This document shows positions 1 to 64,000 of a stretch of 64,000 nucleotides of DNA, in pieces. Every line of letters starts with the position of its first letter. The stretch's first letter is position 1. A model generated the notes under the pieces. That model made no database searches, had not been told where the DNA came from, and saw only the letters and a list, made by a program, of their open reading frames with translations. The stretch is taken from NCBI RefSeq assembly GCF_007990445.1, contig NZ_AP019841.1, positions 868,001 through 932,000 on the forward strand. The letters run 5' to 3'. This DNA comes from Leptotrichia wadei. Lineage in GTDB: Bacteria > Fusobacteriota > Fusobacteriia > Fusobacteriales > Leptotrichiaceae. Made by a program: the position numbers and the translations under genes.

Positions 1-1
1 T

Positions 2-388
2 TTAGAAATTTGTATCGAATTGAAAAAAAAGGATTATGTTGCTGTAATGGATATTGAATCGGAAAATTGGCTTGAATTTAAGAAAATATATAACGAATTA
101 TATATAAGTCAAATTGAAGAAGAAAAAGTAAAATCAAAAATAAAAAATTCACATATTGTAAAAGTATATAATAAATTTTATGATGAAGATAAGAATAAGA
201 ATATTTTTTTCAAAGAGGAAAAAATTAATTTTGAAGAATTTATATCAGAAATACAAATAACTACTAAAAAATTTATTAAAGAAATAAAAGAAATAAATCC
301 AGTTTTATTGAAAAGTAAAGAAGTTAGTAATATAATAAAAAAATATAATATTTTGACATCTAAAGAGTATTCGGCAGAAGAAAATTAG
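2..388 (+). CDS. Hypothetical protein, 5' end outside window
   Basis: The reading frame is open from base 2, so the gene probably begins upstream of the window; the first in-window start is a TTG at 20 with no clear ribosome site. At least 122 residues are visible, rich in Lys, Glu and Ile, with no signal peptide, membrane segment or motif I recognise. Its position at the head of a run of immunity-type genes and broken toxin tails suggests an accessory immunity or toxin-associated protein, but that rests on context only. Confidence 0.45.
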   Translation, partial: LEICIELKKKDYVAVMDIESENWLEFKKIYNELYISQIEEEKVKSKIKNSHIVKVYNKFYDEDKNKNIFFKEEKINFEEFISEIQITTKKFIKEIKEINPVLLKSKEVSNIIKKYNILTSKEYSAEEN

Positions 389-392
389 AATT

Positions 393-595
393 ATGAGAGT
401 TTCAAATAAAGGGGTAGGTGGAGCTAGACAGATGTCTCCTGACTGGGTAAGAAATGTATTAAACAAATTAGAAAACAAAAACATACAATTGAAAATGCTA
501 AGAATAGCGGAAAATTGAATACAGGATTAGTTGGAGTGATAAAAAACAGGGGAATTAATTTTTGTACCTGTAAGGATTACAAAATAAATAATTAA
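393..595 (+). pseudogene. Broken toxin C-terminal tail (relic)
   Basis: A short frame from ATG 393 to TGA 516 reads as a protein-like segment (GGARQMSPDWVRNVLNKLENK). After a frame change near 485 the similarity to coding sequence continues as IENAKNSGKLNTGLVGVIKN up to TAA 593. Two frames that read as one domain indicate at least one frameshift. It lies directly before the immunity-type gene at 612, the usual toxin-then-immunity order of polymorphic toxin cassettes. The toxin family is not recognised and the functional call is inference. Confidence 0.45.
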
Positions 596-611
596 TGAGC
601 AAGGATTTAAA

Positions 612-1496
612 ATGAGTGTAGTAGCAAGTAAAAATAAATATGAAAAAGGAATTAATTTAATTTCAAGTTTTTTAAGAAAGGAAGAAGATTTTGATAAAGA
701 TGAATTGAAATATATAGAAAATAAGAAAGGGGATCAATTTGCCTGTATGTGGACTCTATCTAATGATTATAATAAATTTTCTTCAATAGATTTAGTAATT
801 GAAAAAAATATAAAAAAACACAGATTAAATTGCCATATAGGTGGAAAATTATTAATATTGGGTTGTAGTAGAAGTAATAGGCTGTTTACTCAGGCTTCTC
901 AAATGTTTGAAATGTTGATGTCTAACAATCCAGATTTTATAATATTTTTTAAAAATAATATTGATACGATAATGCCTGATGATTATGATAGTAAAAAAAA
1001 TAAATATGGTTATTTAAAAAATGATTATGGAACATTTTTCTTAATTCGTGTAATTCTTCATGCAATAAGAGGAGATTTTGAAGAAGTCAAAAAAAGATGT
1101 ACTGCATATTTGGAAAAGCCATTGAAAGACAGTTATTATAAATATGGGGAATTGCATTATGAATTTTTAAGTGCTTTGGCAGATAAAAATATTGATGAAA
1201 TGAAAAAAGCGATGGATGGGATGATGGAACAGAAAGTGGCAAGAAAATTTTCAAATGATAATAATCCAAACTATGAATTTTACTTGCATGTATATGTCAT
1301 AATATATGCCAAAATAGCATTATATCACGGAATAGACTTGGAAATTGACAATGAAGTAGCACCAAAAGAATTAATAGACAACACACCGCTAGAAAGTTAC
1401 GAAGATCCGTATGATTTTATGAAAGATTTTGATTTGGCAACAGTAACACCAAAAGAATGGAAAGAATGGAAAAATAGTTGGAATTTAAATTTATAA
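612..1496 (+). CDS. Imm49-like immunity protein
   Basis: A 294-residue soluble protein with no signal peptide, mostly helical in character. The length and the late segment ALYHGIDLEIDNEVAPKELI resemble the Imm49 family of polymorphic-toxin immunity proteins, where a helical domain carries a 'GI.ID...P..L' stretch. It is preceded by a broken toxin-like tail at 393-595, consistent with an orphan immunity gene. Such proteins bind and neutralise one toxin domain in the cytoplasm. The family call is from memory of its features and is moderate; another helical immunity family is possible. Confidence 0.5.
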   Translation: MSVVASKNKYEKGINLISSFLRKEEDFDKDELKYIENKKGDQFACMWTLSNDYNKFSSIDLVIEKNIKKHRLNCHIGGKLLILGCSRSNRLFTQASQMFEMLMSNNPDFIIFFKNNIDTIMPDDYDSKKNKYGYLKNDYGTFFLIRVILHAIRGDFEEVKKRCTAYLEKPLKDSYYKYGELHYEFLSALADKNIDEMKKAMDGMMEQKVARKFSNDNNPNYEFYLHVYVIIYAKIALYHGIDLEIDNEVAPKELIDNTPLESYEDPYDFMKDFDLATVTPKEWKEWKNSWNLNL

Positions 1497-1580
1497 AATT
1501 TTCAAATAATCGTTGTTGTAAAAGACAGTGGTTATTTTTTTTGTATTGTATACAATTTGAATATTTAAAACAATTTTTTA

Positions 1581-1754
1581 ACCGACAGATTCTTAAAAAT
1601 AAAAAAATTTGAAAATCTAGAAAGTTTAAGAACCGGAATGTACGAGTATATAGAAATATGGTATAATAACAGCAAGATACACAGTAAAATAGGATTTACA
1701 AGTCCGAATGAATACGAAGAAGGCATAAGGAAAGGAAATGAAGAAATTGCTTAA
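1581..1754 (+). pseudogene. IS3-family transposase, C-terminal fragment
   Basis: An open frame without its own start reads FENLESLRTGMYEYIEIWYN followed by NSKIHSKIGFTSPNEYEE and a TAA at 1752. This is the characteristic end of IS3-family OrfB integrases (Y-IE-WYN-R-HS-LG-SP-EYE). Only the last roughly 55 codons remain and no catalytic DDE residues are present. It is a scar of an insertion sequence between two immunity cassettes. Confidence 0.8.
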
Positions 1755-1855
1755 AAATAGTCTAAATTTTGGGGATACTCTAGACTTGTTCCAGATAAAA
1801 ATTGGGAAAAAATGAAAAAGATTATTAGAAAGATATTAAAAGATGGACAAAAAAA

Positions 1856-1969
1856 GTGTTTAATTCAAAAAAACAAGTTTTTGAAAAAACTTTAAATATT
1901 GATGGACATAAGGTGCAAGTAAGATATAAAAAATTTCCAGATGGAACAATAAAAGTTAGCGATAATTAG
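1856..1969 (+). pseudogene. Toxin tail relic
   Basis: A 37-codon frame opening at GTG 1856 and ending TAG 1967 reads KTLNIDGHKVQVRYKKFPDG near its end, the look of a nuclease-type toxin C-terminus. The frame has no upstream continuation and sits 28 bases before the immunity-type gene at 1998. It is best read as the last part of a displaced toxin module. The toxin class is not identified. Confidence 0.4.
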
Positions 1970-1997
1970 ATAGTAGAATAAGGAGATAAATAGAGAG

Positions 1998-2477
1998 ATG
2001 ATAAAAATATACGATGAGAGTGTGCTAAAAGAAATTGAAGAAGGAATATTAAATGCTCAGTATGAGAAAGTAGCTAAAAAATTTAAAAATATGAGTGATA
2101 AAGAGATACATGATATAGTTTATTTTAATATTGCCGATAGGACAGAAAGTTTGAGTGTTTATGGTTTTACACAATATATGTTTAGAAAAACAGGTAATAC
2201 CGTTTGGTTAAGTTTATCTGTAAGTATAATGGCTTATGTGTTATGTTGGATGGAAGGTGCATATGCTGTTGGTATTTTTCATGCTAGAGAATTAGTATCG
2301 TTAGAAAAAAATATTGATAATTTGATATTATTATTAAGTTTTTACGGACTTCCAGAACATTTAATGGATGATGAAGAGGCAGAGAAGATAGCAAAAGAGA
2401 TTTTAGAATTAGATTCAAATAATGAAACAGCAATTTCTGTGTTAAATGAAATTTTAAATTCTAAAAAGAATAAATAA
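1998..2477 (+). CDS. Probable small immunity protein
   Basis: A 159-residue soluble protein with an ATG start and an upstream aaggag ribosome site. It begins with a helical, acidic segment and has a central hydrophobic stretch (WLSLSVSIMAYVLCW) that is probably a buried helix rather than a membrane span. The C-terminus (EAEKIAKEILELDSNNETAISVLNEIL) looks like a TPR-type helix pair. It sits between two broken toxin tails, so an orphan immunity role is likely by context. I do not recognise the family. Confidence 0.5.
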   Translation: MIKIYDESVLKEIEEGILNAQYEKVAKKFKNMSDKEIHDIVYFNIADRTESLSVYGFTQYMFRKTGNTVWLSLSVSIMAYVLCWMEGAYAVGIFHARELVSLEKNIDNLILLLSFYGLPEHLMDDEEAEKIAKEILELDSNNETAISVLNEILNSKKNK

Positions 2478-3024
2478 GTATGTAGGTCCAAATGGAGCAA
2501 GTAGAACATTGCCAGCAACGGCATATATGTAATGGTATGAAGCTACTAAAAAAGAAATGTCTGCTCCATTATCTTATTTTGGATTTAAAAAAATTGATAC
2601 TGCATATCAGGTAAGAGACAGATACCAGATAGCATATGATTATTACAATCTTAATAATCAAAATTGTACTTAGAGCAATGTTTCTGTAAGAGAAACTTTT
2701 GATTTTAATAGTAAAGGAGATCCAAAAGTAAGAATTCTTTATGATTATGGAGATACTAAAAAGGAGTTGGAACCATTTACTATATCGTATTCTGAACATG
2801 GTAAAGCTGGTGCGTTTCAATTGTTTCCTGTTGATAAAATAGATATAAAATATGATAAATTGGATATTTTACTAAATCCAAGAACAGATTTAATATTAAG
2901 AGAAAAGAGGGAACATTATGAAAGGTTGGATAGAAGAATATGCAATAATAAGAAAATTTATAGAAAAATATTGCGAAGAACAAGACAAAAATCATTTGAT
3001 AGAAATGTTAAATATGAAAGATAG
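2476..3024 (+). pseudogene. Decayed toxin domain with two in-frame stops
   Basis: One frame reads continuously as protein from YVGPNGASRTLPATAYM through PLSYFGFKKIDTAYQVRDRY to HGKAGAFQLFPVDKIDIKYD. It is interrupted by TAA at 2530 and TAG at 2671. The 'P..GASRTLPATAY' and 'SYFGF' segments are of the kind found in long haemagglutinin/toxin C-termini of fusobacteria. The last part of the frame overlaps the next gene and is probably read-through after loss of the original stop. It is clearly non-functional. Confidence 0.55.
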
Positions 3025-3133
3025 ATTTTTATTTAAATATTTTGTTAATGAATTTTCTAAGTTAAAAATACCTAATAAAATGACGGAAGAAGAATTAAAG
3101 GAATATAAAGAAAAAATTATGATATATATTTAA
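2918..3133 (+). CDS. Small hypothetical, immunity-like
   Basis: A 71-residue helical protein (MKGWIEEYAIIRKFIEKYCE...) starting at ATG 2918 after an agagaaaagaggg ribosome site. It starts inside the tail of the decayed toxin frame, which is the usual place of a cognate immunity gene. No domain is recognised. The short length means it may itself be a remnant. Confidence 0.4.
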   Translation: MKGWIEEYAIIRKFIEKYCEEQDKNHLIEMLNMKDRFLFKYFVNEFSKLKIPNKMTEEELKEYKEKIMIYI

Positions 3134-3201
3134 AAAATTAGAATTAAGAATACAAATGCAAGGATGTATTAATTATAATCTTACATTAGGATAGCCTATT
3201 T

Positions 3202-3405
3202 ATGAATGAGGAAATCAAACTGAAAATAAAATTTTGTTATGAATTAGATCCTGTTGGTAAAATATACATAAATTCAGGTGCTATAGTAGATGCAAAAAAA
3301 TATAATATAGGATATTCGATATATTTAGGAAGATTATTGTTTATAATTTCAGATAAAGGTATAAATGAATCACTCAAAATTATAGACAAAATAAATGATT
3401 TATAG
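3202..3405 (+). CDS. Small hypothetical, possible truncated immunity protein
   Basis: A 67-residue product with ATG at 3202 and a weak ribosome site. Its pattern K-KF-Y...G...VDAKKYNIGYSIYLG resembles the first half of the 130-residue product at 8219 (VKFFYKI...DDEKYDVNYSRYLAG). It may therefore be a shortened relative of that immunity-type protein. The upstream 65 bases carry only stops. Function is unknown. Confidence 0.35.
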   Translation: MNEEIKLKIKFCYELDPVGKIYINSGAIVDAKKYNIGYSIYLGRLLFIISDKGINESLKIIDKINDL

Positions 3406-3492
3406 AACATTTAAATGACTTTATTTTAAATATCAGATTGTGGTATAATTAATGTATTGAAATTCAAGGAAAATAAAAGAGGGTGTGATTTT

Positions 3493-5145
3493 ATGAGAAA
3501 AAAAGCTGTTCCTGTGGGAATTGAAGATTTTGAAAGAATAATAAATGAAGATTACTATTATGTAGATAAAACATTACTAATAGAGGAATTATTAATAAAC
3601 AGGGCTCCTGTGACACTTTTTACAAGACCACGGAGATTTGGAAAAACGTTGAATATGTCGATGTTGAAATATTTTTTTGATGTAAAAAATAAAGAGGAAA
3701 ATAAAAAACTTTTTGAAAATTTGAAAATATATAATAGTGAATATATGAGTGAACAGGGTAAATATCCTGTAATTTTTATTTCACTGAAGGATTTAAAAGG
3801 AAACACTTGGGAAGAATGTTTAAAAAGATTGAAGTTATTTATTTTTGATTTATATGCTGAATTTGAGTATATTAGAGAAAAAATGAATGAATGGGATAAA
3901 AGAAAATTTGAAAAAGTGCTTTATGAAAAAGAAGATGCAGACTACATAATGTCTTTAAAATTTTTGTCAGATAGCCTTTATAAGTATTATGGAGAAAAAG
4001 TCATAATTTTAATTGATGAATACGATGCTCCAATAATAAATGCTTTTGATAAAGGATACTACAATGAAGCGATAAACTTTTTTCAAACATTTTACAGTTC
4101 AGCATTAAAGACTAATAATTCATTGAAGTACGGCATCTTGACAGGGATAACAAGAATCATAAAAGAAGGGATATTTTCAGGTTTAAATAATTTAAAAGTA
4201 GATACGATATTGAATAAAAAATATTCAGAATATTTTGGACTTCTTGAAAGTGAGGTAATTGAAATGCTTGATTACTTTGGAATGAAATACAAAATTGAAG
4301 AAGTTAAAGAATGGTATAATGGATATTTATTTGGAGAAAGTGAAGTGTACAATCCATGGTCTATTGTAAATTATATTGACAATGGAGAAATCAAGGCATA
4401 TTGGGCAAATGTTTCGGGGAATACGCTTTTAGAGAATATGCTTGATCATGCTGGGGAAAGTGTTTATGATGATTTAAAACGGTTTACTGATGGGGAAAGT
4501 ATTGAAAAATATATTTCAGATGGAACAACAATAAAAAGTCTTTTAAGTAACGACGATGAGATATGGCAGTTACTTTTGTATAGCGGATATTTGACAAAAG
4601 CTAAAAATCAGGAAAAAGAATCCGATTCAAATATTTATAATTTAAAGATACCAAATAAAGAAATACGAAAATATTTTGGGAATATGTTCTTAAACAGATT
4701 TTTTGGAACAGAAGTGAAAACAAATACTTTGATAAAAGCACTTGAAAATGGAGATATTAAGAAATTTGAGAAGACATTGGGAGAAATAATGATAAATATG
4801 CTGAGTCATTTTGACTTGGATAAGGAAATGGAAAAAATATATCAAGTATTTATGATAGGACTTGTAGGATTTTTGATGGGGAAATATGAGATTATTTCAA
4901 ATGATGAAAGCGGATATGGAAGATATGACCTTGCAATGATACCGATAAAAAGTAATGAGAAAGCATATCTTATGGAATTTAAAATATCGAAGACGAAAAA
5001 GGGGATGGAAGAGAGGGCACAGAAGGCGTTGAAACAGATTGATGAGAAGAAATATGATACGAGATTGAAGGCAAGAGGGATAAAGAATATTTTGAAGATT
5101 GGGGTTGCGTTTTATGGGAAAGAAGTGAAGGTGGTTTTTAAATAG
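3493..5145 (+). CDS. AAA-ATPase-like / PD-(D/E)XK nuclease family protein
   Basis: A 550-residue protein of the fused AAA-ATPase-like (Pfam PF09820-type) and DUF1703/PD-(D/E)XK nuclease-type architecture. The N-terminal part has a Walker A (RPRRFGKTLNMSM) and a Walker B (VIILIDEYDAPI). The C-terminal part has YGRYDLAMIP followed by YLMEFKIS, which supplies the D and E-x-K nuclease residues. I place the start at ATG 3493 behind agagggtgtg rather than at 3457. The family is common in anaerobes and its role is unproven, possibly in mobile-element biology. Its last bases and 3' flank are repeated at three other places in this island. Confidence 0.8.
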   Translation: MRKKAVPVGIEDFERIINEDYYYVDKTLLIEELLINRAPVTLFTRPRRFGKTLNMSMLKYFFDVKNKEENKKLFENLKIYNSEYMSEQGKYPVIFISLKDLKGNTWEECLKRLKLFIFDLYAEFEYIREKMNEWDKRKFEKVLYEKEDADYIMSLKFLSDSLYKYYGEKVIILIDEYDAPIINAFDKGYYNEAINFFQTFYSSALKTNNSLKYGILTGITRIIKEGIFSGLNNLKVDTILNKKYSEYFGLLESEVIEMLDYFGMKYKIEEVKEWYNGYLFGESEVYNPWSIVNYIDNGEIKAYWANVSGNTLLENMLDHAGESVYDDLKRFTDGESIEKYISDGTTIKSLLSNDDEIWQLLLYSGYLTKAKNQEKESDSNIYNLKIPNKEIRKYFGNMFLNRFFGTEVKTNTLIKALENGDIKKFEKTLGEIMINMLSHFDLDKEMEKIYQVFMIGLVGFLMGKYEIISNDESGYGRYDLAMIPIKSNEKAYLMEFKISKTKKGMEERAQKALKQIDEKKYDTRLKARGIKNILKIGVAFYGKEVKVVFK

Positions 5146-5174
5146 AGGTTTAAGTAAAGGTGGGAAATAAAGTG
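5140..5174 (+). repeat. Cassette-junction repeat, copy A
   Basis: The block AAATAGAGGTTTAAGTAAAGG plus a following GTGGGAAATAAAGTG starts in the last codon of the ATPase/nuclease gene and supplies the ribosome site and start of the next gene. Near-copies occur at 7051, 8051 and 9271, each after a VAYK- or VYK-like codon run and a TAG. Confidence 0.7.
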
Positions 5175-6149
5175 AGTTTAAAAAAAATAAAAGAAAATTT
5201 TTTTGAAAATTTAAAAATGAATAAATTTGATTTATTAGTAACAGTAATTAATGAAATAGGTAATTTTCCATATATAATGTCAGATATATATTTTAATAAT
5301 GAAAAAGTAAGAAGTGGAGAATATCAAGGATTAGGTATAAATATCGGGTGGAATGATGAAGATGAGACAGCATTGTATATTTTTGAATATGAAAATGAAA
5401 TAGAAGATATAGAAAGGGTATATTATACTTATGAAGAGATGTTATGTTATCTTTTAATGTATCACTTGCAACATATGAATGAATATTCTGATATGATAGC
5501 TTTTGTAGAGCAGGAATTTTTAAATTATGTCAATCATATAGATGAATCAAAAAAATATAAAATAAATATGGATTTAAATAGTATATTTGAAAGAGACAGA
5601 TTAAGAAATTTTTTAATTAATTATGTCAAAAAAGAAAATCAATACAATATCGGAGCTATAAATTTTCATAAAAAAAAGATAGGATATTCAGATATAAATA
5701 TACTAAAGAGATTTCTATCATATTTATTAGGGAAAGATGTATTAAAAGAGTTTTTATCTAATCCACAAAAAAAATTTGGAATAAATCTAAAAAATTATTT
5801 TATTGATGATGGATATAATGAAATTTATAAGTTAACTATAGATAAATTGAGTATAAATATTGAATATTACTGTAGAGGTATGGGGTCTAATGGAAAATTG
5901 TTAGTTGGAGAACGTGGAATATTTTATGGAGATAGAAAAAGTTCTGATAAGTATATCAGTGATTTTATAACAAAAAAAGAAGCAGAAAGGTTAATTCAAA
6001 AAAAATATAAAAGAGAAAAAGAAAATATAGAAATAATTTCTAAAAAAGATTTTTTAAAAGAACTTGAAATTATTGTTAATGCTTATGAAGATATTTATAA
6101 TGATAACGAAGTTCAAAAAATGTTTGAAAACTTTAAAGAAAATTTTTAG
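5172..6149 (+). CDS. Hypothetical, intact member of duplicated immunity-type family
   Basis: About 325 residues, soluble. GTG 5172 is favoured because aaaggtgg lies eight bases upstream; GTG 5160 is the alternative. The product shows two acidic helical halves and a final segment EIISKKDFLKELEIIVNAY. A decayed paralogue at 9302-10287 shares the first 20 and last 40 codons almost exactly. No known domain is seen. The cassette setting (paired with the gene at 6255, the pair duplicated) suggests an immunity function, which is inference. Confidence 0.6.
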   Translation: MSLKKIKENFFENLKMNKFDLLVTVINEIGNFPYIMSDIYFNNEKVRSGEYQGLGINIGWNDEDETALYIFEYENEIEDIERVYYTYEEMLCYLLMYHLQHMNEYSDMIAFVEQEFLNYVNHIDESKKYKINMDLNSIFERDRLRNFLINYVKKENQYNIGAINFHKKKIGYSDINILKRFLSYLLGKDVLKEFLSNPQKKFGINLKNYFIDDGYNEIYKLTIDKLSINIEYYCRGMGSNGKLLVGERGIFYGDRKSSDKYISDFITKKEAERLIQKKYKREKENIEIISKKDFLKELEIIVNAYEDIYNDNEVQKMFENFKENF

Positions 6150-6150
6150 A

Positions 6151-6190
6151 AGAGAGTGTGTTCAGAATTTTGTGCAAATTCAAAATTTAA
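6151..6190 (+). mobile_element. IS-end-like repeat
   Basis: GAGAGTGTGTTCAGAATTTTG then TGCAAATTCAAAAT follows the stop of the preceding gene. Close variants occur at 7899, 8616 and 9166, the last in inverted pairing with a partner end. This behaves as the terminal repeat of an IS256-like element left without its transposase. Confidence 0.45.
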
Positions 6191-6254
6191 AATATAAATT
6201 AAGATGGCATCCCATTATCTTGATTTTATAAATTCTACGAAAGGAAATAAAGAA

Positions 6255-6974
6255 ATGAAAAAAGTAGAAAGAACAATTCGTTTATACAGAAAAGTAAATG
6301 TAAATGAAACGATGGAAGAAAGGCATAAAAAAGTTATGGAAGGACTGTCAAAACTGGAAGCTCCTTTAGGCTTAAAAGACAGTAAGATCCCGGAAGTACC
6401 AGATTTTGGTATAGAAATAAGAGCCTATTACCGTACAAAAAATTCTAAAACTAAAGGAGTTTCAATAGAAGGTGTATATAGATGGAGAGGACTTAAATAT
6501 GTAACTTGGGATGAGTTACTATATGAATTTAAGATAACATACAATCTGATAGACTATAAGAAAATAATATATGAAGATCTTCCAAAGGTGATAAATATTT
6601 TTGATCCTTATGTTGCTGATTTATATGTAGCTTATAATGGTGCTTATGAGGAAGGAAGAACTCCGGAAACAAGAACTTATGGAAAAAGTATAAATCCTGA
6701 ATTTTTAAAACTGAAGGAGAAAAATTGTAACATAGGAATGCTGGGAGATGTATTATTTACACTATCCCCAGTGATGTATTTCAATGAAGAGAGTTACACT
6801 AAACTAATAAAAATACCTAAGGAAGAACTTTTAGAAAGACTCAAAGGGAAAGCGAATGAAGTTCAGTTACTTGAAAAGGGTATATACATTATCTTTAATG
6901 ACAAGGCAGATATTACTTATGAAGAATTTGTGGAAATGAATAATATATTTAAACCGTTATTAGGATTAATCTAA
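6255..6974 (+). CDS. Hypothetical protein, probable immunity protein
   Basis: A 239-residue protein if started at ATG 6255, which follows a good aaaggaaa site; the in-frame ATG 6204 lies in mobile-element-like flank and lacks a site. It contains an aromatic central stretch (GVYRWRGLKYVTWDELLYEF) and a proline/acid-rich middle. The first 35 codons are repeated as a broken copy at 10,315. It forms a pair with the gene at 5172. No family is recognised with confidence; an Imm-type function is inferred from context. Confidence 0.55.
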   Translation: MKKVERTIRLYRKVNVNETMEERHKKVMEGLSKLEAPLGLKDSKIPEVPDFGIEIRAYYRTKNSKTKGVSIEGVYRWRGLKYVTWDELLYEFKITYNLIDYKKIIYEDLPKVINIFDPYVADLYVAYNGAYEEGRTPETRTYGKSINPEFLKLKEKNCNIGMLGDVLFTLSPVMYFNEESYTKLIKIPKEELLERLKGKANEVQLLEKGIYIIFNDKADITYEEFVEMNNIFKPLLGLI

Positions 6975-7283
6975 AAGAAATTGAAAATGTCCAAAACTTT
7001 TGTGATAGTTATAGAAATATTTAATAATCTGAACAGAAGAAGTGAAAGTTGCTTATAAATAGAGGTTTAAAGTAAGGTGTAGAAATATAATGATAAAATT
7101 CCCGTACAATCATTTTAACTTTACAGTTAGGATAGTAAAAAGGGGGCATTCAAAAAGTTTTGTATAAAAAGGAATATTTCTGCAACATTTCTCTTAAAAG
7201 GTTCAATTGTTTTTTTTGAGTTTATCGGAAATACATCTTGAGTAAAATCCATATCGATTTACTATCTTAAAATTTTTCATATC
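6975..7283. other. Intergenic with repeat copy B and unassigned scraps
   Basis: No gene is supported. Bases 7008-7088 repeat the flank seen at 8004-8089. Bases 7138-7160 resemble an IS end. On the minus strand from 7280 a 25-codon frame begins MKNFKIVNRYGFYSR and soon stops, perhaps a transposase start, but it is too short to assign. Confidence 0.4.
7008..7088 (+). repeat. Cassette-junction repeat, copy B
   Basis: ATAGTTATAGAAATATTTAA leads through a GTGAAAGTTGCTTATAAATAG end into AGAGGTTTAAAGTAAGGTGT. It matches 8004-8089 over its full length and its last 40 bases match copies A and D. Confidence 0.7.
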
Positions 7284-7334
7284 TTGACAAACAGAATAAT
7301 ACTTGGTACAATTGTAATATAAATATTACAATTG
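7284..7334 (+). promoter_or_regulatory. relBE-type promoter with overlapping operator
   Basis: TTGACA (7284-7289), a 17-base spacer and TACAAT (7307-7312) form a near-consensus promoter. A perfect inverted repeat of 12-base arms, CAATTGTAATAT (7309-7320) and its complement (7323-7334), with a two-base centre overlaps the -10 box and reaches the ribosome site. This is the expected seat of ribbon-helix-helix antitoxin autorepression. Confidence 0.8.
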
Positions 7335-7346
7335 GAGGGATAAAAA

Positions 7347-7574
7347 ATGCCTACATTATCATTGAGAATGGAAAAAGAAGATTTAGAACTTTTAAAAGAA
7401 TATTCAAATATAAATAATCTTAATATGTCATCTTTTGTCCGTAATTTAATTTTAGACAAAATATATGATGAAATAACTGAAGAAGATGAAAAAAGAATAT
7501 TAAGAAGATGGGAAAATTCAAAATCTGAAAAAAATGCTTCTGCTGAAGAAGTTTTTAAAAGGCTAGGATTATAA
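7347..7574 (+). CDS. RelB-type ribbon-helix-helix antitoxin
   Basis: A 75-residue protein beginning with a typical ribbon-helix-helix strand (PTLSLRMEKEDLELLKEYS) and helix pair (MSSFVRNLILDKI), followed by an acidic, probably toxin-wrapping tail. ATG 7347 follows ggaggga. Its TAA overlaps the ATG of the toxin gene, so the two are translationally coupled. It should bind the palindrome at 7309-7334 alone or with the toxin and repress its own operon. Confidence 0.85.
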   Translation: MPTLSLRMEKEDLELLKEYSNINNLNMSSFVRNLILDKIYDEITEEDEKRILRRWENSKSEKNASAEEVFKRLGL

Positions 7575-7897
7575 TGGAAAAAAAATTTTATGAAGTAAAA
7601 TTTACTGAATCTGCAGAAAAAGATCTAAAAAAATTAATTAAATCAAATAAAGCAATTGCTAAACTTCTTAAAAAATGGATTTCAGAAAATTTAATCGGTA
7701 CACAAAATCCAAAGCAAAGAGGAAAAGCACTTACAGGAAATTTAAAAGGATTATGGAGATATCGAGTAGGCTCTTATAGAATCGTAGCTGAAATAAAAAA
7801 TGATATTTTATTAGTATTAATTATAGAAATTTCAGATAGAAAAGAAACTTATAAAGATAAAAATAGAAAAACATACAAAAATGGAAAAATAAAATAA
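7574..7897 (+). CDS. RelE/ParE-family toxin
   Basis: A 107-residue basic protein with the RelE/ParE fold signature: YEVKFTESAEKDLKKL at the start, then LTGNLKGLWRYRVGSYRIVAEI and a final strand LLVLIIEISDRKETYK. Length is normal for the family. RelE members cleave ribosome-bound mRNA and ParE members poison gyrase; the R-x-x-x-Y-R-I pattern and the final R-K-x-x-Y favour a RelE mRNase, with moderate certainty. It is coupled to the antitoxin by a TAATG overlap. Confidence 0.85.
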   Translation: MEKKFYEVKFTESAEKDLKKLIKSNKAIAKLLKKWISENLIGTQNPKQRGKALTGNLKGLWRYRVGSYRIVAEIKNDILLVLIIEISDRKETYKDKNRKTYKNGKIK

Positions 7898-7898
7898 A

Positions 7899-8003
7899 TG
7901 AGAGTGTCCAGAATTTTGTTTGAACCTCTAAATAATATATGATAAAATAACTATATAATATTTGGAGGTTTTTGTTATGGCTAAAAAGAAATCTGTTTGT
8001 TAA
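7899..8003 (+). mobile_element. 5' end of an IS256-like element with truncated transposase start
   Basis: A GAGAGTGTCCAGAATTTTG end is followed by AACCTCTAAATAATATATG, an AATATTTGGAGG ribosome site and ATG GCT AAA AAG AAA, an eight-codon start that stops at TAA. The same leader without the ATG recurs at 8656-8720. It looks like the left end and first codons of a transposase gene cut off by later rearrangement. The IS family is a moderate guess from the terminal repeat. Confidence 0.5.
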
Positions 8004-8090
8004 AATATAGTTATAGAAATATTTAATAATATGAATAGAAAAAGTGGAATCTGTTTATAAATAGAGGTTTAAAATAAGGTGTGGAAATAA
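8004..8090 (+). repeat. Cassette-junction repeat, copy C
   Basis: It matches 7008-7088 with few differences and ends in AGAGGTTTAAAATAAGGTGT GGAAATAA. It is followed at once by a toxin tail, so the repeat marks a recombination joint where a tail was attached. Confidence 0.7.
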
Positions 8091-8219
8091 TTTAAAATAG
8101 AACAAACAAGAAAAGGTATTGAATGGAAAGGGACTTCTCCAAGTGGAGTAGAAATAGAAGTTTTTTTAAATAATCACGGAACAAGGGTTTATCCTATATA
8201 TAAAGAAGGAGGTAAATAA
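8091..8219 (+). pseudogene. Toxin C-terminal tail relic
   Basis: An open frame with no start codon reads FKIEQTRKGIEWKGTSPSG then VEIEVFLNNHGTRVYPIYKEGGK and TAA 8217. It begins right after junction repeat C and its stop overlaps the ATG of the next gene (TAATG). This is the layout of an orphan toxin C-terminus coupled to its immunity gene. The toxin type is not recognised. Confidence 0.5.
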
Positions 8220-8611
8220 TGAAAGTAAAATTTTTTTATAAGATAGCTAAAAATGGAGAATTATGGGCTCCAGACTGTGATGTTATAGATGATGAAAAAT
8301 ATGATGTTAATTACTCACGTTATTTAGCTGGAGCTGTATGGGAGATGAGATATGTTTCAGATGTAGATTATGAACTGGATGAAATAGAAAGAGTGGAGAG
8401 TGGGGAAATAGAGTGCTTTGAAACAGGAACAGAGATATTTTTCACTTCCGTATATAAAGACAGGGTAGAGTTTGAATCGGACTTTTATGATTGGCCAGAC
8501 TGGAGCTGTACTTTAGAAGAATATAAAAGAGTTCTGTTGGGGAAAAAAGCATTTTTAATGTTGCCAAAAGAATTAGAAAGTTATTTAGAAATAAAAATAA
8601 ATGATTTGTAA
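8219..8611 (+). CDS. Probable immunity protein coupled to toxin tail
   Basis: A 130-residue acidic, aromatic-rich protein (WAPDCDVIDDEKYDVNYSRYLAGAVWEM...FYDWPDWSCTLEEY). The ATG overlaps the stop of the upstream toxin tail and uses the gaaggagg site inside it. An acidic, single-domain product directly after a basic toxin tail fits a cytoplasmic immunity protein. I do not recognise the family. Its first half resembles the 67-residue product at 3202. Confidence 0.55.
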   Translation: MKVKFFYKIAKNGELWAPDCDVIDDEKYDVNYSRYLAGAVWEMRYVSDVDYELDEIERVESGEIECFETGTEIFFTSVYKDRVEFESDFYDWPDWSCTLEEYKRVLLGKKAFLMLPKELESYLEIKINDL

Positions 8612-8615
8612 AAAG

Positions 8616-8720
8616 TGTCCATAATTTTGTGTAAGTTCAAAATATAATAGTTTATCGGGTGTGTAAAAATTTTTGTGTAAACCTCTAAATAATATATGGC
8701 AAAGCAACTATATAATATTT
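8616..8720 (+). mobile_element. IS-end remnants (two nested ends)
   Basis: GTGTCCATAATTTTGTGTAAG at 8616 is followed by GGGTGTGTAAAAATTTTTG at 8655 and then by the leader AACCTCTAAATAATATATGG that also occurs at 7920. These are two terminal repeats of the same element type, with no transposase between them. Confidence 0.45.
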
Positions 8721-9156
8721 GAGAAATTTACCCCATACAAAAAGGAGAAGTGAAATAAATGAAAAAAAATATGTAGGAAGTTATGGAGTATTAAAAGATG
8801 TACCAAATAAATTAAAATATATCTATCTCGAAGATTTGGAAAAATCAAATGAAAATCTCGGAATAACAATATTGAAATGTATAGAAGAAAAAGAAGAATA
8901 TATAGTAGTACAATCATTAGGAGGAAAGGCAAAGTTTCGACTAAAGAGAGAAATTTATGAAATAAAAAATAAGCCAAAATTCAATATCGGAGATAAAGTT
9001 AGATTGTTTAAATATCCAGTGCTTGAGGCAAAAGTAAGTAAAATTTGTTGGCATAATAAAGATAAAAGGATTTATTATCTTCTTAATGTCAAAAATGATA
9101 AGAGAAAAAGTACAAGCAGATATTACGAGGATGAAAATAAGTTTGAAAAAATATAA
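8719..9156 (+). CDS. Immunity-type protein with start-codon frameshift in an A-tract
   Basis: The body (YVGSYGVLKDVPNKLKYIYLEDLEK... to YEDENKFEKI) is a compact SH3/Tudor-like beta protein of about 130 residues. The best start, ATG 8760 behind aaaggagaag, is followed by eight A residues and then runs into TAG; nine A residues would put it in frame as MKKKYVGSYG. In the present frame only a poor TTG at 8719 can start it. The gene is thus off, weakly expressed, or switched by slippage. Function is by context only. Confidence 0.5.
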   Translation: MRNLPHTKRRSEINEKKYVGSYGVLKDVPNKLKYIYLEDLEKSNENLGITILKCIEEKEEYIVVQSLGGKAKFRLKREIYEIKNKPKFNIGDKVRLFKYPVLEAKVSKICWHNKDKRIYYLLNVKNDKRKSTSRYYEDENKFEKI

Positions 9157-9165
9157 GTAAAATAA

Positions 9166-9255
9166 GAGATTGTTCAGAATTTTGTGCAAACTAATAGAAA
9201 ATCTAGTAAATTCAGCACTTCACTATTCTATTTACACAAAAATTTTTATACTCTC
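9166..9255. mobile_element. 90-bp miniature inverted-repeat element
   Basis: The left end GAGATTGTTCAGAATTTTG (9166-) and the right end, complement of GAGAGTATAAAAATTTTTG (to 9255), are imperfect inverted repeats of about 25 bases matching the IS-like ends at 6151, 7899 and 8616. Forty bases of unrelated sequence lie between them. It is a non-autonomous deletion derivative. Confidence 0.6.
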
Positions 9256-9270
9256 AATATGAAAAAATAA

Positions 9271-9318
9271 AAGTTGCTTATAAATAGAGGTTTAAGTAAA
9301 GGTGGGAAATAAAGTGGG
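9271..9318 (+). repeat. Cassette-junction repeat, copy D
   Basis: AAGTTGCTTATAAATAGAGG followed by TTTAAGTAAAGGTGGGAAAT matches copy A across the joint and continues into matching coding sequence for 20 codons. It shows that the unit duplicated was junction plus gene. Confidence 0.7.
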
Positions 9319-10287
9319 CTTAAAAAAAATAAAAGAAAATTTTTTTGAAAATTTAAAAATGAATAAATATGAACTTTTTGTTAAAGTTATAGATTATATA
9401 GGGAATTTTCCTAATATTTTAGATGGATTTTATATTAATGGTTCGGGACAAGGATATGGTGACTATGATTCTGTTTTAATAAATAGCGGTTTTAACGAAA
9501 TAGATAGGGAAACTTCCGTTTATATAGGAATTTTTTATGGAGATTACGAGGAAAGGGTTTATTATACATATGAGGAAATGTTTCATTATTTTTTAACATA
9601 TTATTTAGAAAATATCCATTGCTATAGTAATTTAATAAGTTTTATTGAGCAAGAATTTGTAAATTATACTAAATTTATTGATGAGGCTAAAAATTATAAA
9701 ATAAATTTAGATATTAAAAATATATTTACTAGAGATAATTTAAGAAATTTTTTGTTGAATTATAATTTTGAAGAAAATAGATATAACTTAGGAACTATAA
9801 ACTTTTGAAAAAAGAAATTACCTATTGGGATATAAATATTAAAAAGAAATTTTTTCATATTTACTCGGAAAAAAAATATTAAAAAATTTTTTATCTAAAA
9901 GAGTATTTGAATTTAAAAGAAAAAAAGAAAAAAGATTTTTTTGGAGAATCAGTTGCTTATGATATGGAGTTCGAAATTTCAAAAAATAAAGAAAAAATAA
10001 AAATAAAATACTATAATTGGGATTTAATGATAGCATTAAAAAATAGAGCAGGTATTAGTTTCTTAAATGGATTATTAGAAAAAAATATAAATGATTTCAT
10101 AACAAAGGAAGAAGCAGAAATATTAATTTCAAAAAAATATAAAAATGAAAGAGAAAAGGAAAATATAGAAATAATTTCTAAAAAAGACTTTTTGAAAGAA
10201 CTTGAAATTATTGTGAATGCTTATGAAGATATTTATAATGATAACGAAGTTCAAAAAATGTTTGAAGACTTTAAAGAAAATTTTTAG
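9302..10287 (+). pseudogene. Decayed paralogue of the gene at 5172
   Basis: The first frame (9302-9808) matches the intact copy at its start (LKKIKENFFENLKMNKYELF) and ends at a TGA after GTINF, where the intact copy continues HKKKIGYSDINILKRF. Similar but frame-shifted sequence follows to about 9906. The last frame (9907-10,287) regains the shared C-terminus EIISKKDFLKELEIIVNAY. At least one nonsense change and two frameshifts separate it from a working gene. Confidence 0.75.
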
Positions 10288-10314
10288 GTGAGAGAATGTT
10301 TATAATAAAAAGAA

Positions 10315-10418
10315 ATGAAGGAAGTAGAAAAAACAATGCGTTTATACTAGAAAAGTAGATGTAAATGAATTAATGGAAGAAAGACATGAGAAAGTTATGG
10401 AAGGACTGTCAGAAAAAG
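10315..10418 (+). pseudogene. Fragment of a second copy of the gene at 6255
   Basis: ATGAAGGAAGTAGAAAAAAC and the following 85 bases align with the first 35 codons of the gene at 6255 (VERTIRLYRKVNVNETMEER). An inserted or altered base at TTATACTAG introduces a stop, and similarity ceases near 10,418, where an unrelated gene begins. With the pseudogene at 9302 it proves duplication of a two-gene cassette. Confidence 0.75.
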
Positions 10419-10448
10419 TTTAAAATTCAAATAGAAGGAGAAATTGAA

Positions 10449-11054
10449 ATGTGTAAGAAAAAAATATTACTTTGTATTTTAATAATAATCTATATAGTAT
10501 TCTTTATAAAATTTAAATTTTTTCCTTTTTTTATCGCTATTTTTATAATATATATAATGAATGATGGTTTTTATTTGAAAAATTTAGATTTCAAAATAAT
10601 TAATTTAAAAGAAATATTTCTTTTAAAAAATTTAGAAAAAATAATAATTCTTATATTTTATTTATTTATTGGGATATATTTTCTTTATTATACTTCAGTA
10701 GTGTTATCATACTATAAAGAAGTTTCTATTTTTAGGAATAAAATAAAAAATTCAAAAATTTATTACTCAGAAAATGGCAAGAAAATTGTATATTCTAAAG
10801 ATTTAAAAAATATTTTCCTAAAGGAGTTAAATTTTTCAAATATTTTTAAAAAAACCTATCCTTATGATATTTCTTTTGATGAAAAATATTATTTTTACAA
10901 TGATAAAAATGAAAAAATTGTATTCTATAATAATAATTGTGAAAGCTGGGATACAATTTTTAAGTTTCGTAGTTATCAAGATCATGTAAATATTAAAGTA
11001 AGAGATCATAATATATGTCAAAAAATTATTAAAGAAATAAGTGATAGTAAATGA
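10449..11054 (+). CDS. Hypothetical membrane protein
   Basis: A 201-residue protein starting at ATG 10,449 behind gaaggaga; the longer frame from 10,386 is only leftover paralogue sequence. It has two or three hydrophobic helices near the N-terminus (ILLCILIIIYIVFFIKFKFF, IAIFIIYI and IIILIFYLFIGIYFLYYTS) and a soluble, Lys/Asn-rich C-terminal domain of about 110 residues, probably on one face of the membrane. No family is recognised. A membrane-bound immunity role is possible from position only. Confidence 0.5.
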   Translation: MCKKKILLCILIIIYIVFFIKFKFFPFFIAIFIIYIMNDGFYLKNLDFKIINLKEIFLLKNLEKIIILIFYLFIGIYFLYYTSVVLSYYKEVSIFRNKIKNSKIYYSENGKKIVYSKDLKNIFLKELNFSNIFKKTYPYDISFDEKYYFYNDKNEKIVFYNNNCESWDTIFKFRSYQDHVNIKVRDHNICQKIIKEISDSK

Positions 11055-11270
11055 GAATGTATTCATAGAGTGTATTTTTTCTTCTGATTTAAATTGCTTT
11101 TCAAATTCAAAATATTGTTTTTTTAAAGTCAGTTCTTCTTAAAAATTAATTGTTGGATAGAACTTATTTTTATATATCATATTAAAGATAAGATTAATGA
11201 TTAAATTTTTTAGATTTTAGATTACTTTATACATAAAAACCCAATAAATTTGGAATTTGCACAATAGTTG

Positions 11271-11299
11271 TTGCACAATAACTTATTTTATTATATAAT
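11271..11299 (+). promoter_or_regulatory. gltX promoter
   Basis: TTGCAC (11,271-11,276), a 17-base spacer and TATAAT (11,294-11,299) lie 40 bases before gltX. A directly repeated GCACAATA (11,259 and 11,273) overlaps the -35 element and could be a binding site. The rest of 11,055-11,270 shows no gene and no T-box-like structure. Confidence 0.65.
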
Positions 11300-11339
11300 A
11301 TAAAAAGAATAACAAATAGATAGGAGAAAAAGAGAAAAA

Positions 11340-12860
11340 ATGTCAAATAGTGATAACAAAAGAGTAAGAGTTAGAATAGCACCGTCTCCGACTGGAGATC
11401 CACATGTGGGAACTGCCTACATTGGACTTTTTAATTATGTATTTGCAAAACATAATGGTGGAGACTTTTTATTGAGAATTGAAGATACGGATAGAACTAG
11501 ATTTTCTGAGGATTCGGAACAACAAATTTTTGATGCGATGAAATGGCTTGGACTTAATTATGATGAAGGTCCAGATGTTGGTGGGGATAGAGGCCCTTAT
11601 AGACAGTCTGAAAGATTTGAAATATATAAAGAATATGCTGAAAAATTGGTAGAAAAAGGTGAGGCATATTACTGTTTTTGTACACCTGAAAGATTGCAAA
11701 AATTGAGAGAAAGACAAACTGCGATGAAACAAGCACCTGGATATGATGGTCATTGTAGAAATCTTTCTAAAGAAGAAGTTGAAGCTAAATTGGCTGCAGG
11801 AGAACCTTATACAATTAGATTGAAAATGCCTTATGAAGGGGAAACGATTGTAAATGATGGTTTAAGAGGAGAAATTAGATTTGAGAATAGTAAAATTGAT
11901 GATCAAGTATTGTTAAAATCTGATGGATTCCCTACTTATCATTTGGCAAATATCGTGGATGACCATTTAATGGGAATTACACATGTTATTAGAGCTGAAG
12001 AATGGATTTCATCTACGCCTAAACATATTCAATTATACAAAGCGTTTGGTTGGGATGAGCCAAAATGGTATCACATGCCACTTTTGAGAAATGCGGATAA
12101 AACTAAAATTTCTAAGAGAAAAAATCCAGTTTCATTGAACTATTACCAAGAAGAAGGATATTTGAAGGAAGGACTTTTAAATTTCTTGGCTTTAATGGGA
12201 TGGAGCTTTGGAGAAAATAAAGAAATTTTTACAATTGAAGAAATGATTGAAAACTTTTCGTTTGATAAAATCTCGCTTGGAGGACCTGTATTTGATTTGG
12301 TTAAATTAGGTTGGGTAAATAATCATCATATGAGATTGAAAGATTTAGATGAATTGACTAAATTAGCGATTCCATATTTTGTGAAAGCTGGATATTACGC
12401 TGACGAAAACTTATCTGATGAAGAATTTTCTAAATTAAGAAGAATTGTAGAAATTTCAAGAGAAGGAGCTCATACTTTGAAAGAATTGCCTGAAATTTCA
12501 TCAATTTATTTTGAAGATGAGTTTGAATTGCCAATTGTTGAAGAAGGAATGAACAAAAAAGCAAGAAAATCTGTTGAAAGATTGAGAAATTCATTGGAAA
12601 CAGAAGTTGGTAAAAAATCTATCGAATTATTTGTAGAAAAAATTAATGCTTTAAATGAAGAAATCTCTGAAGAAGAAGCAAAAGAAATTTTACACGGATT
12701 GCAAGATGAACTAGGTGAAGGACCAGCAGCAGTATTAATGCCACTTAGAGCAGTTGTTACTGGAAAAGCTAGAGGAGCTGACTTGTATACTGTAATTGCG
12801 ATTATTGGGAAAGAGAGAACTTTGAAGAGAGTTCAAAATACTTTGAAAAAAATTAAATAG
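11340..12860 (+). CDS. gltX: Glutamyl-tRNA synthetase
   Basis: A 506-residue class I aminoacyl-tRNA synthetase that attaches glutamate to tRNA-Glu in the cytoplasm. The HIGH-type motif appears as PSPTGDPHVGTAY near residue 15 and the KMSKS-type motif as KISKRKNP near residue 260. The RIEDTDRTR segment and the helical anticodon-binding C-terminus are all in place, and the length is normal. ATG 11,340 follows an aggag site. A strong terminator follows the gene, so it is monocistronic. Confidence 0.97.
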   Translation: MSNSDNKRVRVRIAPSPTGDPHVGTAYIGLFNYVFAKHNGGDFLLRIEDTDRTRFSEDSEQQIFDAMKWLGLNYDEGPDVGGDRGPYRQSERFEIYKEYAEKLVEKGEAYYCFCTPERLQKLRERQTAMKQAPGYDGHCRNLSKEEVEAKLAAGEPYTIRLKMPYEGETIVNDGLRGEIRFENSKIDDQVLLKSDGFPTYHLANIVDDHLMGITHVIRAEEWISSTPKHIQLYKAFGWDEPKWYHMPLLRNADKTKISKRKNPVSLNYYQEEGYLKEGLLNFLALMGWSFGENKEIFTIEEMIENFSFDKISLGGPVFDLVKLGWVNNHHMRLKDLDELTKLAIPYFVKAGYYADENLSDEEFSKLRRIVEISREGAHTLKELPEISSIYFEDEFELPIVEEGMNKKARKSVERLRNSLETEVGKKSIELFVEKINALNEEISEEEAKEILHGLQDELGEGPAAVLMPLRAVVTGKARGADLYTVIAIIGKERTLKRVQNTLKKIK

Positions 12861-12905
12861 TTTTTTTAAATTATAGTTAGAAAAATTTAGGTTATTGTGA
12901 AAAGA

Positions 12906-12946
12906 AAAAAGAAATTTGAGGGATTGGACTTGAATTTCTTTTTTTA
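12906..12946 (+). terminator. gltX terminator
   Basis: The arms AAAAAAGAAATT (12,906-12,917) and AATTTCTTTTTT (12,934-12,945) flank a 16-base loop and run into a T-tract, a typical intrinsic terminator usable on both strands. Confidence 0.75.
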
Positions 12947-13099
12947 TGAAATAGTGCAAGAACACTCGCAACTTTAGTTATGATATGAATTACACGAAAA
13001 TTTAGTAAGCATATGGGAAAATTTTAGTAGATAAAATGTAGAATATATGATATAATATCTTTGATTGAAGATTATAATGGAGTATTAAATATTCTAAAG

Positions 13100-13260
13100 A
13101 AAAGTAAAGTTGTGGACTTAAATGTTGTCCTATACCATAGGGGTGAGCTGAACATGCCTAAAAGAATAAGGATAGTTGTCATACTATCAAACTTCTTAGA
13201 AAATTTTTAAATACTTTTAAAGATTTTAAAACCCTGCGACTTTAGTTGTGGGAGGTTCAG
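13100..13260 (+). mobile_element. IS200/IS605-type right end with omega-RNA-like hairpin (relic)
   Basis: The last 62 bases (13,199-13,260) match 45,831-45,892 with few changes, and both end CCCTGCGACTTTAG..GTGGGAGGTTCAG. This GCGAC-TTTAG-type hairpin plus GGGAGGTTCAG is the familiar right end of tnpB-carrying IS605-group elements, where the guide scaffold RNA is encoded. No tnpA or tnpB remains. The left limit is uncertain; structured sequence begins near 13,100. Confidence 0.55.
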
Positions 13261-13261
13261 G

Positions 13262-13732
13262 ATGATGTTATTTTCAGTGACTGTTTTTGCAGGAACTGTC
13301 AATGCAAAAGTTGCGAATAAAATCAATTTTGGGATTTCTCCAAAAGAATTGAAAAATATTATAAAAAGTGAGCCACTATCAAATTCGCATGATAATGGAA
13401 ATTATGCTGTTTATTATTTTGTAAATGTGGAAGATCCATTGGGTGTAAAAAGAGAGTTAAATAGTTTTGCTTTTTCTGATAATCAGTTGTTCTCGGCAGT
13501 TTTTGATTCGGCTACGACGGATGAAGAACATGCAAAAATAATTGAGGATTACAAGAAAAATGCGAGTAAAGTTTTGAAGGAAAAATTGAATGTGAAAGAG
13601 CGAAAAGGAGAATTATTGTTGTATAATTCAAAAAAATTGATAGAAATATATAGAATTATGGATCATACTTTTATTACATCTTCTCTTTATGATTCTGAAA
13701 AATTGGCTGAAATTTTGAGTGATTATGAATAA
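13262..13732 (+). CDS. Secreted hypothetical protein, 5'-truncated by IS605 relic
   Basis: A 156-residue product whose first 20 residues (MMLFSVTVFAGTVNAKV) are the hydrophobic end and cleavage region of a signal peptide lacking the usual basic N-terminus. The IS605 right end stops one base before the ATG, so the original start was probably removed. The mature part looks like a small alpha/beta periplasmic domain of unknown family. The relic supplies GGGAGGTTCAG as a possible ribosome site, so the gene may still be translated but poorly exported. Confidence 0.55.
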   Translation: MMLFSVTVFAGTVNAKVANKINFGISPKELKNIIKSEPLSNSHDNGNYAVYYFVNVEDPLGVKRELNSFAFSDNQLFSAVFDSATTDEEHAKIIEDYKKNASKVLKEKLNVKERKGELLLYNSKKLIEIYRIMDHTFITSSLYDSEKLAEILSDYE

Positions 13733-13835
13733 GTTTTGTTTTTGAGTTTTATAAAAGAAAAAAGCTGTATTTGAATTAATTTTCATTTGCAGTTTTTTTT
13801 TATTTTAGAATTAAAATGGTTTTTCAAATTTTGTA

Positions 13836-13844
13836 TGGTATAAT
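13836..13844 (+). promoter_or_regulatory. Extended -10 promoter of the csm operon
   Basis: TGGTATAAT at 13,836-13,844 is an extended -10 element 58 bases before the csm1 ATG. No good -35 box is seen at the right distance. It is the only promoter-like site before a run of tightly packed genes. Confidence 0.5.
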
Positions 13845-13902
13845 AAATGTAAGATGGTAAAATTTGAAATATAAAAATAGATTAATGGGTGTGGGAGGAA
13901 AT

Positions 13903-16554
13903 ATGGATGAAAAATTAATTAATCTACAAATAGGTGCTTTATTGCACGATATTGGAAAAATTGTTAGAAGAGCTGGTAAAGGTGGAAAAAACAGACATTC
14001 TAAAGCAGGATCGGACTATTTAGAAAATAGAGAATTATTAGATAAAGAAAAATATAGAGAAGTTTATGATATGATAAAATATCATCATAATGAAGAAATA
14101 AATGAAAAATTGAAACAAAATGATAAATTGGATGACAGTTCTTTGGCATATCTTGTTTACGAGGCTGATAATATTGCTTCTGGAGTAGATAGAGTTAAAT
14201 ATGAAGATGAAATAAATGAAAAGGGAGAAAAAGTAAAAATTACTGAAATAGAAGGGTTACCATTAAATTCAATATTTAATAAACTTAATCTTCAAAAGAA
14301 TAAGATAGAAAAAAATTTTGGTTTCTTAAGAAATGACAGGCGTAATTTTAATATTCCCAAAGAAATAAAAGAGAAAAATAAAATAGAGAATACTGAATAT
14401 TTGAATGTGTTAGAGCAGTTAAGAGATGATTTGGAAGAAATGAAGAAAAAGAATATTTTGACACCTGAAAAATTAAATTCAGTATTGGAAGAAAGTTGTA
14501 TATATTTTCCTTCAAGTTCATATGTAGATTATGTCCCTTATTATGATCATGTTAAATTGACAGCTGCAGTAGCTGTTTGCATGTATATTTATGATATGGA
14601 AAAGGAAAATAATAGAGATTATAAAAATAAATATTTTAAAAAGAGCCAAAAGAAGGAAAGAGAAAAAACAAAATTTTTATTTGTATCAGGGGAGTTCACT
14701 GGAATACAAAATTTTATTTATACAATAACATCTAAAATGGCTATGAAATCACTAAGAGGACGATCATTTTACCTGGAACTTTTTATTGAACATATAATAG
14801 ATGAAATCTTGGAAGCATTAAATTTATCAAGAGTAAATTTAATTTATTCGGCAGGAAGCCAATTTTACATGTTATTGCCAAATGTTCCAAAAACGATAGA
14901 AATCTTAGAGAATTACAAAAAAATAGTAAATGATTTTCTTTTGAAGGAATTGGGAACACCGGTTTATTATGAAATATCGCATACTGAAACTTCAGCAGAA
15001 GAATTGGGAAATAAGTTAAGTGAGAATATAAAAAAAGAAAACCAAATTAAAGAAATTTTTAAAAGAAATTCTATTGAAACTTCCAGAAAAAAACTGAATA
15101 GATATTCTGAAAAACAATTGGAAGAAATATTTGATGAAGATAGTGATTTGAATAAAATTTATAATGATACAAAGGAATGTGTGATTTGTAAAAAATCTGA
15201 AAAGGAAGAAATTTTGATAAAAAACTCTCAAAATGAAAGTAATGGAAATATTGAAATATGTGATTCTTGTAAAAATTATATTAAATTAGGAAGAGATATT
15301 TCAAAATCATTTCATCAAAAAAGAACATTTTTTATGGAAAAAAATTGTGAAGAAAAGAGTAGTAAATTAAAATTTCCAAAATATCCGAAAGGATCTGTAG
15401 AAATAGTTTTTAGAAATTTTGAGACAGTTGAGGAAGTAGAAAAAGAAAGTGACAAATTTTATAGATTTTATTCGATAAATGATGATTACTTTGGAAAAGG
15501 AAATTCAAGAAATATTAAAATTGGAAACTATAATATAAAACCAACAAATGAAGAAAAAGAAAATAGTCTTGTTGAATTTACGGAATTAGTTAAAAAGGGT
15601 AAAGGAATTGAAAGACTTGCTGTGCTAAGAGCGGATATTGATAATTTGGGAACTTTATTTCAAACAGGTTTTGAAGATACGGGATTTGTTAATATAGATG
15701 GAGAAAAAGAACCGTATAAATTTGTAAGATTCTCAAAAACAGTAGTTTTGTCAAGATATTTGTCTGATTTCTTTAAAAGAGTGATAAATTTGATATTAGA
15801 AAGAAAAAATTTAACTGATGAAAAGAATGAATTGTTTAAAGAATACTGTAATATAATAACGGAAAGAACAAAAGAAAAAACAGACGGAAGAAATATTGTG
15901 TTAGTATATTCTGGTGGAGATGATGTTTTTGCAATTGGGACTTGGAATGATATTATTGAATTTTCTGTTGACTTAAGAACGGCATTTAAAGAATTTTCAA
16001 GTGATAGAGTTACATTGTCGGCAGGAATAGGATTTTTTGATGAAAATTATCCAATATTTCAAATGGCACAAAAAACAGGAGAATTAGAAAAACTTGCGAA
16101 ATCATATAATGAAAATGAAATTGGCAAAACTGCAAAAGATGCTATTGCATTATTTGGAGTGGAAAAAAATGACAAATTAAATCATGTTTATAAATGGGAT
16201 GATTTTATAGGAAAAGTTTTAAATGAAAAATATAGTTATTTAAAATCTAGGATTAGCTTGAAGGAAAATGAAGAAACAGAAAAAGTATTTGTAGGAAAGT
16301 CAAAATGGTATAGTCTTATGAATCTTATAAGAAGCCAGTTTGAAGAAAAAGAAAATGAAAAACATAGAATTGATATTGCTCGATTTGCTTACATAATTGC
16401 AAGAATAAAATACGATAAACAAAATGAAAGACAGCAAAAAAATTATTTAGATTTGAAAAAACAGCTGTTTGAATGGATAAAAAATGAAGAAGATGCAAAA
16501 CAATTATTGACGGCAATAAATATATTGATTTATGAATATAGAGAAAGTAAATAA
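13903..16554 (+). CDS. csm1: Csm1/Cas10, type III-A large subunit
   Basis: An 883-residue Cas10 that nucleates the type III-A effector complex, makes cyclic oligoadenylates and can cut target-linked DNA. ATG 13,903 follows gtgggagg. The HD nuclease motif LLHDIGK has H15 and D16. A zinc-finger pair CVICKK and CDSCKNY lies mid-protein. The palm/cyclase GGDD sits at residues 671-674 (YSGGDDVFAIG), preceded by the first palm motif LRADIDNLGTLF. Both active sites appear intact. It is first in a csm1-6/cas6 operon. Confidence 0.96.
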   Translation: MDEKLINLQIGALLHDIGKIVRRAGKGGKNRHSKAGSDYLENRELLDKEKYREVYDMIKYHHNEEINEKLKQNDKLDDSSLAYLVYEADNIASGVDRVKYEDEINEKGEKVKITEIEGLPLNSIFNKLNLQKNKIEKNFGFLRNDRRNFNIPKEIKEKNKIENTEYLNVLEQLRDDLEEMKKKNILTPEKLNSVLEESCIYFPSSSYVDYVPYYDHVKLTAAVAVCMYIYDMEKENNRDYKNKYFKKSQKKEREKTKFLFVSGEFTGIQNFIYTITSKMAMKSLRGRSFYLELFIEHIIDEILEALNLSRVNLIYSAGSQFYMLLPNVPKTIEILENYKKIVNDFLLKELGTPVYYEISHTETSAEELGNKLSENIKKENQIKEIFKRNSIETSRKKLNRYSEKQLEEIFDEDSDLNKIYNDTKECVICKKSEKEEILIKNSQNESNGNIEICDSCKNYIKLGRDISKSFHQKRTFFMEKNCEEKSSKLKFPKYPKGSVEIVFRNFETVEEVEKESDKFYRFYSINDDYFGKGNSRNIKIGNYNIKPTNEEKENSLVEFTELVKKGKGIERLAVLRADIDNLGTLFQTGFEDTGFVNIDGEKEPYKFVRFSKTVVLSRYLSDFFKRVINLILERKNLTDEKNELFKEYCNIITERTKEKTDGRNIVLVYSGGDDVFAIGTWNDIIEFSVDLRTAFKEFSSDRVTLSAGIGFFDENYPIFQMAQKTGELEKLAKSYNENEIGKTAKDAIALFGVEKNDKLNHVYKWDDFIGKVLNEKYSYLKSRISLKENEETEKVFVGKSKWYSLMNLIRSQFEEKENEKHRIDIARFAYIIARIKYDKQNERQQKNYLDLKKQLFEWIKNEEDAKQLLTAINILIYEYRESK

Positions 16555-16625
16555 TTTTAGAAATAAGAATTAAAATTAAATATTATAAAATGGAAATTTA
16601 TTACAAATTTAGAAAGGAATTTGTT

Positions 16626-16970
16626 ATGGAAAACAAAACAGTGGAAAAATTAGTAGAAGAAAATAAAAATAATATGGTTACAACAACGCAGTTAAGACAA
16701 CTTTTGTCAAATTCAGTAATAGTAAAAAATAAAATATCTTCAAATGTACTAAAGAAAGAAGACAAATTATCAGATAAATTATTAAACGATGTAAAATATC
16801 TTTTAATAAAGCATACATATCAATGTGGTAGAGAATTTAAAGTAAAAGAATTTGATAAAAAATTTGAAATTTCGGAAAAATTGAAAAAAATAAAAACCAA
16901 AGAAGATTTTGATATATTTTATCGTTATTTAGAAGAAATAGTAGCATACGTGAAATATTATATTGGATAA
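16626..16970 (+). CDS. csm2: Csm2, small subunit of type III-A complex
   Basis: A 114-residue helical protein started at ATG 16,626 behind agaaagga. The mid part LSDKLLNDVKYLLIKHTYQC and the C-terminal IFYRYLEEIVAYVKYY follow the Csm2 pattern. In the complex it forms the inner filament opposite Csm3 and contacts the crRNA-target duplex. It sits between csm1 and csm3, the standard position. Confidence 0.9.
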   Translation: MENKTVEKLVEENKNNMVTTTQLRQLLSNSVIVKNKISSNVLKKEDKLSDKLLNDVKYLLIKHTYQCGREFKVKEFDKKFEISEKLKKIKTKEDFDIFYRYLEEIVAYVKYYIG

Positions 16971-17003
16971 ACTAAAAATAAAAAATAGGAGTGAAAAATA
17001 GTT

Positions 17004-17741
17004 ATGAATACATTAAAAGGAAAATTTATTATAACAGGGAAAATAAAAGTTTTAACAGGACTTCATATAGGAACATCTGGAGATTTTTCGGCGATAGGAG
17101 CAGTAGATAACATTGTAATTAGAGATACTGTTACGAATAAACCGATAATACCAGGGTCTTCGTTAAAAGGGAAAATGAGATATTTGCTTTCTAGAACTAA
17201 ATATAATGATAATTCTACATTAACAATGCCAAATATAAAAGAAGAGCATAATGAAATTAGAAGATTATTTGGAAGTTCAGGAAATAAAGAAAAAAACGAA
17301 ATGATAGTTTTGTCAAGATTGCAATTTTGTGATATGCTGCTTAGAGAAAAAGATTATGGTAGAGATGTTGAGTTTGATTTGCCATATACAGAAATAAAAT
17401 ATGAAAATACAATAGACAGGGGAACTTGTGTTGCAAATCCAAGACAGCAGGAAAGAGTACCAGCAGGTTCGGAATTTGATTTTAGATTGATTTATAATAT
17501 TGAAAACACAGAAAATATGAAAAAAGAAGTAAAATGCGATTTTGAAAATATACTTTTGATGTTTGGATTACTTGAAGATGATTATTTAGGAGGACATGGA
17601 ACTAGGGGATATGGTCGTGTTAAATTTGAGGATTTAAAATTGATAGAAAAAGTTTACATAAAAGAAAATGAAGATGATATAGAATATTTGAGATCAGAAA
17701 TTGAAAATATTGAAAATTATACTGAAATATTTGGAAAGTAG
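17004..17741 (+). CDS. csm3: Csm3, backbone RAMP and target RNase
   Basis: A 245-residue RAMP protein that forms the helical backbone and cuts target RNA every six nucleotides. The N-terminal GLHIGTSGDFSAIGAVDN places Asp35 where the catalytic Asp33 of Streptococcus thermophilus Csm3 lies. The glycine-rich PGSSLKGKMRYLL follows and GGHGTRGYGRV closes the fold. The RNase site therefore looks intact. Confidence 0.95.
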   Translation: MNTLKGKFIITGKIKVLTGLHIGTSGDFSAIGAVDNIVIRDTVTNKPIIPGSSLKGKMRYLLSRTKYNDNSTLTMPNIKEEHNEIRRLFGSSGNKEKNEMIVLSRLQFCDMLLREKDYGRDVEFDLPYTEIKYENTIDRGTCVANPRQQERVPAGSEFDFRLIYNIENTENMKKEVKCDFENILLMFGLLEDDYLGGHGTRGYGRVKFEDLKLIEKVYIKENEDDIEYLRSEIENIENYTEIFGK

Positions 17742-17750
17742 GAGAGAATA

Positions 17751-18764
17751 ATGACTTATTTACTGTATAAATTAAAATTTCCAAATGGAATTCATGTTGG
17801 TGCAAACAGTTCTTTAGAATTGACAAGCACAACTGTAAGTTCAGATGTTTTTTATTCTGCTTTTTATGCTGAATATATTAGAATATTTGGCGAAAATGAT
17901 AGAGAATTATTTCAATTAACAGAAAATGATGAATTTAAAATATCAGATTTATTGCCTTTTAAAGAAATGAAAACAGAAACAGTTTTTTATGTTCCAAAGC
18001 CATTTGTGAATGATATTGAAAGAAAACAAAGTAATGATGAAAATGAGCAAGTTGTAGATAGAAAAAAGGTGAAAAAATTAAGTTATATTCCTGCAAATAG
18101 ATTAAAGGAATATTTTGAATTTTTGGAAACAGGAAAAAATTTTCCTGAAATAGATGATGATTTTGGAGAAAAGGAATTACATACTAAAAATAAGGTTTCA
18201 AGAATTGGAGAAGATACAGAACTTTATAATGTTGAAGTTTTTAGATTTAATAAAGATTCAGGACTTTATTTTATTGTGCAATTACCAGAGAAATGGCAGG
18301 AAAAATTTGAAAATGTATTGGAAAGTTTGTCGCTAGCAGGAATAGGTGGGAAAAAAAGTGCTGGATATGGACAATTTAGTATCACAGACGATGCTATGAT
18401 ATTTGATGGAGAATATTTTGATATAATTGAGTCGGAGGACGATAGATTTATAAATGAATCTTTATACAAGGAAAGTGAGAAATATTTACTGTTGTCGTCG
18501 TATTTGCCACAAAAAGATGAAATTGAAAAAATAAAAAATAAAGAAAATGGTTATCAATTAATAAAAAGAAGTGGATTTGTAAATAGTCCTAAATATAGTG
18601 AAAATCCACAAAAAAGAAAGCAAGTTTATATGATTTCTTCAGGAGCAGTATTGAATTTTAAACCAGCAGGAAGATTAGCAGATTTGAAATTGCATGGAAA
18701 TCATAGCATTTACAGAATGGGAAAGCCGATAGCTATAGGAGTGACTTATGGGAAAGATAGTTAA
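17751..18764 (+). CDS. csm4: Csm4, crRNA 5'-tag binding RAMP
   Basis: A 337-residue RAMP (Cas5-like) protein that caps the complex with Csm1 and holds the crRNA 5' tag. The N-terminal strand LLYKLKFPNGIHVGANSSLE and the GIGGKKSAGYGQFSI glycine loop are typical. ATG 17,751 follows aggagag. The end overlaps csm5 by 17 bases, indicating coupling. Confidence 0.93.
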   Translation: MTYLLYKLKFPNGIHVGANSSLELTSTTVSSDVFYSAFYAEYIRIFGENDRELFQLTENDEFKISDLLPFKEMKTETVFYVPKPFVNDIERKQSNDENEQVVDRKKVKKLSYIPANRLKEYFEFLETGKNFPEIDDDFGEKELHTKNKVSRIGEDTELYNVEVFRFNKDSGLYFIVQLPEKWQEKFENVLESLSLAGIGGKKSAGYGQFSITDDAMIFDGEYFDIIESEDDRFINESLYKESEKYLLLSSYLPQKDEIEKIKNKENGYQLIKRSGFVNSPKYSENPQKRKQVYMISSGAVLNFKPAGRLADLKLHGNHSIYRMGKPIAIGVTYGKDS

Positions 18765-20010
18765 ATATAAAATGGAGATGGAAGTTTTGACGCCTGTGCA
18801 TATTGCGGGAGCGAATTATAAGTCAAAATTGAATAAGACTGAATATATTTTTAATCCTAATACAAATGATTTAACAATAATAGATAATAACAAATTTGTT
18901 AATTTTTTGGTAGAGAAAAAAATTATAGACAAGTATTTGGATGAAATTAGAAAAAATAATAGATTAAATTTATATTCTTTTTTAACAAATAAAAGTGGTC
19001 TTTATGACAATAATAATTATGATAATAAAAATAAAAACGAAGCTCTGAAAAAAGATTTAAAAAATTTTACTAAAAAAAGTTACAAAAATTTGGATATAGA
19101 ATTAAAAATTAAAGAAAATGAGAAAAAAGAAAATTTGAATAATATAACTTTATTAAATAAAAATGTAAAAGATGAAGTTTATATTCCTGGAAGTTCAATA
19201 AAAGGAGCTTTGGTAAATCTTTTGTTGGTTAGTTATATTATAAATAATCGAGATGAATTTGTTAATGAAATAAAACAGATAGAAAATGAAGTTGAGAATT
19301 TTGATAAAAAGAGAAATGAATTTGTTAGTAAAGAAAATATTACAGAAAAAGAAATCGAAATTTTCGATAAAAAAAATTCTAAATTTTTCCAAGGAAAAGT
19401 AAAAAATGTAATAAATAAAATACAAGAGAAAATATTATACGAAAATTGCTCAAATAAAAAAATTAAAAAATTTGGAATATCAGTATCAGATAGTTATGAA
19501 AATAAAAAGGATATAGATGTTAATTTTTATCAAGATATTGATGAAAAAATAAAAGATAAAAAGGAAAGTTACTTGCCAGTAGTCAGGGAATATATAGAAC
19601 CTAAAAATATATTTGAATTTGACATTACTTTAGATTTTGAACTACTTTTAAGAACAAGACTTAAAATAAATGATTTTGATGATTTAATAAATGCTCTTGA
19701 AGAATCTACGGATTATCTGATAGAAAATACTTTGAAATTACCAGATGAATTGTGCTGTCAAAACTTAATATTGGGAGCAAATACAGGATTTCATCAAAAA
19801 ACGATCGTTCATGCATTGTTTAAAGATAAAAGTGAAAGAACTCAAGTTGTTAAAATATTATTGCACAAGGGTGGAACAAATGCGATAAGATTACATTTGA
19901 ATGATAAAGATTCTCCAAGAGTAATAAATAGAATTAGAAAAAATGGGAAACTTGAATTAGCAGGATTAGTTGAAATTAGGAAAATATCTGAAAAGGAAGT
20001 GGGAAAATAA
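18748..20010 (+). CDS. csm5: Csm5, distal RAMP subunit
   Basis: A 420-residue RAMP protein that caps the 3' end of the crRNA and recruits trimming nucleases. The start KMEMEVLTPVHIAGANYKSK and the PGSSIKGALVNLLL loop are Csm5 signatures, and TGFHQKTIVHAL lies near the C-terminus. A Lys/Asn-rich insertion in the middle is long but family-typical in AT-rich hosts. It overlaps csm4 and ends one base before the cas6 start region. Confidence 0.93.
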   Translation: MGKIVKYKMEMEVLTPVHIAGANYKSKLNKTEYIFNPNTNDLTIIDNNKFVNFLVEKKIIDKYLDEIRKNNRLNLYSFLTNKSGLYDNNNYDNKNKNEALKKDLKNFTKKSYKNLDIELKIKENEKKENLNNITLLNKNVKDEVYIPGSSIKGALVNLLLVSYIINNRDEFVNEIKQIENEVENFDKKRNEFVSKENITEKEIEIFDKKNSKFFQGKVKNVINKIQEKILYENCSNKKIKKFGISVSDSYENKKDIDVNFYQDIDEKIKDKKESYLPVVREYIEPKNIFEFDITLDFELLLRTRLKINDFDDLINALEESTDYLIENTLKLPDELCCQNLILGANTGFHQKTIVHALFKDKSERTQVVKILLHKGGTNAIRLHLNDKDSPRVINRIRKNGKLELAGLVEIRKISEKEVGK

Positions 20011-20011
20011 G

Positions 20012-20734
20012 ATGCTTGCAAAAATAGAAATGGAAATTGAGGGGAATGGGTTAGATGTGAATATGAGTTCGCTTTTTCATGGATATTTGATGAATAGTAT
20101 TGATTCTGCTTATGCAGATTATTTGCACTATAATGAAACACATCCTTATACTTCGTGTATTTATAAAGATATGGAAAGCGGAAAAATATTTTGGAGAATA
20201 ACGACCTTTAATAAAAATGCTTATGAGATGTTAATAAAATACTTTTTAGAGAATGATGTAAAAAATATTTATTTGGAAAAAAAAGGAATCGAGATAGTTG
20301 TAAAATCAATTTCTATGACAAAAACATCTTTTGATGAACTGTTTTTTAGTAATGAGAAAAAAAGTAAAATATATTTTTTAACTCCGACAACTCATAAATC
20401 AAATGGAGTATTACAAATATTTCCGAATATCTCGACATTACTTCTAGGAGTAATAAATAAAATAAATCAACATTCGGATACAATTAAGTTGGAAGATGAA
20501 AATGTGATAAATGAACTTTTGGAAAAAGTATATATTGATGAATATTATTTAAGAACGAGGTATTTCTTTTTGGAAAATATAAGAGTTAGAGGATTTATTG
20601 GAAATTTAAAGATAAAAATAAAAGGTAAAGATGAGATGCTTTATCAACTTTTGAATTTTTTGCTAAAAGTTTCTGAATATACAGGACTTGGAGTAAAAAC
20701 AGCATTGGGAATGGGAGGAATAAAAATTGGATAA
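20012..20734 (+). CDS. cas6: Cas6 CRISPR RNA endonuclease
   Basis: A 240-residue double-RAMP protein that cuts pre-crRNA inside the repeat, leaving the 8-nt tag ACGGAAAC here. ATG 20,012 is chosen over the upstream frame start. The C-terminal glycine-rich loop YTGLGVKTALGMGGIKIG is the family hallmark. His residues near the start (LFHGYLMN, LHYNETHPY) may be catalytic. Its presence between csm5 and csm6 means the locus processes its own array. Confidence 0.93.
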   Translation: MLAKIEMEIEGNGLDVNMSSLFHGYLMNSIDSAYADYLHYNETHPYTSCIYKDMESGKIFWRITTFNKNAYEMLIKYFLENDVKNIYLEKKGIEIVVKSISMTKTSFDELFFSNEKKSKIYFLTPTTHKSNGVLQIFPNISTLLLGVINKINQHSDTIKLEDENVINELLEKVYIDEYYLRTRYFFLENIRVRGFIGNLKIKIKGKDEMLYQLLNFLLKVSEYTGLGVKTALGMGGIKIG

Positions 20735-22160
20735 TAATAACATTGATGAAAATAAAGAAAGAGTGCTTTTAACATTTGCAGGAAATACTGATCCGACAAG
20801 AGGTAATTATGATGGGCCTATGTTACATATTTGCCGTTATTTCAGACCTGAAAAAATATATTTAGTTTTAACTTCTGAAATGCAAAAAAGAAATGAGAAT
20901 AGAATTTATGAAAAAGCTATAAAAGAAAGTTTGGAAGATTATAATCCAATATTTGAATATATTAATACAGATATTGATAATGCACATTTGTTTGATATAT
21001 ATTTTAACAAAATAAATGAAACATTTAATAAAATAAAACTAGAACATCCAAATGCGGAAGTTTTGGTAAATATAACATCAGGAACTGCTCAAATGATAAG
21101 TAATTTGGTAATGTATATTGTTGATGCTGTAAATATAAACATTGTTCCTATACAAGTAGCAACTCCTGAAGGAAGAGGAAATACTTCAAAAGTTGTAAAC
21201 AATAGCTATGAAGTAAACGATGAGAAAGAAAATAATTTTGATAATATAGAAGAATTTAGAACTAATCGAATATTATTTCCTGATTTGAGACAATATTCAA
21301 GACTTTTGGTGAAAAATCAAATAAAAGAATTGTTAAAAAAATATGAATATTCAACATGTTTAGAACTGTTAAAAAGGGATATTTTTCAAGAAAATAGCAA
21401 ATTAAATGGACTTCTTAATTTTGCAAATGATAGACGACATTTAAAAGGATTGAAATCAAATGGAAAATTAAAAAGTTTGAATGATAAAAAACTTGATAAA
21501 TTTTATTATTATAATAAAAATGAAACAGTTGAAAATAAAGTAAAAGAATGGTACAAAATTGTGGATTATTTTTCACTTGCTAACATTAAGCAAAAATCTG
21601 GTGATATAGCAGGATATACAATAATGCTTGAACCTTTGATTGTAAATATTTATTTGTCAATTTTAAGAGATATTTTTGGGAAAAGATTATCAGATTTATT
21701 TTTAGAAAAAAGAAAAGAAGGGGAATTTAGTTATAAAACAGATATTTTAAAAATTAAAAATTATGTTGGATTAAAAGAAAAAATTGAACATGAATTAGGA
21801 ATTTTAGAATTGAAAAATTCAACATTTGTATCAGATAGTGTGTTAATTGCTACGATTAAATACTTTATTGAAAAAAGTGAGTCTGAAACACTGGAAAAAA
21901 TGGACTTAGAATATTTCTCAAATTTTAGTAAAACTTTGCATAAAATAAAAGAAGTTAGAAATATGATTGCTCATTCATTAAAAACTATTAATAGAGATGA
22001 TTTTAACAGTGAAGCAAAAGTTGGAATAGATACTATAAATAGTAAAATAACTGATTTTTTTAACAAATGTTATACAAATCTTGGATATAAAGAAAATATG
22101 ATATATGTTTATGATGAAATAAACGAAGCTATAAATGAAATTTTAGGAACAGAAAAGTAA
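20727..22160 (+). CDS. csm6: Csm6, CARF-HEPN ribonuclease
   Basis: A 477-residue protein with an N-terminal CARF domain (LLTFAGNTDPTRGNYDGPML, then ILVNITSGTAQM-like strand) that should bind cyclic oligoadenylate, and a C-terminal HEPN domain with R411-x4-H416 (RNMIAH). On activation it degrades RNA non-specifically. The start is TTG 20,727 with gggagga eight bases upstream, overlapping cas6 by eight bases. Both sensor and catalytic motifs look intact. Confidence 0.93.
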   Translation: MDNNNIDENKERVLLTFAGNTDPTRGNYDGPMLHICRYFRPEKIYLVLTSEMQKRNENRIYEKAIKESLEDYNPIFEYINTDIDNAHLFDIYFNKINETFNKIKLEHPNAEVLVNITSGTAQMISNLVMYIVDAVNINIVPIQVATPEGRGNTSKVVNNSYEVNDEKENNFDNIEEFRTNRILFPDLRQYSRLLVKNQIKELLKKYEYSTCLELLKRDIFQENSKLNGLLNFANDRRHLKGLKSNGKLKSLNDKKLDKFYYYNKNETVENKVKEWYKIVDYFSLANIKQKSGDIAGYTIMLEPLIVNIYLSILRDIFGKRLSDLFLEKRKEGEFSYKTDILKIKNYVGLKEKIEHELGILELKNSTFVSDSVLIATIKYFIEKSESETLEKMDLEYFSNFSKTLHKIKEVRNMIAHSLKTINRDDFNSEAKVGIDTINSKITDFFNKCYTNLGYKENMIYVYDEINEAINEILGTEK

Positions 22161-22201
22161 TTCTATTTTCTGTTTGAAAATGTATTTAATTATGAATTTT
22201 T

Positions 22202-22221
22202 TAAGGGATTAAGCCCCTTTA
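22202..22221. other. Hairpin between csm6 and cas1
   Basis: AAGGGATTAAGCCCCTT forms a small stem after csm6 and just before cas1. It is not followed by a strong T-run and may attenuate adaptation-gene expression. It resembles the GGGG/CCCC palindromes at 31,888, 40,522 and 45,956. Confidence 0.4.
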
Positions 22222-22248
22222 TTATCAAAGAACATGAGGTAAATTAAA

Positions 22249-22994
22249 ATGAGTAATGTGTATGTTTATGAACAAGGAGCAATGTTAAAATATAAAGAAA
22301 ATCGGTTGATTATTAATTATTCAGAAAATGATTTTAAGTCGATACCAATTGAGAATATAGATAATATTGTGATTTTTGGTGCGATTCAAGTCAGTAAATG
22401 TCTGTTTATTCAAAAAATATAGATAATGCTAAGTCTATTGAAGAATTAATGGGAATAGAAGGACATTTGGCAAAAATGTATTATAAAGGTGTTAGCAATG
22501 TAATTGACAAGGAATATTCATTTTCCCAAAGAACTAAAAGACCGCCAAAAGATCCATTTAACTCTGTTTTGAGTTTTGGATATACACTTCTTCATTATGA
22601 AATATTTACAATTGCTGAATCTAAAGGATTAAATCCTTATGCAGGATTTTTACATTCTGATAGACATAAACATCCTGCATTGTGTTCTGATTTGATGGAA
22701 GAATGGAGACCAATGCTGGTAGATTCTTTGGCAATTGCTCTTTTAAATAATAATAAAATAAAAAAAGAAAATTTTGAATACAATGAAGAAAATGGTGGAG
22801 TATATTTAGACAAAGAAGGATGTAAAAAATTTATTGCTGAATTTGAAAAAAGATTAAGACAGGAAGTCGGATATGTCAAAGAAGTGTCATATAAAATGAG
22901 TTTTAGGCGAATAATAGAATATCAAATAATGCAATTAATAAAAGCAATAGAAGAAGATAATCCAAATTTATATAGTTCGATATTAATAAGGTGA
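22249..22994 (+). pseudogene. cas1: cas1 with internal deletion
   Basis: ATG 22,249 behind gaggt begins a good Cas1 N-terminus (NVYVYEQGAMLKYKENRL, then ENIDNIVIFGAIQVS) but the frame ends at TAG 22,420. From 22,398 another frame gives the Cas1 C-terminal domain with GIEGHLAKMYY (first catalytic Glu), GFLHSDRHKHPALCSDLMEEW (His and acidic residues) and the normal end. Compared with a usual 330-residue Cas1, about 80 codons linking the two are missing and the joint is out of frame. Adaptation is therefore probably lost, unless the 198-residue piece acts alone, which is unlikely. Confidence 0.88.
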
Positions 22995-23001
22995 TGGTAA
23001 A

Positions 23002-23325
23002 ATGGATGAATGGGATTTTTTAGATGAAGATTTTTGTCATGAATTTTTTGAAGATACCTTTACAGTTGTCGTAATTTATGATATTATAGACAACAAGAGA
23101 AGAGCTTTTCTTAAAAATCTTCTAAATTCTTATGGAAATAGAATACAAAGGTCTGCTTTTGAGTGTCTATTGACTAGAGAAAAATGTAAAACACTTTTAA
23201 AAGAAATAGAAAAATTTGCAGAAGAAGGAGATTTAATAAGAATTTACAGGCTTAATCAGAATGTAAAAAAAGTAATTTATGGCGAATTAAATGAAATTGA
23301 AAACGAAGATTATTATTTTTTTTAG
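23002..23325 (+). CDS. cas2: Cas2
   Basis: A 107-residue ferredoxin-fold protein with the N-terminal strand TVVVIYDIIDNKRRAFLKNLL carrying the conserved Asp, and RIQRSAFECLL. It has a slightly long acidic N-terminal extension. With Cas1 it forms the integration complex; here its partner is broken. ATG 23,002 follows aaggtgatgg. It lies just upstream of the array leader. Confidence 0.92.
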   Translation: MDEWDFLDEDFCHEFFEDTFTVVVIYDIIDNKRRAFLKNLLNSYGNRIQRSAFECLLTREKCKTLLKEIEKFAEEGDLIRIYRLNQNVKKVIYGELNEIENEDYYFF

Positions 23326-23461
23326 CAATCGCCACGATACTTTAAAAATGGGGGTTAGAGTATATTTTTTATTGTTAAGGAAGAGAAATATAAAGATTTC
23401 TAAAATTCTCACGAAAATAATAAAATAATATATGATAAAATAAGGGTTTAATTTGGGGAGG
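23326..23461 (+). promoter_or_regulatory. CRISPR leader
   Basis: This AT-rich 136-base stretch lies between cas2 and the first repeat. It includes AAATAATATATGATAAAAT, -10-like elements suitable for transcription into the array. The repeats are best preserved at this end, which fits a leader here. Confidence 0.5.
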
Positions 23462-23790
23462 ATAAAAGAGAATTGAACTCCGAAAGGAGACGGAAACACT
23501 CATAACGAGTGTAATTATCATTATTGAATAGATATAAAAGAGAATTGAACTCCGAAAGGAGACGGAAACATTTTCTAGTCATTTCAATATTAGTATGCCC
23601 AATTACTGCTGATAAAAGAGAATTGAACTCCGAAAGGAGACAAAAATTAGAGAGTGTTTGTGTAATATACACGTAATATACACATTATAATTAAGAAAAG
23701 ATACTCTGAGAGGAGACTAAAATTTTTTTAAGGCTTATTTTATATTGTCATAAATTTATTAAAAAGAAAATTTTGAAAGGGGATGGAATA
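23462..23790 (+). CRISPR. Short decaying type III-A array
   Basis: The 36-base repeat begins ATAAAAGAGAATTGAACTCC and ends GAAAGGAGACGGAAAC. Perfect copies lie at 23,462-23,497 and 23,534-23,569. A third (23,612-23,647) has three changes in its last seven bases. A fourth (23,688-23,723) keeps 16 of the last 21 bases and a fifth (about 23,755-23,790) 12 of the last 16. Spacers are 36, 42, 40 and about 31 bases. The 3' end GGAAAC gives a tag ACGGAAAC and sets transcription on the plus strand. Decay increases away from the leader. Confidence 0.9.
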
Positions 23791-23879
23791 TAAAATGTTT
23801 TTTTGATTAATTGTAAAGAAAAGAGATGGGTTATATTCAGGATAAAATTATTTTAAGACTATAAAATTAATCAAATAAA

Positions 23880-23913
23880 AAAAGAACTATAAATATAACA
23901 ATATAGTTCTTTT
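23880..23913. terminator. Bidirectional terminator after ligA
   Basis: AAAAGAACTATA (23,880-23,891) pairs perfectly with TATAGTTCTTTT (23,902-23,913) and has A/T tracts on both sides. It ends ligA on the minus strand and any array transcript on the plus strand. Confidence 0.8.
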
Positions 23914-23935
23914 ATAATTTTAGAAGCATCAAAGA

Positions 23936-26059
<2,124 letters not shown>

Positions 26060-26252
26060 TTAAAATTGTTTTGTAAATTATATCATTTTTTTTATGATAA
26101 TAAAAGTTTTTGGGAGTAAATAAATTGGAGTATGAATTTAAAAATATTGATAAATTTTAAAATGAATAGATATAAAAATTTTAAATATTATAGAAGAAGT
26201 TGCTGAAGTGAGAAAGAAAATTATTGATAACTAAAAAAATTTTTAAAAGCTA

Positions 26253-26281
26253 TTGACATACGTATAAAAAACACGTATAAT
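26253..26281 (+). promoter_or_regulatory. hicAB promoter with repeated ACGTATA
   Basis: TTGACA (26,253-26,258), 17 bases and TATAAT (26,276-26,281) form a consensus promoter. ACGTATA occurs twice, at 26,260 and 26,273, 13 bases apart, filling the spacer and the -10 edge, and is a likely operator for HicB. Confidence 0.75.
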
Positions 26282-26300
26282 AATAATGTAAGGAGGAATA

Positions 26301-26492
26301 ATGTCAAGAACTAAACCTTACAGAAGTGTTGTTAAAGTTCTAAAAAAGAATGGATGGGAGTTGGATCATACGACTGGTTCGCATGAAATTTATATAAAAA
26401 ATGGAAAGATATGTCCTTTAAAATGTACAAAAAAGGATATTCCTTCTGGAACTTTAACAAATATAGAGCGTATTACAGGGCTTAAATTTTAG
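26301..26492 (+). CDS. hicA: HicA mRNA interferase toxin
   Basis: A 63-residue double-stranded-RNA-binding-fold toxin. The order KPYRSVVKVLKKNGWELDHT then TGSHEIYIKNGK contains the catalytic His of the family (GSH). Length and basic character are typical. ATG follows aggagga. It is first in the pair with hicB 29 bases downstream; HicA cuts mRNA when unbound. Confidence 0.9.
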   Translation: MSRTKPYRSVVKVLKKNGWELDHTTGSHEIYIKNGKICPLKCTKKDIPSGTLTNIERITGLKF

Positions 26493-26521
26493 CCTTGTAA
26501 TATTTTTAGGAGGGTATCTTT

Positions 26522-26914
26522 ATGAAAAGTAGATTATTATATCCGTGTATTGTAAAAAAGGAAGATGGGATTTTTTATGCCAATTTTTTAGATTTTGAGG
26601 GATGTTTTACTGATGGTGAAACTCTTGAAGAAGTTGTAATAAATGCAAAAGATGTTTTATCGGGAACATTATTTACGATGGCAAAACATAATATTCCGTT
26701 TCCAAGTTCTGAAAATAAAAAAATTGATTTAAAGGATGGTGAATTTTTAATATATATTGATGTTTGGATTTCTCCAATTTTAGAAAAGGCAAAAAATCAA
26801 TCTATTAAAAAAACATTGACAATTCCTAAATGGTTAAATGATGAAGCTGAAAAACATTCATTGAATTTTTCTAATATATTGCAAACAGCATTAAAAGAAA
26901 CATTAGGGTTATAA
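26522..26914 (+). CDS. hicB: HicB antitoxin
   Basis: A 130-residue antitoxin with the degenerate RNase H-like N-terminal fold (YPCIVKKEDGIFYANFLDFEG then CFTDGETLEEVVINAKDVL) and a C-terminal DNA-binding segment (KKTLTIPKWLNDEAEKHSLN). It should mask HicA and bind the repeated ACGTATA at the promoter. ATG 26,522 follows aggagggt. Confidence 0.9.
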   Translation: MKSRLLYPCIVKKEDGIFYANFLDFEGCFTDGETLEEVVINAKDVLSGTLFTMAKHNIPFPSSENKKIDLKDGEFLIYIDVWISPILEKAKNQSIKKTLTIPKWLNDEAEKHSLNFSNILQTALKETLGL

Positions 26915-26927
26915 AATCCAAAAGATA

Positions 26928-26983
26928 AAAATGTTCAAAAATAAATTATTCAGAATTATATTGAATTTTTGGGCATTTTTTTT
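26928..26983 (+). terminator. hicAB terminator
   Basis: AAAATGTTCAAAAAT (26,928-26,942) pairs with ATTTTTGGGCATTTT (26,965-26,979) with two G-U pairs, then a T-run. Confidence 0.75.
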
Positions 26984-27090
26984 ATTTTAAAATTATCTTT
27001 TTTATACTGTTATATTTTCTCAAAATGTGGTATGATATAAACAATTAAAACTGAAAAAATAAAAGGAGGAAATTGAAAAGAATATAAAAT

Positions 27091-28203
27091 ATGGAGAGAA
27101 GTAATAGTGAAATGATAGATGAAAATGTGAAAAATATAGATACAATTGAAAAAATTGATATTTTAGGGATGGATTTGGAAAGTTTGCAGGAAAAATTTAT
27201 TGGGATTGGGCTGAAGAAGTTTAATGCCAGTCAGGTATTTGATTGGCTGCATAATAAATTGGTGTTTGATTTTGATGAATTTTCTAATATTTCAAAGAAA
27301 GACAGGGAGATTCTTAAAGAGAAATTTTATGTGGCAAAACTTGAGTTTAAGACACATCAGGTTTCAGAAGATGGGGATACTGAGAAATTTTTGTTTGAAC
27401 TGAAGGATAAAAGGCTGATTGAAAGTGTGCTTATTTCCCATAAAAATCGGCATACGCTTTGTGTTTCATCGCAGATTGGGTGTCTTATTGGGTGCGACTT
27501 TTGTGCGACAGCGACAATGACTTATGAAAGAAATTTGTCAATTTCAGAGATTTTGCTGCAGTATTATTATGTTCAGAAGCATCTTATGAAACGTGGAGAA
27601 AAATTGGGAAATGTGGTTTATATGGGAATGGGAGAGCCATTTTTAAATTATGATGCGGTTCTTGGATCTATTAATATGTTAAATTCTCCAAAAGGGCAAA
27701 ATTTTTCAAAGAGGAATTTTACAATTTCTACAAGTGGAATTGTAAACGGGATAAAAAGATTTACGGAAAGTGAAAATCAGATAAATCTGGCGATTTCGTT
27801 ACATTCGGTAAGGGATGATGTGAGAAGTGAAATTATGCCGATTAATAAAAGATGGGGAGTGAAGCAGTTAAAGGAGGCGCTTTTAGATTATCAAAAGAAA
27901 ACTAAGAATCGGATTACGTTTGAGTATATCTTGATTGATAACTTGAACTGTGAGCCTGAGGATGCGAGAGAATTGGCTGGATTTTTAAATTCGTTCTCGT
28001 GCCTTGTTAATTTGATTCCGTATAATCCTGTTGGAGGAAAGCCGTATAAAACTCCTTCAAAACAAAAACAAAGGGAATTTTATAAATTATTAAAAGATAA
28101 AAATGTTAATGTAACATTGCGTGAAACTAAAGGGCAAGATATTGCGGCGGCTTGTGGACAGCTGAAGGCAAAAAAACAGATGGATTCTTCTCAAAATGTT
28201 TAG
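27091..28203 (+). CDS. rlmN: 23S rRNA/tRNA adenine-C2 methyltransferase RlmN
   Basis: A 370-residue radical-SAM enzyme that methylates A2503 of 23S rRNA and A37 of some tRNAs. The CxxxCxxC cluster motif appears as GCLIGCDFCATATM, GNVVYMGMGEP follows for SAM binding, and the C-terminal part has the reactive Cys in AAACGQL. The ATG at 27,091 has a distant site; ATG 27,112 behind ggagag would also work and would remove seven residues. Confidence 0.95.
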   Translation: MERSNSEMIDENVKNIDTIEKIDILGMDLESLQEKFIGIGLKKFNASQVFDWLHNKLVFDFDEFSNISKKDREILKEKFYVAKLEFKTHQVSEDGDTEKFLFELKDKRLIESVLISHKNRHTLCVSSQIGCLIGCDFCATATMTYERNLSISEILLQYYYVQKHLMKRGEKLGNVVYMGMGEPFLNYDAVLGSINMLNSPKGQNFSKRNFTISTSGIVNGIKRFTESENQINLAISLHSVRDDVRSEIMPINKRWGVKQLKEALLDYQKKTKNRITFEYILIDNLNCEPEDARELAGFLNSFSCLVNLIPYNPVGGKPYKTPSKQKQREFYKLLKDKNVNVTLRETKGQDIAAACGQLKAKKQMDSSQNV

Positions 28204-28302
28204 GTAAATTGAGAAAAGGATGTTAGAGCAATTTAGTTGAAGATTTTTGAAAAAATAAAAAAATTTAAATAAATATTGTAGCAGTTACGAAAAGAGGTAG
28301 TA

Positions 28303-30348
28303 ATGAAAAAGAATAATAAAAAAGTAAAAGTGGAAAAACCTAGGAAAAAATTCAGTTTACTCTCGTTTTTTTTCAAAGTTTTTTTATTTCTGTTTGTGAT
28401 TGGAATTGGAGCTGGAGCATATTTGGTGTATACAGTGAGCAAGGAAACGCCTGTTGATTTGATAGATGGTTATGCTCCTGTGTCGCCTTCGGTAATTTAT
28501 GATATAAATGGAAATCAAATTGATACAATAATGGTTCAAAATCGTGCGCCGATAGGGATAGGAGAGATTCCTCCCCATGTTCAAAATGCATTTTTGGCGA
28601 TAGAAGATAGAAAGTTTAGAACACATCATGGATTTGATTTTATCAGAACAGCAAAAGCGGCTTTTTTAACACTTACAGGAAGACGGATTGAAGGTGGAAG
28701 TACAATTACGCAGCAGCTTGCGAAAAATGCCTTTTTATCGCCTGAACAAACGATAACAAGAAAAATTAAGGAAGCAATTTTGGCGGTGGAAATTGAAAGA
28801 AAATATACGAAAGATGAAATTCTGGAAAATTATTTGAATACGATTTATTTTGGGCAGGGAGCTTATGGGATAAAAAATGCTGCAATAAAATATTTTAATA
28901 AGCAGCCAAAACAGTTGACTATTGCACAAGCGGCTATTTTAGCCAGTCTTCCAAAGTCGCCGACAAAATATTCAAAGATAGAAAATGCGTTGGGAAGAGA
29001 AAGACTTGTTCTTAGTCAAATGAAAAATTATGGATTTATAACAGATGAAGAGTATAATGAAGCGATTAATGAAAAAATTAAATTTGTAAACGGAAATATA
29101 AAAAGCCGTAATGAAGAAGAACAAATTTCAACTTCAAATGTTGCGCCTGAATTTACGACAGTTGTTTTAAGTGAAGTAAGAAAAATATTGAAAATACCTG
29201 AAGAAGATCAAAAATTCTTATTTGATGGTTACAAAATTTATGCAACAGTTGATTTGGATTTACAAAGAGCAGCTTATACGGCATTTAATAATAACTATAA
29301 CTTAAAAAGCCGTGCAGATTTAAATGGCGCTTTATTTTCAATTGATCCAAGCAATGGATTTGTAAAAGCGATGGTTGGGGGGAAAAATTATAAAAAAGGG
29401 AACTTTAACCGTGCAATGAGTTCGTTAAGACAGCCTGGATCGTCATTTAAGCCAGTAGTTTATCTTGCTGCATTGCAAAAGAAAATGGCGATGAATAGTG
29501 TTATGGAAGATTCTCCAGTAAAAATTGGAAACTGGAGCCCGAAAAACTATGATGGAGTCTACAGGGACAGCATGACACTTGCTAAAGCTCTGGAAATTTC
29601 AAATAATGTAATACCAGTAAAATTATTGCAATATGTGGGAATTGATGCTGCTGAAAAGGTTTGGCGCAATGCTGGAATTGTCGGTGGAGATTTTCCTAAA
29701 AACTACACATTGGCACTTGGTTCGATTTCCACAAGACCAGTGGATATGGCAATGTTTTATGCGGCGCTTGCAAATGGAGGATATCAGGTACAGCCTCAAT
29801 ATATTTATAAAATTGAAAATAAATATGGTGAAGTTATTTATGAAGCTAAACCTAAAATGAAGAAAGTATATGATTCAAAAGATGTGGCAATATTAACTTA
29901 TATGCTTGAAAATGCCGTAAATTATGGAACTGGTCAGCCAGCTAAAGTATTTAAAGATGGTAAATTGATTCCAATGGCTGGAAAAACAGGAACAACTTCA
30001 GATTATGTTTCAGCTTGGTTTACAGGATATACGCCAACTCTTGCGACAGTAGTTTATGTTGGAAATGATGACAATAAGTCAATGGGGCCTGGAATGACAG
30101 GAGGAGCTGCAGCTGCGCCAATCTGGAAGAATTATATGCAGGCGGTAGTTGATTTACCAAATTACAATGTTGGAGTTTTTGAGTTTATAGATGATTATAT
30201 TATGAGAAAAGATTTGACAACAAGAGATATTGACTTACAAATTGGACTTCTTGACAGAGATGGTGTAAATAAACGAACAGCATTGTTTAAGGCGGGAACA
30301 GAGCCAATTGAATATGAAGGAAAATTTAGAAGAGGAGTTACTTTTTAA
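28303..30348 (+). CDS. Class A penicillin-binding protein (PBP1a-type)
   Basis: A 681-residue bifunctional peptidoglycan synthase. An N-terminal basic tail and a membrane anchor (FFKVFLFLFVIGIGAGAYLV) are followed by a GT51 glycosyltransferase with AIEDRKFRTHHGFD and GGSTITQQLAKN. The transpeptidase has S380-x-x-K383 (RQPGSSFKP), SNN and KTGTTSDYVSAWFTGY. It adds and cross-links glycan strands at the outer face of the inner membrane. ATG follows aaagaggt. Confidence 0.95.
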   Translation: MKKNNKKVKVEKPRKKFSLLSFFFKVFLFLFVIGIGAGAYLVYTVSKETPVDLIDGYAPVSPSVIYDINGNQIDTIMVQNRAPIGIGEIPPHVQNAFLAIEDRKFRTHHGFDFIRTAKAAFLTLTGRRIEGGSTITQQLAKNAFLSPEQTITRKIKEAILAVEIERKYTKDEILENYLNTIYFGQGAYGIKNAAIKYFNKQPKQLTIAQAAILASLPKSPTKYSKIENALGRERLVLSQMKNYGFITDEEYNEAINEKIKFVNGNIKSRNEEEQISTSNVAPEFTTVVLSEVRKILKIPEEDQKFLFDGYKIYATVDLDLQRAAYTAFNNNYNLKSRADLNGALFSIDPSNGFVKAMVGGKNYKKGNFNRAMSSLRQPGSSFKPVVYLAALQKKMAMNSVMEDSPVKIGNWSPKNYDGVYRDSMTLAKALEISNNVIPVKLLQYVGIDAAEKVWRNAGIVGGDFPKNYTLALGSISTRPVDMAMFYAALANGGYQVQPQYIYKIENKYGEVIYEAKPKMKKVYDSKDVAILTYMLENAVNYGTGQPAKVFKDGKLIPMAGKTGTTSDYVSAWFTGYTPTLATVVYVGNDDNKSMGPGMTGGAAAAPIWKNYMQAVVDLPNYNVGVFEFIDDYIMRKDLTTRDIDLQIGLLDRDGVNKRTALFKAGTEPIEYEGKFRRGVTF

Positions 30349-30392
30349 AAAAATAAATTTTCTTTAAAGTTATTAAGGAATTTAAATATAAT

Positions 30393-30443
30393 AAAAAATA
30401 TGATTTCAAATACAAATTAATGTACGAGAAATCATATTTTTTT
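30393..30443. terminator. Bidirectional terminator
   Basis: AAAAAATATGATTTC and GAAATCATATTTTTT form a 15-bp stem with a 20-base loop between the convergent penicillin-binding protein and permease genes. Confidence 0.85.
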
Positions 30444-30456
30444 AAATAAATTTAGC

Positions 30457-31839
30457 TTACGACATAAATAGTAATTTAACTATAAATAGTGCTCCTAAAA
30501 TGATCATTACCCAAGAAACAGGTCTTCTGTCTTCTTTTTTTGAAAATAAATTGTAAAATAAATTTATTAATACGTAGGATAAAATTCCTAATGTTAATCC
30601 GTCTCCGATGCTATAAGTTAAAGCCATTGTAGTGATTGTGATAAATGATGGAACACCTTCCAAGACATCATGCAAATCTATGTTTTTAACTGAACTTAGC
30701 ATTAAATAACCAACGTAAATTAAGGCTGGAGCTGTGGCACATCCTGGTATTGAAATAAATATTGGTGAGAAAAACATTGATATTAGGAATAAAACTCCTG
30801 TTGTGATGGCTGTCCATCCAGTTCTTCCGCCTGCGATAACTCCTGTTGAACTTTCCACATAAGTTGTAACTGTTGAAACTCCAAGTGCTGCGCCAGCTGT
30901 AGTTGCTATTGCATCTGCCATTAGGGCACGTCCTACATTTGGTACATTTCCGTTTTCATCTAGCATATCTGCTTTTGAGCATACTCCTACTAATGTTCCA
31001 ACAGTATCAAAAAAGTCTACAAATAGGAATGTACAAATTATGACAAATAAATTTCCAAACATTTTAAAATCTGTAAATAATGAAAAGTCCAATTTTCCCA
31101 TAACAGGCATCATTGACTCATATTTAAAAATACCGGATGGTAAATAAATGCCCAATTCCTTTGCATGTGCAGGATTTAAAAGAGCATATCCCCAAGCTAG
31201 CAAAGAACTTAAAACAATTCCATAAAGAATTGAACCACGTACATTTTTTTTATCTAAAATAGATATTAAAATTAGTCCGATGAATGAAATTATAACGGCT
31301 GGAGAAAAATGTCCCATGCTTACTTTTGTAGATTCATTCAAAACAACAAGTCCGCTTCCTGAAAATCCTACAAATGCGATAAATACTCCAATTCCACCAG
31401 TAACAGCATGCTTCATATTTTCTGGAATAGAATTTACCACAGCTTCACGTATTTTAAAAAGTGTCAAAACAATAAATATAATACCTTCACAAAATACGGC
31501 AGTTAAGGCAGTTTGCCAGCTAATTCCGCCCTTTAATACAACTGTAAATGCAAAGAATGCATTTAATCCCATACCAGAAGCAAGAGCAAAAGGCAAGTTT
31601 GCAATAAGTCCCATAAGAAAACATCCTAGTGCGGCTGAAAAGCAAGTTGCTGTAACTAATGCACCTGCATTCATTCCAGTTTTTGATAAAATATTTGGAT
31701 TTACGGCGATTATGTATGCCATTGTAAGAAATGTTGTAATTCCTGCCATAATTTCCTTTTTCATATTGACATTTTCATTTGTTAAAAGCGGGAAAAGTCG
31801 TTTAAGTCCGCTTGTTTCATGAATATTAGATGTACTCAT
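30457..31839 (-). CDS. NCS2-family purine permease (AzgA/PbuG-like)
   Basis: A 460-residue integral membrane transporter with about 12 to 14 hydrophobic segments. The N-terminal motif KKEIMAGITTFLTMAYIIAVNP and GMGLNAFFAF, with TYVESSTGVIAGGRTGWTAI mid-protein, are typical of the adenine/hypoxanthine/guanine group of the NCS2 family. It imports purine bases with protons. No purine riboswitch is seen in the short upstream gap. Confidence 0.9.
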   Translation of the reverse strand: MSTSNIHETSGLKRLFPLLTNENVNMKKEIMAGITTFLTMAYIIAVNPNILSKTGMNAGALVTATCFSAALGCFLMGLIANLPFALASGMGLNAFFAFTVVLKGGISWQTALTAVFCEGIIFIVLTLFKIREAVVNSIPENMKHAVTGGIGVFIAFVGFSGSGLVVLNESTKVSMGHFSPAVIISFIGLILISILDKKNVRGSILYGIVLSSLLAWGYALLNPAHAKELGIYLPSGIFKYESMMPVMGKLDFSLFTDFKMFGNLFVIICTFLFVDFFDTVGTLVGVCSKADMLDENGNVPNVGRALMADAIATTAGAALGVSTVTTYVESSTGVIAGGRTGWTAITTGVLFLISMFFSPIFISIPGCATAPALIYVGYLMLSSVKNIDLHDVLEGVPSFITITTMALTYSIGDGLTLGILSYVLINLFYNLFSKKEDRRPVSWVMIILGALFIVKLLFMS

Positions 31840-31887
31840 CTTGATTAATCAACTCCATTTCTATTTTTATTTATTTTTTATTTTAAT

Positions 31888-31909
31888 AAGGGGTTTTGCC
31901 CCCTTTTTA
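31888..31909 (+). other. GGGG/CCCC hairpin between two minus-strand genes
   Basis: AAGGGG-TTTTG-CCCCCTTTTT reads as a terminator on the plus strand although both flanking genes are on the minus strand. It resembles the palindromic cores at 40,522 and 45,956 and may be a repeat scar. Confidence 0.4.
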
Positions 31910-31938
31910 CAATGTTTATTTTGTTTTAGTTTAATCGT

Positions 31939-33291
31939 TTAATCTTCTTCGTTTTCTTTGTTTTTCATTTTTTCTTCTTCCAATTTTTCCTTGTCAAATG
32001 TCATAACAACTTTCTCGATTTTTTTATTTCTTACTCTTTGAGGCTTGAATATAACGCCATTAATTGTAATTGGTTCGATATTTTCATTATCTTCTGGAAT
32101 ATATCCCAGATTTTCAATCAAAATACCGCTTAAGGTATCATAATATTTAGATTCAAGTTCAAAGTGAAAGTTGTCATTTAAGTTATATAATGAAACATCA
32201 CCATTGACTAGATATTTATTTTTTGAAATTTGATGAATTGACAAGTCTTCGTCATCAAATTCATCATCAATATTTCCCATAACTTCCTCAATTAAGTCTT
32301 CAAGTGTTACAATTCCTGAGAATCCGCCATATTCATCAATTAATATTGTAATATGTTTTTTTTCAAGCTGCATTTCATTAAAAAGTTCATTTACATTTTT
32401 TGTTTCAGGAACAAAGTATGCCTCTTGAACCAAGTCAGATATTTTTATATTGTCGAATCCTTTTTTATAGGCTTCTATCATCAAATCTTTAGCCATCAGA
32501 ATTCCAATAATATTATCTGCTTCATTTTCATAAACTGGAATACGTGAATATTTTTCAATTTCCTTATTTTCAAAAAGTTCATGAATTGAAATATTTTTGT
32601 CAATTAAAAATACTTTTGTTCTTGGAATCATTATTTCCCGTGCAATCTTTTCATCAAATTCAATGATATTTTCAATCATTTCCTGTTCAGTTTCATTAAT
32701 AACTCCATGTTCCTTCCCAACTTCCACAAGTGAACGCAGTTCCTCCTTTGAAACTTTCTCTTCAATATTATCTTCTCTCATTCTCAAAATTGTAAGTACC
32801 AAATTTGTAGAAAATGTTAAAAATTTTACAAAAGGAGAGAATATTGTTGAAATAAAGACAATAACTCCAACTGATGATAAAGCTATATTTTCTGAATTTC
32901 TAAGTGCAATTCTTTTTGGAATCAATTCTCCAAAGACAAGTGTAACATAAGATAATATAAAAGTTATCAAAATCATTGAAATCTGGCTGCTATATGGAAT
33001 TTTCAAAGGTTTTAGAGCCTCTGAAAGAAATTGTGAAAGTCCAGTTGCCGCTGATGCTGATGCAAAGAAACTAGCCAGAGTAATTCCAACTTGAATAGTA
33101 GATAAAAATTTACTTGGCTCTTTTAGTAGATTATCAAGCAAAATTGCCTTTTTATTTCCATCTTCAATTAATATTTTTAATTTATTTTTATTTAACGAAA
33201 CAATCGCCATTTCCGCACTGGAAAAGAAAGCGTTAATTCCCGTTAAAATTATTATTATTACAATTTGTAATAATAAACTGCCCTCAGACAT
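31939..33291 (-). CDS. CNNM/CorC-HlyC-type membrane protein
   Basis: A 450-residue protein with an N-terminal DUF21/CNNM transmembrane domain of four segments (LLLQIVIIIILTGINAFFSSAEMAI...), a CBS pair (MIPRTKVFLIDKNISIHELF and LVQEAYFVPETKNVNELF), and a C-terminal CorC_HlyC transporter-associated domain. Members are linked to magnesium or cobalt efflux and were called haemolysins. The highly charged last 20 residues are extra. Function is family-level only. Confidence 0.88.
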   Translation of the reverse strand: MSEGSLLLQIVIIIILTGINAFFSSAEMAIVSLNKNKLKILIEDGNKKAILLDNLLKEPSKFLSTIQVGITLASFFASASAATGLSQFLSEALKPLKIPYSSQISMILITFILSYVTLVFGELIPKRIALRNSENIALSSVGVIVFISTIFSPFVKFLTFSTNLVLTILRMREDNIEEKVSKEELRSLVEVGKEHGVINETEQEMIENIIEFDEKIAREIMIPRTKVFLIDKNISIHELFENKEIEKYSRIPVYENEADNIIGILMAKDLMIEAYKKGFDNIKISDLVQEAYFVPETKNVNELFNEMQLEKKHITILIDEYGGFSGIVTLEDLIEEVMGNIDDEFDDEDLSIHQISKNKYLVNGDVSLYNLNDNFHFELESKYYDTLSGILIENLGYIPEDNENIEPITINGVIFKPQRVRNKKIEKVVMTFDKEKLEEEKMKNKENEED

Positions 33292-33384
33292 TTATTTTTC
33301 CTCCTAATTTTTTTAAACTTATGAATATTATAACATATTTTTAAAAAATTTAAAAATTGATTTTAGAATTAAAATAAATAAAAA

Positions 33385-33417
33385 ACCTATTTTAAATTTA
33401 AAAAACTCAAAATAGGT
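33385..33417 (-). terminator. PTS IIA terminator
   Basis: Reading on the minus strand, ACCTATTTT and AAAATAGGT form a 9-bp stem followed by TTTTTTATTT, just after the PTS IIA gene. Confidence 0.75.
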
Positions 33418-33442
33418 CGATCAATTTATTAATTTCTATAAA

Positions 33443-33781
33443 TTATTTTTTGTCTGCCTTTTGTTCCAGTCTTTTATAAACCTCAATAAATTCCTTTGCC
33501 AATTCCTTAAATAAAATCGCTGTCATCAAATGATCTTGAGAATGAACCATAATTAAGCCAACATTAAGTTTTTCTCCCCCGGCTTCCCTAACAATAAGAT
33601 CTGTCTGCAATTCATGAGCCTTTAGCATTTCCTCAGTTGACTGTCTCATAAGTTCCTGTGCTTCATCAAATTTTCCTTCTTTTGCGGCATTCATAGCATG
33701 ATAAGCTAGACTTTTAGTTTCCCCAGCATGTCCAATCAGTGTCATAGCAATCATCTCAGTATCCAAAACTTCTTCAGCCAT
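33443..33781 (-). CDS. PTS lactose/cellobiose-type IIA protein
   Basis: A 112-residue cytoplasmic phosphocarrier of the Lac family, which takes phosphate from HPr on a His. The His is in VHSQDHLMTAIL. I place the start at ATG 33,781 behind gggagga; the longer frame starts in that ribosome site. It is transcribed away from the IIB gene and has no IIC beside it. Confidence 0.88.
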   Translation of the reverse strand: MAEEVLDTEMIAMTLIGHAGETKSLAYHAMNAAKEGKFDEAQELMRQSTEEMLKAHELQTDLIVREAGGEKLNVGLIMVHSQDHLMTAILFKELAKEFIEVYKRLEQKADKK

Positions 33782-33900
33782 AGTAATTCCTCCCATTTTT
33801 TATTTTTTGTATTTATCAAAATTCTATATTAGAAATCTCTTTTAATATTGTTATAACACACGTTTTTCACTATGTCAATTTTTAATAATGAAAAAATTAT

Positions 33901-33917
33901 CAAAGATATTATCTTTG
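33901..33917. promoter_or_regulatory. Palindrome in the divergent PTS region
   Basis: CAAAGATA-T-TATCTTTG is a perfect inverted repeat in the gap between the divergent IIA and IIB genes, about 45 bases before the IIB promoter. It is a candidate operator for a sugar regulator. Confidence 0.4.
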
Positions 33918-33959
33918 CAAAAAAAATAAAAATAATAGTAATAATTTTCTTGATAAAAG

Positions 33960-33987
33960 TTGACTTCTTAAGTTTTAATGGTATACT
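33960..33987 (+). promoter_or_regulatory. PTS IIB promoter
   Basis: TTGACT (33,960-33,965), 16 bases, then TGGTATACT with TATACT at 33,982-33,987 forms a promoter with an extended -10. Confidence 0.65.
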
Positions 33988-34073
33988 ATAAATGTAAAAG
34001 TTAAGTTTACTGATTAGCAAGGTAATAAATTATAAATAATAAAAAATTTGGGAGAGAAGAAGGGATGATTAAA

Positions 34074-34376
34074 ATGAAAAAAATCTTATTATGTTGTGCA
34101 GCAGGGATGTCTACGAGTCTATTAATAAACAAAATGAAGTCGGAAGCTGAAAAAAGAGGAATTGAAGTTAAAATTTGGGCAGAGCCGCTTGATAGAGCAA
34201 AAGAAGAATTTGCAAAAGCTGATGTAGTCTTATTAGGGCCACAAGTTAAATATGCTTTGACAGAAGCTAAAAAAATTGCTGAAGAAAATAATATTAATAT
34301 TGATGTAATTAATATGGTTGACTATGGAATGATGAATGGGGCAAAAGTATTAGATCAAGCATTAAAATTACTTTAG
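34074..34376 (+). CDS. PTS lactose/cellobiose-type IIB protein
   Basis: A 100-residue cytoplasmic IIB domain. The phosphate-accepting Cys lies in KKILLCCAAGMSTSLL, and QVKYALTEAKKIAEEN and VDYGMMNGAKVL follow the family. ATG 34,074 gives the usual N-terminus; ATG 34,065 with ggagagaag is equally placed. It would pass phosphate from IIA to a IIC encoded elsewhere. Confidence 0.9.
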   Translation: MKKILLCCAAGMSTSLLINKMKSEAEKRGIEVKIWAEPLDRAKEEFAKADVVLLGPQVKYALTEAKKIAEENNINIDVINMVDYGMMNGAKVLDQALKLL

Positions 34377-34501
34377 TATAATTTTTTTCTTTTAGATTAA
34401 TTTAAAGTTTGCAACAAATCATGTCATATTTATGTTTTTATTGATTTAATAAATACTGATTAATGATTAATCAAATTTATGATTAAATTAATAAAATATA
34501 T

Positions 34502-34530
34502 TTTACAAAATAAATTTTTTATAGTATAAT
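34502..34530 (+). promoter_or_regulatory. trp operon promoter with inverted repeat
   Basis: TTTACA (34,502-34,507), 17 bases and TATAAT (34,525-34,530) precede the leader peptide by 45 bases. TTATAGT and ACTATAA flank the -10 box as an inverted repeat and could be an operator for a Trp repressor. No TrpR-type operator consensus is recognised with certainty. Confidence 0.65.
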
Positions 34531-34574
34531 AACTATAAATTAAGATACTAAACAAATTTTAAGGAGTGATTACA

Positions 34575-34622
34575 ATGATTAGACAAAGTTGGATATGGTG
34601 GAAAAGATTAAATACAATTTAA
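34575..34622 (+). CDS. trpL: trp leader peptide
   Basis: A 15-codon frame, MIRQSWIWWKRLNTI, starts at ATG 34,575 with aaggag eight bases upstream. Three of four consecutive codons are Trp (TGG ATA TGG TGG). It is followed by a terminator at 34,680 and then trpE. This is the design of ribosome-mediated attenuation: with little charged tRNA-Trp the ribosome stalls on the Trp codons and the terminator is not formed. Confidence 0.85.
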   Translation: MIRQSWIWWKRLNTI

Positions 34623-34679
34623 TATTTTTTTGCCAGCTGTGTTGAGATTTATTGTAATTACGATTATAAATATTATGAG

Positions 34680-34720
34680 AAAAGCATTGGTGAAGTATAG
34701 ATCAATGCTTTTATTTTATT
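34680..34720 (+). terminator. trp attenuator
   Basis: AAAAGCATTG (34,680-34,689) and CAATGCTTTT (34,703-34,712) form a 10-bp stem followed by ATTTTATT. It lies 58 bases after the leader peptide stop and about 100 bases before trpE, in the position of the attenuator. Confidence 0.8.
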
Positions 34721-34824
34721 CAGTTCTCTTAGTCGGTAAAACGATTTGAGAGAATTTTTTTATAAATTTCAACAAATTTTGGGAAAAGCGAAAAAAAGAA
34801 AAAATAAAGAAAGTGAGATATTTT

Positions 34825-36177
34825 ATGTTGATAAACAAACCTACTTATTATTATTCAATTATCAGACAAAAGTTTAATAATTCTTACTTTGCTGAAGATG
34901 AACGGCAAGTTATTATTGGGATTGACTGTGAATATTTTGATTCTAATGAATATAGCTATAATTCCTTGAAGAAAATTTATAATTCTTTTGTGAAGCAAAA
35001 AAAGGTTGCTCCGTTTGCAGGGCTATTTGGGACATTTGCCTATGAGTCGATACATTTTTTTGAGAATATTGAGAAGATAGAAAAGGAGCAGTTTAAGTTT
35101 CCGCAGTTTATTTTTGCCAATGCGAAGGCTTATTTGCATTATTCAAAGACAAGCAAGGAATATTCATTTTATGGGGATGAAAAAACATATTTTGATTTTT
35201 TGAATGATGAAATTGAGAAAAGAGCTGAAAATAGTGAATTGCTTTATGATATAAAAACAGATTTTGATGAGGAAAGATCACATTTTTACGGCATTCTTGA
35301 AAAAGCGAAGGAATATATCAAGGCTGGGGATATTTTTCAGGTTGTGCTAAGTGAACAGTTGAAACTTGCGACAAATATGGATTCTCTTGATTTTTATGAA
35401 AAATTGTCAAAGGCTAATCCTAGTCCGTATATGTATCATTTTCCTACAAAATATGGAGATATTGTTGGTTCAAGCCCCGAAATATTAGTTGATATTTCAT
35501 CAGATAATATTTATATTGCTCCTATTGCTGGAACTCGCCCAAGGGGGAAAGATGCCAATGAAGATGTATTTTTAGCAAATGATTTGTTAAATGATGAAAA
35601 GGAATGTGCTGAACATAGGATGCTTGTTGATTTGGCTCGAAATGATATTGGAAAATTTGCTGAAAGTGGCTCAGTTGTTGTGAAAAATCTTATGCATATT
35701 AAGAATTATGAGCATGTAATGCACATTGTGACTGATGTTTATGGGAAAAAGCGAAAAGATGTGTCGATATTTGAAGTTATTGCTCAAGCTCTTCCAGCGG
35801 GAACACTTTCTGGATCGCCCAAGATTCGTGCTATGCAGATTATTTCAGAATTAGAAGTATTTAAGAGAAATGTTTATGCGGGAGGAATCGGATTTTTGAG
35901 ATTTAATGGGGATGTTCAGCTTGCGATTATTATTAGAACTGCATTTTTTGAAAATAAGAATTATGACTTGAATGAGGTTGACAAGGTTAGGAATGTATTT
36001 ATTCAGGCTGGGGCTGGAATTGTGTTTGATTCGGTAAAGGAAAAGGAATATGATGAAATTTGCCATAAAAGAGCATCTGTACTGAATATTTTTAAGAAAT
36101 TTTGTAAAGAAGAAAAAGAAATTGAAAAGGTTAAAAATAAGGAAAAGAAAAATGAAAAAGGGAAGGATGTGAAATAA
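34825..36177 (+). CDS. trpE: Anthranilate synthase component I
   Basis: A 450-residue chorismate-utilising enzyme that makes anthranilate from chorismate with ammonia from TrpG. Hallmarks are IAPIAGTRPRG, RMLVDLARNDIG, LPAGTLSGSPKIRAM and the final IQAGAGIVFDSVKEKEY. Start is ATG 34,825; GTG 34,813 is possible. The last 30 residues are Lys/Glu-rich and not conserved. The stop directly abuts the trpGD ATG. Confidence 0.95.
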   Translation: MLINKPTYYYSIIRQKFNNSYFAEDERQVIIGIDCEYFDSNEYSYNSLKKIYNSFVKQKKVAPFAGLFGTFAYESIHFFENIEKIEKEQFKFPQFIFANAKAYLHYSKTSKEYSFYGDEKTYFDFLNDEIEKRAENSELLYDIKTDFDEERSHFYGILEKAKEYIKAGDIFQVVLSEQLKLATNMDSLDFYEKLSKANPSPYMYHFPTKYGDIVGSSPEILVDISSDNIYIAPIAGTRPRGKDANEDVFLANDLLNDEKECAEHRMLVDLARNDIGKFAESGSVVVKNLMHIKNYEHVMHIVTDVYGKKRKDVSIFEVIAQALPAGTLSGSPKIRAMQIISELEVFKRNVYAGGIGFLRFNGDVQLAIIIRTAFFENKNYDLNEVDKVRNVFIQAGAGIVFDSVKEKEYDEICHKRASVLNIFKKFCKEEKEIEKVKNKEKKNEKGKDVK

Positions 36178-37815
36178 ATGATTTTAATGATTGACAATTA
36201 CGACTCGTTTGTTTTTAATGTTGAGCAATATTTGAAGGAAATGACTGACGATGAAGTAATTACTGTGAGAAATGATGCAATTACAATTGATGATATAAAA
36301 AAAATGAATCCTGATAAAATAATCTTTTCTCCAGGTCCAAAACATCCGAAAGATAGCAGAATTTGCCTTGAAATTTTAAATAATATTGATGAACTGGGGA
36401 ATATTCCAATTTTGGGGATTTGCCTTGGGCATCAGGCAATTGGGATGAATTTTGGTGGAGAAATAAGAAGGCTTGAAAATCCGTTGCATGGTAAGACTTC
36501 AAAAATTACAGTTTTATCGGAAAATTCTGTGTTATTTAAAAACTTGCCAAAAAAATTTAAAGTCATGAGGTATCATTCGCTTTATGTTGACAATATTCCA
36601 GAAGAGCTTGAAGTTACGGCAAGGTCTGAAGATGGGATTGCGATGGCTGTGGAACACAAAAGTAAAAATATTTTTGGAATACAGTTTCATCCAGAATCAT
36701 TTTTTACAGAATATGGAAAAAATATGATACGAAACTTTTTAAATATTGAAGTTTCAGAAAATTTGCAAAACAATAAAAATTTTGAAAATAGTAAAAAGAA
36801 AGGAAACTTTGAAAACATGGATAAATATTTGAAAAAATTACAGGAAAATATTGCATTGACAGATACTGATTTTAGAGAAATCTGTAAAATTATTGATGAT
36901 AAAAGTTATGATATTGTACAGCTTGGAGCATTGCTTGTGCTAATTTCAGAAAAAAGCCTTTATCCAGAATCATTAACTGCTTTTGTAAATAATATTTTAG
37001 AATACAGCACAACTTTTGAAGATAAAACTCCAATGATTGATGTCTGCGGAACTGGTGGCGATGGATTCAAAACAATAAATATTTCAACAGCTGTCGCATT
37101 TATTCTGGGAGCAATGGGAGTAACTGTCGCAAAACATGGAAACCGTGCAATTTCCAGCAAAAGTGGAAGTAGCGATGTACTTGATAAATTAGGAGTACCA
37201 CTTGAAAAATCACTGGCAACCCAAATTGAAAAGCTGCACAAAAAAAATCTTGCCTTTTTCCATGCTCCATTTTTTCATAAATTAGTTGGAGAAGTACGAG
37301 AAGTTAGAAGCCGTCTTGGAATAAGAACTGTCTTTAACATTTTAGGACCGCTTCTTCATCCAAATACAAAGTTGAAATATCAGTTAGTCGGACTTTACCA
37401 TGAACCTGTTCACAGATTATATGCTGAAACATTACAATTATTAGGAAGAGAACATGCGTTGGTTGTTCGTGGAAATGATGGACTTGATGAAATTACGATT
37501 TGCGATGATACAAAAATTATCGAAGTAAAAGGAGATCAAATTCTTGAATATACAATTTCTCCTGAAAGTTTCGGATTTAAAAGAGCTTTTCATTCTGAAA
37601 TCGAAGGTGGAACAGCAGAAGAAAATGCTGAAATTTTAAAGAGAATATTAAAAGGTGAAGAAAAATCTGCAAAATTTGATATAGTTGTGTTAAATGCGAT
37701 GTTTGGACTTTATACTGCGGATGTGGTAGATCACCCTGCAAAAGCAAAGGATATGGTTTTAGAAGCAATTGAAAGTGGGAAGGTTTATGAGTTTTATAAA
37801 AATTATACAAAGTAA
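36178..37815 (+). CDS. trpGD: TrpGD fusion: glutamine amidotransferase + anthranilate phosphoribosyltransferase
   Basis: A 545-residue two-domain enzyme. Residues 1-190 are a class I amidotransferase with the nucleophile Cys in ILGICLGHQAIGM and the His-Glu pair in IQFHPESFF. An Asn/Lys linker of about 25 residues leads to TrpD, with MIDVCGTGGDGFKTINIST, AKHGNRAISSKSGSSDVL and GPLLHPNTK. It supplies ammonia to TrpE and then joins anthranilate to PRPP. The fusion keeps the two steps in fixed ratio. Confidence 0.95.
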   Translation: MILMIDNYDSFVFNVEQYLKEMTDDEVITVRNDAITIDDIKKMNPDKIIFSPGPKHPKDSRICLEILNNIDELGNIPILGICLGHQAIGMNFGGEIRRLENPLHGKTSKITVLSENSVLFKNLPKKFKVMRYHSLYVDNIPEELEVTARSEDGIAMAVEHKSKNIFGIQFHPESFFTEYGKNMIRNFLNIEVSENLQNNKNFENSKKKGNFENMDKYLKKLQENIALTDTDFREICKIIDDKSYDIVQLGALLVLISEKSLYPESLTAFVNNILEYSTTFEDKTPMIDVCGTGGDGFKTINISTAVAFILGAMGVTVAKHGNRAISSKSGSSDVLDKLGVPLEKSLATQIEKLHKKNLAFFHAPFFHKLVGEVREVRSRLGIRTVFNILGPLLHPNTKLKYQLVGLYHEPVHRLYAETLQLLGREHALVVRGNDGLDEITICDDTKIIEVKGDQILEYTISPESFGFKRAFHSEIEGGTAEENAEILKRILKGEEKSAKFDIVVLNAMFGLYTADVVDHPAKAKDMVLEAIESGKVYEFYKNYTK

Positions 37816-38185
37816 GTTTTTGATTTTAATAACTTTAATATTGGCTATTTTAGGATTTTTTCTTTATAATACCAGTACAAGAAAAATCAATTTTAATCCC
37901 GAAAAAATTGCTAGAATAGAAGTTTTTAGCAAAGAGAGAAAAATTAAAGATATAAATTCTCCTAATAAAATAGATGACATTGTAAAAATATTGCAACAAT
38001 TGAGAAGTAGAACAGAATCTGTAAATGATTTTCCAAATCTAGAAAAATATTATTGGTTAAAAATAGAAGAACTAAAGGTTTATATTTATGAGAATGATAA
38101 AAAATATTATGTAGAAGTTCCGTATAATGCTATTTATCTAATAAACAAAAGTCAATATAATAAATTGTTGGAAATAGTGAAATAA
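37787..38185 (+). CDS. DUF5301-like membrane-anchored protein
   Basis: A 132-residue protein started at ATG 37,787, overlapping the end of trpGD by 29 bases, so it is likely coupled to it. It has one N-terminal membrane segment (FLILITLILAILGFFLYN) and a small extracytoplasmic alpha/beta domain (RIEVFSKERKIKDINSPNKI to YVEVPYNAIYLI). The form is that of the DUF5301 group. It is not a tryptophan gene and opens the inserted block in the operon. Confidence 0.6.
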   Translation: MSFIKIIQSKFLILITLILAILGFFLYNTSTRKINFNPEKIARIEVFSKERKIKDINSPNKIDDIVKILQQLRSRTESVNDFPNLEKYYWLKIEELKVYIYENDKKYYVEVPYNAIYLINKSQYNKLLEIVK

Positions 38186-38318
38186 TATTGTAAAATATAA
38201 CTGAAAAAAATATAATTTTGAAATTTATGTTATAAAAAGGATTTAAATTTAAAATTTTTCTAATAAAAATTATTTAGTTTTCCTAAAATTATAAAAAATA
38301 AGAAAAAAGGGTGATTAA

Positions 38319-38798
38319 ATGAAATTGTATCATGGAAGTAATGTCAAAGTAAAAAATCCTAGAATTATCACAAATACTAGGCTCTTAGATTTTGGATATG
38401 GTTTTTATCTAACTTCGGATTTTAAACAGGCTAAAAAATGGGCAAAGCTGACTCAAAAACGGAGACAACAAGGAATTGCAACCGTTTCCGTGTATGAAAT
38501 AAGCAAGGAGCAATTAAAGAATTTGAAAGTTTTATATTTTGAATCAGCCAATAGAGAATGGCTTAAATTTGTTACTCAAAATAGAAGCAATAATATAATA
38601 AATAATGAAAATTGGGATATTATAATAGGACCTGTTGCAAACGATAATACAATGCCTGTTATCAATCTCTATTTAAATGGAATCTACGATGAAAACGAGG
38701 CTTTAAAAAGACTTTTACCTCAAAATCTTAAAGACCAGTATACTTTTAAAACAGAAAAGGCTCTTAAATATTTAAAATTTTTGGAGGTGGAATTATGA
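38319..38798 (+). CDS. DUF3990-type protein, predicted ADP-ribosyltransferase fold
   Basis: A 159-residue protein with LYHGSNVKVKNPRI at the start, DFGYGFYLTSDFKQAKKWA and WDIIIGPVANDNTM. These are DUF3990 signatures; the family is regarded as related to ADP-ribosyltransferases because of the LYHG-x and GFYLT-x-QA-WA segments. Its stop overlaps the next ATG (ATGA). The two small genes that follow form a unit with it. A toxin-like role is inference. Confidence 0.75.
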   Translation: MKLYHGSNVKVKNPRIITNTRLLDFGYGFYLTSDFKQAKKWAKLTQKRRQQGIATVSVYEISKEQLKNLKVLYFESANREWLKFVTQNRSNNIINNENWDIIIGPVANDNTMPVINLYLNGIYDENEALKRLLPQNLKDQYTFKTEKALKYLKFLEVEL

Positions 38799-39055
38799 AT
38801 ATGAAAACAATTTTTTCAGATATATTGGAAAAATATGATACTCAAATCATAAGATTAATTGTTGAAAAATACGGTTTTAATGAAATGGAAGCGTTAAGAA
38901 AGTTTTTTTATTCAGAAACATATAAAATGCTTTCAAATTTTGAATTAGAAATGTGGGATTTTAGCCCTCTTGTAATTTTTGATATGTGGGAAAATGAGCA
39001 GGTAACTGGAAATCCTAGAAATTCACTATATATGAGAGATGATTACTATGTCTAA
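38795..39055 (+). CDS. Small partner protein of the DUF3990 module
   Basis: An 86-residue acidic protein (ILEKYDTQIIRLIVEKYGFN then EMEALRKFFYSETYKMLSNF) ending in GNPRNSLYMRDDYYV. It is coupled by a 4-base overlap to the DUF3990 gene and overlaps the next gene by eight bases. Size and position fit an antitoxin or chaperone. No named family is recognised with confidence. Confidence 0.6.
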   Translation: MNMKTIFSDILEKYDTQIIRLIVEKYGFNEMEALRKFFYSETYKMLSNFELEMWDFSPLVIFDMWENEQVTGNPRNSLYMRDDYYV

Positions 39056-39251
39056 AGAAATGAATTTTTTTATATATTTATTGGAAAAGTATGCAGATAA
39101 AAAAAATAAAAATGCGAGTGATATTTTAAAAGAATGGGATAAACTTAATATAACGCAATTAATATACGATATGTATGAAAAATATCATACGGAAACTTTA
39201 GAAAACGCATTTGAAGATATTGATAAAATTTTAGAAAGTAAAAGAAATTGA
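39048..39251 (+). CDS. DUF3791-type small protein
   Basis: A 67-residue protein from ATG 39,048 with SKEMNFFIYLLEKYADKKNK and ILKEWDKLNITQLIYDMYEK, the pattern of DUF3791, which commonly lies beside DUF3990. It overlaps the preceding gene. It is a probable partner of the ADP-ribosyltransferase-like protein. Confidence 0.7.
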   Translation: MSKEMNFFIYLLEKYADKKNKNASDILKEWDKLNITQLIYDMYEKYHTETLENAFEDIDKILESKRN

Positions 39252-39255
39252 AAAT

Positions 39256-39630
39256 ATGATAAAAACTTTATATAAAGAAAAATGTTTGAGGTATTTTATA
39301 ATCCCAGAAATAATACTATTATTTATATTTTTCTTCAAATTTTCAATACTAGTATATATAATACTACCTCTTTATGTTATTGAGAGTATATTTGATAATA
39401 TTTTTTTCAATATTCCATTAATTTGGTTATTATTTAAAATAACAACTATGTATTTTTGCTCTATAAAGTTTAAAAAAATAAATAAAATTGAAGATGAAGA
39501 AAAAAAGAAAAAATACAAAATTAGGTTAAAAATAATAATTTTTTTAGTAAATATAGTAATTTTCGTTATTTTCACAATACTCTCTACTAATTTAATAAAT
39601 CAAATTGTTAATACAATATTAAGTTTTTAA
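39256..39630 (+). CDS. Hypothetical membrane protein
   Basis: A 124-residue protein with three or four hydrophobic helices (FIIPEIILLFIFFFKFSILVY, NIPLIWLLFKITTMYF and IIIFLVNIVIFVIFTILST) joined by a basic loop (KINKIEDEEKKKKYKIR). It begins four bases after the DUF3791 gene and ends 17 bases before trpC. The family is unknown; the tight spacing shows it travels with the inserted block. Confidence 0.55.
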   Translation: MIKTLYKEKCLRYFIIPEIILLFIFFFKFSILVYIILPLYVIESIFDNIFFNIPLIWLLFKITTMYFCSIKFKKINKIEDEEKKKKYKIRLKIIIFLVNIVIFVIFTILSTNLINQIVNTILSF

Positions 39631-39647
39631 ACTACGAAAGGAGAAAT

Positions 39648-40373
39648 ATGGATATTTTAGAAAAAATAAAAATTAAAAGAGATATACAGCTTGAAGAAGA
39701 ATTAAAGTCTTTTAAGCAACCATCTTTAAAAAAGGCACTTAATCAAAAAGGAATTCAGATTATTGGGGAAATTAAGAGAGCTTCTCCATCGAAGGGAAAA
39801 ATTGCAAAAGATGATTTTGATTTGTTAAAACAGGCACAAAGTTATGTGGATAAAGGAGTTTCAGCTTTTTCGATATTGACAGAAAAGGAATATTTTAAAG
39901 GGGAGAATGATTTTATAAAAATTGTAAGGGAAAAATTTCCAGAAATGCCGATTTTGAGGAAGGATTTTATTTATACTCCGTTTCAGGTGGCTCATGCTAA
40001 GTTTTTGGGGGCTTCGGCAATTTTGCTGATTGTGAGAATGCTGGATGATAAGATGCTTTTGGAACTTCATAAGCTGGCACAGGATTTGGAAATGGATGTT
40101 TTGGTAGAAACTCATGATGAAGAGGAAATAAAAAGGGCTTTAAAGATTCCAAATTTGGAAATTTTGGGGATAAATAACCGAAATTTGAATACTTTTGAAG
40201 TTGATATTAGAACTACGGAAAAACTGATAAATGAAATTCCAAGCGATGTTTTGAAAAATTTGACTATTGTAAGTGAAAGTGGATTTTTGTCAAAAGAGGA
40301 TGTGGAATATGCAGAAAAATTGAATGTGGATGGGCTGCTGATTGGAGAGGCACTTATGAAGGGGCTTATTTAA
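39648..40373 (+). CDS. trpC: Indole-3-glycerol phosphate synthase
   Basis: A 241-residue TIM-barrel enzyme that closes the indole ring. Signatures are IIGEIKRASPSKGKI, AFSILTEKEYFKG, LRKDFIYTPFQVAHAK, GINNRNLNTFEVD and SESGFLSKEDV. ATG follows aaaggagaaat. It resumes the trp operon after the inserted block. Confidence 0.95.
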   Translation: MDILEKIKIKRDIQLEEELKSFKQPSLKKALNQKGIQIIGEIKRASPSKGKIAKDDFDLLKQAQSYVDKGVSAFSILTEKEYFKGENDFIKIVREKFPEMPILRKDFIYTPFQVAHAKFLGASAILLIVRMLDDKMLLELHKLAQDLEMDVLVETHDEEEIKRALKIPNLEILGINNRNLNTFEVDIRTTEKLINEIPSDVLKNLTIVSESGFLSKEDVEYAEKLNVDGLLIGEALMKGLI

Positions 40374-40469
40374 TAAACTCAAAAATTTAAATAAATAATT
40401 ATGATTTTGGAATTTAATTTTCTTGAAAATAGAACTAATTTAAATTAATCAAAATTTATTAAATGTTTG

Positions 40470-40612
40470 ATACTTATACTATTCCCCACTAAAGCAATGG
40501 AGTTTTTATAATTCCATTTAGCAAGGGGTCAAGACCCCTTGTCAGAAAGTAAATAGGAGATTATTTCTTTTCTTCAAATGGAGTTTAGTATTAAATGGAA
40601 TAGTATTAGTAA
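40470..40612. repeat. Palindromic miniature element, copy 1
   Basis: Ends ATACTATTCC (40,476-40,485) and GGAATAGTAT (40,597-40,606) are inverted repeats. The core is CAAGGGGTC-AA-GACCCCTTG (40,522-40,541). It sits inside the trp operon between trpC and trpF and shares its core with 45,956-45,975. It may also act as a processing or termination site. Confidence 0.6.
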
Positions 40613-40633
40613 AATAGTTATAAAAATAGATTT

Positions 40634-41362
40634 ATGGAAGGAAAAAAATTGGAGAAAAAAGAAAATAATGTGGCAACTGATGATTTTACAGAAAATGCTA
40701 CTAAATTGAAGGTTTGCGGGATTAGGAGCATTACTGAAATTAATGAATTAAAAACTTTGGATATTGATTATTTTGGATGTATTTTTGCGAAGAGTGCAAG
40801 GCAGGTAGATACGGAGCTTGCGGCTAAGATTGCTAGGATTGCGCATAGGCACGGGAAGAAAACTGTTGGAGTATTTGTGAATGCGATGATTGAGAATGTT
40901 GTGAAAATTGTGGAGGAAACTGGAATTGATGTTGTGCAGCTGCATGGGGATGAATCGGTGGAATACTGTGTGGAGCTTACGAAAAAATTGGAAAAACTTT
41001 ATGAGAAAAGCTGCTTTAGAAAGCGTAAAAATTTTCCGCCTAAAACTAAACTTTGGAAGGTTTTTGGAGTAACTGATGAACTTCCAGATATTGCAGATTA
41101 TAAGCAGTATATTGAATATCCGTTGTTTGATGCGAAGGGAGAAAATCGTGGGGGAAATGGGATTGTTTTTGACTGGGATATTTTGAAAGATTTGGAGGAA
41201 TATTCATTTGTGCTGGCTGGAGGGCTTTCGGCTGAAAATATTTGTGAGGCGCTTGAATGTAAGCCTGCGATTTTGGATGTAAACAGTAAAGTTGAGGTTA
41301 ATAATAAAAAAAATAAAAAATTAGTTGAGGAAGTTGTAAATTTAGTAAAAAAGGGAAAATAA
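40634..41362 (+). CDS. trpF: Phosphoribosylanthranilate isomerase
   Basis: A 242-residue TIM-barrel enzyme that converts phosphoribosylanthranilate to its carboxyphenylamino form. The catalytic Cys is in TKLKVCGIRS and the catalytic Asp in the FDWDIL-containing segment; VQLHGDESVEYC and VLAGGLSAENI are typical. The first 25 residues are a non-conserved, Lys/Glu-rich extension. A true start could lie later in that stretch. Confidence 0.93.
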   Translation: MEGKKLEKKENNVATDDFTENATKLKVCGIRSITEINELKTLDIDYFGCIFAKSARQVDTELAAKIARIAHRHGKKTVGVFVNAMIENVVKIVEETGIDVVQLHGDESVEYCVELTKKLEKLYEKSCFRKRKNFPPKTKLWKVFGVTDELPDIADYKQYIEYPLFDAKGENRGGNGIVFDWDILKDLEEYSFVLAGGLSAENICEALECKPAILDVNSKVEVNNKKNKKLVEEVVNLVKKGK

Positions 41363-41396
41363 TAATTTAAAAAAATAAATGTGAAAGGAAAGAAAT

Positions 41397-42644
41397 ATGG
41401 GAAATAAACATTTTAATGAAAAGGCATATTTTGGGCAATTTGGTGGGCAATTTGTGCCAGAAACTGCTATGTTTGCTTTGGCGGAACTGGAAGCAGAGTA
41501 TGAAAAATTGAAGAATGATAAGAAATTTTTTGAGGAATTTGATGATTTGTTAAAAAATTATGTTGGGCGTGAAACTCCGCTTTATTATGCAAAAAATTTA
41601 AGCGAATATTATAATCACGATATTTACTTGAAAAGAGAGGATTTGAATCATACAGGTGCTCATAAAATTAATAATGCGCTTGGGCAGGTTTTGCTTGCTA
41701 AGAAAATGGGGAAGAAAAAAGTGATTGCTGAAACTGGGGCTGGACAACATGGAGTTGCGACTGCTACTGCTGCCGCTCTATTAGGTTTGGAATGTGATGT
41801 TTATATGGGAGCTGTTGATATTGAACGGCAAAAACTGAATGTGTTCAGAATGGAACTTTTAGGTGCAAGAGTTATTTCAATTGAAGATGGGCTGAAAACA
41901 TTAAAAGAAGCGACAACAGCGGCTATTCAGTCTTGGGTTGCTGAAATAGAAACTGTATTTTATGTAATCGGTTCAGTTGTAGGGCCTCATCCATATCCAA
42001 CAATTGTACGTGATTTTCAGTCAATTATCGGATATGAAACAAAAGCACAACTTGATGAGCTTGGAAAACATGCTGATCATGTGATTGCCTGTGTTGGTGG
42101 CGGAAGTAATGCAATTGGGATTTTTAGTGCATTTATAAATGACAATTCAACTAAACTTTATGGAGTGGAAGCTGGAGGTTATGGAATTGACACAGATATG
42201 CATGCTGCCACATTGACGCTTGGAAAACCTGGAATTATTCACGGAATGAAAACTTATGTGCTGCAAAATAAATATGGGCAAATAAGTCCAGTTCATTCAA
42301 TTTCCGCTGGACTTGACTATCCAGGAGTAGGTCCTGAACATTCGCATCTGTTTGACACGAAAAGGGTAACTTATGCACCAGTTACCGATGATGAGGCGAT
42401 GAAGGCACTAATGCTCGTTACAAGAAAAGAAGGAATTATTCCAGCGATTGAAAGTTCACATGCTTTAGCATATCTTGAAAAATTATGTCCTGCACTTTCT
42501 AAAGACAAGAGGGAAACTATCGTTGTAAACGTGTCTGGACGTGGAGATAAGGATATGCATACTGTTTTTTCTGTATTAAAAGATAAGGAAAGTGGCGGAG
42601 AAAATGGAATTTATGAGTTAAATGGAGGTTTTGAAAATGAGTAA
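41397..42644 (+). CDS. trpB: Tryptophan synthase beta chain
   Basis: A 415-residue PLP enzyme that joins indole to serine. The Schiff-base Lys is in [13 protein letters not shown], the phosphate loop is GGGSNAIG, and [13 protein letters not shown] and GPEHSHLFD are typical. It overlaps trpA by eight bases (ATGAGTAA), ensuring equal alpha and beta chains. Confidence 0.97.
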
Positions 42645-43395
42645 AAAAATTATTGATGTTTTTAAGGAAAAAGAAAAAGTAAATATTGGCTATATTGTTG
42701 CAGGTTTTCCAAGTGTTGATTTTACAAAGCAATTTTTACAAAATTTAGATAACACGGCCCTTGATATGCTAGAAGTTGGTATTCCATATTCAGATCCGTT
42801 AGCTGATGGAAAATTAATTTCGCATGCATCATTTCTAGCTTCAGAAGCTGGAGTTACTACTGATACCGTATTTGATTTGCTAACTGAAATAAAAGACGAT
42901 ATTTCAAAACCTTTGATCTTTCTGATTTATTACAATCTAATATTTGCCTATGGAATTGATGAATTTATTAAAAAGTGTAAAAAAGCCAATATTAAAGGGT
43001 TAATCATCCCAGATCTGCCTTATGAGGAAGCCTTTGAAATGTCAGAAAAATTACGGGAAAATGAAATTGCTCTTATTCCGCTTGTAAGCGTTACTTCTGG
43101 AAATAGAATAAAAAAAATCGTTTCCCAAGGAGATGGCTTCATTTATGCAATCGGTTCGTTAGGAGTAACAGGTTCAAAACAGGTTGATTTACCACGTTTG
43201 GAATCATTTATCAAGGAAATAAGAAAAGTTTCAGATTTACCAGTTTCTTTGGGATTTGGAATAAAAAATAACGACAATGTCAATACAATGAGAAAATATG
43301 CGGATGGAGTAATTGTAGGGACAAGTATTGTTGATTTTACTTTTAAAAATGATGTAAATTATACGATTCAGAAAATTAATGAATTGTTTAAATAA
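42637..43395 (+). CDS. trpA: Tryptophan synthase alpha chain
   Basis: A 252-residue TIM-barrel enzyme that releases indole from indoleglycerol phosphate. The catalytic Glu is in [14 protein letters not shown], which also holds the catalytic Asp, and [11 protein letters not shown] and [10 protein letters not shown] bind phosphate. ATG 42,637 uses the aatggagg site inside trpB. It is the last gene of the operon. Confidence 0.97.
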
Positions 43396-43467
43396 TAAGA
43401 TTATCATATTAAATTAAAATTATTCATTTTACTAGTCAAATAAATGAAAGAATTTTAACAAAAAGAT

Positions 43468-43515
43468 AGCAATAAGTCGTAGCTTTATATAAGTGGGAGA
43501 TGAATTGCTTTTTTT
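43468..43515 (+). terminator. trp operon terminator (weak)
   Basis: AGCAAT (43,468-43,473) and ATTGCT (43,504-43,509) flank a structured loop and are followed by seven T. The stem is short, so the call is tentative. Confidence 0.45.
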
Positions 43516-43622
43516 GTAAAAAAATTGAAATATATTTTGTTTGATGATATAATAAATCAAAATTTGTAAATAATTCAAAAAAATAAAAGATAACTTATAA
43601 GAAAGGAGAATACATTTAAATT

Positions 43623-44066
43623 ATGGAATTTTATAATTTTATTTACTTAGAAAATAAAAAACTTATAACTGATAAATTTTTGCTTGTTTTAATTATTTTT
43701 GTAATTGCATTTATGGTATTTGCATTTTGGAAATGGTTTAAAGGAAGTATTTCTTTGAGAGATAAGCAGCTTAGTATGCTTGGACTGATGTTTATATTTT
43801 TGTTTGGGCTGTATCACTATGAAAATTATAGAACTAAAAATGATCAGGAAAAAGTTTATAGAAATTCAGCAAGCGTTATTAAAAAATTATCTGAAAAATT
43901 TAAAGTAAGAGAAAATGAAATATTTATAAATACTCCAGAAATAACAGAGCATACTGTTTATAAAATAAAAGACAAGTTTTATCAGATTCATTGGGTGGAT
44001 AATAATATTTTGGTTGAACAGATAACAGTGCCTTACGTGGATGAAATTAAACTGATTAAAAAATAG
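43623..44066 (+). CDS. DUF3290 membrane protein
   Basis: A 147-residue protein with two membrane segments (FLLVLIIFVIAFMVFAFWKW and LSMLGLMFIFLFGLYHY) and a C-terminal soluble domain (NEIFINTPEITEHTVYKIKD). This is the DUF3290 form. It is followed 36 bases later by a DUF421 gene, its common partner. ATG lies behind gaaaggaga. Function is unknown. Confidence 0.8.
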   Translation: MEFYNFIYLENKKLITDKFLLVLIIFVIAFMVFAFWKWFKGSISLRDKQLSMLGLMFIFLFGLYHYENYRTKNDQEKVYRNSASVIKKLSEKFKVRENEIFINTPEITEHTVYKIKDKFYQIHWVDNNILVEQITVPYVDEIKLIKK

Positions 44067-44102
44067 AGAGGTTTTTGAAAATATTAAGGAAAGTGAGATG
44101 AT

Positions 44103-44741
44103 GTGATTTTGGATTCAATAATTCTTGTAGCAATAAAACTTACAATTGGATTTATTGCATTGGTCGTATTTATGAACTTGAATGGGCGAAGCCAGCTGGC
44201 TCCAACTTCTACAGAAGACCAGATAGGTAACTATGTTCTTGGAGGAATTATAGGTGGAGTAATTTATAATCCAAGCATAACAATAGTTCAGTTTTTAATA
44301 GTTCTTTTAATATGGGTTCTTTTAATGACGGCAATAGATTTTCTAAAAAATTCAAATAAAAATGTAAAAAAATTTATAGATGGACAAGTTGTGTATTTAA
44401 TAAAAGATGGAAAAATGTTAACTGAAAATTTTGCACAGGCAACGCTTTCTATTCCTGATTTTTATACTAAGTTGAGAACAAAGGGAATTTCACAAATATC
44501 AGATATAAAAGATGCTTTCATGGAATCAAATGGACAATTGATAGTCATACAAAAAGGTGAAGATGGTTATTCAAATTTATTGGTTTCAGAAGGAAATATA
44601 CAGGAAGATAATTTAGAGCATATTGGAAAAGATAACAATTGGCTAATAAAGGAATTGGAAAAATATAATGTTACTGATCTTAGCGAAATTTTTCTTGTTG
44701 AATATAGCAGTGATGGAAAACTTTTTATTGTGAAAAAATAG
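44103..44741 (+). CDS. DUF421 (YetF-type) membrane protein
   Basis: A 212-residue protein with three N-terminal membrane segments, including MNLNGRSQLAPTSTEDQIGN between the first two, the DUF421 hallmark. A soluble C-terminal domain carries YLIKDGKMLTENFAQATLSI. The start is GTG 44,103 behind aaggaaag. In Bacillus relatives it is linked to spore or envelope processes, but its role here is unknown. Confidence 0.85.
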   Translation: MILDSIILVAIKLTIGFIALVVFMNLNGRSQLAPTSTEDQIGNYVLGGIIGGVIYNPSITIVQFLIVLLIWVLLMTAIDFLKNSNKNVKKFIDGQVVYLIKDGKMLTENFAQATLSIPDFYTKLRTKGISQISDIKDAFMESNGQLIVIQKGEDGYSNLLVSEGNIQEDNLEHIGKDNNWLIKELEKYNVTDLSEIFLVEYSSDGKLFIVKK

Positions 44742-44760
44742 AAAAAATTTTGAAAAAGAA

Positions 44761-44805
44761 AAATACTCAAATGGCGAGTGAATTTGCTAGATGAGTATTT
44801 TTTAT
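44761..44805 (+). terminator. Terminator after DUF421 gene
   Basis: AAATACTCA (44,761-44,769) and TGAGTATTT (44,792-44,800) form a 9-bp stem followed by a T-rich run. Confidence 0.8.
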
Positions 44806-45010
44806 TAATTGTTATTAATTTTATAACATTCTATCTCTTCTTTTTTTATTTATATAATAATTTTAGATATAGTAACTTTTTTATTTGATTATCTTAAAAT
44901 TCTAGGTATATATAAATATTAATCTAATTTTAAAAAATTCAGATTGAAAAAATTATCAGATGTGATATAATATAAATGTATACAATAAAAATTAAATTGA
45001 GGTGATAAAA

Positions 45011-45187
45011 ATGGCAACTTCAAGTTTTTTCAAAAATTTAGAATTAAGCAAGGAAGCGGCTGAAGAATTGATAAAGATGACAGAAGAAGGTTTTACTGTA
45101 AATAAAGTACCTGATTTGGAATATAAAGAAGCAAATATTGAAGAAATAGGGAAAAAATTTAAACTTAGAAAAAGGGAGAAAAAATAA
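45011..45187 (+). CDS. 58-residue partner of GNAT gene (candidate antitoxin)
   Basis: A small protein from ATG 45,011 (site gaggtgat), with SFFKNLELSKEAAEELIKMT and a basic C-terminus KKFKLRKREKK. It does not look like a ribbon-helix-helix protein. It ends directly at the TTG of the GNAT gene, so the pair is coupled. Antitoxin is inference from the two-gene layout. Confidence 0.55.
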   Translation: MATSSFFKNLELSKEAAEELIKMTEEGFTVNKVPDLEYKEANIEEIGKKFKLRKREKK

Positions 45188-45769
45188 TTGGAGAGTAAGA
45201 ATTTACGTAAATTACTAGATGAGTATGAAGAAATTGATATAATTGAAATGCTTAAAAATTTTAAGAGTATAAGAACTTCTGGTATAAAAAATGATATAGA
45301 AGTTTTTTTACAAGAAAAAGCAATAAAATTTGAAAAATCTTCTATTTCTTCAACATATATTGTATTTTCTAAAAATAATGAAATTTTAGGATATTTTACA
45401 ATAGCAAATAGAAGTTTGGTTATTCCAAAAGAAAATTTTGAGGTTTTATCTAAAACTCAGCAGAAAAAATTAGGAAATAGTGCTGCAATATTGAGAAATG
45501 GTGACCTGATGACAAGCAGTTTTCTATTAGGTCAATTGGGTAAAAATTATTCAGATGGTGTAAAAAACTTGATATCAGGTAGAGAACTTCTTACGTTTGC
45601 ATATAATCTTTTTTTAAAAATAAAAGAACTTATAAATGTAAAATATATATGGCTTGAATGTCAAAATGAAGTGAAAATTATTTCATTTTATCAGAATTTT
45701 GGATTTAAGATGTTGGAAAGTATGACTTCTGAAGAAGGATTAAAAGTTATGATAATGGAATTGAAATAA
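45188..45769 (+). CDS. GNAT-type acetyltransferase
   Basis: A 193-residue GNAT-fold protein. STYIVFSKNNEILGYFTIAN is the early strand pair, LLGQLGKNYSDGVKNLISGR resembles the acetyl-CoA pyrophosphate loop (QLGKNYSDG), and WLECQNEVKIISFYQNFGFK is the late motif with the family FYxxxGF. The start is TTG 45,188 behind agggag. Size and coupling to a tiny upstream gene resemble GNAT toxins that acetylate aminoacyl-tRNA, but a metabolic enzyme is possible. Confidence 0.75.
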   Translation: MESKNLRKLLDEYEEIDIIEMLKNFKSIRTSGIKNDIEVFLQEKAIKFEKSSISSTYIVFSKNNEILGYFTIANRSLVIPKENFEVLSKTQQKKLGNSAAILRNGDLMTSSFLLGQLGKNYSDGVKNLISGRELLTFAYNLFLKIKELINVKYIWLECQNEVKIISFYQNFGFKMLESMTSEEGLKVMIMELK

Positions 45770-45830
45770 ATTTTAAATAAAATAAAAAAATTGAAAAAAA
45801 TAATTTACAGAATAAATATTATAGGTTTTG

Positions 45831-45892
45831 GAAAATTTTTAAATATTTTTAAAGATTTTAGAGCCCTGCGACTTTAGGCGTGGGAGGTTCAG
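45831..45892 (+). mobile_element. IS605-type right end, second copy
   Basis: GAAAATTTTTAAATATTTTT then CCCTGCGACTTTAGGCGTGG and GAGGTTCAG match the relic at 13,199-13,260. Only the right end is present, and no transposase or tnpB frame is near it. Confidence 0.6.
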
Positions 45893-45899
45893 ACTATAA

Positions 45900-46011
45900 T
45901 AGACCTGTTCGATAACTATACAAACTTAGAATTTAATAAAATAAACATCTTGAAGCAAGGGGTCTTGACCCCTTGTATAGATAAAAAAACTTAGGTTATC
46001 GAACATATCTA
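45900..46011. repeat. Palindromic miniature element, copy 2
   Basis: The 17-base ends TAGACCTGTTCGATAAC (45,900-45,916) and the complement of TAGATATGTTCGATAAC (45,995-46,011) differ at two positions. The core CAAGGGGTC-TT-GACCCCTTG (45,956-45,975) is the same as in copy 1 apart from its two-base centre. It sits next to an IS605 right end. Confidence 0.65.
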
Positions 46012-46189
46012 ATAAACATAGTAAAACTGATTTAAAATCGAATACAAAAGCTATGACTATTTTACTTAAACTTTAAGTTTGTATAGTTTTTAACAGTTTA
46101 ATTTTGAATGAGTTTGAGTATATTAGCAAGAAGAGAACTAAAGGTGATACTTAAAATAAAAAATAAAGTAAATTTGAGGAGGAAAATTA

Positions 46190-47384
46190 ATGGGAAAAAA
46201 GGCATTAGTAATCGGAGCTGGAGGAGTGTCAAATGTAGTTTGTCATAAGTGTTTAGTTCGATTATGATAGCTAGTCGTACAAAGGCAAAATGTGATGAAA
46301 TTAAAGAAAGGATTGAAAAAAGCAAATATGCTGGAAGAATTGAAATTCAGACTGCACAGGTAGATGCTAATAATGTGCCTGAATTGGTAACGCTTATTAA
46401 TGAATATAAGCCTGACATTGTGATAAATGTGGCTTTGCCGTATCAAGATTTGACAATTATGGATGCTTGTCTAGAAACTAAGACTGATTATTTGGATACA
46501 GCGAACTATGAGCCGTTAGATACTGCCAAATTTGAGTATAAATGGCAATGGGCTTATAAGGAAAAATTTGAAAAAGCTGGAATTACGGCTATTTTGGGAA
46601 GTGGATTTGATCCAGGTGTTACTGGAGTATTTTCAGCTTATGCACAAAAGCATTACTTCGATGAAATAAATTATATTGATATTCTTGATGCAAATGCTGG
46701 AGATCACGGTTATCCGTTTGCAACAAACTTTAATCCTGAAATTAATATTAGGGAAGTTACAGCTAATGGAAGTTACTGGGAAGATGGAAAATGGGTGGAA
46801 ACAAAGCCTATGGAAATTAAACGGGTATATGATTTTCCACAAATTGGTGAAAAAGATATGTACTATTGCACCATGAAGAATTAGAATCGCTTGCATTAAA
46901 TATAAAAGGGATTAAAAGAATTAGATTTTTTATGACTTTTGGGCAAAGTTATTTGACTCATCTAAAAGTGCTTGAAAATGTTGGAATGACATCAATTGAG
47001 CCAATAGAATTTGAAGGAAAGCAAATTGTACCGCTACAATTTTTGACAGCAGTATTGCCTGATCCAGCTTCGCTTGGGCCTAGAACAAAAGGTAAAACTA
47101 ATATCGGAAATATTTTTAGAGGTAAAAAAGATGGAGTTGAAAAAACTTATTATGTTTATAATGTTTGTGACCATCAAGAATGTTATAAAGAAGTCAGCTC
47201 ACAAGCTATTTCCTATACAACAGGAGTTCCTGCAATGATTGGAGCTGCAATGGTACTTACAGGTGAATGGAAAAAGCCAGGAGTATTTAATGTGGAAGAA
47301 ATGAATCCAGATCCATTTATGGATGCGTTAAACAAGTTTGGACTTCCATGGATTGAAAACTTTGATCCTGCATTAGTTGATTAG
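46190..47384 (+). pseudogene. Frameshifted carboxynorspermidine synthase-like (saccharopine dehydrogenase family)
   Basis: ATG 46,190 behind gaggagg starts MGKKALVIGAGGVSNVVCHK, a Rossmann NAD(P) loop, then stops at TGA. The frame from 46,249 continues FSSIMIASRTKAKCDEIKER and ends at 46,884 after GEKDMYY. The third frame resumes LHHEELESLALNIKGIKRIR and completes the protein. Together they give about 390 residues of the carboxynorspermidine dehydrogenase group. A short deletion near 46,245 and one lost base near 46,868 break it. No decarboxylase gene lies beside it. Confidence 0.8.
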
Positions 47385-47934
47385 TTGTTTAAATGATAAA
47401 ATATTCAATTTATTAAATTAAAATTAATAAATATAAACTATTTTTACTCTCGTTCTAAATTATAATTATTATGATTAAGATAGAGAGTATTTTTTTTTGT
47501 TATTTTAAACATATATATTAATAAATGATTAATAAATAATTATTTTTCAAACAAAACTCAAAAAAATGCTTGAATTTTTTTTGAATGTATTATAATATTA
47601 AATTAGGAAGTTATTTTTTTGAGAAAATATATAGATCAGTTTAAATACAGATAAAATAATCATCACTTAGCCTAGAAATCATTTTTTTTTGTATTTTGGA
47701 TTATTATTGTTTCTGAAAAAAATTTCCAGATTGATGATTTTAGATTGTCGAACAAATAGTCAATTGTAAAAGGAAATAAAGATTAAATAACAGTAGATTT
47801 ATAACTGTAAGAAGTCAAGTTCCTTGTAAAAGTGAAGGGAAATAATGAAGATAAAAATTTAAAAATGCTGTATTAGTTCAAATTTTTATACTTTTACAAA
47901 CAGTTATAAAACAAAAAAGAGAAGGAGATTAAAA
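47385..47934 (+). other. Long leader region before the autotransporter
   Basis: No gene is supported. A terminator (TACTCTC at 47,445 pairing with GAGAGTA at 47,483, then nine T) closes the pseudogene. A TATAAT at 47,591 preceded by TTGAAT at 47,570 is a possible promoter, which would leave a 330-base untranslated leader. The ribosome site gaaggag lies at 47,921. Confidence 0.5.
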
Positions 47935-48017
47935 ATGACTGGCAATTTATTAAATTTAAAAAAGATCTAAAATCATTTGCAAAAAGATGTAAAGATTTTA
48001 GATATACAAATGCGGCA
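47935..48017 (+). other. Out-of-frame start of the autotransporter
   Basis: ATG 47,935 has an ideal gaaggag site but reads only ten codons to TAA. The autotransporter frame is open through the same bases as WQFIKFKKDLKSFAKRCKDF then RYTNAALITFLITG, the typical basic extended signal of fusobacterial autotransporters. One base more right after the ATG would join them. Confidence 0.7.
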
Positions 48018-51000
48018 TTGATTACATTTTTGATTACAGGTGTCGTAAGTATTAGAGACAACTTATTTTCTGCAGAAATGAGCAAAAGCATCGAGAGTCA
48101 GAAACAGGTAATTTCAACATCAATAAAGGATATGCATACTAAAGTTCAGCAAACTAGAAGAGAAAATGACAAACTTTTGAAAAAAACAAATCTGGAACTA
48201 ATTCAGCTTATGGAACAGGGAGATCACGTAGTAAAATCTCCATGGAGCAGTTGGCAATATGGAATTAACGGATTTTATAGTAACTGGAATGGAAGATACA
48301 AAGGACGTGGAGATAAGGAAGAAAAATACCCTTATCAAGGAATCTTTGAAAGAAGTAACGATCTTTACGAAAGATCAATCTCTCCAGATAGTGGTCAATA
48401 CAATCTATTACACAGAAACAGAAAACCAAACTTTGCATCAGGATCATCAAAAGGATTTGGAGTAGCAAGTTTTAAAACGGTTAAAGAGCCGATTATTCCA
48501 TTTGAAGTGAATGCAGGAATACGTCCGAGAAATATCAACAAATCAGCAATTACAATAGCAGCAAAGACAGCAATTACACCAGAATTACCAGAAGCAATCA
48601 AATTTACACCTCCGAAACCTGTTATAAGTATACCAGAAGTACCTAATTTACCAGCTCCACCTACTTTTAATATAAAGTTAGGATCATTTTGTAATTATAT
48701 GACACCTAACTGTAATGCAAGAGGTGATAACGGTGGTCCGTATACAGGAACAGGAGCAGGAACTCCTTATTCTTTTAGTCATTTAACAAATCAAACTGTA
48801 ACATCTTCTGATTTATCTGGGGGACCAGCAGTCAGATATGCATGGCAAAATGTTGATTCACCATTATTAAAAGTATATTTTGATTATGGTCTTGTATTCC
48901 AAACAGGAATTTCACATGCAGCAGCAGCAACAGGAGGCGGAACATTAACTTTAAATGCACCATTAACAATTGATTCAATAAGAGGTTCTATAACAGATCC
49001 AAATGCTTCTGTACGAACATGGAATAATCAAGTGTTTTTAGTTGGAGGTTCTAGAGTGGCGACTTTAGATAATGGAACAAATGCAAAAATTCTTAATAAT
49101 AATAAGATCGATTTAGTTGGGCCACTTGTAATCGGATTTGAAATGCAGTCAGATACAAATAATTTTAAAAATTATAGTATTGTACAAGGAACAAGAGAAG
49201 TTGAAAATGCGAATATAATAACAGATAGTTCAGAACCCTCAAATAATGACTTAAATACAATTTTTGCTACAAATCCAAATGGAGTAACATTAAATTTGGC
49301 ACCTAAATTAGGTGGAGGAAGTATAGTTGTAAAAAGAAAAAATGGATATACCGGCTATAAAATAGGACTAATCTTAACTTTTGAAAATAATGATAATTAT
49401 ACTACGAGCAAATATATATTAAAAAATAGTGGAAAAATTGATTTTGGTGGTGAAAAATCAATAGGAATACAAATATATGCACCAGGTTCTCCTTCTAATG
49501 TTGAAGTATCAAATAGTGGTACAGGAACTAATGGAATATATATGGGTGGAATTGAAAGCTATGGAATGAAATGGTCATCAAGAGTTTCTGATGCAAGTAC
49601 AATGAATAATACTGGAAAAATTACTGTAAGTGGAGATGCAGGAACTGATGCAAGTGGAAAACCAGTTAATTCACTATCTTCAGGAATTGCAGTTGTAGAA
49701 AATTTTGATTATTCAGGAGCAGATGCAATAAGAGCATATACTGGAAAAGTAACAAATAATGGAACTATAGCTGTATCAGGTGGTAAAGCAAATACTGGAA
49801 TGGTTCTTGTCCTGAATGCGGCAGATGATATTACCAATACATCTTTAGGAACTATAACAGTAGATAGTACAACTGGAAAACAGAATATAGGTATGAGAGT
49901 AGATAAAGGTTCTACTGGTACTGATAATAGTGGAACTCCAGTAGCTAAAAATGAAGGAAAAATTTATTTAAGTGGAGATTCTTCGATAGGAATGGTCGCA
50001 AATGGAGAAGCTAAAATTACAAATAGTGCTTCAAGTTCAGAAATAACATCTAATAGTGCAAATGTAAAAAATGCAATTGGAATGGCAACTGATGGAGGAA
50101 CTATTGATAATAATAGTAAAATTGAATTGCTAGGTTCAGGAGCATCAACTAATACGGGAGTGCTTTTAGTAAAAGAAAATAAAACTACAACCCCTAGTGG
50201 AACATTTGGAACAAATAGTAATATTAAAATTACAGGAGATAACTCAATAGGAGTATTAGTTAGAAATGGTACATTAGATTATGCTGGAACTACAACTGCA
50301 CAGGGAAAAGGAGTAGCAGGACTTATTGTTGGAGATAATGGAACAAATATGGCTACTGTAACTGCTAAAGATACTGGAACAGTAACAGTAAATGGTGGTG
50401 CTTCAACAACTCCAGCTGGAGTTTACAGCTATACAGACGCATCAGGAAACACAATCAAAAAAGGATCTTACGGAATTGTTGTTGGTAAAAATTCAAATCT
50501 TTTAAGTAATAATGGGAAGAATGTCGATGTTGATGTAAATGTTAAGGAAGCTGAATCAATAGGGCTGTATGCAGGTGAGAATGCTACATTGGAAGTTGGA
50601 AATCATACAGTAAAAGCTGATGAAGGTGCAGTAAACTATGATGCAGATAAAGGTAAGATTACATTAAAAGGAACAGGGACTGCGACAACTGGTAAAAAAT
50701 CATTGTTATTCTATCTTGGTGAAGATGGTACAGGTAAAGTTTCGATAGATGGAAAAATGACAGCGACTATTGAAGGTGCAACTAAGGCTAGTGAAAGAGG
50801 AACGGCTTTTTACTATGTAGGAAATGGTGGAAATTTTGGAAAAAGTGAAATTGAAGGATGGGCAAAGGTTAATTTTGGAGATGGAACAAATACAACTTTG
50901 GGAAATTTGACATTAAATATGAATAAAGATTCAAGATTATTTATAGCTCAAAATGTTGGGATGAATTTATCTGATACAACAGGAAATACTATTTCAAGTG

Positions 51001-54000
51001 CAACAGGAGCTCATATAAATGGGAACGACTATAAGACATTCATGCTGTATTTAAGTAAACTTACAATTAACCAGGATGTAAACTTGGATAATAGCACGGA
51101 TGCATATAATAAGCTTGAAATTTCAAATTCGTCAATAACAAATGCAAATACGAAGACTATAACTGGAACAAAAGCTAATCAAGTTGCAATGGCACAGGAA
51201 AATGACAGCAAATTGTATTCAACAAGTAAAGTTACATTGTCAAATGAAGGAACGATTAATTTAAGTGGTGCAGGTTCTACAGGGATTTATGGGAAATATG
51301 GAGAACTATATAATCAGGCAACTGGTGTTATGACAATGGGAGATAAAACAACGGCAATATATGGAACTGGAGATTCAATAATTGAAAATAAAGGAAAGAT
51401 TACAATAGGTTCCAATACTACAGGGTTATATTCTGAAGGGTCTAAGTCACATGCCATAAAAAATTCAGGAACAATAGAATCATCAGGAAACGATTCAGTT
51501 GCAATATCTTATAAGCCAGATGCTACGCTTAGTCCAGGAACAGTATTGGAAAATACAGGAAAAATCACTATGACAGGTGATAGAAATACAGGTATTTATG
51601 CTACAGGAACACCAGGTTACACAGCTAAAAACAGCGGAATAATAACATTGGGAGATTCGGCAACAATTAAGAATCCTAATGTAGGACTTTATACAGATCA
51701 CGATGCTGTCACTCTTGAAAATACAGGAACAATAAATTCAGGAAATAATACAATTGGAATTTATGGATATGGTGCAAATAATTCTGGAAATCTAAAGATA
51801 GGAAATGCAGCAATTGGAATCTATTCTCAAGGCAAGGATGTAAACTTGACAGGCGGAACTATTACTACTGGAACTGATGAAGCAGTCGGAGTTTATACAG
51901 TTGGAAGTGGACAGACAATTGCAAATAATGGGACTTCATTTAATATTGGAAAAGATTCATTTGGATTTGTAAATGTAGGAAGTGGAAACAAAATAATTTC
52001 AAGTATTTCAAATATTGGACTTAATGATAATAATGTCTACATTTATTCAAATGATACGAAAGGAACTGTAATAAATAATACAAGTATAACTTCAGGAGCC
52101 GGAGCTAAGACAAATTATGGTATTTATTCAGCTGGAACTGTAACGAATAATGCAAATATTGATTTATCAAGTGGTGTAGGAAGTGTGGCAATTTACAGTA
52201 TTAAAGGCGGAACTGCAACAAATAATGCAACAATTACAGTTGGAGAATCAGATGTTGTTAACAAGCTTTATTCAATAGGTATGGGTGCAGGATATGAAAA
52301 TAGCGATACAGGAAATGTTGTAAATAAAGGTACAATTAATGTAAATGGAAAAAACAGTATTGGAATGTATGCAAGTGGAAACGGAAGTACTGCGACAAAT
52401 GATGGAAATATTGTGTTGAATGCAAATAATACTACTGGTATTTATGTTGACAATGGTGCAACTGCGATTAATAACAAATCAATTACAACAGGTTCAGGAA
52501 ACTATATGAGAACAGTTGGAGTATATCTTGGAAAAGATACAAAATTGATAAATAATAAAGGTGCTGTTATAGATATAAATGGAAAAAGCGGTGTTGGAGT
52601 TTATTTGAAAGGTGGAACAATTGCCAATTATGGAACAATTAGGGTAAATGGAAGCACAAGGGATGAAGATACAATCTATGAATTTAAATTACCTTCTACA
52701 GGAAAAGGTATAGGAGGAGTAAATATAGATGCGCCTTCAGGAGCAACAAGTGCTACAATTACATTAAATGGAGTTCCACAAACACCAGTAATTATAAATA
52801 CAGTTAAGAAAAATCCAATATCTGTATCAGCATCAAGCATCGGTCTTTATGTAAATACATCAGGAGTTGATTATACAAAATCAATAGATGGATTGCAAAA
52901 CTTGACAAGTGAAGCAGATCTTATTATTGGAGCTGAAGCAGCAGAATCGACAAATAGTAAATATATACTCGTAAATGATCCTAATATAATAAATCCATAC
53001 AGAACAGCAATGTTAAACAATCCAAGTATTAAGTGGAATGTATATTCAGGTTCAATAGGATGGATGGCTACTCCGACATTGGATTCAAATGGAGTAATTA
53101 CAAGTTTGTATATGGCTAAGATTCCGTATACAGAATGGGCTGGAAGAGAAAGTACACCTGTAAACAATATGGATACATATAATTTTGCAGATGGTCTGGA
53201 ACAAAGATATGGAGTTGAAAATTTAGGAACTAGGGAACGTGCAATATTTACAAAATTAAACGGAATTGGAAATAATGAAGAAGTATTACTTCAACAAGCT
53301 TTCGATGAAATGATGGGACATCAATATGGAAATACTCAAATGAGAATAAATGCAACTGGAAACTTGCTTGATAAGGAATTCAGATACTTGAAACATGACT
53401 GGAGAAATCCATCTAAACAAAACAACAAGATCAAGGCATTTGGAATAAGAGATGAGTACAATACTGATACAGCAGGAATTATTGACTATATAAGCAATGC
53501 TTACGGAGTAGCTTATGTTCATGAAGATGAAAAGATCAAGATGGGTAATTCTAGCGGATGGTACGCAGGAGCTGTAACAAACAGATTCAAGTTTAAGGAC
53601 ATTGGACGTTCAAAAGAAGATCAGACAATGATAAAAGCTGGAATATTCAAGACAATGTCACCTAAGAAGGACTATAACGGAGCATTGCAGTGGACAATTG
53701 GCGGAGATGTGTTTGCAGGAATTAACAATATGAAACGTAGATACTTAGTCGTTGATGACATATTCCAGGCAAAATCAAATTACAATTCTTATGGAGCTGC
53801 ATTAAAAAATGAACTAGGCTATGATATAAGAATGAGCGAAAGAACACATCTAAGACCTTACGGGGCATTGAAGATGGAATACGGAAGATTTGACAGCATA
53901 AAGGAAGATTCGGGAGAAATGAGACTTCAAGTTAAAGGTAATGATTACTTCTCAGTTAAGCCTGAAGCAGGATTAGAATTTAAATATGTTCAGCCACTTG

Positions 54001-54269
54001 CAGTCAGAACAAACTTGACTGTTGGAGTTACAGCCGCTTATGAAAACGAACTTGGAAAAGTTGGAAATGTAAACAATGAGGCAAAAGTAAGATATACAAA
54101 TGCTGACTGGTTTGGAATAAGAGGCGAAAAAGACGACAGACGTGGAAGTGGTAAGTTTGACCTTAACATCGGAGTAGACAATACTAGATTTGGTGTTACG
54201 GTAAATGCTGGATATGACACTAAAGGAAATAATGTTCGAGGTGGAATTGGATTTAGAGCAATCTACTAA
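48018..54269 (+). CDS. Giant type Va autotransporter adhesin, fusobacterial type
   Basis: A 2,083-residue frame from TTG 48,018; the natural start is probably ATG 47,935 with one missing base. The signal segment AALITFLITGVVS is followed by a fusobacterial autotransporter N-terminal domain (coiled SIESQKQVISTSIKDMHTKV, then SPWSSWQYGINGFYSNWNGR). The passenger of about 1,500 residues is Gly/Asn/Thr-rich with repeated 'NTGTI..GNNS-GIY' beta-helix-like rungs. A C-terminal beta-barrel (from about residue 1,800) ends GIGFRAIY with the usual terminal aromatic. It should be surface-displayed, probably for adhesion. Confidence 0.88.
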   Translation: MITFLITGVVSIRDNLFSAEMSKSIESQKQVISTSIKDMHTKVQQTRRENDKLLKKTNLELIQLMEQGDHVVKSPWSSWQYGINGFYSNWNGRYKGRGDKEEKYPYQGIFERSNDLYERSISPDSGQYNLLHRNRKPNFASGSSKGFGVASFKTVKEPIIPFEVNAGIRPRNINKSAITIAAKTAITPELPEAIKFTPPKPVISIPEVPNLPAPPTFNIKLGSFCNYMTPNCNARGDNGGPYTGTGAGTPYSFSHLTNQTVTSSDLSGGPAVRYAWQNVDSPLLKVYFDYGLVFQTGISHAAAATGGGTLTLNAPLTIDSIRGSITDPNASVRTWNNQVFLVGGSRVATLDNGTNAKILNNNKIDLVGPLVIGFEMQSDTNNFKNYSIVQGTREVENANIITDSSEPSNNDLNTIFATNPNGVTLNLAPKLGGGSIVVKRKNGYTGYKIGLILTFENNDNYTTSKYILKNSGKIDFGGEKSIGIQIYAPGSPSNVEVSNSGTGTNGIYMGGIESYGMKWSSRVSDASTMNNTGKITVSGDAGTDASGKPVNSLSSGIAVVENFDYSGADAIRAYTGKVTNNGTIAVSGGKANTGMVLVLNAADDITNTSLGTITVDSTTGKQNIGMRVDKGSTGTDNSGTPVAKNEGKIYLSGDSSIGMVANGEAKITNSASSSEITSNSANVKNAIGMATDGGTIDNNSKIELLGSGASTNTGVLLVKENKTTTPSGTFGTNSNIKITGDNSIGVLVRNGTLDYAGTTTAQGKGVAGLIVGDNGTNMATVTAKDTGTVTVNGGASTTPAGVYSYTDASGNTIKKGSYGIVVGKNSNLLSNNGKNVDVDVNVKEAESIGLYAGENATLEVGNHTVKADEGAVNYDADKGKITLKGTGTATTGKKSLLFYLGEDGTGKVSIDGKMTATIEGATKASERGTAFYYVGNGGNFGKSEIEGWAKVNFGDGTNTTLGNLTLNMNKDSRLFIAQNVGMNLSDTTGNTISSATGAHINGNDYKTFMLYLSKLTINQDVNLDNSTDAYNKLEISNSSITNANTKTITGTKANQVAMAQENDSKLYSTSKVTLSNEGTINLSGAGSTGIYGKYGELYNQATGVMTMGDKTTAIYGTGDSIIENKGKITIGSNTTGLYSEGSKSHAIKNSGTIESSGNDSVAISYKPDATLSPGTVLENTGKITMTGDRNTGIYATGTPGYTAKNSGIITLGDSATIKNPNVGLYTDHDAVTLENTGTINSGNNTIGIYGYGANNSGNLKIGNAAIGIYSQGKDVNLTGGTITTGTDEAVGVYTVGSGQTIANNGTSFNIGKDSFGFVNVGSGNKIISSISNIGLNDNNVYIYSNDTKGTVINNTSITSGAGAKTNYGIYSAGTVTNNANIDLSSGVGSVAIYSIKGGTATNNATITVGESDVVNKLYSIGMGAGYENSDTGNVVNKGTINVNGKNSIGMYASGNGSTATNDGNIVLNANNTTGIYVDNGATAINNKSITTGSGNYMRTVGVYLGKDTKLINNKGAVIDINGKSGVGVYLKGGTIANYGTIRVNGSTRDEDTIYEFKLPSTGKGIGGVNIDAPSGATSATITLNGVPQTPVIINTVKKNPISVSASSIGLYVNTSGVDYTKSIDGLQNLTSEADLIIGAEAAESTNSKYILVNDPNIINPYRTAMLNNPSIKWNVYSGSIGWMATPTLDSNGVITSLYMAKIPYTEWAGRESTPVNNMDTYNFADGLEQRYGVENLGTRERAIFTKLNGIGNNEEVLLQQAFDEMMGHQYGNTQMRINATGNLLDKEFRYLKHDWRNPSKQNNKIKAFGIRDEYNTDTAGIIDYISNAYGVAYVHEDEKIKMGNSSGWYAGAVTNRFKFKDIGRSKEDQTMIKAGIFKTMSPKKDYNGALQWTIGGDVFAGINNMKRRYLVVDDIFQAKSNYNSYGAALKNELGYDIRMSERTHLRPYGALKMEYGRFDSIKEDSGEMRLQVKGNDYFSVKPEAGLEFKYVQPLAVRTNLTVGVTAAYENELGKVGNVNNEAKVRYTNADWFGIRGEKDDRRGSGKFDLNIGVDNTRFGVTVNAGYDTKGNNVRGGIGFRAIY

Positions 54270-54344
54270 TTTAAATAGTAACAGTTTTAAATTGTTAGTC
54301 ACAATTATATAAAGACTCCTTTAAATATAGGAGTTCCAAAGAAG

Positions 54345-54391
54345 TTCGGTAGCTTTGTGAAATTTATTTTCAAGGCTATCGAATTTTTTTT
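54345..54391 (+). terminator. Autotransporter terminator
   Basis: TTCGGTAGCTTTG (54,345-54,357) and CAAGGCTATCGAA (54,371-54,383) pair over 13 positions, then eight T. A smaller ACTCCT/AGGAGT stem lies just before it. Confidence 0.85.
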
Positions 54392-54477
54392 ATATTAACC
54401 CCCTTTTAAAAAAAGGAACAAATTTTTATAATATTTTTAAGTTTTTTAAAAAATGTAAAAAAATTTAAAAAAAAGTG

Positions 54478-54540
54478 TTGACAAAAAAATCAAATAGTGG
54501 TATATTATATTTGTTAGCAACCAAAGAGATAGAGTGCTAA
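54478..54540 (+). promoter_or_regulatory. clpB promoter with CIRCE operator
   Basis: TTGACA (54,478-54,483), 17 bases and TATATT (54,501-54,506) form the promoter. Just downstream, TTAGCAACC (54,514-54,522), nine bases and GAGTGCTAA (54,532-54,540) match the CIRCE consensus TTAGCACTC-N9-GAGTGCTAA, with a perfect right arm and seven of nine in the left. HrcA should repress clpB here until heat shock. Confidence 0.88.
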
Positions 54541-54580
54541 TAAAGAGTAAGATAAATTTAGTAATAAAAAGGTGATATAT

Positions 54581-57151
54581 ATGGAACAAAACTTTACGCA
54601 AAAAAGTATGAGTGCCATCTCGGAAGCTCATAACTTTGCGATTAGATATAAACATTCCGAGATAAAAACGGAGCATTTACTTCTTGCTTTAATTAATCAA
54701 ATGGATGGACTTATTCCTAACATTCTACAAAAGATGGGAATTAATCCTGCCGAATTGACTAAAAAGCTTGAAGCAAAATTGAATAGTATGCCAAAAATTG
54801 AAGGTGGAGTTGGTGAAGCAAGACCGAACGCTGAAGTTAATCGAATAATTGTTGGTGCTGAAGATTATGCTAAAAAGATGGGTGACAGCTACATTAGTAC
54901 AGAACACTTGTTTCTTGCGGCATTTGATAACAACTCTTTCTTGAAGGAAAATGGCGTTAATAAAAAACAATTTGAAAATGTTTTAAATGAGGTTAGAGGA
55001 GGAAGAAAAATTATGACAGACAACCCTGAAAGTACTTACGAAGCATTAGATAAGTTTGGTAAGGATTTGGTTGAGTTGGCGAGAAAAGGTAAATTGGACC
55101 CAATAATTGGTCGTGACCAGGAAATTCGTCGTGCAATCCAAATTTTATCAAGAAGAAATAAAAATAATCCGATTTTAATTGGGGAACCTGGTGTTGGTAA
55201 AACTGCTATCGCCGAAGGAATTGCTCAGAGAATCTTGAAAGGAGATGTACCTGAAAACTTGAAGGATAAAACAATCTTTTCATTAGATTTAGGAGCGTTG
55301 GTAGCTGGTGCTAAATATCGTGGGGAATTTGAAGAAAGATTAAAAGCGGTTCTTGAAGAAATTGAAAATAGTGAAGGTAGAATAATTTTATTCATTGATG
55401 AAGTTCATAACATCGTTGGAGCTGGAAAAACTGAAGGTTCAATGGATGCTGGAAACCTTTTAAAGCCAATGCTTGCTCGTGGTGAAGTAAAAGTAATTGG
55501 TGCAACAACAATTGATGAATATAGAAAATATATTGAAAAAGATGCGGCTCTTGAAAGAAGATTCCAACCAGTAATGGTTAATGAGCCAACAATTGAAGAT
55601 ACAATTTCAATTCTTCGTGGATTGAAGGAAAAATTTGAAATTTTTCATGGAATTAGAATAACTGACAATGCGATAGTTACTGCTGCAACAATGAGTGACA
55701 GATATATTAATGACAGATTTTTGCCAGATAAAGCGATTGACTTAATTGATGAAGCTGCTGCGAAGGTAAAAACTGAAATTAATTCGATGCCAGTTGAATT
55801 GGATGAAATTACAAGAAGATTGATGCAATTGGAAATTGAAAAAGTTGCGTTGAGTAAAGAAACTGACAAGGCTTCTAAAGAAAGATTGACTACTCTTGAA
55901 AAAGAAATTGCTGATTTAAAGGATGAAGAAAAAGAATTGAAATCACAATGGGAAAGAGAAAAACAAGAAGCTGGAAAAGTTGCTAAAATTAATGAAGAAA
56001 TTGAAAAAATTAAATTACAAATTGAAGAGGCTCAAAGAAAAAATGACTATAATAAATTGGCTGAACTTCAATATGGTAAATTGCCAGAATTAGAAAAACA
56101 AAAAGAATCTGAAGAAGAAAAGGCAATAGATAATTCTTCTGTTGCAAATAAATTATTGAAACAAGAAATTGACAGTGAAGAAATTGCTGAAGTTGTTGGA
56201 AAATGGACAGGAATTCCAGTTGCGAAATTGTTACAAGGGGAAAGAGAAAAAATCTTACACTTGGCTGAACATATGATGAAAAGAGTAATTGGACAAGATG
56301 ATGCAATTAAAACTATTAGCGATACAATCATTCGTTCTCGTGCTGGATTAAAAGATCCAAACAGACCAATCGGTTCGTTCATATTCTTAGGACCTACTGG
56401 TGTTGGTAAAACTTATTTGACTAAGACATTAGCATTTAACTTGTTTGATGATGAAGACAATATTGTAAGAATTGATATGTCGGAATATATGGATAAATTC
56501 AGCGTCACTAGATTAATAGGAGCGCCTCCAGGATATGTTGGATACGAAGAAGGTGGACAATTGACAGAAGCTGTTAGAAGAAAACCTTATTCTGTAATCC
56601 TATTTGATGAAATTGAAAAAGCACATCCTGATGTATTCAATGTATTGTTACAATTATTAGACGACGGTAGACTTACTGACGGTAAAGGTAAAATCGTTGA
56701 CTTCAAAAACACAATTGTAATTATGACATCAAATATCGGTAGTGAAATCATCTTAAATGACCCAATGGTAAGCGAACCTACAAAAGAAGCCGTTTTAGAT
56801 GAAATGAAACACAGATTTAAACCTGAATTTTTAAACAGAATTGACGATATTATAGTGTTTAAAGCATTAGGAAAAGAAAGTGTTAAAAATATTGTTAATC
56901 TTATCCTTGAAGGTATTAACGAAAGATTGAAAGAACAATACATCAAAGTTGAATTTACTGACAAAGCATTGGATTTCATCGTAGACGAAGCATACGACCC
57001 AGCTTACGGTGCAAGACCATTGAAACGATTTGTGCAAAAGGATATTGAAACTAATTTGTCTAAAATGATTTTAGGTGGAGAAGTTCCTGAAAATAGTGTT
57101 GTTAAAGTTGATAGTGATGGTAAAGATTTGATTTATAAAGTAGAAAAATAA
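54581..57151 (+). CDS. clpB: ClpB disaggregase
   Basis: An 856-residue Hsp100 chaperone that extracts proteins from aggregates with DnaK. The order is N-domain (residues 1-145), first AAA+ with GEPGVGKT and [12 protein letters not shown], a coiled-coil middle domain of about 120 residues, and second AAA+ with GPTGVGKT and [16 protein letters not shown] 54,581 follows aaaaggtgat; the frame from GTG 54,572 is less likely. It lacks a ClpP-binding tripeptide region of ClpA/C type and has its own heat-shock operator. Confidence 0.96.
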
Positions 57152-57489
57152 AAGAAAATAATTTTAGATTAGTCTTTTGAAATTAATTCTTAAAAATTAA
57201 TTTTCTAAAAACAGAAAAGGAAGTATCAGAAGTGGTACTTCTTTTTTGTATTTATACTTGAATATATTTAAAATCAAATTACTAAAATTATATAAATTTA
57301 GATTTTGAGTAAGGAGACATAACTTTTGAGTTTAGTTTTAAAGTAGTTTTACTATAATATGAATGAAATATAACATTTTACTAAATTTTATCAAAAAATT
57401 TAAAATATTGCAGTTGAATTTTGTAAAATAATAAGATAAAATACAAATAAAAATTATTTGAAGTATATTTTCAAGAAGGAGAATTAACT
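57152..57489 (+). other. Intergenic after clpB
   Basis: A terminator lies at 57,220-57,247 (GAAGTATC / GGTACTTC with one G-U pair, then T-run). The rest is AT-rich with no gene; AAGAAGGAGAA at 57,473 is the ribosome site of the next gene. Confidence 0.6.
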
Positions 57490-58470
57490 ATGAAAAAAGA
57501 TTTAAAATGGGCAGTTTTAGGAACAGGAATAATTGCCAATGAAATGGCACAAGCTCTTGAAAAAATGGGTAAAAATCTTTATGCAGTTGCTAACAGAACT
57601 CATGAAAAAGCTTTAGATTTTGCGAAAAAATATGGGGTTGAAAAAGTTTATGATAAAATAGAAGATATGTTTTATGACGATGAAACTGATATTATCTACA
57701 TTACTACGCCTCATAATACGCACATAAAATTTATGATTGAAGCATTGAAAAATGGGAAACATGTGTTATGCGAAAAATCAATTACATTAAATAGCGAAGA
57801 ATTGGAAGAAGCTGTAAAATTGGCAAAAGAAAAAAATCTTATCTTAGGTGAAGCAATGACAATTTTCAATATGCCACTTTATGGTGAACTTTTGGAAATT
57901 GTAAATTCTGGAAAACTTGGCGATGTGAAAATGATACAAGTTAATTTTGGAAGTTACAAGGAATATGATATGACAAATAGATTTTTCAATAGAAATCTTG
58001 CAGGGGGAGCGTTGCTTGATATAGGTGTTTATGCAATTTCAATTACAAGACTATTCATGACTTCAAAACCTAATAATGTGCTTTCTCAAGTGAAATATGC
58101 ACCAACAGGAGTGGACGAACAAGTAGGTATAATTATGATGAATAAAGAACAACAAATGTCAACAATAGCTCTTACACTTCATTCAAAACAGCCAAAAAGA
58201 GTCGTAATCGCCTGTGAAAAAGCATATATTGAAATCACAGAATATCCAAGAGCTGACAAAGCTAAAATTGTTTATACCGAAACAGGTGAAGTTCAAGAAA
58301 TTCTATCAGGAATAACAGAAAATGCACTTCAATATGAACTTCAAAATATGGAAGAATCTGTAAGAACTGGAATTAATAAAATGAAACTTGATTATACCGT
58401 GGATGTTATGGATATTATGACGAAATTGCGTAAAGATTGGGGAATGACTTATCCTGAAGAGGAAATGTAG
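57490..58470 (+). CDS. Gfo/Idh/MocA-family oxidoreductase
   Basis: A 326-residue NAD(P)-dependent dehydrogenase. The N-terminal Rossmann loop KWAVLGTGIIANEMAQALEK, then YITTPHNTHIKFMIEALKNG and HVLCEKSITL with the family EK-x-L/T Lys, are typical, followed by GGALLDIGVYAISI. It probably oxidises or reduces a sugar or cyclitol. Substrate cannot be read from the sequence. It has its own terminator. Confidence 0.9.
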   Translation: MKKDLKWAVLGTGIIANEMAQALEKMGKNLYAVANRTHEKALDFAKKYGVEKVYDKIEDMFYDDETDIIYITTPHNTHIKFMIEALKNGKHVLCEKSITLNSEELEEAVKLAKEKNLILGEAMTIFNMPLYGELLEIVNSGKLGDVKMIQVNFGSYKEYDMTNRFFNRNLAGGALLDIGVYAISITRLFMTSKPNNVLSQVKYAPTGVDEQVGIIMMNKEQQMSTIALTLHSKQPKRVVIACEKAYIEITEYPRADKAKIVYTETGEVQEILSGITENALQYELQNMEESVRTGINKMKLDYTVDVMDIMTKLRKDWGMTYPEEEM

Positions 58471-58843
58471 AAAAATTTTATTGAGTGCTGTGATGGTGCT
58501 CAATTTTTTTACTTTCTTAAAAAAGTTTTTATAAAATAGTATTAAATTTATTTTCAAATTAAAGTATTTTTTTGAGTACATTAAAAGCAGGTTATTTTAT
58601 AATTTTTGTATCATAAAAGTTAATAATTTGATAGAATTACAGAATTAAATGGGGCAAAAAATTTGGAAAAAGCAATAAAATGTGGTAAAATATAATGAAT
58701 TTGCTATAAAAAATTATAAAAATGAAAGTTATAAAAACTAAATAATAATGGTATTTATGACAAATCTGATAAATTTTAAGTTTTATTAAAAAATGATTAA
58801 TCTATATTAAATAAATATTGTAAATATGAAAGGTGGAGAAAAC
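58471..58843 (+). other. Intergenic with terminator and scrB promoter
   Basis: The terminator is ATTGAG (58,480) with CTCAAT (58,499-58,504) and a T-run. A promoter candidate is TTGGAA (58,663-58,668), 17 bases, TGGTAAAAT with the -10 at 58,686-58,691. No gene or riboswitch is seen. Confidence 0.55.
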
Positions 58844-60304
58844 ATGGATTTCAAAGATGTTAAAAAAAATGAAGAAAAATCGGTTTTGGAAAAAAAAGAG
58901 ATTGTGGAAAAGGATTTTTGGCGACAAAAATATCATATTCAAGGAATTGTAGGACTTATTAATGATCCAAATGGATTTTCACAGTTTAAAGGGAAATATC
59001 ATATGTTTTATCAATGGAATCCACTAGGGACAGTTCATAAAAATAAAACTTGGGCTCATAGTATAAGTGAAGATTTACTGCATTGGGAAAGACTGGAAAC
59101 AGCTTTACGGCCTGATACTTGGTATTCTAAGGATGGAGTTTATTCTGGAAGCGCAATTGCGGATGATGGAAAACTTTATTTATTTTATACTGGAAATGTG
59201 AAGGATGCTGAAGGGAATAGAGAATCTTACCAATGTTTAGCAGTTTCTAGCGATGGAGAGCATTTTGAAAGATGGGAACCTAGTATTGTAAATCAGCCGG
59301 ATGGATATACTCGGCATATAAGAGATCCTAAAATTTGGAAAAAAGATGGGAAATTTTATGCAGTAGTTGGAGTACAAAGTGAAAATTTAGAGGGAAAAGT
59401 AATTTTGTACAGTTCAGAAAATATAAAGGATTGGAAGTTTGAAGGAGAAATTGCAGGAGCGAATCACGGAAAACTTAAAGATTTTGGATTTATGTGGGAA
59501 TGTCCAGATTATTTTCAGTTAAAGGATGAAAAAACTGGAGAAATTAAGGATTTGTTAGTATTCTCGCCGCAAGGACTGGAGCCTGAAGGAGATTTGTACA
59601 ATAATAAATATCAGACAGGATATTTATTTGGAAAGCTGGATTATGAAAAACCTGAATTTGAAATTTCATCAGATTTTGTGGAAATTGACAGAGGGCATGA
59701 CTTTTATGCGCCACAGTCAATGGAGGATGACAAAGGAAGAAGAATTATTGTAGGATGGATGGGAGTTCCTGAAGAAGAAGACTTTCCAACTGTAAAAAAT
59801 GAATGGATTCATTGCTTGACATTGCCAAGAGAATTAAAAGTAATTGATGGAAGACTTTATCAATTGCCGATAAAAGAAATGGAAAGTATACGTGGAGAAA
59901 AAATTGAATTTAATGAAAAAGTGGCTGGAGAAGTAAAGGTTGGAACTGGGACAACTTATGAATTAAAAGCTAAATTTGCTGATTTTAATTCTGATTTTGG
60001 ATTGAAATTGAGAACTGGCAAAAATAGTGAAACTGTTTTGAAATTTGATTACAATGACAAAAAATTTGTATTGGATAGAACAAAGGGTGAACAGCCTGAT
60101 AAGAGATTAAGAAAAGTTTATTTGGGAGATATTTCAGAACTGGAACTTACAGTATTTGTAGATAATTCTTCTGTGGAAGTGTTTATTAACGGTGGACAGG
60201 AAGTGTTTTCATCGAGAATATTCCCTGAAAAAGGTGCGGATGGGATAAGTGTATTTGCAGATGGAGATACAAGTGCGAAAATTGAAAAATGGGAATGGAA
60301 ATAA
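58844..60304 (+). CDS. scrB: Sucrose-6-phosphate hydrolase, GH32
   Basis: A 486-residue GH32 enzyme that splits sucrose-6-phosphate to glucose-6-phosphate and fructose. The nucleophile Asp lies in GLINDPNGFSQF, the RDP motif in HIRDPKIWK, and the acid Glu in FMWECPDYF. A five-bladed propeller is followed by a beta-sandwich. ATG 58,844 follows gaaaggtgg. There is no PTS sucrose gene beside it. Confidence 0.92.
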   Translation: MDFKDVKKNEEKSVLEKKEIVEKDFWRQKYHIQGIVGLINDPNGFSQFKGKYHMFYQWNPLGTVHKNKTWAHSISEDLLHWERLETALRPDTWYSKDGVYSGSAIADDGKLYLFYTGNVKDAEGNRESYQCLAVSSDGEHFERWEPSIVNQPDGYTRHIRDPKIWKKDGKFYAVVGVQSENLEGKVILYSSENIKDWKFEGEIAGANHGKLKDFGFMWECPDYFQLKDEKTGEIKDLLVFSPQGLEPEGDLYNNKYQTGYLFGKLDYEKPEFEISSDFVEIDRGHDFYAPQSMEDDKGRRIIVGWMGVPEEEDFPTVKNEWIHCLTLPRELKVIDGRLYQLPIKEMESIRGEKIEFNEKVAGEVKVGTGTTYELKAKFADFNSDFGLKLRTGKNSETVLKFDYNDKKFVLDRTKGEQPDKRLRKVYLGDISELELTVFVDNSSVEVFINGGQEVFSSRIFPEKGADGISVFADGDTSAKIEKWEWK

Positions 60305-60313
60305 AAAAATTAA

Positions 60314-61669
60314 TTGGAAAATCTAGAAGGGAAAAAATTGGTAAAGAATAAAAAATTAACAGGAAATAAAATAGTAGGAAATATAAAACTGGATATTATA
60401 AATATTATTGACGATATTTTGTATGAGAAAAAATATAGCAATATTCAGTTAAATTATTATTTTTCTAAAAAAAATTATACTCAAAAGGAAAAAACTTTTA
60501 TTACAAGTGTTGTGAATACTGTAATAAAAAACCTGATTTATATTGATTATTTAATTGAAAAAGGGACACGAAATGTAAAAAAACGGAAAATAAAGCAACT
60601 TTTGAGAGTTTCTGCTGCACAGCTATTTTTTATGGACTCGGATAATGCAGGAGTGATATTTGAGGCTGGAGAAGTTGCAAAAATTATAAATGAACATCAA
60701 GCTGGATTTGTAAATGCGGCTTTAAAGACAATTTTGAAAAGTAAAGAAAAGTTTGATAATGAGATTCCGACGGATAAAAGGGAAGGTATTGTTTTATCGT
60801 ATCCTCAATGGTTTGTAAATAAACTTAAAATTGATTATCCAGATAATTATTTGGAAATAATGGAATCATATAAAAAGAGAAGCTATCTGTCGGTTAGATT
60901 TGATAAGAATAAAATGACTAAAGAAAAATTTGAAAAATTGTTAAAGGAAATTAATACAGAAGTTTTATTTTCAGTTGATGAAGTCTATTATTTGTCAAAT
61001 GCGAATATTTTTGATACAGAAATTTATAGAAATGGAGAAGCTGTAATTCAAGATGCTTCATCTTATTTGGCTGTGAAAAATTTGGCTGTGAAGGATGGGG
61101 ATGCTGTGCTTGATGCTTGTGCCGCTCCAGGTGGAAAATCTCTTGCGATTTTGCAATTATTTAATCCAGAAAAATTGATTTCTACAGATATTCATAAACA
61201 TAAGGTGAAATTGTTAAATGAACTTAAAAATAAGTATGGTTACGGTAATTTTCAAGTAAGGTTAAATGATGCTATGCAAATTGAAAATTTAGAAGTCAAA
61301 TTTGATAAAATATTGCTGGATATGCCGTGCAGCGGACTTGGAGTGCTTAGGAAAAAGCCAGAGAAAATATATGAATTAACTTCAAATGATATAAAAACTT
61401 TGAAAAAACTTCAGAAAAAAATATTTGAAAGCGCATATAAATGCTTGAAAAATGGAGGAGAAATAGTTTATAGCACTTGTACTTTTTCTAAAAATGAAAA
61501 TACAAATAATATTCGATATTTTTTGGAAAAATATGAAGATTTGGAAATTTTGGATTTGGAAATTCCAGAAAATGTGGAAATTATAAAAGATGAACTTGGC
61601 GGAGCTTATATTTCGTATAAAAATAAATATATGGATGGGTTTTATATTGCAAAATTGAGAAAAAATTAA
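60314..61669 (+). CDS. rsmB: 16S rRNA cytosine-C5 methyltransferase RsmB
   Basis: A 451-residue protein with an N-terminal NusB-like RNA-binding domain (SNIQLNYYFSKKNYTQKEKT) and a C-terminal SAM-dependent methyltransferase with DACAAPGGKSLAI and catalytic Cys residues in MPCSGLG and STCTFS. It methylates C967 of 16S rRNA. The start is uncertain: TTG 60,314 has no good site, and another TTG near 60,338 follows gaaggg. Confidence 0.93.
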   Translation: MENLEGKKLVKNKKLTGNKIVGNIKLDIINIIDDILYEKKYSNIQLNYYFSKKNYTQKEKTFITSVVNTVIKNLIYIDYLIEKGTRNVKKRKIKQLLRVSAAQLFFMDSDNAGVIFEAGEVAKIINEHQAGFVNAALKTILKSKEKFDNEIPTDKREGIVLSYPQWFVNKLKIDYPDNYLEIMESYKKRSYLSVRFDKNKMTKEKFEKLLKEINTEVLFSVDEVYYLSNANIFDTEIYRNGEAVIQDASSYLAVKNLAVKDGDAVLDACAAPGGKSLAILQLFNPEKLISTDIHKHKVKLLNELKNKYGYGNFQVRLNDAMQIENLEVKFDKILLDMPCSGLGVLRKKPEKIYELTSNDIKTLKKLQKKIFESAYKCLKNGGEIVYSTCTFSKNENTNNIRYFLEKYEDLEILDLEIPENVEIIKDELGGAYISYKNKYMDGFYIAKLRKN

Positions 61670-61729
61670 AGTTATATCAAGTAATTATCAGGGGTTAGTC
61701 AAAAAAATAACTGAAAGGACGTATTTGGA

Positions 61730-63499
61730 ATGCGATTTGATCTGGATGATGATGTGAAATTCATATTGGAACAATTAAATAAAAATGGAAAAGGATTTAT
61801 TGTTGGAGGAGCAATTAGAGATAAAATTCTAAATAGGGATCCAGGAGATTATGATTTTGCGACTGATATAGAGTATTCAGAATTAAAAAGAATTTTTGCA
61901 GATTACAATCCAAAGGAAATGGGAGCGCATTTTGGGATTCTTATGATAAAAGTCAACGGGAAAAATTATGAGATAGCAAAATTTCGTAAAGAAACAGGAA
62001 TTTATAATAGCAGATATCCAAAGGAAATTAAATTTGTAAAAACAATTGAAGAAGATCTGGCAAGACGGGATTTTACGATAAATTCACTAGCTTACAGCAA
62101 GAAGACCGGGATAATTGATTTGTATGGGGGGAGACAGGATATTAGGCGGAAAGTGATAAGATTTGTTGGAAAGCCTAAATTGAGGATAGAAGAGGATGCG
62201 CTTAGAATTTTACGGGCTTTTAGATTTGTTTCTAAATTGGGATTTAGTTTGGATAAGCAAACTGCGGAGGCTATTTATAAAAAAAGAAAATTTTTGCTGA
62301 AAATATCAAAGGAAAGAGTTTTTGATGAGTTAAGTAAAATTTTGATGGGGAATTTTGTAAAAAAGGCGTTTATCGAAATGAAAAAACTAAAAGTTCTGGA
62401 AATGCTAATTCCAGAATTTCGTTATGCATATAATTTTGATCAGAATAATCCAAATAATCCAGATGATTTATTTCATCATATAATAAAAGTTATTCATCTT
62501 TGTGATTATGATCTTATTACCAGATTCGCTGCACTTTTTCATGATCTGGGGAAAATTAATGTAAAAATTATTGATGCAAAGGGAGTTTTCCACTTTTATG
62601 GGCATGAAAAGGAAAGCGCATTGATTGCTGAAGAAGAATTGAGGCAACTTAGGACTTCAAATGAATTTACGAATTCTGTAAAAAAAATTGTTAAAAATCA
62701 TATGCTGATTTATCAGGATGTTTCAGATAAGACATTAAAAAAGCTGATTATTGAGATGGATGAAAGGAATTTAAAAAGGCTGTTCAATTTATTTTCTGCT
62801 GACTTAAATTCAAAGGGTATAAGAACTCGTGCGGAAAATAATGAAATTTTACAAAATTTTAGAAATAAAATTGAAAATATAAAAGAACAGGGAGAAGTTC
62901 CGCAGTTTAATGATTTGGATATAACGGGGATTGATTTGATAAATCTTAAATTTAGCAATCGTGAGATCGGGGAAGTGAAAAACAGGCTGTATGAACTCGT
63001 TCTTGGGGATGAAATTGAGAATGAGAAGGAAGAGCTGGTAAAATATATTGTGAAACATTACAATTTGAAGGGTGATTTTGAATATGAAAATTCTTGCGGG
63101 GCGATTGTTTTTAATGAAAATACAGGGAAAATTCTGCTTGTGAAAATGCACAATGGGAACTGGGGATTTCCAAAAGGGCATATTGAAAATAATGAAACTA
63201 AGGAAGAAACGGCAATTCGTGAAGTTTTTGAAGAAACAAATGTAAATATAAAAATTATTCCAGGTTTTGAACGTTTGATAAAATATATTCCAAATGAAAA
63301 AACTATAAAAAAAGTTACGATCTTTGTGGGAATTACTCAAGATGAGGATGTTAAAATTGATACTTCTGAAATTGAGGCTTTTCAATGGTGCACCTATGAA
63401 GAGGCTTTAAAATTGACAACTTATAAGTTGCAAAAGGATGTGCTTGAAAATGCGAGGAAGGTATTTGTCAGTTCAAAAATGATAAAAGAAAAAATTTAG
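61730..63499 (+). CDS. cca: CCA-adding/poly(A) polymerase-type nucleotidyltransferase fused to NUDIX hydrolase
   Basis: A 589-residue fusion. Residues 1-130 carry the class II nucleotidyltransferase head (GFIVGGAIRDKILNRDPGDY then DFATD, and RRDFTINSLAY). A tRNA-binding neck and an HD domain (ALFHDLGKINVKI) follow, then from about 440 a NUDIX domain with the box GHIENNETKEETAIREVFEE T. It should add or repair the tRNA CCA end. The NUDIX part may clear modified or capped nucleotides. ATG 61,730 lies near gaaaggac. Confidence 0.9.
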   Translation: MRFDLDDDVKFILEQLNKNGKGFIVGGAIRDKILNRDPGDYDFATDIEYSELKRIFADYNPKEMGAHFGILMIKVNGKNYEIAKFRKETGIYNSRYPKEIKFVKTIEEDLARRDFTINSLAYSKKTGIIDLYGGRQDIRRKVIRFVGKPKLRIEEDALRILRAFRFVSKLGFSLDKQTAEAIYKKRKFLLKISKERVFDELSKILMGNFVKKAFIEMKKLKVLEMLIPEFRYAYNFDQNNPNNPDDLFHHIIKVIHLCDYDLITRFAALFHDLGKINVKIIDAKGVFHFYGHEKESALIAEEELRQLRTSNEFTNSVKKIVKNHMLIYQDVSDKTLKKLIIEMDERNLKRLFNLFSADLNSKGIRTRAENNEILQNFRNKIENIKEQGEVPQFNDLDITGIDLINLKFSNREIGEVKNRLYELVLGDEIENEKEELVKYIVKHYNLKGDFEYENSCGAIVFNENTGKILLVKMHNGNWGFPKGHIENNETKEETAIREVFEETNVNIKIIPGFERLIKYIPNEKTIKKVTIFVGITQDEDVKIDTSEIEAFQWCTYEEALKLTTYKLQKDVLENARKVFVSSKMIKEKI

Positions 63500-63532
63500 A
63501 ATAAAAAAATTAGGAAATAAATTAGGTAGAAA

Positions 63533-64000
63533 ATGAATAAAGAAAAAATTTTAGGATATGAAGTTCATCGGAAAAAAGTAAAAAACATAAATTTGCGGAT
63601 AAAACCTAATATGGAGGTTTATATTTCTGTGCCAATGAATTTGCATCGTGATTATATTGAAAATTTTATTCGTTCTAAAGAAGAGTGGATAAAAAGTGTT
63701 TTGAAAAAGGTTGAGGATGTAAAGGAAAAGCAAAAGGGGTTTGAATATAAAAATGGAGAAATTCATAAGTTTTTGGGAAAAGAATATAACTTGATTGTAA
63801 GAACAGGGAATTTTAATGGTGTAAGTTTAAAAAATGATGCCAAATCAAATGTAATGATTTTAACTGTAAATGAAAATATTTTTGAAAATATTGATGAAAA
63901 GAAAAAAGTTATGGAAAAATGGTATTTTGAGAATGCCAAAAAATTGTTTCTGAAATTTGTGGAAAAATGGCTGGAAATATTGGATGAACATGTGGAAAAG
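63533..64000 (+). CDS. YgjP/M48-type metallopeptidase, truncated by window end
   Basis: The frame from ATG 63,533 runs open to the window end, 156 codons. ILGYEVHRKKVKNINLRIKP and VYISVPMNLHRDYIENFIRS are the N-terminal part of the YgjP-like (DUF45, WLM) peptidase group. The zinc motif HExxH would lie beyond the window, so activity cannot be judged. It is a likely co-transcribed neighbour of the cca gene. Confidence 0.75.
   Translation, partial: MNKEKILGYEVHRKKVKNINLRIKPNMEVYISVPMNLHRDYIENFIRSKEEWIKSVLKKVEDVKEKQKGFEYKNGEIHKFLGKEYNLIVRTGNFNGVSLKNDAKSNVMILTVNENIFENIDEKKKVMEKWYFENAKKLFLKFVEKWLEILDEHVEK

Follow-up and report, generated by a model that had tools for sequence, protein, structure and literature searches.

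A short, decayed type III-A CRISPR array in Leptotrichia wadei very probably keeps a guide against temperate-phage integrase genes

Type III-A immunity depends on transcription of the target, and spacers antisense to transcripts are enriched among its guides (PMC5754349, PMC11708336). In the staphylococcal III-A (Csm) systems described in these studies, guides complementary to phage transcripts direct an effector set that includes Csm6, and silent prophages are tolerated. A closer relative is the Leptotrichia type III-A-Lep1 system (L. hofstadii JCM16775, strain JMUB3936), for which a full set of cas genes, adaptation genes included, has been reported in an account whose main text does not mention an integrase (PMC6914741). 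We compared with these systems a locus from L. wadei, contained in a window of 64 kb, the whole stretch of DNA that we analyzed, which spans 868001-932000 of contig C1. The locus belongs to III-A-Lep1 and has the same gene content. Its type III-A effector genes lie in a single operon on the plus strand, made up of cas10/csm1 (13864..16554, with HD, palm and Csm1_B), csm2 (16590..16970), csm3 (17004..17741), csm4 (17751..18764), csm5 (18748..20010), cas6 (19970..20734) and the CARF-HEPN gene csm6 (20727..22160). The locus thus shares with the staphylococcal systems an effector set with Csm6 and guides complementary to phage transcripts, and we liken it to them by analogy with regard to the tolerance of silent prophages. 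Unlike theirs, the Leptotrichia array is short and decayed and probably lacks adaptation in cis.

The two adaptation genes follow on the same strand, with cas1 at 22249..22994 and cas2 at 23002..23325. At variance with the published account (PMC6914741), cas1 in the window is broken by a frameshifting deletion; compared with the intact L. hofstadii gene of 335 codons, 262 bp are missing after position 22395, and the remaining open reading frame (22398-22994) represents only the C-terminal part of the protein. The frameshift leaves the locus without a functional cas1-cas2 module, which corrects the published view of the locus as adaptation-competent. Such modules are common in type III-A systems and dispensable for interference. 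Our search of the genome revealed no second cas1 of the same family, and the strain may lack a working cas1 altogether. Because cas1 is broken, it is likely that the array is frozen, in agreement with the decay of its far-end repeats, and its memories are probably relics that the strain cannot update alone. The same genome contains a second III-A locus, recognized by a second csm2 (match at 1114678; L337, G000:C1:1106000-1125900); no array was found in the approximately 24 kb fetched around this gene.

The array itself also lies on the plus strand and comprises five repeats. Its leader side (23326..23461) occupies the interval between cas2 and repeat 1 and by eye resembles the L. hofstadii leader; a consensus search returned no sigma-70-like promoter upstream of the array. 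Repeat 1 (23462..23497) is the 36-mer ATAAAAGAGAATTGAACTCCGAAAGGAGACGGAAAC, and repeat 2 (23534..23569) is identical to it. Between them lies spacer 1 (23498..23533, 36 nt), which has no match in any of the fetched loci, the genus genomes or IMG/VR. The end of repeat 1 and the start of spacer 1 together form a small terminator-like hairpin, ACACTC-ATAAC-GAGTGT (23496-23512). Repeat 3 (23612..23647) retains 33 of 36 positions, with the decay located at its 3' end, and together repeats 2 and 3 set the bounds of the 42-nt spacer 2 at exactly 23570-23611. Beyond repeat 3 we found an old spacer 3 of about 40 nt (23648..23687), a decayed repeat 4 (23688..23723, core 16/23), a putative remnant of a spacer 4 (23724..23754, about 31 nt), which is flanked by decayed repeats on both sides and for which there was at most low-complexity similarity and no source, and a decayed repeat 5 (23755..23790, core 15/23). 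Repeats 4 and 5 stand at array spacing, at 76 and 67 bp. With repeats 1-3 excluded, only one window besides repeat 4 reaches a core score of 16 when both strands of the 64 kb are considered, and only nine windows score 15 or 16.

The direction of the array can be deduced from its anatomy. On the plus strand the repeat is predicted to fold into a hairpin (CUCC-GAAA-GGAG in repeat 2) followed by exactly eight bases, ACGGAAAC, as would be expected of the 8-nt 5' handle that Cas6 generates in type III-A systems; a literature search for this handle sequence yielded nothing. The leader side adjoins cas2, and the repeats decay with distance from cas2. We read the array along the plus strand because of this hairpin and 8-nt handle, the leader on the cas2 side and the distal decay of the repeats.

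A first-pass annotation had proposed that spacer 2 is antisense to a tyrosine-recombinase motif, and our analysis bears this out. The reverse complement of the spacer, CAGCAGTAATTGGGCATACTAATATTGAAATGACTAGAAAAT, translates in frame 3 into the peptide AVIGHTNIEMTRK, which contains the GH(x)5T signature of box II. Scored against a box II profile built from 168 distinct peptides of other integrases, the spacer having been left out, AVIGHTNIEMTRK reaches 15.0 bits. The six frames of the 64 kb comprise 127,924 windows, and no other window scores as high (runner-up 11.8 bits). When the spacer was shuffled 20,000 times and each version was read in six frames, not one came up to this score (best 12.0 bits). 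True integrases mostly outscore it, with about 5% of the profile members below, in part owing to the unusual residues (A, V) at its start. Spacer 2 extends up to and including the first base of the presumed catalytic tyrosine codon, whose identity is taken from relatives. The motif had been picked by eye, and an independent test at the level of DNA thus carries more weight.

We searched all 13 genomes of the genus with PF00589, fetched the integrases found and scanned the resulting approximately 2.8 Mb of DNA with an ungapped 42-mer, using the reversed query as a control. The box II segments of four integrases align in register with spacer 2, with identities of 33/42 (L092), 30 (L076), 29 (L083) and 28 (L061). 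The control does not exceed 27/42, such that the best three integrases lie 2-6 bases above it; one site outside of integrases also reaches 29/42 (L135). Differences between the spacer and these relatives are distributed 9/11/28 over codon positions 1/2/3, a third-position bias that fits synonymous drift in a coding relative read in that very frame. The integrases of L092, L076 and L083 have 67-70% identity to that of L061, with H317 and Y326 invariant, and box II in this family reads [EGQ]I[IL]GHTN[IM]xMT[KR][KR]Y, placing the tyrosine nine residues past the histidine. Could an unrelated AT-rich spacer resemble box II by chance when all six frames are considered? The choice of the motif by eye among many possible readings, and the fact that the exact protospacer was not found, would allow for such a coincidence, but we consider it highly improbable given that no shuffle reaches the score, that the DNA matches one family of the same genus in register and above the reversed-query control, that the differences concentrate at third codon positions and that the neighboring spacer 3 points to the same gene region (see below). 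Instead, we conclude with high confidence that spacer 2 is a genuine memory of a temperate-phage integrase gene in or near the L061, L076, L083 and L092 family, that spacer 3 derives from the segment behind such a gene, and that both memories are relics.

The protospacer itself was sought in several collections. With up to 3 mismatches allowed, spacer 2 has no protospacer in the 13 genus genomes, its 32-base core is absent from 98 Fusobacteriota genomes, and no near-exact protospacer was found in the phage, plasmid and IMG/VR collections. In the collections searched, the nearest approach to an exact protospacer in an integrase gene is 33/42. Exact and wobble-degenerate patterns run against IMG/VR returned a single 18-base match (L035), which we rejected as it does not correspond to box II of an integrase. 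BLASTn with the 42 bases, the check proposed in the first-pass annotation, produced only weak chance matches in phages and plasmids, none of them in integrases; the confirmation comes instead from the integrases of the genus. The actual target element may be unsampled. The case of spacer 2 shows that an orphan spacer whose exact protospacer is unsampled can still be traced to its target by matches in the coding frame and at the level of a gene family.

We next considered from which kind of mobile element the spacer was taken, phage and ICE integrases having both been named as candidates. The integrase genes of L061 and L092 neighbor those for DnaN, DUF2800, an Enc34 SSB, DNA polymerase A, VapE and a helicase, the L083 gene lies near a DnaD-like loader and a methyltransferase, and the L076 gene near a primase and a repressor. 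The phage part of the proposal is the better supported, as the nearest relatives reside in prophages and none of the relatives examined is found in an ICE. A match to box II alone cannot separate a phage integrase from that of a satellite or an ICE, integrases of this family are found in a variety of elements, and the L076 surroundings are satellite-like. Nonetheless, an ICE or phage satellite appears an unlikely source, since the L061, L092 and L083 integrases sit beside phage-type replication modules and conjugation genes did not turn up among the approximately 10 proteins tested per element. We thus favor a temperate phage as the origin of spacer 2. Outside of Leptotrichia, these prophage tyrosine integrases (PF00589 with PF14659) have relatives in the Fusobacterium phages Funu2 and phiHugo, whose identity to L061 is only about 37%.

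In the genome of the strain, a related family with a KLIGHNSYTTTEK box II is represented by three integrases that are interrupted or truncated (L129 on contig C2, L043 on C1 and L106 on C3), two of which are located on the small contigs. We rejected self-targeting as an explanation for spacer 2, since the integrases of the own genome match it at 26/42 positions at most, and there is thus no obvious autoimmunity. The 3' flanks of the protospacers in the relatives match the anti-tag in 1-4 of 8 positions, which indicates that these protospacers would not be read as self.

If the array is transcribed along the plus strand, the crRNA of spacer 2 is antisense to the integrase mRNA, as type III targeting requires. 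The complementarity of crRNA and integrase mRNA put forward in the first-pass annotation is supported by the match to the genus family, the third-position bias and the direction of the array. We envision that transcription would start from the leader on the cas2 side, and that Cas6 would cut 8 nt upstream of spacer 2 to yield a crRNA consisting of ACGGAAAC and the spacer. This guide would pair with the part of the integrase mRNA that encodes the catalytic box II, from the GH motif to the codon preceding the tyrosine. Pairing would allow the Csm complex to cut the transcript, would release the ssDNase of Cas10 and would trigger the synthesis of cyclic oligoadenylate, by which Csm6 would in turn be activated. 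Such a guide would act while the integrase gene is being transcribed, that is, in early infection, upon induction or during integration, and would ignore a silent prophage. Spacer 2 may thereby guard the cell against an integrating element. An orphan spacer is in this way linked to a testable target: a lysogeny gene from a defined family of prophage integrases, in an orientation that fits type III.

Spacer 3 provides a second link to this gene region. Its reverse strand contains GTGTATATTAC twice in tandem, and many integrases of the family matched by spacer 2 are followed, directly past the stop codon, by 11-bp direct repeats. In L061, for example, TTGTATACTACTTGTATACTAC is found about 60 nt past the integrase stop. 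In 27 of 250 integrases, the 150 nt past the stop contain a 22-mer that agrees with spacer 3 at 16 or more positions. Dinucleotide shuffles of spacer 3 give 2.5 such integrases on average and never more than 14 (0/500), and an upstream control region gives 1. Relative to the integrase gene, spacers 2 and 3 lie on the same strand. Arm-type sites are short direct repeats beside an integrase gene that are bound by the N-terminal domain of the integrase. From their position and family, the 11-bp repeats probably represent attP arm-type sites of the integrase, and spacer 3 would be an older, decayed unit acquired from the segment directly following an integrase gene of the same family. Alternatively, spacer 3 could be DNA flanking the array, such as an att-site remnant from the former integration of an element at the array end; attP flanks typically carry arm-like repeats, and the degenerate 3' end of repeat 3 is a feature often seen in terminal repeats. 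This origin seems rather improbable to us, however, as repeats 4 and 5 follow at array spacing with a quality almost unmatched in the 64 kb, and as a bona fide type I-C spacer in another species carries the same motif.

This I-C spacer, TCATTAGTCGCTTGTGTATTATGTGTATATTACGCAG, belongs to an array of another Leptotrichia and contains the same arm-like repeat pair (L342, G010:C1:1583166-1583187, minus strand). When the spacer 3 motif was searched with up to 3 mismatches in the 13 genus genomes, this I-C spacer was the only match found outside of the window. The reversed-pattern control also returned one match; the match as such is thus not rare, and it is its location inside a spacer that counts. 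A spacer directed against a temperate phage gene is of a known kind, and what is unusual here is the second match on the same int-att module. We tentatively raise the possibility, for which we hold less than even confidence, that different Leptotrichia CRISPR types converge on the int-attP region of temperate phages, with III-A guides directed against box II and the arm repeats and an independent I-C guide in another species. If so, III-A immunity could block both integration and excision and yet tolerate silent prophages.

In the genome with the I-C array, the I-C locus (L344, 9758-17722) has a cas3 gene split into two open reading frames and a cas1 open reading frame devoid of its N-terminal part. 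In the III-A array of L. hofstadii, the third spacer matches a prophage region at 28/35 positions (L151, minus strand, offset 1806), the reversed control reaching 26.
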